From Candidatus Peregrinibacteria bacterium (GTDB taxonomy: Bacteria > Patescibacteriota > Gracilibacteria > UBA1369 > LOWO2-01-FULL-3), in NCBI GenBank assembly GCA_003566255.1, contig PXEC01000012.1, positions 1 through 23,582 on the forward strand: a stretch of DNA of 23,582 bases. Direction: 5' to 3'. Below the pieces are notes generated by a model. The model had not been told where the DNA came from. It saw only the letters and a list, made by a program, of their open reading frames with translations, and made no database searches. Numbering within the stretch: position 1 is the stretch's first letter; each line of letters starts with the position of its first letter. Position numbers and translations under genes: made by a program. Shown here piece by piece: positions 1-23,582 of this stretch.

Positions 1-899
1 AGAATAGGAGGAGTCAGAAGAGGAAACGCCGGTAGGGAGCTGAGGAAATTGCTTTTGCAGGATCGCCCGGATGCCGGGTTGTCGTCTTTGTTTTTCGGCG
101 GCGGAAGTTCCATTTCGCCCAAATTTACCGGTTTTATATTGACTTCCGGAGTTTTTCCCACAGCCCTTAGCAATGCGTTCTCCAAATGCTCGCTCATATC
201 CGGTTCCGCGAAATACGCCAACGCTTCGTCCTTGAATTTCACAATTCCGTGGATTTCACACTTTGGGTGCAGAAAAACCTTTATCTTTGATATCGGTAAC
301 GAAAATAAATGATGGGCTTCTATTATTTCCAATCCTTTGTTTATCAGGGTCGCTGATTCCACGGATATTTTTTCTCCCATTTCCCACCGTGGATGTGTTG
401 TTGCCTGCTTCGCTGTTATATCTTCCAAATTTTCTCTTTCATAAAAAGGCCCGCCGGAGCATGGAAGATAAATTTCTTCTATGTCCTTTTCATCCTTTCC
501 CGGGCGGGATTTTAAGATCTCGTAAATCGCGTTGTGCTCTGAATCCAGTGGAATGATTTTGTGTTTTTTTATGGAAAGTCCTTCCGCTACAACGGTTTCT
601 TTGTTTGCTAAAAGTAGGGTTTTCCCTTTTTTTACCGCTTCCAGAGAAGGCGCGATACCCGCAATCCCGGAAAGCACATTTATTACGATGTCCGCTTTGT
701 CCAAATCCAAAGTCTGACCTTTTGAATACAGGGCGGTTTGTTTTATCCCGAAAATTTTTGCCTGTTCCTCCAGAAGTTTTTCGTTCTTGTTCGCGCTTAT
801 CCCAATCAGCTCAAAAAGATCGCCGTGCTTCTCCAGAAGCCTCAATGTCTTTTTTCCCAGATGCCCGGTGGCCCCCAATACCACTACCTTTTTTCTCAT
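1..899 (-). CDS. dxr: 1-deoxy-D-xylulose 5-phosphate reductoisomerase, partial (C-terminus off window)
   Basis: Second step of the MEP isoprenoid pathway: NADPH-dependent rearrangement and reduction of DXP to MEP in the cytoplasm. The frame is open from an ATG at 899 to the window edge (299 codons; the family is about 380-400). It starts MRKKVVVLGATGHLGKKTL, the N-terminal nucleotide-binding fold. Family motifs follow in order: LLLANKETVV, DSEHNAIYE (metal ligands D119 and E121), the CSGGPF loop, HPRWEMGEKISVESAT, then NKGLEIIEAHHLF and HPKCEIHGIV. A GGAG lies 9 bases before the ATG, one of the few clear Shine-Dalgarno sites here. It diverges from infC. Past about residue 275 (below position 100) the sequence stops resembling the family, so the last third may be divergent, frameshifted or affected by the sequence edge. 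Identity is secure for the part seen. Confidence 0.93.
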   Translation of the reverse strand, partial: MRKKVVVLGATGHLGKKTLRLLEKHGDLFELIGISANKNEKLLEEQAKIFGIKQTALYSKGQTLDLDKADIVINVLSGIAGIAPSLEAVKKGKTLLLANKETVVAEGLSIKKHKIIPLDSEHNAIYEILKSRPGKDEKDIEEIYLPCSGGPFYERENLEDITAKQATTHPRWEMGEKISVESATLINKGLEIIEAHHLFSLPISKIKVFLHPKCEIHGIVKFKDEALAYFAEPDMSEHLENALLRAVGKTPEVNIKPVNLGEMELPPPKNKDDNPASGRSCKSNFLSSLPAFPLLTPPI

Positions 900-922
900 G
901 CGCGTATTCTCCAAGCATTGTC

Positions 923-951
923 TTGACTTTGCAACAGGTTTTTCGTATCAT
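923..951 (+). promoter_or_regulatory. Sigma-70-type promoter for infC-rpmI-rplT
   Basis: TTGACT at 923-928 and TATCAT at 946-951 are separated by exactly 17 bases. Transcription would begin near 958, about 24 bases before the ATA codon proposed as the infC start. That leader is too short to hold the long L20-type autoregulatory leader known from some bacteria. Confidence 0.7.
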
Positions 952-981
952 CCGAAAGCTTTGCAATCCTAATCAAACTAT

Positions 982-1494
982 ATAGGCAAACGTCTAAGAG
1001 TAAATCAACAGATACGAATCCCCACCGTTAGGCTGATAGGAGCCGAGGGAGAACAGCTGGGCATAATGTCTAAGGAAAAAGCCCAAGAAATTGCCGATAA
1101 AGCGGATTTGGACCTTGCGGAGGTAGCTCCTAACGCCAATCCTCCGGTCTGTAAGATTCTTGATTACGGTAAGTATCAATATCATCAGAAGAAGGTTGAT
1201 ACGAAGCACAGAAAATCGCAGAAGAAGACTGAAGTGAAGGGAGTCCGAATGGGGTTCAAAACCGGAGAGCACGATATGCAAGTCAAGGCGCGTCAGGCAC
1301 AAAAGTTCTTGAAGGCCGGCAACTCAGTAAAGGTTTCGTTGATATTCAGAGGAAGGGAAGCGGTTTATAGGGACTTGGCCACAGAGAAAATGATTAAATT
1401 CTGTGAAAGCCTGGAGGACACCTGCTCAATGGAAGCTCCTCCCAAAAAACAGGGAAATACAATGATAATGATATTAACTCCAAATAAATCATGA
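982..1494 (+). CDS. infC: Translation initiation factor IF-3, ATA start
   Basis: IF-3 binds the 30S subunit, blocks premature joining of 50S and polices start-codon choice. The first ATG (1066) lies inside the conserved N-domain: in-frame sequence upstream reads RVNQQIRIPTVRLIGAEGEQ and is open back to a TAA at 970-972. The only codons between that stop and the conserved block are non-ATG/GTG/TTG, and ATA at 982 gives a normal 170-residue protein. IF-3 genes commonly use a rare start codon (AUU in E. coli) for self-control, so ATA 982 is chosen, by inference. Further motifs: LDLAEVAPNANPPVCKI, DYGKYQY, and the C-domain with KVSLIFRGRE. No Shine-Dalgarno is visible. The stop overlaps the rpmI start (ATGA). 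Confidence 0.85.
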   Translation: MGKRLRVNQQIRIPTVRLIGAEGEQLGIMSKEKAQEIADKADLDLAEVAPNANPPVCKILDYGKYQYHQKKVDTKHRKSQKKTEVKGVRMGFKTGEHDMQVKARQAQKFLKAGNSVKVSLIFRGREAVYRDLATEKMIKFCESLEDTCSMEAPPKKQGNTMIMILTPNKS

Positions 1495-1733
1495 AGCAGA
1501 AACATCACAGCGGGCTTAAAAAGCGCGTAAAAATAAGGAAGAGCGGAACCGTAACCGTTGATAAATCTTGTAAGAACCATCTTCTTTCCAATAAATCAAA
1601 ACGTCAGAAAAAGTCTTTTCTTGGAGGAATGCCGGTTTGTAAAACCAGAGTTAAAGCTTTGCGAAGACTTCTTCCCGGAGCTGTTCCTTTGAAAAAAACT
1701 CAGAAAGAGGAGGTTCAAGAAGCTAAGAAATAA
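1491..1733 (+). CDS. rpmI: 50S ribosomal protein L35
   Basis: Small basic protein of the large ribosomal subunit. It begins MKQKHHSGLKKRVKIRKSG, followed by the L35 signature SCKNHLLSNKSKRQKKS and an ALRRLLPG end. At 80 residues it is longer than the usual 64-66; the extra is a lysine- and glutamate-rich tail of about 15 residues after LLPG. The start overlaps the infC stop by four bases (ATGA), implying translational coupling, and rplT follows after 18 bases, giving the classic infC-rpmI-rplT order. Confidence 0.96.
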   Translation: MKQKHHSGLKKRVKIRKSGTVTVDKSCKNHLLSNKSKRQKKSFLGGMPVCKTRVKALRRLLPGAVPLKKTQKEEVQEAKK

Positions 1734-1751
1734 ATATTTTAATTTTTAAAT

Positions 1752-2096
1752 ATGTCCCGAGTAAAAAGAGGCGTAACCGCCCACCGCAGGCACCGACAAA
1801 CTGTCAAGGCAGCCAAAGGTTTCCGTGGCTTGAGAAGCACAAACTTTCGACAAGCCAAAAATGCTCTGATGAAAGCAGGTCTCCACAGTTATACGCACAG
1901 GAGAACAAGAAAAAGAACTTTCAGGGCTCTCTGGATTGCCAGGATCAATGCCGCTTGTCGTCCACTTGGAATAACCTACAGCAGGCTTATTGAGGAAATG
2001 ACGAAGAAAGACATCAGAATCAACAGGAAGATGTTGGCGGAACTTGCCGCGAATCATCCTGAAGTCTTTGAAAAAGTGGTTGAGAAAGCTAAATAG
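1752..2096 (+). CDS. rplT: 50S ribosomal protein L20
   Basis: Binds 23S rRNA early in assembly of the large subunit. The full 114-residue length is normal. The N-terminal basic helix is seen as RVKRGVTAHRRHRQTVKAAK, followed by the family block RTFRALWIARINAACR and GITYSRLIEEM. It is third in the infC operon. The start is in an AT-rich context with no Shine-Dalgarno. It ends convergently with the acylphosphatase gene with only 5 bases between stop codons, so there is no room for a separate terminator hairpin. Confidence 0.98.
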   Translation: MSRVKRGVTAHRRHRQTVKAAKGFRGLRSTNFRQAKNALMKAGLHSYTHRRTRKRTFRALWIARINAACRPLGITYSRLIEEMTKKDIRINRKMLAELAANHPEVFEKVVEKAK

Positions 2097-2101
2097 ATTT
2101 C

Positions 2102-2371
2102 CTAATATGTTTCGAATCCTTCGTGTTTTTGGGTCGGCTCTTCCCAAGCGTATTCAACATCCCTGACATCGGATGATGGTGGGCCCTCTTTACACCATCC
2201 CAAAAACCGCATTATCTCGTTTTCTCCACCTTGTACTAAAATTTCCACCTCTCCGTTCGGCAAATTTTCCGCGTATCCGGTCAGTCCCAGGGATTGTGCG
2301 CTTTCTCTGGCGTGGGACCGGAAAAAGACTCCCTGAACCCGGCCTCTAACTTTTATTCTTGCTTGTTTCAT
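2102..2371 (-). CDS. acyP: Acylphosphatase
   Basis: Small cytoplasmic enzyme that hydrolyses acyl-phosphate bonds. The 89-residue length is typical. The signature RVQGVFFRSHAR holds the phosphate-binding arginine (R18), and GYAENLPNGEVEI holds the catalytic asparagine (N36). Its ATG overlaps the stop of the upstream cyclophilin gene (ATGA), so the two are expected to be translated from one mRNA; no functional link between the products is known to me. Confidence 0.95.
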   Translation of the reverse strand: MKQARIKVRGRVQGVFFRSHARESAQSLGLTGYAENLPNGEVEILVQGGENEIMRFLGWCKEGPPSSDVRDVEYAWEEPTQKHEGFETY

Positions 2372-2931
2372 TTTATTTCCACGCTCTTTAGAATCACTTC
2401 TTCCAGAGGTCTTTCCCCTCCGTTTACTTTCACTGAGGCTATTTTGTCCACGACATCCATCCCCTTCTCAACATGTCCGAAGATTGCGTGCTTTCCATCA
2501 AGCCAAGGAGCCCCGTCTCTTCCTTGCATTATAAAAAACTGGCTTCCTCCCGTGTTTGGACCTCTGTTTGCCATGGAAAGGACTCCTCTCTTGTGCGTGA
2601 GCCCTTCGGCAAATTCGTCTTCAATTTGTGTGCCCGGTCCTTTATAACTGTGCCCCCCCGTTCCGTCTCGATTCTCAAAATCTCCGCCTTGGATCATAAA
2701 TCCGTCTATGACTCTGTGAAAAATCGTATCGTCGTACTTTCCCGCTTCCGCCAGTTCCACGAAGTTTTTTACCGTTTCCGGCGTCTTTTCCGTGTATAAT
2801 ACAATTTCTATGTCCCCGAAATTTGTTTTGATTGTTGCCATGGTTTCTTTGTTATTGTTACATGCCGCAAGGGTGACCGTCAGTAAAAATATTGCTGTTA
2901 TTGCCGCGGCCTTGCTTATAAATTTTTTCAT
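2368..2931 (-). CDS. Lipoprotein cyclophilin-type peptidyl-prolyl isomerase
   Basis: Catalyses cis-trans isomerisation of proline bonds, here probably outside the membrane. Residues 1-24 form a lipoprotein signal (lysines, a hydrophobic stretch, lipobox LAAC with C24 as the lipid site). The cyclophilin domain covers about 32-187, with FHRVIDGFMIQGGD (catalytic R73), SMANRGPNTGGSQFFI and W143 in APWLDGKHAIFG. All main active-site residues are present, so activity is likely. It is first in a two-gene unit with acylphosphatase. Symbol left blank because the ppiA/ppiB distinction does not apply clearly to this lipoprotein form. Confidence 0.95.
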   Translation of the reverse strand: MKKFISKAAAITAIFLLTVTLAACNNNKETMATIKTNFGDIEIVLYTEKTPETVKNFVELAEAGKYDDTIFHRVIDGFMIQGGDFENRDGTGGHSYKGPGTQIEDEFAEGLTHKRGVLSMANRGPNTGGSQFFIMQGRDGAPWLDGKHAIFGHVEKGMDVVDKIASVKVNGGERPLEEVILKSVEIK

Positions 2932-2962
2932 ATAAATTTCTGTTATTTTATTTTTCGGAGAG

Positions 2963-2971
2963 ATTCTATCA
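2963..2971 (-). promoter_or_regulatory. Extended -10 for the cyclophilin gene
   Basis: Reading the minus strand gives TGA followed by TAGAAT, an extended -10 (TGnTANAAT). No good -35 is visible at 17 bases. Predicted start of transcription is near 2956, about 25 bases before the ATG. Confidence 0.45.
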
Positions 2972-2999
2972 CATAAAACTCGATTTCGCAGTCCTTTTG

Positions 3000-3008
3000 T
3001 GCTAATCT
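3000..3008 (+). promoter_or_regulatory. Extended -10 for murF operon; near-leaderless
   Basis: TGC followed by TAATCT (3003-3008) makes an extended -10. Predicted +1 is near 3015, only 3 bases before the murF ATG at 3018, so the mRNA would be almost leaderless. The -35 region is poor. It lies back to back with the cyclophilin promoter in an 86-base spacer. Confidence 0.5.
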
Positions 3009-3017
3009 TCGTCGGCC

Positions 3018-4295
3018 ATGAAAAAGATTTTGCGGAAACTTGTCTTGTTTGAACTTAAAGCGCTTGCCAAGCGGCGATTGAAGCGGTTTAAGGGCAAAAT
3101 TATTGCTGTCACCGGCTCCACGGGAAAAACCGGGACCAAAGATGCGATTTACACTGTTTTGAATACTCGTTTTAGGGTAAAAACCACCAGGAAAAGCATG
3201 AATTCCGAATTCGGGCTTCCTTTGACAATTCTGGATATCGATAGTGGTTTTTCTTCCGCCACAAAATGGTCATGGTATTTGCTAAAGGGGTTTTTCCACA
3301 GCTTTATGAGGGATCACAGTGAAGTTTTGCTGTTGGAAATGGGTGTTGATAAGCCGGGGGATATGGATTTTTTGCTCTCAATAGTGAAACCCGATATCGC
3401 GGTTTTTACGAATGTGGCTCCGGTTCATTTGGATGAGGGGCAGTTTAAAGATTTGCGGGAAATTTTTGAGGAGAAGTCAAAATTGATTTCGGCGTTGGGA
3501 GAAAAGGGGATTGCGGTCCTCAATATTGATGACGATCTGGTCGGAAGTGTGGCCAAAAAACGCAGAGGGAAGAGAACTATTACTTTTGGGAAGAAGCGTG
3601 AAGGAGATTTTTGGGCGGGCCAGGTTAAACAGAGCCTTGAAGGGCTGGACTTTGTTTTACATCACGATAACGCGAGGCACGAAGTTAGCAGTAGTGTGAT
3701 CGGTGAGTGCCATATCTATATGTTGCTTCCCGCGATCGTTTGCGGAACTTTGATGGATATGGACTTGGACGACATTACCGAGGCGATAAAGCTTTTTTCT
3801 TTACCTCCCGGGAGGATGTCCGTGATCCCGTCTATAAATGGCGCCACCATTTTGGACAGTTCTTATAATTCTTCTCCGGTCGCGCTGAAAGAGGCTCTTC
3901 TCACTCTTAAATCTCTTGGAGAGAACCGCAGGAAGGTTGCGGTTCTGGGAAACATGAACGAGCTGGGAGAAGAGACCGAGAAGCTGCATGAAGCTATGGC
4001 AAGCACGATTTGCTCTTGCGCGGACGTTCTAATCACCGTCGGGAAATATGCAAGAATGATGTCCAAAAAAGCTGTTGAAAAAGGGTTCCCCGAATCAAAG
4101 GCTCATCATTTTAATTCGGCTCTTGAAGCGGCGGAATTTTTCAAAGATCATATTGCTAAGAACGATTTGATTCTTGTTAAGGGATCTCAAAACCGGGTCC
4201 GTTTGGAGCGTTTTGTTAAGGAAATTATGGCGTTCCCGGAGGACGCAAGAAGTTTGTTGGTTAGACAAGAACGCGTTTGGTCCTCTAAACTTTAA
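3018..4295 (+). CDS. murF: Mur ligase, MurF-like (UDP-MurNAc-tripeptide--D-Ala-D-Ala ligase)
   Basis: ATP-dependent ligase of cytoplasmic peptidoglycan precursor synthesis, expected to add D-Ala-D-Ala. The P-loop GSTGKTGTK is at residues 33-40, whereas E. coli MurF has it near 107: the N-terminal UDP-sugar-binding domain is replaced by a short basic and hydrophobic lead-in. The central domain shows FTNVAPVHLDEGQF and a lysine in EEKSKLISAL. The C-domain shows ILDSSYNSSPVALKEAL, GNMNELGEE and LVKGSQNRVRLE, all MurF-like. 425 residues. It heads an operon with holB 5 bases downstream. Substrate could differ from classic MurF given the missing domain; a broader Mur-ligase role is the alternative. 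Confidence 0.85.
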   Translation: MKKILRKLVLFELKALAKRRLKRFKGKIIAVTGSTGKTGTKDAIYTVLNTRFRVKTTRKSMNSEFGLPLTILDIDSGFSSATKWSWYLLKGFFHSFMRDHSEVLLLEMGVDKPGDMDFLLSIVKPDIAVFTNVAPVHLDEGQFKDLREIFEEKSKLISALGEKGIAVLNIDDDLVGSVAKKRRGKRTITFGKKREGDFWAGQVKQSLEGLDFVLHHDNARHEVSSSVIGECHIYMLLPAIVCGTLMDMDLDDITEAIKLFSLPPGRMSVIPSINGATILDSSYNSSPVALKEALLTLKSLGENRRKVAVLGNMNELGEETEKLHEAMASTICSCADVLITVGKYARMMSKKAVEKGFPESKAHHFNSALEAAEFFKDHIAKNDLILVKGSQNRVRLERFVKEIMAFPEDARSLLVRQERVWSSKL

Positions 4296-4300
4296 CAGAC

Positions 4301-5203
4301 ATGAAATATAATTGGTCCATTATCGGGCATGAAAAGCAGTTGCTTCAGATAGAGCACGATATCGCAAGTGGGAACCTTGCTCACGCGTATCTTCTGGCGG
4401 GGCCGAACAGCATTGGAAAATCCACAGTCGCCAGAAAAATGGCGGGGATTTTGCAGTGTCCAAACGATTTTTGCCATAAATGTCCCACTTGTCTCCAAGT
4501 TTCCAAACGCAGTCATCCCGACACATTCGAATTTGCCAATCACGATGATTCAATTGGAATTGATGATGTTCGTCGCTTGGTTGAACGATTGACCATGACG
4601 GGACAGTCAAACTATAAGATTTTGTTGATCCGCAAGCTGGAACGTATGACCGTCCCCGCGGCAAACAGCTTTTTGAAAATCCTGGAGGAGCCTACCGAAA
4701 GGACTATTTTTATAATGACCACGGACAATGTCCGGCTTCTTTTGCCGACGGTCATCTCCCGGGTACGAGTTATAAAATTTTTGAGTTCCTCTGTTGTGTT
4801 TCTTGAGAGTAAGCTCCGTGAGCTTTTTCCGGAGGAAGATGCCGAAACCATAAAAAAGGCAAGTTTGTTCTCTTTGGGCATGACCGGCCGGGCTGTTCGC
4901 CTGATAGAAAATCCCGATGTTTTGGCGCACAACATCAAGGTTTATCATGACGTCCAGAATCTTTTGTCGGTTAAAAATGTATCGGCTCGCTTCTCTTATC
5001 TGAGTGATATTTTGGAGGAGGACGGAGCCGTTGAAACTTTTCTTAATATGACGACCCATGTTTTACGAAGCAAGTTGCTGGAAGGCGGTCCCGGCGCGAG
5101 AAAACATTTAATTGCTCTTTCCAAAATCGATGATACTGGTATTCTTTTGAAGAAAAATGTTAATCCCAGGTTGGCATTGGAGAACCTTATGTTAAATCTC
5201 TGA
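4301..5203 (+). CDS. holB: DNA polymerase III subunit delta prime
   Basis: Clamp-loader AAA+ subunit that helps place the beta clamp (dnaN, also in this window) on DNA. Walker A-like GPNSIGKST at residues 34-42; zinc cluster at C53, C58, C61 and C64 (CHKCPTC); then DDVRRLVERL, NSFLKILEEPTERTIFIMTT and the sensor-1 region. The usual SRC motif reads SRV, keeping the arginine but not the cysteine. 300 residues, slightly short for the family. The holB then PSP1/RicT gene order is also known from Firmicutes, which supports the call. No Shine-Dalgarno; it starts 5 bases after murF. Confidence 0.9.
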   Translation: MKYNWSIIGHEKQLLQIEHDIASGNLAHAYLLAGPNSIGKSTVARKMAGILQCPNDFCHKCPTCLQVSKRSHPDTFEFANHDDSIGIDDVRRLVERLTMTGQSNYKILLIRKLERMTVPAANSFLKILEEPTERTIFIMTTDNVRLLLPTVISRVRVIKFLSSSVVFLESKLRELFPEEDAETIKKASLFSLGMTGRAVRLIENPDVLAHNIKVYHDVQNLLSVKNVSARFSYLSDILEEDGAVETFLNMTTHVLRSKLLEGGPGARKHLIALSKIDDTGILLKKNVNPRLALENLMLNL

Positions 5204-5217
5204 AATAACAGTTTACT

Positions 5218-6057
5218 ATGATGACAAAAGTTTTGGGTATAGAGTGCGGTTCTTCTCTTGATGTTCTGGAAATCCCTTTTTCCACAAAATATGATTTGGA
5301 GGTGGGTGATAAAGTTATTTTCAAAGACCCCGAGGGAAGGGAGGAGTTTGGTGTCGTAAAGTATGTGGATAGATCGGCGCGGGACGATGAAGGCGTTCTT
5401 CGAGATTCTAAGATTTTGAGGCGAGCCACCCCGAATGACCTGCAGAAAGTGTTGAATCATTCGGAGCTCGGGGTTGTGGCTTTGGAAAAAGCCAAAGAGC
5501 TTGTTTCAAAATTGGAGATGGAGATGAGTGTTTTTAGAGCGGCTTATTCTTTTGACGGTTCAAAAATCCATTTTCTTTTCACTTCCGATGATCGTGTTGA
5601 TTTCAGGGAGCTGGTGAAGGAGTTGGCTAAAAGTTTGAAAAAACAGATTCATTTGCGACAAATAGGTCCCCGAGACAAGGCAAGGTTGACCGGGGGTTAT
5701 GGGCGTTGTGGCCGTTCCTTGTGTTGTACCGCTTGGCTGAGTGACCTGGGGGGGATCGGTATGGAAATGGTCAGAACTCAGGCTCTGGAAGGGAAAGGCA
5801 GTTCAAAGCTTTCCGGTTCTTGTGGAAAACTCCTTTGTTGTCTCCGGTATGAAATTGAAGCTTATCGGGCTCTTAAGAAGTCTCTGCCGGGTCTGGGATC
5901 AAAAGTGAAAGTTGTTGGAAGGGATGGGGCCGCCATTGTCTTGGCTCTCGATATCCTAAATCAAAAACTTAAAGTTTCTTTTGAAAAAGGCGAGATTTGC
6001 ACCATCCCGGCTACTGATGTAAAAGAGGTACTATCCATAAAAAAAGCTAACATTTGA
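5218..6057 (+). CDS. PSP1-domain protein, RicT/YaaT-like
   Basis: Family of cytoplasmic proteins; the Bacillus member (RicT/YaaT) forms a Y-complex with RicA and RicF that carries iron-sulfur clusters and tunes RNase Y. The two cysteine motifs are visible: GRCGRSLCC (C164, C169, C170) and GSCGKLLCC (C202, C207, C208), with the PSP1 signature GGYGRCGRS. The N-terminal part (about 1-60) is beta-rich and a C-terminal KOW-like segment starts near 220. The gene could start at 5218 or the adjacent ATG at 5221. It sits in the same order as Bacillus holB-yaaT. No RicA or RicF is seen in this window, but an rny gene lies 2.7 kb away, so a link to RNase Y is plausible but inferred. Confidence 0.9.
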   Translation: MMTKVLGIECGSSLDVLEIPFSTKYDLEVGDKVIFKDPEGREEFGVVKYVDRSARDDEGVLRDSKILRRATPNDLQKVLNHSELGVVALEKAKELVSKLEMEMSVFRAAYSFDGSKIHFLFTSDDRVDFRELVKELAKSLKKQIHLRQIGPRDKARLTGGYGRCGRSLCCTAWLSDLGGIGMEMVRTQALEGKGSSKLSGSCGKLLCCLRYEIEAYRALKKSLPGLGSKVKVVGRDGAAIVLALDILNQKLKVSFEKGEICTIPATDVKEVLSIKKANI

Positions 6058-6060
6058 TAT

Positions 6061-6783
6061 ATGTGGACGTATTTGGCGATATTTTTTAGTGTGGCGATTT
6101 TGGTTGGAGTTTTTCTCCGCAGGTATTTTTTGTTCTCTTCTCTTCCCTCTAAAGATACCGTTGAGGATGACGCCGAAGAAGATGCTATGGATGATAAGCG
6201 TCGTTTTTCCAGGGAAGATCATGAGAAGACAGAAACTCTTCTTAAGAGAGGTGAATCTCTTCTGAAAGTCGGTAAAGACGAAGACGCGATAAAATGTTTT
6301 GTCCAAATCCTTTCAATCGCCCCCGTCCATAGCGAGGCGCAAAACAAATTGGCGCTTCTGTATCTTCAAAAGCAGATGTTTGGAGCTGCTGCCGCTCTTT
6401 TTAAGCAACTTTCCGAAACCTCTCCGGATCCTGTCCATTTCAGCCATTTGGGGCTGGCTCTTTTTAGTCAAAGCGATTTTGAAAATGCAAAAATCGCTTA
6501 TCAGAAGGCGTTGGAATTGGACTCTTCCCGCCCCCAGCGTTTTGTCAGTCTTTCCCATGTTTACAGGTCTTTGGGACAGCTCTATCACGCTGTTGTGGCA
6601 TTAAACAAAGCTCTTGAACTGGAAGAAGATCATCCGGAAGTCTTGCTTTTGTTGGCGGATCTGCACATCGAGCTTCAAAAAACTCCCAACGCGAAATACT
6701 TTTTGAGTCGTATTTTGGAGATAGACCCAAAAAATCCCGAGGCGAAGAAGATTCTTAAAAATCTTGAGTCCTCGGAGCTCTGA
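6061..6783 (+). CDS. Membrane-anchored TPR protein
   Basis: 240 residues. Residues 4-20 are a hydrophobic segment followed by RRYF, giving one N-terminal membrane helix with the rest probably cytoplasmic, since the flank after the helix is basic. An acidic linker (about 35-50, VEDDAEEDAMDD) precedes tandem tetratricopeptide repeats from about 58 to 235: look for the repeated pattern A-x-x-x-Y-x-K-A-L-E-L in AKIAYQKALELDSS and AVVALNKALELEEDHPE. Such proteins act as scaffolds; no partner can be named. Last gene of the murF-holB-ricT unit (3 bases after RicT). Its stop is immediately next to the stop of the convergent vanW gene. Confidence 0.88.
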   Translation: MWTYLAIFFSVAILVGVFLRRYFLFSSLPSKDTVEDDAEEDAMDDKRRFSREDHEKTETLLKRGESLLKVGKDEDAIKCFVQILSIAPVHSEAQNKLALLYLQKQMFGAAAALFKQLSETSPDPVHFSHLGLALFSQSDFENAKIAYQKALELDSSRPQRFVSLSHVYRSLGQLYHAVVALNKALELEEDHPEVLLLLADLHIELQKTPNAKYFLSRILEIDPKNPEAKKILKNLESSEL

Positions 6784-8586
6784 TCATTCTTCTGTTTTTT
6801 CTCCCGCGCCGACGAGAATTCTGGCGGGTATAGCACGATAGTTTGTTAGAATATCTTCTTCTGTTTTAGTGCCGTCCGCCCGTGTTATGATTCTTTTCCA
6901 GTCCGCCCTGAATCCGACATGGTTTTTTTCAACCTGTTTTGTGTGTCCCGGAGGCAAAGTGTTGGTTTCTTGATAAACCGTTGGTCCCGGGTTTCTGTAA
7001 TTCCCCAGAAATGGCCCTTTCATTTCAACGCTTCTTCCGTCATCGGTTCCGTAAAACACCATATATAGTTCGTAGTTGTCCTTAACATATGCCTGAATCA
7101 GGACGTGGTTTTCGGTATCGTTTTTGAATTTCAGGTCCGGTCCCCCTAGATATACCGTCGCGTCCATGCCGTGCCCCATGACCTGCGAATAATATGTCAC
7201 CGCGTATGAATGCGGATGTCTTTCCACTACTTCCAGCCCCGATAGTAGAATGGCCCTAAATAAAGTTGTTGATGTTTGGCAAATCCCTCCCCCGTATTCA
7301 GGGATTGTCCCTTCCGGCTTTATGACCAACTCTTTTCTGTGCCCTGTCGCGGCGTTTACAGGACCCAAATCTTGGTTGAAAGAAAAGACTTCGTCCGGCG
7401 CTATCAGTTGACCGTTAAATCTTTCGGCACTTACCTTTATGTTGTGAACCCTGTTCCACGGAGACCCGTAGTAAGAGCTGTGCCCCACTCCCAATCTTTC
7501 CTTTATCCCAAGTTCCGTTAATTCCTCGTCAACGGTTATTTCTGGATTGATGTGTAAAACCGGCACTGTTATTTCCGTTATTCCGTTTTGTACGGCCAGT
7601 TCCAGCGCTTCTTTCATCATTTTTCTGTCTATCCTTTTTCCGTCACTTCCGGTGCCCTCTATTATTATTTTTCCGTCTTCGTCCCTGTATATGTTCACGT
7701 CTTCCGCTTCTCTGTCCAGCCATCTGGAGATGTGGGCGTCTATGTATTCGTCCAATTTTTCTTGTTTTATTCTTATTTCTACTTTCGTCTGTTCTTCCTG
7801 TGTTTGTAAAATTGGAAGCTCTGTCAACTTTGCCGGCTCGAATTCAACCCAATCTATGTTGTCTATCAATCTCAAATACCAGTTGTCTCTGTATACCGGA
7901 TCTATAAGCGTTGTCCTTTGGTTAAGCGCTTGTTCTATTTTCTCTCTTTGTTTCTCCAGTTTTTCGGCTGTTATTTCCGGGTAAACTTCTTTCGCCTCCA
8001 CCTCTATTTCTTCGGATGAAAACTCTTTTCCTCTTTCTCTGATCGTTCTGGCCAGCTCCGCTTTGTTTAATTCCACTCCTTTTTCTTCCTCTTTGATGGC
8101 GAGCCTTCTTGTGTCATCGAAAAAGAAAGTTGCCTGTTTTGGTGCTATTTCGCCTATTTCAAAGTTTTCCTCCAGTGTTTGCTTCATTTTTTCAAAATTC
8201 ACCACTACAACTGGTTCGTGTTTTTTTGCCCCCGAAGCACTGTTCATTATTATGTTTATTAAACCGAAGTTTCTGGCATCAGATTCTCTTATTGTTGCTA
8301 TTGTCTCTTCCGTGAGGATTTCCATCCCCAGTTCTTCCGGAAGAATCTCTTTTTTTTCTTCCAAAATTTTTATTCTTATGGGGGTCTTTAGATATTCTTC
8401 TTTCTTTTTTCCCAGTATTTCCACCGCTTCAGCGGGAGCTTTGTGTGAGATATCAACTCCTCCGACTTCCGTTCCCGCGGGGAATTTTCCGTGTAGCGAG
8501 ATCTTGGCTACGGCAACACCCGAGGCGAGTATCACACCTATTAACACCCCTATCCCGACCGACGTGATTATGTTTTTCTTGTTCAT
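6784..8586 (-). CDS. VanW-family protein with N-terminal membrane anchor and peptidoglycan-binding region
   Basis: 600 residues. Residues 5-28 form a membrane helix, then an extracytoplasmic part. About 45-330 looks like repeated PG-binding-4-type domains (a pattern found with VanW and L,D-transpeptidases). The VanW domain spans about 380-510: FNGQLIAPDEVFSFNQDLGP, the cysteine motif GGGICQTSTTLF (C436), and RHPHSYAVTYY. Function is not biochemically established; the name comes from vancomycin-resistance clusters, and a role at the cell wall is inferred. Its ATG overlaps the stop of the 42-residue gene upstream (ATGA). It ends stop-to-stop with the TPR gene. Confidence 0.92.
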   Translation of the reverse strand: MNKKNIITSVGIGVLIGVILASGVAVAKISLHGKFPAGTEVGGVDISHKAPAEAVEILGKKKEEYLKTPIRIKILEEKKEILPEELGMEILTEETIATIRESDARNFGLINIIMNSASGAKKHEPVVVVNFEKMKQTLEENFEIGEIAPKQATFFFDDTRRLAIKEEEKGVELNKAELARTIRERGKEFSSEEIEVEAKEVYPEITAEKLEKQREKIEQALNQRTTLIDPVYRDNWYLRLIDNIDWVEFEPAKLTELPILQTQEEQTKVEIRIKQEKLDEYIDAHISRWLDREAEDVNIYRDEDGKIIIEGTGSDGKRIDRKMMKEALELAVQNGITEITVPVLHINPEITVDEELTELGIKERLGVGHSSYYGSPWNRVHNIKVSAERFNGQLIAPDEVFSFNQDLGPVNAATGHRKELVIKPEGTIPEYGGGICQTSTTLFRAILLSGLEVVERHPHSYAVTYYSQVMGHGMDATVYLGGPDLKFKNDTENHVLIQAYVKDNYELYMVFYGTDDGRSVEMKGPFLGNYRNPGPTVYQETNTLPPGHTKQVEKNHVGFRADWKRIITRADGTKTEEDILTNYRAIPARILVGAGEKTEE

Positions 8587-8711
8587 TTTTTCTTCTTATC
8601 GTCGCTCTTTTTTATCGTTGCTCCCATCACCGATCCTATTGCACCGCCTATTATCGCGCCCATTAAAACCTTTTCCCAGAGTTTCTTTTTCTTTTTTCCC
8701 TTCAGTTTCAT
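8583..8711 (-). CDS. 42-residue glycine-rich membrane peptide
   Basis: Short gene between rny and vanW. It starts MKLKGKKKKKLW, has a hydrophobic middle (residues 15-33) with small-residue packing IIGGAIGSVMGA typical of glycine-zipper helices, and ends in lysines (KKSDDKKKK). One membrane helix with charged ends is predicted. Evidence for being real: AAGGA placed 6 bases before the ATG (a rare clear ribosome site here), 12 bases from the rny stop, and a four-base ATGA overlap with vanW. No family recognised with certainty; similar to small YtxH/glycine-zipper proteins only in style. Confidence 0.72.
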   Translation of the reverse strand: MKLKGKKKKKLWEKVLMGAIIGGAIGSVMGATIKKSDDKKKK

Positions 8712-8723
8712 GTTTTTCCTTTC

Positions 8724-10265
8724 TTATTTTGCAACTTCCGTATGTCTTGTTCTTCTTATCACGTTCACTTTTATCTGGCCCGGATATGTTATTTCGTTTT
8801 CTATTTGTTCGGCCATTTTTTCCGCTATATTTTCCAGTTCTCCGTCGTTTATTTTTTCAGTATCAACCAAAACTCTCAGCTCTCTTCCCGCTGAAATCGC
8901 GAATGCGTTTTTCACCCCTTCATATGAGGTCGCTGTTTCTTCCAATGCTTTTATCCTTTCGATGTATTTATCAAAAGACTCTTGTCTTGCTCCCGGTCTG
9001 CTGGCGGAAACCGCGTCCGCCGCTTTTACAATTAACGCTTCCGCTGTTTCTTGTTTTTCCGCGTCGTGATGTGTCCATGCCGCGTGAACTTCTTCTTCGC
9101 TGAATCCGAATTTTTCCATTAACTCTTTTGTTAAGACGTCGTGTGTGTCTTTTACTCCTTCTTCTTGATCTATAGCTTTCCCTAAGTCGTGCAAAAATCC
9201 GCTTATGGCGCATGTTTTTGGGTCCAGTCCCAGTTCGCTTCCGAGCATTAAAGAAACCCAGCCCACTTCCATCGCGTGCTTCATTATGTTTTGTCCGTAA
9301 CTTGTTCTGTATTGAAGTCTCCCAACGGTTCTGCACAAATCCTTGTCGTCTTCTTTTATTCCCATTTTTTTCAGGGCATCTCTGCCGACTTTATATAGCT
9401 CTTTATCTATTTCCTTTTCCGCCTCCTCTATTGCTCTTTTTGTGGTTTCTTTTTTTATATCTCCTTTCATTCTTACCAGTTTCTCTATCGCTTTTTGGGC
9501 TATTCTTCTTTTTACCAGCGCAAAGCCCGATATGCTTATTGTGTTTGGCATATCGTTGAAAACTATGTCTACATCCAGCGCGTCCTCTATTGTTTTTACA
9601 TTTTCCGCTCGCTCCCCCACAATTTTCCCCTTAACTCTGTCGTTTTTAACCTTTACCGCCACAACTCTTGTTTCCACCGATGTTGGCGAGCAAAGTCTTT
9701 GTATAACTCCTATTATCATCCTCTTTGCGTTTTTTTCGGCGTTCTCTTTTAATGACTCCTCTGTTTTCATTATCTTTTCTTTGTTTTCCGTTTTTAGTTC
9801 CGCTTCGTGTTTTCTCAAAACGTCTTCTTTTAGTTCTTTGGGTGATTTTTTAGTTTTCTCTGCCAGTTTCTCTATTATTTCTGTGTCTCGTTTTTTTATT
9901 TCCCCCCATACTCCCTGTGTTTCTTCTTCCAGTGCCGCTGTTTTTAATCTGTCTTCTTTTCTCTTTTCTTCTTTTTTTTGTAGCGTTTTTTCCTTGTTCT
10001 TTAATAGTTCCTCCAGCTTAACAAACCTTTCTTCTTTTATTTTCCTTTCTTGTTTAATAGTTTCTCGCCTTCTTTGAACATATTGGCTTGTTTCTTTTTT
10101 TATCTTTTCTGCTTCACTCTTCGCCTCTTCTTCCTGTTTTTCAGCCGTTTCTTTGGCTTTTTTTATGTTTATAATTTTCTTCTTTTTTATTAAAATTCCG
10201 CTTATTACACCCCCTAAAGCCATTCCTCCCAATATTGTTAATATGTTTATTGTTATTTGGTCCAT
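8724..10265 (-). CDS. rny: Ribonuclease Y
   Basis: Membrane-bound endoribonuclease that starts mRNA decay. 513 residues, normal for the family. Order: membrane helix at about 8-26, long charged coiled coil (about 30-190), KH domain (about 205-270), HD domain with H330, then H359-D360 in FLHDLGKAIDQE, and the conserved THHDAE and ADAVSASRPGAR blocks. The KH loop reads IVGERAEN where the family has IIGREGRN, so the GxxG loop is GERA at 217-220: the second glycine is lost. First gene of a three-gene minus unit (rny, 42-residue peptide, vanW). Start chosen from the membrane helix; no Shine-Dalgarno seen. Confidence 0.95.
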   Translation of the reverse strand: MDQITINILTILGGMALGGVISGILIKKKKIINIKKAKETAEKQEEEAKSEAEKIKKETSQYVQRRRETIKQERKIKEERFVKLEELLKNKEKTLQKKEEKRKEDRLKTAALEEETQGVWGEIKKRDTEIIEKLAEKTKKSPKELKEDVLRKHEAELKTENKEKIMKTEESLKENAEKNAKRMIIGVIQRLCSPTSVETRVVAVKVKNDRVKGKIVGERAENVKTIEDALDVDIVFNDMPNTISISGFALVKRRIAQKAIEKLVRMKGDIKKETTKRAIEEAEKEIDKELYKVGRDALKKMGIKEDDKDLCRTVGRLQYRTSYGQNIMKHAMEVGWVSLMLGSELGLDPKTCAISGFLHDLGKAIDQEEGVKDTHDVLTKELMEKFGFSEEEVHAAWTHHDAEKQETAEALIVKAADAVSASRPGARQESFDKYIERIKALEETATSYEGVKNAFAISAGRELRVLVDTEKINDGELENIAEKMAEQIENEITYPGQIKVNVIRRTRHTEVAK

Positions 10266-10539
10266 TTAATCTTTTTTATTAAGTTTTTTTACAAAACCCT
10301 TTCCTTTTTACATGTTTTTTGAACATTTTTTCCATACTTTTTTTGTTTTTTTGTTTTGTAATTATATAAATTTCACTTATTTCGTTTGTTTTAAGGCTTT
10401 TTTATTCTAAAACTTTTTTTAAGAATAGTAAACCCCTTACAAAGACAACTATAAACACATTATAAATATAAAAAAATATTGTGTTTTTTCTTTTTAAAAT
10501 TGCTATTGTTTTGAGTGTTTATTTGCATATAATAGCGAT
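10266..10539 (+). other. AT-rich divergent spacer between rny and dnaN
   Basis: 274 bases, very rich in T on the plus strand, with no open frame of note. Two TATAAT hexamers read on the minus strand (10361-10366 and 10459-10464) are possible rny -10 elements, both with weak -35 partners. No match to the DnaA box TTATNCACA was found by eye, so an origin is not supported despite the dnaN neighbour. Confidence 0.5.
10506..10533 (+). promoter_or_regulatory. dnaN promoter giving a leaderless mRNA
   Basis: A perfect TATAAT (10528-10533) is followed by exactly six bases and then the dnaN ATG (10540). The +1 base would be the A of the start codon. A weak -35, TTGTTT at 10506-10511, is 16 bases upstream. 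The start codon is fixed by the family N-terminus, so the leaderless reading does not depend on start choice. Confidence 0.65.
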
Positions 10540-11646
10540 ATGAAGCTTTTTTGTTCTCAGAAAGATTTGGATTATGCGGTAGGCATTGTGAGTAAGGCGA
10601 TCAGTCCTAACAACACCCTTCCCGTACTTAATAATATCTTGGTAAAAGCTGAAGGGAAAAAGTTGTGTTTTTCCGCTACCAATTTAGAGATAGCCATTTG
10701 TTGTTCTGTTGAAGCGGATGTTCGCAACGAGGGGTCGACGACAGTACCGGCAAAACTACTTGCTTCTTATATAGCCTTGATAACCGATGATAAAGTAGAG
10801 ATCAATCTTATGGAAGGGAACACCCTTTCAATTTCTTCCGCGTCTTCAAACACGAAAATAAAATGTATAAACGCCGATGAATTCCCGCTTATCCCAACTG
10901 TTGAAAAAGGAGTTGAGTTCACGGTCAATACAAACGATTTTCACACATCTATAAATGAGACGGTTTTCGCCGCTTCTTCCAATGTTTCAAGGCCTGTTTT
11001 ATCCGGCGTTTTAATTTGTCTGAAAGGAGAGTTTATGAAACTTGTTGCGACGGACAGCTATCGTTTAGCGGAGAAAAAAATAAAACTGGAGGATAAGCCG
11101 ACAGAAGACGTTTATTGTATTGTTCCGGGGCGCACAATGGCGGAATTATCAAAAGTCATCTCAAAATCCGAGGTTAAAGAAGTTAAGGTTAATATTTCAA
11201 AAAATCAGATATTGTTTTCCATCGATGGCGTTGAATTGATTTCACGCCTTATAGACGGCAGATTTCCGGACTACGAAAAAATAATCCCCTCAGAGGCAAA
11301 AACAACCTGTACTGTTTCTGTGGAAGATTTATCACTTGTTTTAAGGAGAGTCAGCCTTTTTGCCAGGGAGAACAATAATAGCGTCAAGATCGCCGTTACA
11401 AACGACGGAAGAATGGTTGTCTCCTCCGAGGAAACAAAGATTGGAGAAGAGAAAGCGGAACTATCCATAAAAATAGAGGGCGAAAACAATAAAATTTCCT
11501 TAAACTCACAGTATTTGCTGGACGTTCTCACCTATATTGAAGAGGAAAATGTTTTTTTACAAATGAACGACAAATCTTCACCGGCCGTTATTAGACCGGT
11601 TAAGACAGACGACTACGTCTACATAATAATGCCGCTAAAAGTTTAA
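10540..11646 (+). CDS. dnaN: DNA polymerase III beta subunit (sliding clamp)
   Basis: Ring-shaped processivity clamp for the replicase and many repair enzymes. 368 residues, full length, three clamp domains. N-terminus MKLFCSQKDLDYAVGIVSKA and NTLPVLNNILVKAEGKKL match the family; VLSGVLICLKGEFMKLVATD opens domain 2, DGRFPDYEKIIPSE leads to domain 3, and it ends YIIMPLKV. It is followed by mfd after 7 bases. dnaA is not adjacent, unlike the usual dnaA-dnaN order; rny lies divergently upstream instead. Confidence 0.97.
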   Translation: MKLFCSQKDLDYAVGIVSKAISPNNTLPVLNNILVKAEGKKLCFSATNLEIAICCSVEADVRNEGSTTVPAKLLASYIALITDDKVEINLMEGNTLSISSASSNTKIKCINADEFPLIPTVEKGVEFTVNTNDFHTSINETVFAASSNVSRPVLSGVLICLKGEFMKLVATDSYRLAEKKIKLEDKPTEDVYCIVPGRTMAELSKVISKSEVKEVKVNISKNQILFSIDGVELISRLIDGRFPDYEKIIPSEAKTTCTVSVEDLSLVLRRVSLFARENNNSVKIAVTNDGRMVVSSEETKIGEEKAELSIKIEGENNKISLNSQYLLDVLTYIEEENVFLQMNDKSSPAVIRPVKTDDYVYIIMPLKV

Positions 11647-11653
11647 AGTTTTT

Positions 11654-14600
11654 ATGCGAAACATTATATCTTATTTTCCTAAAGGAAAGCTCTCCGAGGC
11701 TACCGATTTTTTTAGGAGAAACAAAAAAGTCACTTTTTCCGGGGCGGGGAACAGTTCTTCAAAAGCCTTTATTTTAAGCGATATTTTTAGGAACAACGCT
11801 AACGACTCCGGCAGTGTTTTATGGATAACTTCCGACGAGACCTCTTTTAATATGATGAACAAGGCGCTGGGCGTTTGGGGCGACATGCCTGTTTATACTT
11901 ATAAAAAAATAAAGGATGACGAGATAGTCTCTTTTTCGTCCACGGCTGATTTTAACAAAGCCCAGACAACAAAACTTCTTGAATTTGTATACAGGGTCAC
12001 CCGGGACGAGCCAGCAGTTTTTATTACTGATTTTTATTCTTTACTCCAAAATATTCCGGACGTGGATCGGTTGGCGGAGAGAGGCTTGAAGGTAAGCTCC
12101 TCCGACAATTTAGACGTGGTCGATTTTATAGAGAGATTAGTTTCTATCGGGTATGAAATTTCAGAAGACGAAGTCCTTGAAAAAGGGGAATATTTGCGCA
12201 TAGGTGACAGCATTCTTGTTTACCCTCTTAACGAGGAGAGTGTTTTCAGGATAAACATGGATTTTGATAAAGTCGGGGAGGTTTTAAAATTGAAGGGAGG
12301 CGATTATTCCACTTCCGGGAAAAAGGTTAAAGCAGTGGAGATTTTACCTGTTGAATACGATGAGACCACAGACGATGTTATCGGGCTTTTTGATAAAAAC
12401 GGAATCATTGTAGATGATGAAGTCGATGTGGTTGATGAATATTATGATGTTTGGAATTCTTTTATGGCGGAAGCAAACGAAAGATGTTCCACAATAACGT
12501 TCACCTCGTTTAATGACGACGTTGAAAATCATCTCCATATGCATTTTTTGTCGGTGTTGAGGTATAGAACTCCTTATGATTTCGCGAATGACCTTAGGGA
12601 TAAGATCAGCGGTGGATGGAAAACGTTGTTTTTTACGAAAAAAGTCGATCAAGCCAGTGCTCTTTTGGACGAACAGTCTATCCCGTATAGGCTTGGAATC
12701 GATGATGAGAAGTTTTCGGAATCATCGGTTTTTCTCATACATGTTGATAAAGAGGGGGTTTTTCCACAATCTTTTCAGTCGCCTGTTCAAAAAATAAACC
12801 TCATTACAGACATAGACGTTTCTATTCTGAGGGAAGAGAAAAGGAAAAAAACAGTTGCCAACGCTTTTGAAGAGTTTCTTACCAGTTTGAAGGCCGGGGA
12901 TTTTGTTGTGCATGCCGATCATGGAATAGCAAAGTTTATTGGTTTAGACAGAAAAACGATAGACGGAATAACAAAAGAGTACATCGCTTTGGGGTATGCG
13001 GAAAATGACAAACTTTTTGTTCCGATTGACCAAGCGGACAAGGTTAACAAGTACATCGGTTCAGAGGAGCTGATGCCCAAACTCACGCGTTTGGGAAGCG
13101 CGGAATGGAACACGATTACCAACAAGGTCAAAAAAGAAACGCAAAAAATCGCTAAAGAATTGTTGAAACTATACGCGGAGAGGCGTGCCGCGAGAGGGGT
13201 CTCTTTCAATAAGGACACGGATGTGCAGGAAAAATTTGAGAACACTTTTAAATATGAAGAAACACCCGGTCAGGTGAAGGCTATAAATGATGTTAAGAAA
13301 GACATGGAAGACCTGGAGCCGATGGACCGTCTTGTGTGTGGAGATGTCGGGTTTGGAAAAACGGAAGTCGCGATGCGTGCCGCGTTTAAGGCTGTTCAGA
13401 GCGGAAAACAGGTCGCGGTTGTTTCCCCGATAACCATTTTGGCGGACCAGCACTACAAGTCTTTCAAGAAGAGAATGGACGAATTCAATATCCGGGTTGA
13501 AATGCTCAGTCGTTTCAGGACTCAGAAAGAACAAAGGCAGATCGTTGAAAAATTAAAAAAAGGAGAGATCGATATTATTGTAGGCACGCACCGCCTTTTA
13601 CAGCCGGATATATCGTTTAAAGAGTTGGGGCTTGTGGTTATAGATGAGGAACAGAGGTTCGGTGTTAAGCAAAAGGAGGCGCTGAAGAGGCTTAGAAAAG
13701 AGGTCGACATTCTTACTCTTACCGCCACGCCTATTCCCCGGACGCTGAACATTTGTCTTAATAAACTCAGGGATATAACAACTATCACAACCCCGCCGTT
13801 TGGACGGCTTCCCGTTATTACGGAGGTCAGAAAATACTCTCCCAGTTTGGTCAGAGAGGCTATAATGAAGGAAATCGAGAGGGGCGGGCAGGTTTACTTT
13901 CTTCACAACAGAGTTCTTACCATAGATAGTTTTGCTGATGGGCTGAGAGCTCTTGTTCCCGAGGCGAGGATAGCGGTCGCGCATGGCAAGCTTGGGAGTG
14001 GTGATCTGGAGGAGAGAATCATGGCCTTTATAGATCATAAATTCGATGTCCTGGTCAGTTCCACTATCATAGAAAACGGGATAGACCTTTCAAACGCCAA
14101 TACCCTGATCGTCAATAACGCCGAGAAATTCGGTTTGGCACAGCTTTATCAGCTTAGAGGGCGCGTGGGAAGAGGAAAGAAACAGGCATACGCGTATTTT
14201 TTGTATCATGGACAGAGGCTGAAACTGGATGCCAAAAAACGTTTACGCGCGATTGTGGAAGCGTCAGATCTCGGGAGTGGCTTTCAAATAGCAATGAAGG
14301 ATTTGGAGATACGTGGAGCCGGGGACATCCTTGGCGCGAACCAGCACGGTGTTATAAATGTTGTGGGGGTCGCGCATTTCATGCGGATGTTAAACAAAGC
14401 GGTTGAGGACCTTAAAGCCGGAAGAGTGGAAGAGGGCGAAGAGGAGATCAAGGATGTTTCTATTGAATTGCCCGTGCAGGCTTACATCCCCGATCACTAT
14501 GTTCCGGAATCGAGGGACAAAATCGGTGTTTATCAAAGACTTTCCTCGGCCGATACCAAGGAGTATTTGGGAGAAATCAGGCAGGACATTCTTGAGGACT

Positions 14601-14911
14601 ACGGAAAAATTCCGGATGAAGTGGAGAATTTGTTCGAAATAATCGATCTTAAAATTCTCGCGAAGAAGGCAGGACTTATAAACATCAAATCTGAGGCGGT
14701 CCCGATGAGTGATGACAAGGAGATTGTTTTGCATATGTCGGGGCGGGTGAAGCCCGCGAATATAGTTAATCTTCTTGAGTATAATTCTCAGTGGAGAATC
14801 AGTGGAACAAGGCTTCGAATTAATATAAAAGAACTGGGGAAGAGCTGGTTCAAGGAGCTGAAAAAATGTGTGGACAGGCTTGGAAAAGAGGCGAAGCATG
14901 GGAAACGATAG
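11654..14911 (+). CDS. mfd: Transcription-repair coupling factor
   Basis: ATP-driven DNA translocase that removes RNA polymerase stalled at lesions and recruits excision repair. 1085 residues, a little shorter than the 1148 of E. coli. The N-terminal UvrB-like part (1-about 400) is divergent. The CarD-like RNA-polymerase-interaction domain lies near 415-475 (GDFVVHADHGIAKFIGL). Motor domains: GDVGFGKTE (563-571, Walker A), DEEQRFG from D664, LTATPIPRTLN, and GRVGRGKKQAYAYF. The C-terminal TRCF domain follows at about 940-1050. It is co-directional with dnaN, 7 bases after it, with no Shine-Dalgarno; probably one transcript. Confidence 0.97.
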   Translation: MRNIISYFPKGKLSEATDFFRRNKKVTFSGAGNSSSKAFILSDIFRNNANDSGSVLWITSDETSFNMMNKALGVWGDMPVYTYKKIKDDEIVSFSSTADFNKAQTTKLLEFVYRVTRDEPAVFITDFYSLLQNIPDVDRLAERGLKVSSSDNLDVVDFIERLVSIGYEISEDEVLEKGEYLRIGDSILVYPLNEESVFRINMDFDKVGEVLKLKGGDYSTSGKKVKAVEILPVEYDETTDDVIGLFDKNGIIVDDEVDVVDEYYDVWNSFMAEANERCSTITFTSFNDDVENHLHMHFLSVLRYRTPYDFANDLRDKISGGWKTLFFTKKVDQASALLDEQSIPYRLGIDDEKFSESSVFLIHVDKEGVFPQSFQSPVQKINLITDIDVSILREEKRKKTVANAFEEFLTSLKAGDFVVHADHGIAKFIGLDRKTIDGITKEYIALGYAENDKLFVPIDQADKVNKYIGSEELMPKLTRLGSAEWNTITNKVKKETQKIAKELLKLYAERRAARGVSFNKDTDVQEKFENTFKYEETPGQVKAINDVKKDMEDLEPMDRLVCGDVGFGKTEVAMRAAFKAVQSGKQVAVVSPITILADQHYKSFKKRMDEFNIRVEMLSRFRTQKEQRQIVEKLKKGEIDIIVGTHRLLQPDISFKELGLVVIDEEQRFGVKQKEALKRLRKEVDILTLTATPIPRTLNICLNKLRDITTITTPPFGRLPVITEVRKYSPSLVREAIMKEIERGGQVYFLHNRVLTIDSFADGLRALVPEARIAVAHGKLGSGDLEERIMAFIDHKFDVLVSSTIIENGIDLSNANTLIVNNAEKFGLAQLYQLRGRVGRGKKQAYAYFLYHGQRLKLDAKKRLRAIVEASDLGSGFQIAMKDLEIRGAGDILGANQHGVINVVGVAHFMRMLNKAVEDLKAGRVEEGEEEIKDVSIELPVQAYIPDHYVPESRDKIGVYQRLSSADTKEYLGEIRQDILEDYGKIPDEVENLFEIIDLKILAKKAGLINIKSEAVPMSDDKEIVLHMSGRVKPANIVNLLEYNSQWRISGTRLRINIKELGKSWFKELKKCVDRLGKEAKHGKR

Positions 14912-14914
14912 GGC

Positions 14915-14943
14915 TTGCTTTTTTTGCAAAAACGTGGTTTAAT
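14915..14943 (+). promoter_or_regulatory. Probable ssrA promoter
   Basis: TTGCTT (14915-14920) and TTTAAT (14938-14943), 17 bases apart. Transcription from about 14950 would give a short 5' extension to be removed at 14964. It overlaps the end of the mfd region by position only, starting 4 bases after the mfd stop. Confidence 0.5.
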
Positions 14944-14963
14944 TTTTGTGCTCTTTGAAAAGT

Positions 14964-15392
14964 GGGGATGTATTGGCATTCGACAGGATGTTTCAGGTTC
15001 GAGTTGCTGCAATCAGGGGATCGCGTCGTCTCCCCTTAATCCGTCCGGCGCAAATTAAGTGCTAACGATTTTGTTGCACGCGCAGCTGAGAAATTGGCAG
15101 CAAGAGAGGGCTTTGCTCCTCGCCTTGCAGCTGTTCCAGTAGCTGCGTAAATGTCTGACTTTTTTCGGACACGTTCGTAATTCCGACATCCGCTAAGCTT
15201 TACGAGCGACATTTTGCGGGTTAAGGTCTTTTGACGGGCTTCGGTCAAAAGGCACGAAAAATTTTGAAGATAAGCATCGGGAACGAGTGTTTGTTCTTTT
15301 ACCCGATGACGAAAATTTTTGAACAAACTATGATTGTAGACGCGCTCCGACCTCATTGCTGGACCCGGGTTCGACTCCCGGCATCTCCACCA
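14964..15392 (+). ncRNA. ssrA: tmRNA (transfer-messenger RNA)
   Basis: Rescues stalled ribosomes and tags the unfinished protein for proteolysis. The 5' end GGGGATG pairs with CATCTCC at the 3' end (7 pairs, one G-U), followed by discriminator A and an encoded CCA (15390-15392). The T-arm is CCGGG-TTCGACT-CCCGG (15365-15381); hairpin CTTTTGAC/GTCAAAAG (from 15228) is a perfect 8-bp stem of the pseudoknot region. The tag frame begins GCT at 15061 and ends at TAA 15148-15150: 29 residues, starting ANDFVARAA and ending AAVPVAA. That is far longer than the 10 residues of E. coli. The resume codon context AAGT-GCT-AAC resembles the usual one. Confidence 0.96.
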
Positions 15393-15424
15393 GAAAATAT
15401 ATATAGGGGCATCTTTTACCTCAA
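15392..15424 (-). repeat. Inverted, degenerate copy of the 39-bp motif (copy 0)
   Basis: The reverse complement matches copy 1 from its GG onward: GG, pyrimidine, AAAA, two mismatched bases, TGC, one-base gap, then CCCTATATATATTTTCT. The match beyond the perfect inverted repeat argues it is a decayed motif copy and not a random AT palindrome. Confidence 0.6.
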
Positions 15425-15432
15425 CTGCGGAT

Positions 15433-15475
15433 AAAATCTTCAACGTGTACGGAAATGTACACTTTTGAAGATTTT
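15433..15475 (+). terminator. Strong hairpin, probable ssrA terminator
   Basis: AAAATCTTCAA (15433-15443) and GTGTAC (15445-15450) pair across a six-base loop (GGAAAT) with GTACAC (15457-15462) and TTGAAGATTTT (15465-15475): 17 pairs with one small internal bulge. T runs occur only inside the stem end, so this is not a textbook intrinsic terminator, but it is the strongest hairpin after tmRNA. Confidence 0.55.
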
Positions 15476-15476
15476 T

Positions 15477-15515
15477 CCTTGTTTCGGCAAAATCTGCACC
15501 CTATATATATTTTCT
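15477..15515 (+). repeat. 39-bp motif, copy 1
   Basis: CCTTGTTTCGGCAAAATCTG at the start, then CACC and ending ATATTTTCT at offset 30. The end coincides with the end of the long inverted repeat. Preceded by GAAGATTTTT, as copy 3 is by GAAGATTTTC. Confidence 0.8.
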
Positions 15516-15550
15516 ACTTTTTAATCTTTGTTTAGGCTTTTTTAAAAATT

Positions 15551-15589
15551 CCTTGATTCGGCCAAATCTGCACTTCCTCAACAATTTCT
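15551..15589 (+). repeat. 39-bp motif, copy 2
   Basis: CCTTGATTCGGCCAAATCTG then CAC, seven variable bases and ACAATTTCT at offset 30. Core GATTCGGCCAAATC is nearly palindromic (12 of 14). Distance to copy 1 start is 74 bases. Confidence 0.85.
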
Positions 15590-15596
15590 TATTCTT

Positions 15597-15616
15597 CAAG
15601 GGAAGATTTTCCCTTG
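15597..15616. repeat. Perfect 8-bp hairpin before motif copy 3
   Basis: CAAGGGAA - GATT - TTCCCTTG: perfect stem, four-base loop; the right arm overlaps the first bases of copy 3. Confidence 0.85.
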
Positions 15617-15650
15617 TTTCGGCCAAATTTGCACCAACGCGACAATTTCT
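15612..15650 (+). repeat. 39-bp motif, copy 3
   Basis: CCTTGTTTCGGCCAAATTTG then CACC, variable bases, and ACAATTTCT at offset 30, the same offset as in copy 2. Distance to copy 2 is 61 bases. It lies just upstream of the promoter of the 137-residue orphan gene. Confidence 0.85.
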
Positions 15651-15669
15651 GCGTTAGGCGGGTAATGTC

Positions 15670-15697
15670 TTGCAAAAAAATAAAAAACTACTATATT
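15670..15697 (+). promoter_or_regulatory. Promoter of the 137-residue orphan gene
   Basis: TTGCAA (15670-15675) and TATATT (15692-15697), 16 bases apart, give a start near 15704 and a leader of about 29 bases. A second possible -10, TATCAT, is at 15705-15710. The three direct motif copies lie 20-190 bases upstream of it. No Shine-Dalgarno before the ATG. Confidence 0.5.
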
Positions 15698-15732
15698 GGG
15701 GCACTATCATAAATTTCTTAACCTAAAAAATT

Positions 15733-16146
15733 ATGCAAACTCCTGAAAAAACTTTTACGGAACCTGTTGACCACCTGCTTGAAAGGGGGGAGGATTTTGA
15801 AGTCGGGCCGGAACATCTGGGAGAATTGGATGGACTTGTGAGGAAACTGGAGAGTGAATTGAGGGCGGAAGGCTTTAAAATCGACTACGCGACAGAGGGA
15901 ACACAACCGCGGCAGTGGTTTGTTTACCTGACCAAGGAGAGTGATGAACACGTGGAAATCGAAGTTTGGCACATGGCTGATGGAAGAAGGGTGGCGCGAG
16001 AGATAAAAGAGGATTCTTACGGACCGGTTCCGGGAGAGACGGACTTAAACATAATAGACGAGGAAACCTGGAGGAAGATTAATGTTTTGTGCAAAGCGTT
16101 TAACCTAAGAGAGGGGATATCGGATTCCGTTCCGTACAAATTGTAG
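15733..16146 (+). CDS. Unrecognised acidic protein, 137 residues
   Basis: I do not recognise this protein. It is soluble, with no signal or membrane helix, and acidic in its first half (ERGEDFEVGPEHLGELDGL). A predicted amphipathic helix (about 24-45) is followed by beta-prone blocks QWFVYLTKES and HVEIEVWHMADG and a final helix WRKINVLCKAFNL. Codon use is like the neighbours. It has its own promoter and follows the repeat cluster behind ssrA; the sigma-factor gene follows after 86 bases with a separate promoter. Reality is supported by the length, promoter and a coding-like sequence, not by homology. Confidence 0.7.
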   Translation: MQTPEKTFTEPVDHLLERGEDFEVGPEHLGELDGLVRKLESELRAEGFKIDYATEGTQPRQWFVYLTKESDEHVEIEVWHMADGRRVAREIKEDSYGPVPGETDLNIIDEETWRKINVLCKAFNLREGISDSVPYKL

Positions 16147-16179
16147 AAGCAGGACGGTTTTTGTCCCGATGTTTTTCCG

Positions 16180-16209
16180 TTGACCTGGTGGTGCAAGTTG
16201 TGGTATAGC
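16180..16209 (+). promoter_or_regulatory. Promoter of the sigma-like gene (extended -10)
   Basis: TTGACC (16180-16185) and TATAGC (16204-16209) with an 18-base spacer; TGG right before TATAGC makes an extended -10. Start near 16216, leader about 17 bases, no Shine-Dalgarno. Confidence 0.55.
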
Positions 16210-16232
16210 TGTTTCCTTTTAATAATTTATTT

Positions 16233-17456
16233 ATGGATATCTATGTTGAAAAGCAGTGCGTTGAGGGGTTGAAAAAAGGTGAACTGCGCCAATTCTTACT
16301 CCTGTTTGACGCGTATTTTGACAATCTTTACAAATATGTGGCGCGTCGTGTGGGGGAAGGCGCTGCCGCGGAAAATATCACGCGGCTGACTTTCTTGGAT
16401 GCTTTGGGGCAGGCCAGAAACACATCTCCGGATGTCGGGTATGCTGTATGGCTTTACAGTCTGGCGCATCCACGGGTTACCGAGCATATTGAAAATGAGG
16501 GGTTTCCGGACAAGCAGGGCATTATCACGAACGATAAGAAAATCAAACAGTATGGTGGAGGGGAAGAGGTTTTTGAGAAAGCGGAGAAAATGTTCGGCAA
16601 GCTCTCCATGGAAGAACGGGAAATTTTACGTTTGAAATTTTTTGAAGAAATTTCCGATGGAGGGGTCATGGAGGTTTTGGGTGTGGAGGAAGGCGTTATC
16701 GGGCCGAAGATCTATAGGGTTTTGAAGAGGGTTCACTTTTTACTTTTTGGGGAAAGCGATAGCGGGCAAGGCGTTTATTTTGGAGAACTTAGCGGGTTTT
16801 TGGCGAGGATGCGGGGGCTGGAGGACATAAAGGTCCCGGAGCCGTTCAAATTGGGGCTGAGAGCCGATATCTCGGGGAGAATAGACAGGAGAGATTTTGC
16901 TGTTGACGTGAAAGAAGTTTCCGGGGGGAAGAAAAAAACTTCCAAGAAAGCGTCAAAAGGCTCTGATGACCCGGCGAAGATTTTTGTGGAAGCCGTCAGG
17001 GAATTGAAAGAAGATGAAGAAAAGGAACGAATGAAGGATCAGCGCAGGGCGGAATGGAGAGAAAGTCTTTTTGATTTTGTTGAACGATGGAGAGGAGTTA
17101 TCGTGGCCTTTCCAATTTTGCTTTTTGTTGTCATTTTTACTTGGGGGCTTTACGGGGTTGTTGATCTTAGGGGGAAAGACAGACCGATTGAGCGTGGATA
17201 TCCCACGATTTGTAAAAACGAAGTGGTTTTTAGCGGGGACTTCGCGGACGGTGAAAAAAGGAGCGTAAACAGGGACGTGAGCGACAAACTTTGCGGGCAT
17301 TTTGAGACTGAAACTTTAGAAATAATCAGAATCGCCGATAAAGAAATTAATGTTTTGGTTGACGCGAAGGAGTGGTTTTTGGAATATGTCTTTGTAGAAG
17401 ATTCACAAGGCTGGAGAGTCAAAGCATATGAAAAAAATCCTCGTAGCAACGGGTAA
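16233..17456 (+). CDS. ECF-like sigma factor fused to a transmembrane segment and outer domain
   Basis: 407 residues. Region 2-like part, about 18-85: LFDAYFDNLYKYVARRVGEG, TFLDALGQ, and VWLYSLAH in place of the common AWLYRIAR. Region 4-like part, about 123-172: LSMEEREILRLKFFEE, then VMEVLGVEEGVIGPKIYRVL, a helix-turn-helix. A lysine-rich linker (KKKTSKKASKG) and charged helix lead to one membrane helix at about 288-311, flanked inside by basic residues. About 95 residues remain outside, with two cysteines (PTICKNE, DKLCGHF). The sigma part would be cytoplasmic but tethered. The domain match is by motif, and region 4 is degenerate, so DNA-binding activity is uncertain. The last 29 bases overlap rdgB. 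Confidence 0.75.
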   Translation: MDIYVEKQCVEGLKKGELRQFLLLFDAYFDNLYKYVARRVGEGAAAENITRLTFLDALGQARNTSPDVGYAVWLYSLAHPRVTEHIENEGFPDKQGIITNDKKIKQYGGGEEVFEKAEKMFGKLSMEEREILRLKFFEEISDGGVMEVLGVEEGVIGPKIYRVLKRVHFLLFGESDSGQGVYFGELSGFLARMRGLEDIKVPEPFKLGLRADISGRIDRRDFAVDVKEVSGGKKKTSKKASKGSDDPAKIFVEAVRELKEDEEKERMKDQRRAEWRESLFDFVERWRGVIVAFPILLFVVIFTWGLYGVVDLRGKDRPIERGYPTICKNEVVFSGDFADGEKRSVNRDVSDKLCGHFETETLEIIRIADKEINVLVDAKEWFLEYVFVEDSQGWRVKAYEKNPRSNG

Positions 17457-18027
17457 TCCCGGAAAGTATGCCGAAATAAAGGAAGGCTTGCGCGGGCTTC
17501 CTGTTGGATCTGTTTGTTTAAGAGATTTGGGAATGATTGAGGGAGGCCCCGAGGAAGATGGAAAGACTTTCAGGGAGAACGCATATAAAAAGGCCGAATA
17601 TTATTTTAACAAAACAGGAATCCCGACTTTGGCTGAGGACTCGGGGGTTTTGGTGGAGGCTTTAAAGGGAGAAATGGGAGTAAAAACCAGAAGGTGGGGG
17701 GCCGGAGGAGAGGCGAGTGATCAAGAATGGCTGGATTTTTTTATGAAAAGAATGGAGGGGGTTGAGAATAGATCCGCGTTTTTTGTTTGCAGTATTTGTT
17801 TTCTTGATGGAGCGAATTCGATGTTTTTTGATGGAAAAACGAAGGGTAGGATCACGGAAGATCTGCAGGCGCCTATTACCCCCGGAATCCCTTTGAGTTC
17901 ATGCTTTTTGCCGGAGCGGGGGAGAAGTGTCTATGCCGCGCTTTCGCCCGCGGAAAAAAATAGGATAAGCCATAGAGGGAAGGCTGTTTTAAAGGCGCGA
18001 CACCATCTTGAAAAATGGTTGTTTTAA
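17428..18027 (+). CDS. rdgB: RdgB/HAM1 non-canonical purine NTP pyrophosphatase
   Basis: Cleans the nucleotide pool by hydrolysing ITP, dITP and XTP to monophosphates. Begins MKKILVATGNPGKYAEI (substrate loop), then EEDGKTFRENAYKKA, LAEDSGVLV (D71, metal and catalytic), and SHRGKA (181-186). 199 residues, normal length. The family motif GYDPxFxPxG before SHR is altered: the aligned stretch reads GIPLSSCFLPERG, so the usual aspartate is missing. Start 17428 is fixed by the N-terminal motif and overlaps the sigma gene by 29 bases. Its stop TAA shares bases with the convergent PBP stop. Confidence 0.88.
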   Translation: MKKILVATGNPGKYAEIKEGLRGLPVGSVCLRDLGMIEGGPEEDGKTFRENAYKKAEYYFNKTGIPTLAEDSGVLVEALKGEMGVKTRRWGAGGEASDQEWLDFFMKRMEGVENRSAFFVCSICFLDGANSMFFDGKTKGRITEDLQAPITPGIPLSSCFLPERGRSVYAALSPAEKNRISHRGKAVLKARHHLEKWLF

Positions 18028-20837
18028 TCGGATTCTTCCGGCGGGGGCTCGATTGGAGGTGTGTCCTTAGGCGTGTCTTCAGGGTTCTCTTCAGGGAGCT
18101 CTTCAGAGGGCTCTTCAGGGACATCCTCTTCAATTGTCTCTGTCGGACCTTCTATTACAACTTCTATTGCGGATTCACTGCTATAACCGAGAGAGTCTAT
18201 CACTTTAGCGACCAAAAGGTGCTTTGAGCCAGCCTCCAATGTAGCGGGGATAAATACGAATGTGTTGAACGGTTCAGAGGATGCCGTGTATTTTTTGTCG
18301 TTGTTAAGGAAAATTTCAACTCTTTTTACGCCGTGGGGGGCGGTTATATCCAATGTTAAAGGATTTGATCCGTGCGCCAAGGATCCTTGTGGAGAGGGGC
18401 TTAAAATATTAACGGAGGGCTTAAGTTGTGCCGTTTCCGCCGTGTGAACGTCGTCGTACTCTGTTGGGGGCAGTCCTACACGGAAACCGGCTGTTGGAGA
18501 GTCTTCTTCTTCGCTTTCTTCAAATTTTACGGAGCTGTAATAGTTTATTATTTCCTGTCTCCAATTTAGCATGTCGGCGATAGGTTCGTAATTTTGAAAA
18601 GTCACCTCTATTCTTGTTTCGGGAGGTGTGAACTCTGTCGCTAACAGTCCGGAAATCTTGTCCAGCGTGACCGTGTAAAAAATATTTTCTTCCGCTACCG
18701 GAACTGAAAAACTGGAGAAAACCTCCGTTATTATATAAGAGCTTGGAGTTGAAGGACCGGGAAGAAGCCCGGAGGCCCTGCTGATTTGTACACGCTGGAT
18801 TCCTTCCGGTTCGGGAAAAGGTTCGGCCGGCATGTCGGAAAGGGCCTTTGTCATTACCGATCTAAATGCCGGGGCCGCGATGGTGTACCCGGTTGCGTTT
18901 GGTTGCATACCCCTTCCGTCCGTATTGCCCCCCCAAACACCTGTTACTATCGTGGGAGTATAGCCAATGGCCCATCCGTCACCGGACTGGACTCTTGTTG
19001 TTGAGCCTTGCTTTGTCTCTTTTGTGCTCGTTCCCGTTTTGACCGCGTTTATTTTGTTGTCTATGAAAAGGGAAGGGCCCAGACTGACCTCTCTGTCTGA
19101 AAGAATATCATTTATGAGAAAGGCAATCTGAGGGTCCAAAACTTCTTTAGGGGTTTGAGGTTCCCATTCTTCGAGGATGTCTCCGTTTGCGTTTTCAATT
19201 CTCAATATGCCTGTTAGTTCCGGGCGCCTGCCGTTGTTCGCGAATACGGCGAAAGCCGTGACCATTTCTTTCAATGAGACTTCTCCCGCTCCTAGAGCCA
19301 GCGGATATCCGTAATGATGACTTTTGTTCAAGCTTGTTATCCCCATTTTTTCCGAAAGGTCTATTATAGGATCTTGTTCACCGGCAAGAAAATAGGCTTT
19401 TACTGCCGGGATGTTTCTGGAGAATCCAAGAGCTTCTCTTATTGTTATTTGTCCCATCCAGGTCCCGTCGAAGTTTCGGGGCTCATTTGGTCCGACTTTT
19501 GTCGGGACATCGTAAATGATGCTTCCGGGCGCGTATCCGTTATAAAAGGCTTGCGCGTAAACTATCGGCTTGAAAGAAGATCCCGGCTGTCGAGGACGGG
19601 TGACCACATTTACTTTTCCTTGTATTTCTTCGTCAAAATAATTTCTGGATCCCACCATCACCAGAATCTCACCCGTCTTTGCGTTTATTGTAAATATGGC
19701 CAAGTTATTCGCTCCATATGCAAGGTTGGCTTCACCTCTTTCTTTTGCGACTTGTTCGGCATGGCTCTGAAGCTCTCCGTCTATGGTCGTGAAAACTTTA
19801 AGGCCGCCGCCTTCCACCATGTCTTTTCCGTATTTGTCTTCCAAAAGCTGTTTTATGTGAAGTACGAAGTGAGGATGTTTTATAGACTCTCTGTATTCGT
19901 TAAATTCTATGTTTTGTATTTCATTCAGGGCTGCTTGTCTTTCTTCCATTGTAACCACTCCCGTTTCGTACAATCTTCTAAGGACCAAATCACTTCTTCC
20001 TGCGATATAAACCTTTCTTCCATCTGTTATTTCAACATGTTGCCCGATCAGGCCTCTGACGTATTCATCCGTTCTCAAGTCGAATTCTGTTTCTATGTTG
20101 CGCCGCTTTGCTTCTTCCGGCGTGAATTCTTTGAGAAGGTGTGAGAACCTGTTGTTTCCGTATGGATTGTGTCTGCTTGGGGCTTGCGGTAGGGAAGCAA
20201 GGATAGCGCTTTCGCCCAAAGTCAGATCTGTCGCGTCCTTCCCGAAATATATTTCCGCGGCTTTTTGGATTCCGTACGCGTTGTTTCCGTAGGGAATTCG
20301 ATTGAGGTAGAGTTCCAAAATCTTGTCTTTTTCAAAAGCTCTTTCCAATCTGAGGGCTAAAATCAATTCTTTTGCCTTGCGCGTGTAGGTCCTTTCCGAG
20401 GAAAGGAAAGTGTTTTTGATATATTGTTGGGTTATGGTTGATCCTCCCCGCGGGGTTCCTATGCCGAAGACTTCATACATTGCCACTTTCCCGAGGGCTT
20501 TTACGTCAAATCCTTTGTGTTCCCAGAAGCTGTCATCTTCAATAGCTATCGTTGCGTTTATTAGATGGTGAGAAACTTTTCCCAGGGGAACCTGCTCCCG
20601 ATTTTCTTCTCCGTGGATCGTATAAAGCAATGTGCCGTTCCGATCAAAAATTTGCGTGGATTGCGCGGGAGAAAGTGTTTCAAGGTCTCCTATGTTTGGC
20701 AGATCTGCTGAAAGGATGGCTATTGTGGAAGCGACCCCTATTAGTGCAAGCGCGAAAACGCCGATTATCAGCGTGATCGCCCAAAAAAGTATTCTCTTTC
20801 CCAGTCCTGTGTGTTTGCGTGGTAAAAATCTTTTCAT
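18024..20837 (-). CDS. Class A penicillin-binding protein (PBP1A-type, transglycosylase-transpeptidase)
   Basis: Polymerises and cross-links peptidoglycan outside the membrane. Residues 15-42: membrane helix. Transglycosylase: E100 in AIEDDSFWEHKG and GGSTITQQ (131-138). Transpeptidase: SSFK (S420-K423), SRN (S473, N475), KTGTS (K600). An Ig-like domain lies at about 805-900, then an acidic proline-glutamate tail made by 12-bp tandem repeats. 937 residues, long for the class because of the C-terminal additions. All catalytic residues are present. The promoter predicts a nearly leaderless mRNA. The PAS-GAF gene is 44 bases upstream, same strand. Confidence 0.95.
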   Translation of the reverse strand: MKRFLPRKHTGLGKRILFWAITLIIGVFALALIGVASTIAILSADLPNIGDLETLSPAQSTQIFDRNGTLLYTIHGEENREQVPLGKVSHHLINATIAIEDDSFWEHKGFDVKALGKVAMYEVFGIGTPRGGSTITQQYIKNTFLSSERTYTRKAKELILALRLERAFEKDKILELYLNRIPYGNNAYGIQKAAEIYFGKDATDLTLGESAILASLPQAPSRHNPYGNNRFSHLLKEFTPEEAKRRNIETEFDLRTDEYVRGLIGQHVEITDGRKVYIAGRSDLVLRRLYETGVVTMEERQAALNEIQNIEFNEYRESIKHPHFVLHIKQLLEDKYGKDMVEGGGLKVFTTIDGELQSHAEQVAKERGEANLAYGANNLAIFTINAKTGEILVMVGSRNYFDEEIQGKVNVVTRPRQPGSSFKPIVYAQAFYNGYAPGSIIYDVPTKVGPNEPRNFDGTWMGQITIREALGFSRNIPAVKAYFLAGEQDPIIDLSEKMGITSLNKSHHYGYPLALGAGEVSLKEMVTAFAVFANNGRRPELTGILRIENANGDILEEWEPQTPKEVLDPQIAFLINDILSDREVSLGPSLFIDNKINAVKTGTSTKETKQGSTTRVQSGDGWAIGYTPTIVTGVWGGNTDGRGMQPNATGYTIAAPAFRSVMTKALSDMPAEPFPEPEGIQRVQISRASGLLPGPSTPSSYIITEVFSSFSVPVAEENIFYTVTLDKISGLLATEFTPPETRIEVTFQNYEPIADMLNWRQEIINYYSSVKFEESEEEDSPTAGFRVGLPPTEYDDVHTAETAQLKPSVNILSPSPQGSLAHGSNPLTLDITAPHGVKRVEIFLNNDKKYTASSEPFNTFVFIPATLEAGSKHLLVAKVIDSLGYSSESAIEVVIEGPTETIEEDVPEEPSEELPEENPEDTPKDTPPIEPPPEESD
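18064..18123. repeat. 12-bp tandem repeat in the PBP tail
   Basis: Five units of 12 bp; the CTTCAG core recurs at 18077, 18089, 18101 and 18113, exactly 12 apart, with a more diverged first unit. They encode four-residue steps such as PEEN/PEDT in the acidic tail, and are expected to change length easily. Confidence 0.85.
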
Positions 20838-20845
20838 GCAGGGGG

Positions 20846-20874
20846 ATATTACTTAAAAATTCAGAATCGGTAAA
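20846..20874 (-). promoter_or_regulatory. PBP promoter, near-leaderless
   Basis: On the minus strand TTTACC (20874-20869) and TAATAT (20851-20846) with a 17-base spacer. The -10 is only 8 bases before the ATG, so +1 would be about 2 bases upstream of the start codon. No Shine-Dalgarno is present. Confidence 0.5.
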
Positions 20875-20881
20875 GGGAGGC

Positions 20882-22207
20882 TTATATATTTTGGTTCTTT
20901 TTGGAGTGTATCGCAAGAGAGCAGAGCTTCGCTATATTTTCCAGAAAGGTGGTTTCTATGAATCGGAACTTTGCGGGATCTGTTGCGTACAGGCTTATTG
21001 AACCTAAAAACTTTTCGTTTATATATAAAGGCAAAAGGATCATAACTTTGAAACGATGGTCTTTTAAAAGCTGTGTTCCCTGGTGTTTTGTGTGGCTGTC
21101 GATGTTGTCTATGATAAGGCTTCGGCGTTTTTTGAATGCTTCTTCCGCTATGCTGTTTTTGTATTTGATTTTGCCTTTAGTTCCCCAGTTTTTGGTTACG
21201 CCAAAGCAATATCTAAGCTTCAGGCTGTTTTTGCCGTCATAGTCGCGCAAGACAACGCCGTCACATTTTGTGAGCATGGACATCGCGCTTACTATGAGTC
21301 TTTCCATCCCTTCCAGGGTTTCTGTTGACGTTGCGGCATCCGATATTTCGCAAAAATAATCCAGATGTCTTTTTTGAAGCCCCAATTCCTTGTACGCGTC
21401 TTGTATCGCTTCGAATCTTTTTTGTAGTTCGTCCCCGTCACGTTTTTGTTGGGTGATGTCTTGATAGCTGAGAAGATATCCAACGAAATTTTTATCGTCA
21501 TCCACGACTTTTGTTACGGAGGCGGAAACGTCGATTTTTGAGCCGCTTTTTCTTAGTCTCTTGGTTTCTATGTTGAGGATGTGTCCCCTTTTTTCCACTT
21601 CATCAATCAGATATTTGTTACTTTTTCTTTCGTTTGGAGGAATTATTATGTCTATGCATTTGTTAAAAACTTCACTTTCCTTATAGCCGAAAAGAATTTT
21701 CGCGCCGCTGTTCCAAAGCGTTATCTTCCTGTCTTTGTCCAAGATCACGAATGCTTTGTCCGTGTGTTGAAGGATCTTTCTGGTTAAAGTTTCTTGTTTA
21801 ATAAGTTTTTTAATGTTTGTCAGATTGATGAAGATTCCGATGGTTCCTCCGGTTTTTGTGGGAGCTCCACTTACGAGGACCGGAATTTTTTTGCCGCTTT
21901 TGGAAACCATTGTTGCTTCGTATTGAGAAGGAACTCCTCTCGAACGTAGCTTATGATGTCTCTTGATCACCTTTTTACTCTCTTCATCAAAGCAAAAATC
22001 CGCGGGTTGGCCGATGCATTCTTTTAACGAGTACCCGGAAGTTTTTTCGTAAACCGGATTTACGTAAAGAGTTCTGTGATTTTCGTCGCCGAACCATAGA
22101 CATTCATTCATTGCATCGGCTATTCCGATGGAGAGACTGGCTTTATCCAACAAATCCGGATCTAGCGGAGTTGGCGAAACTATTTTCGCGTGTTCACGCG
22201 TTGTCAT
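20882..22207 (-). CDS. PAS-PAS-GAF sensory protein without output domain
   Basis: 441 residues, no membrane helix. PAS 1 at about 27-135 (NECLWFGDENHRTLYVNPVYEKTSGYS is the start of the fold, in shorter form YVNPVYEKTSGYS), PAS 2 at about 145-255 (FVILDKDRKITLWNSGAKIL and FGYKESEV), GAF at about 290-435 (RSLIIDNIDSH, MILLPLYINEKFLGSISLY). The linker at about 260-290 is helical. No histidine kinase, GGDEF, EAL or helix-turn-helix follows; the protein ends with the GAF domain. It must act through a partner, or is a reduced remnant. It has its own promoter with a candidate operator and lies upstream of the PBP gene. Confidence 0.85.
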   Translation of the reverse strand: MTTREHAKIVSPTPLDPDLLDKASLSIGIADAMNECLWFGDENHRTLYVNPVYEKTSGYSLKECIGQPADFCFDEESKKVIKRHHKLRSRGVPSQYEATMVSKSGKKIPVLVSGAPTKTGGTIGIFINLTNIKKLIKQETLTRKILQHTDKAFVILDKDRKITLWNSGAKILFGYKESEVFNKCIDIIIPPNERKSNKYLIDEVEKRGHILNIETKRLRKSGSKIDVSASVTKVVDDDKNFVGYLLSYQDITQQKRDGDELQKRFEAIQDAYKELGLQKRHLDYFCEISDAATSTETLEGMERLIVSAMSMLTKCDGVVLRDYDGKNSLKLRYCFGVTKNWGTKGKIKYKNSIAEEAFKKRRSLIIDNIDSHTKHQGTQLLKDHRFKVMILLPLYINEKFLGSISLYATDPAKFRFIETTFLENIAKLCSLAIHSKKNQNI

Positions 22208-22224
22208 AACGAACGGTTAAGTGC

Positions 22225-22248
22225 CCACTTTGATATTGCAACAAGTGG
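22225..22248. promoter_or_regulatory. Inverted repeat over the PAS-GAF -10: candidate operator
   Basis: CCACTT (22225-22230) and AAGTGG (22243-22248) with 12 bases between. It covers the -10 and start point of the promoter on the minus strand, the classic site for a repressor. Confidence 0.4.
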
Positions 22249-22262
22249 CAGCTATTTGTCAA
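22233..22262 (-). promoter_or_regulatory. Promoter of the PAS-GAF gene
   Basis: Consensus TTGACA (22262-22257 on the minus strand) and CAATAT (22238-22233), spacer 18. Start near 22226, leader about 19 bases. Confidence 0.55.
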
Positions 22263-22307
22263 TAGAAAGAATTTTTCTCTAACTTCTGAGAAATCGGAGG
22301 CGTGGAT

Positions 22308-22333
22308 TTGACATTTTGTATTGACATGTTGTG
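22308..22333 (+). repeat. 13-bp tandem direct repeat containing TTGACA
   Basis: TTGACATTTTGTA is followed directly by TTGACATGTTGTG (11 of 13 identical). The second copy gives a -35 (22321-22326) 18 bases before a weak -10, TAGTTT (22345-22350), reading toward the radical-SAM gene. It may be a duplicated -35 or activator site. Confidence 0.5.
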
Positions 22334-22389
22334 GCGGGTGGGTGTAGTTTCGCTTTCCTGCAATTATTTTGTCTAATAAGGTCAACAAT

Positions 22390-23582
22390 ATGGAGAGAAT
22401 GGGATCCCAGGAGGACCTTGAAAAGAAGAAAGAAGAGGAAATACAAAGGTTGTTGGAGGAGGGGCGTGTTTTAAGGAATTCTTCCGGCGCGAATTTGACG
22501 GAAGGGACTTTGAGTGTGAACAACATCAAGATGGGAGACGGATGCCGACAAAACTGTATTCACTGCGGGGCTTATAATAAGGAGGGTGATAAGTGGGACT
22601 TGGTAGCCAATGCCGTTACTTACGAAAGAATAAAGGAGGTTTTGCTGCAGGAATTTTTGGTGGAGGTTCCTCAAGGAGAAGAGAATGTGGAAGGAGTGAC
22701 CAAGTATGTAAAGAAAAGATTAATAGATCTGTTTGCCAATTATGTAACTACCGACATTAATCAAGAGCCCTTGGATTCCGATGCTTTTTTGCATTTTGCG
22801 AAGCTGGTGAAGAAACTAAGCGGAGGGGCTTCCAGGGCGGTTTGTGTCAGTCATGGAGTTACGATGAAGGGAGAAAAGTCTTCTTCGGAGCAGATAAAAA
22901 GATTGAGAGAAATTGTAGAGTTTATGGGAGAGTATGATGTTTTTGTTTTGTCTATGGACTTTGCCAGACTGGGAGGAAAAATAGATTACAAAACAAATTT
23001 GGACTCCTACGTAACCACTCTTAATGAGCTTAAGCCAGCTATCGAAAAAGGCGTTCATGTTACAGTTTCAATTCAGGGAGATGACGAGAAAGATGGCCCT
23101 TATAATAGAGCCAGAGCTGTGAGCCTTTATGAGAATGTAAAAAAGAAATTGGAGCAGGATTTTGGTTGGGATCCGCGCTTGTTTAACAATATTGTTGTCA
23201 AAACCGAAAGAGCTTGGGTGAAAAAGGGAGGCGCAAGGCTTTTGCCTGGGGTTGATCCGGGCGGGCAGTGTCCTGTTATTCCGGACGAAGAATTTGTCTA
23301 TAATCACTTGAAGTCTGCCACTATGGGTGGATTTTTGGACATGATCACCGGAGGGCTGTATATGCATCCGTATAATGCTCATAGGACGTACAATGATGTT
23401 TTGGAGATCAGCAGAAAGCTGTGTGGCAGAACCAAACGTCCAAGCAAATGTTCGTGGGAAGAGGTTGAATATGGATGTAGCTTGGAGGACTTGTCTTACT
23501 TCTTTACACGCGAAGGGAAACGACGATTATTGAGAGTAAGGCGGCAATGGGGGCGTTTGCGTCAGCCGGAACTCAAGAAAGA
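22390..23582 (+). CDS. Radical SAM-type protein, partial (C-terminus off window)
   Basis: The frame is open from ATG 22390 to the window edge, 397 codons. Motif GCRQNCIHCGA gives CX3CX2C with C52, C56 and C59, the iron-sulfur site of radical SAM enzymes. Later blocks: TTDINQEPLDSD where the family has its SAM-contacting strand, VFVLSMDFARLGGKIDY, VHVTVSIQGDDE and GGFLDMITGGLYMHPYNAH. An N-terminal helix rich in lysine and glutamate (about 5-25) precedes the barrel. Substrate is not recognisable. An alternative start is the ATG at 22399. It diverges from the PAS-GAF gene across 182 bases. Confidence 0.78.
   Translation, partial: MERMGSQEDLEKKKEEEIQRLLEEGRVLRNSSGANLTEGTLSVNNIKMGDGCRQNCIHCGAYNKEGDKWDLVANAVTYERIKEVLLQEFLVEVPQGEENVEGVTKYVKKRLIDLFANYVTTDINQEPLDSDAFLHFAKLVKKLSGGASRAVCVSHGVTMKGEKSSSEQIKRLREIVEFMGEYDVFVLSMDFARLGGKIDYKTNLDSYVTTLNELKPAIEKGVHVTVSIQGDDEKDGPYNRARAVSLYENVKKKLEQDFGWDPRLFNNIVVKTERAWVKKGGARLLPGVDPGGQCPVIPDEEFVYNHLKSATMGGFLDMITGGLYMHPYNAHRTYNDVLEISRKLCGRTKRPSKCSWEEVEYGCSLEDLSYFFTREGKRRLLRVRRQWGRLRQPELKK

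What the first reader, a model, noticed from the sequence alone, without database searches (positions are those of the whole stretch)
15392..15650. Four copies of a 39-bp motif clustered directly behind ssrA
Three direct copies (15477, 15551, 15612) share CCTTG, TTCGGC, AAAT, TGCAC and, always at offset 30, an ACAATTTCT-like end. A fourth, inverted and degenerate, copy starts at the last base of tmRNA. Variable bases between conserved blocks suggest selection on the blocks. The core GATTCGGCCAAATC is nearly palindromic. Possible roles: protein-binding iterons controlling the orphan gene, a small mobile unit inserted at tmRNA, or remnants of an att site. Copies, spacings and offset are seen; roles are inference.
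Basis: partly seen in the sequence, partly recalled or inferred. Interest (0 to 1): 0.72.

Follow-up and report, generated by a model that had tools for sequence, protein, structure and literature searches.

The report
Palindromic repeat parked at tRNA ends
The repeats behind this gene are pieces of a roughly 125-letter, nearly palindromic and probably mobile DNA element that, in a group of tiny-genome bacteria, sits exactly at the 3' end of several transfer RNA and tmRNA genes.

Summary
One full copy (15391-15517) starts exactly at the encoded CCA of ssrA. The "inverted fourth copy" is its 5' arm; the motifs at 15551 and 15612 are 3'-half remnants.

Three more full copies lie in the same draft genome, two directly behind tRNA-Lys(CTT) and tRNA-Ser(GGA), one elsewhere. 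Of 22 strong copies in 8 of 89 genomes of the order, 16 begin exactly after the CCA of a tRNA or tmRNA, on the same strand. In the sister species a ~205-bp unit behind CCA is shared by the tmRNA and tRNA-Leu ends (181/205 identical), which points to copying.

Arms differ between copies but stay complementary, without G-U preference (G-U/A-C 12/19, against 57/4 in tRNAs): pairing is kept at DNA level. A probably related, larger family behaves as IS5-type MITEs.

Best reading: a MITE/REPIN-like non-autonomous element with CCA-end specificity. The mobilising enzyme, the right junction and any target duplication were not found.

The parts
14964..15392 (+). tmRNA gene (ssrA), CCA at 15390-15392; the insertion target
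   Evidence: ARAGORN; Rfam RF00023, 110.2 bits
15391..15517 (+). full palindromic element (type 1)
   Evidence: model match; fold z -7.15 for 15393-15670
15392..15408 (+).
   Evidence: exact reverse complement of 15499-15515
15407..15431 (+). 5' conserved core block
   Evidence: pattern match with 2 mismatches, 0 in 100 shuffles; same block in the other copies
15477..15499 (+).
15499..15515 (+). 3' outer arm
15534..15590 (+). 3'-half remnant 1 (core block 15551-15573); limits approximate
   Evidence: same half unit behind ssrA and tRNA-Leu in G001
15600..15652 (+). 3'-half remnant 2 (core block 15612-15634); limits approximate

Best explanation
A non-autonomous palindromic mobile element (MITE/REPIN-like) of a Peregrinibacteria lineage, plus two truncated tandem copies. 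SHOWN: the unit is ~125 bp, with conserved asymmetric core blocks and complementary arms whose sequence differs from copy to copy; in 16 of 22 strong copies the left end coincides to the base with the encoded CCA of a tRNA or tmRNA on the same strand; many isotypes are hit; in G001 the tmRNA and tRNA-Leu ends carry copies of one ~205-bp unit starting at CCA. INFERRED: the unit is copied into the position directly 3' of CCA by an enzyme acting in trans that was not identified; because the junction leaves the tRNA intact such insertions are tolerated; unequal exchange then leaves 3'-half remnants; the arms stay complementary through DNA-level processes (template switching between arms and/or a need for a DNA hairpin) rather than selection on a transcript. 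A host role as trailer or terminator may have been added but is not shown.
For: Two core patterns without arms find the same four full copies in the genome, three at CCA ends, as does the model. 16 of 22 strong copies in 8 of 89 genomes abut a CCA. tRNA-Lys(TTT) is occupied in G001 and empty in G000. tmRNA and tRNA-Leu ends of G001 share 181 of 205 aligned bases from the first base after CCA, arms included. At tRNA-Lys(CTT) G000 and G001 have different but self-complementary arms. No G-U excess in stems, unlike tRNAs. A probably related family has IS-type ends and in G018 an IS5 element with the same kind of ends.
Against: No transposase or recombinase was tied to type 1: NF033581 has no match in G000 or G001 and other families were not searched. 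No target duplication and no IS5-like end at type 1 copies. The Lys(TTT) flanks cannot be aligned beyond a few bases, so no clean empty site fixes the right junction. Copying rests on one within-genome pair. The ssrA copy itself could be vertical descent since the G000/G001 ancestor. Three strong copies are not at a CCA, and three follow a tRNA-like tail that ARAGORN does not call. Five of seven orthologous pairs show no two-sided arm change.
Confidence: 0.68

Rival explanations
1. A structured RNA: the hairpin is a functional 3' trailer, terminator or processing signal of tRNA/tmRNA transcripts, kept paired by selection on the RNA.
For: Always directly behind the RNA gene and on its strand in the 16 copies; strong folds (z -7.15 to -12.03); two-sided changes in 21 of 38 pairs of the first four copies; conservation behind ssrA between two species.
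Against: Stem mismatches show no wobble preference: G-U 12, A-C 19 (type 1), 54 and 59 (type 2), against 57 and 4 in 93 tRNAs. Patchy presence: 2 of 21 tmRNAs, 3 of 29 tRNA-Gly loci. The terminator scan found none at the element (it allows only loops of 3-8). No Rfam family there.
Confidence: 0.17
2. A host-domesticated descendant of an IS5-type MITE that no longer moves; the CCA position is a relic of old insertions kept because it is harmless or useful.
For: The type 1 model scores 4 of 5 type 2 copies at 39-50 bits but same-TIR palindromes of other interior at 21.7 bits or less; no IS5_4 transposase in G000/G001.
Against: IS5 targets YTAR, not CCA; exact abutment at many isotypes in 8 genomes and the tmRNA/Leu pair ask for a copying step aimed at CCA.
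Confidence: 0.12
3. Iterons for a regulator of the orphan gene 15733-16146, or remnants of an integrase attachment site.
For: Three direct copies within ~260 bp upstream of that gene; tRNA and tmRNA 3' ends are usual integrase targets (general knowledge).
Against: Same array in G001 without the orphan gene (by eye); copies elsewhere lie behind tRNAs; no repeat of the tmRNA 3' end in 15300-15800.
Confidence: 0.03

Closest known systems
REPINs (paired REP sequences, thought to be moved by RAYT transposases; PMC3116915, passages read)
   Same: Small, mobile, non-autonomous hairpins; [quoted passage not shown]
   Different: Here the core blocks inside and the CCA-end position are fixed; no REP sequence was looked for and RAYT was not tested. 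The terms searched in that paper gave 0 occurrences of tRNA.
IS5-family MITEs (type 2 elements of the same order, this work)
   Same: Probably related core and architecture, similar length, non-coding.
   Different: Type 2 carries GGAACCTCTGAAAAAC-like ends and YTAR-like flanks, mostly away from tRNAs; type 1 has neither and sits at CCA.
ERIC and NEMIS elements (as described in passages of PMC3116915; lengths recalled)
   Same: Intergenic palindromic repeats thought to be MITEs; ERIC is of similar length (recalled).
   Different: No sequence comparison was made; no tRNA-end specificity is known to me for them (recalled).
RtT RNA (RF00391)
   Same: Also begins directly behind a tRNA CCA; an RtT-like match (30.4 bits, gathering score 45) follows the element at tRNA-Ser.
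   Different: RtT-like units end in a copy of the tRNA 3' end (18 nt exact, L007 2253-2270); type 1 elements carry no such copy and are palindromic.

Membership tests
Non-autonomous palindromic mobile repeat (MITE/REPIN-like, broad sense) | Short, non-coding, terminal inverted repeats, several dispersed copies per genome | tested here: met
   4 full copies in G000, 7 strong copies in G001
Non-autonomous palindromic mobile repeat (MITE/REPIN-like, broad sense) | Evidence of copying or of occupied/empty sites | tested here: met
   G001 tmRNA/tRNA-Leu shared unit; Lys(TTT) occupied in G001, empty in G000; right junction not resolved
Non-autonomous palindromic mobile repeat (MITE/REPIN-like, broad sense) | Autonomous partner with the same ends | tested here: inconclusive
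   None found for type 1; only NF033581 was searched
IS5-family MITE | IS5-type terminal inverted repeat | tested here: not met
   GGGAACCTCTGAAAAA (up to 1 mismatch): 0 in G000 and G001; type 1 only
IS5-family MITE | YTAR target duplication | tested here: not met
   Type 1 copies are flanked by ACCA and unrelated bases on the right
REPIN | RAYT (Y1) transposase in the genome | not tested
Structured RNA | Wobble pairs tolerated in stems as in known RNAs of the same genomes | tested here: not met
   G-U 12 / A-C 19 against 57 / 4 in tRNAs
Intrinsic terminator | Hairpin followed by a T run | tested here: inconclusive
   None called at the element, but the scan allows only loops of 3-8
Integrase att site | Direct repeat of the tRNA/tmRNA 3' end bounding the insert | tested here: not met
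   No such repeat in 15300-15800

The most novel reading that the evidence does not exclude
A new kind of tRNA-end-guided mobile DNA: the element carries a right end complementary to CCA (TGG at the end in 4 of 16 CCA-abutting copies by script, a fifth by eye; also in G062, G084 and G086), and the tRNA 3' end itself, as DNA or as a primer, takes part in joining. The 5' arm would then be a templated copy of the 3' arm. That would explain why arms are particular to a site yet complementary, why CCA often lies inside the palindrome, and why the two full copies not next to a CCA end in G001 (C57, C33:19532) lack matching outer arms.
Probability: 0.15. Interest if true: 0.85.

Novelty: new variant of a known kind. 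Interest (0 to 1): 0.52.

Why it matters
Palindromic bacterial repeats are usually scattered between genes. One that lands to the base at the CCA end of many different tRNA genes and leaves the tRNA intact would be a safe-haven targeting strategy in genomes of about 1 Mb, and predicts an enzyme that reads tRNA gene ends. The wobble count with a tRNA control is also a simple, general way to tell a DNA-level palindrome from a structured RNA: here covariation looks strong, yet the RNA reading fails the test.

Tried and rejected
Structured RNA family: Rfam gave only tmRNA in the window and, in five related loci, tRNAs, a 6S RNA and sub-threshold matches. Iterons and att remnants: see rivals. Viral origin: the type 1 core pattern has 0 matches in viral contigs; a type 2 pattern gave 18 stretches, none matching model R2 at E <= 0.01. 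A Thiohalophilus record found with a type 2 pattern is a chance match: no special fold (z -0.36), no model hit. Plasmids: no match for one type 2 copy. A loose type 2 pattern gave about as many control as real matches and was dropped. Arms taken from pre-existing terminators at the target: considered, but the tmRNA/Leu pair shows arms copied with the element. A resemblance to Geobacter repeats was recalled; passages of PMC2700814 showed nothing comparable, its supplementary alignments were not seen; dropped.

Literature: ten searches. No listed title or abstract start described a palindromic element at tRNA CCA ends; the library lacks most subscription papers. Seen: PMC2700814 passages; PMC8794818 abstract and start of the introduction; PMC3116915 passages.

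Rows dropped before counts: one search used 80 of the 82 matches (without L111, which has an insert, and the reverse-strand match of L105) and 20 of the 37 (without reverse-strand, cut-off and tandem second-unit matches). Its raw arm counts (type 2 G-U 29, A-C 51, other 90; type 1 G-U 2, A-C 20, other 47) include fixed internal mismatches; one search is cleaner: 17 copies for type 1, 81 of 82 rows for type 2, 2 of 36 type 2 pair columns skipped (over 40% mismatches). One search used 79 of 82 copies.

Results against or weakening: R2 also matches the 164-bp MITEs weakly (10 matches at E <= 1 in 11 loci, best 32.2 bits), so its weakest genome hits may not be type 2. 17 of the 22 strong copies were used to build R3; they were first found with R1, built from four. 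The reversed control was not empty: 5 matches in 99 genomes, against 241 real ones (my notebook entry 5 says 0, wrongly).

Full report
What is there. The window is one contig of a 0.89-Mb draft genome, 76% complete. It carries ssrA at 14964-15392. Named records holding the related type 2 elements are Candidatus Peregrinibacteria (6 of 7 records; the seventh is a chance match). Directly behind ssrA, 15392-15408 and 15499-15515 are exact reverse complements and the stretch between folds back further.

Copies in the same genome. Two core patterns without arms and a covariance model find the same four full copies: C88 (ssrA), C117 (behind tRNA-Ser GGA), C171 (behind tRNA-Lys CTT) and C116 (beside the end of an 876-aa reading frame, no tRNA). 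A cut second unit at C171 and a lone 5' half at C116 were also found. Because the patterns leave out the arms, the tRNA association here is not an effect of the model.

Copies in relatives. Model R3 (17 copies) in 89 genomes of the order gave 13 genomes at E <= 1e-6. Of its matches 22 on the forward strand are strong (E <= 2.1e-20) and lie in 8 genomes: G000 4, G001 7, G008 5, G011 2, one each in G012, G015, G026, G039; 17 of the 22 had been used to build the model. In 16 of 22 an ARAGORN-called tRNA or tmRNA on the same strand ends with its CCA exactly where the arm begins (for G001:C34 the model match starts 9 bases later). Three more, all in G008, follow GCTGACCCACCA, which reads like a tRNA-Lys end but is not called as a tRNA. 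Three do not fit: C116, G001:C33:19532 (a second unit behind another copy) and G001:C57 (behind another unit that is cut by the contig end). Isotypes: Lys (CTT, TTT), Leu (TAA), Gly (TCC, GCC), Ser (GGA, TGA), Glu, Val, Arg, Asp, Trp, and tmRNA. The distance from CCA to the core is 16 nt in 9 of 16, and 13 to 17 in 14 of 16; at G039 the script found 12 (16 if CCATC is taken), and at G011 tRNA-Trp the arm is longer. Further related elements lie at CCA ends in G062 (tRNA-Glu) and G084 (tRNA-Ser) and behind a tRNA-like tail in G086. Of 79 type 2 copies scanned, one starts at a tRNA-Ala end and three lie next to tRNA 5' ends.

Patchy presence. Behind tmRNA: 2 of 21 read. Behind tRNA-Gly, mostly TCC: 3 of 29 readable loci; 41 of 60 genomes had a match, 30 were given as loci. 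In G000 2 of 22 tRNAs and in G001 5 of 23 carry it, besides tmRNA; tRNA-Trp of G001 has a fragment. tRNA-Lys(TTT) is occupied in G001 and empty in G000; the two flanks share only GAAATT after CCA, so the right junction cannot be read from this pair.

Copying. From the first base after CCA, the tmRNA and tRNA-Leu(TAA) loci of G001 share 181 of 205 aligned bases: full element, spacer and 3' half, parting near ...CAATGTTGCAATTTCTG. Similar right ends occur in G001 behind tRNA-Lys(CTT) and, changed, tRNA-Gly(TCC). At tRNA-Lys(CTT), G000 and G001 have nearly the same tRNA but different, self-complementary arms (7 two-sided and 5 one-sided changes among 47 pairs); the second unit of G001 ends like the first of G000, which suggests exchange between units. 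Not every locus shows this: five of seven orthologous pairs had no two-sided change.

DNA or RNA? Paired columns of 17 type 1 copies: Watson-Crick 664, G-U 12, A-C 19, other 24; of 81 type 2 rows: 2522, 54, 59, 113. Stems of 93 tRNAs from the loci held: 1510, 57, 4, 10. A stem kept for its RNA should look like the tRNAs. It does not, although both structures come from RNA folding rules that allow G-U. So complementarity is kept or renewed at DNA level. Template switching between arms is a described route (PMC8794818, abstract read). Selection for a DNA hairpin is the alternative; the preserved asymmetric core blocks argue that at least the core is selected. The two are not separated here.

A wider family. 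Model R2 finds ~130-bp palindromes in 43 of 99 genomes (39 at E <= 1e-6), at least 34 in G007 and in G013, where the number of scored candidates was capped; this includes cross-matches to type 1, and its weakest hits may be other palindromes. Several copies keep GGAACCTCTGAAAAAC ends. GGGAACCTCTGAAAAA with up to 1 mismatch has 241 matches in 21 of 99 genomes, against 5 for the reversed control, often as inverted pairs 124 or ~164 bp apart. In G018 such ends, with one base changed in both and TTAG on both sides, enclose an IS5-family transposase gene. So the type 2 elements are best read as IS5-type MITEs. Of 79 copies, 35 lie between reading frames that converge on them, 38 between co-directional and 6 between divergent ones, judged by the longest open frame. 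The type 1 model scores four of five type 2 copies at 39-50 bits, but the palindromes with the same ends and another interior at 21.7 bits or less; type 1 and type 2 are therefore probably related. Type 1 itself shows neither IS5 ends nor YTAR flanks, and NF033581 had no match in G000 or G001 (7 of 99 genomes, 4 over the cut-off).

Verdict. It works like MITEs and REPINs. Membership in either is not shown: IS5 features fail for type 1 and a RAYT was not looked for. A host function is possible but not supported by the pairing statistics.

Noticed in passing
L007 (G000:C117) 2125-2270: RtT-like unit (30.4 bits, below the gathering score of 45) behind the element at tRNA-Ser, ending in an exact 18-nt copy of the tRNA 3' end; similar-looking units by eye behind the elements of G026, G015, G011 and G012.
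   Followed up: partly
L007 386-544 (-): 6S RNA above the Rfam gathering score (52 bits).
   Followed up: no
L323-L352, tRNA-Gly loci of G007, G013, G029, G035: A shared stretch like AAACAGTAAATCGCGATTTTTC directly behind the tRNA-Gly CCA in four genomes of different genera; another possible CCA-end sequence family.
   Followed up: no
L257, L258, L259, L272, L273, L275, L276, L277, L280, L282, L284: A second MITE family of ~160-220 bp with the same GGAACCTCTGAAAAAC ends but another interior, also with stems that vary between copies; 47 and 45 end matches on the two strands in G040.
   Followed up: partly
window 14964-15392: ARAGORN reads a long tmRNA tag of 29 residues, ANDFVARAAEKLAAREGFAPRLAAVPVAA.
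   Followed up: no
window 15733-16146: 137-aa frame with no Pfam match; not present between the array and the next gene in G001 (by eye).
   Followed up: partly
L226 (G001 tRNA-Cys): Tandem units behind tRNA-Cys, each ending in the tRNA 3' end, RtT-like in layout.
   Followed up: no
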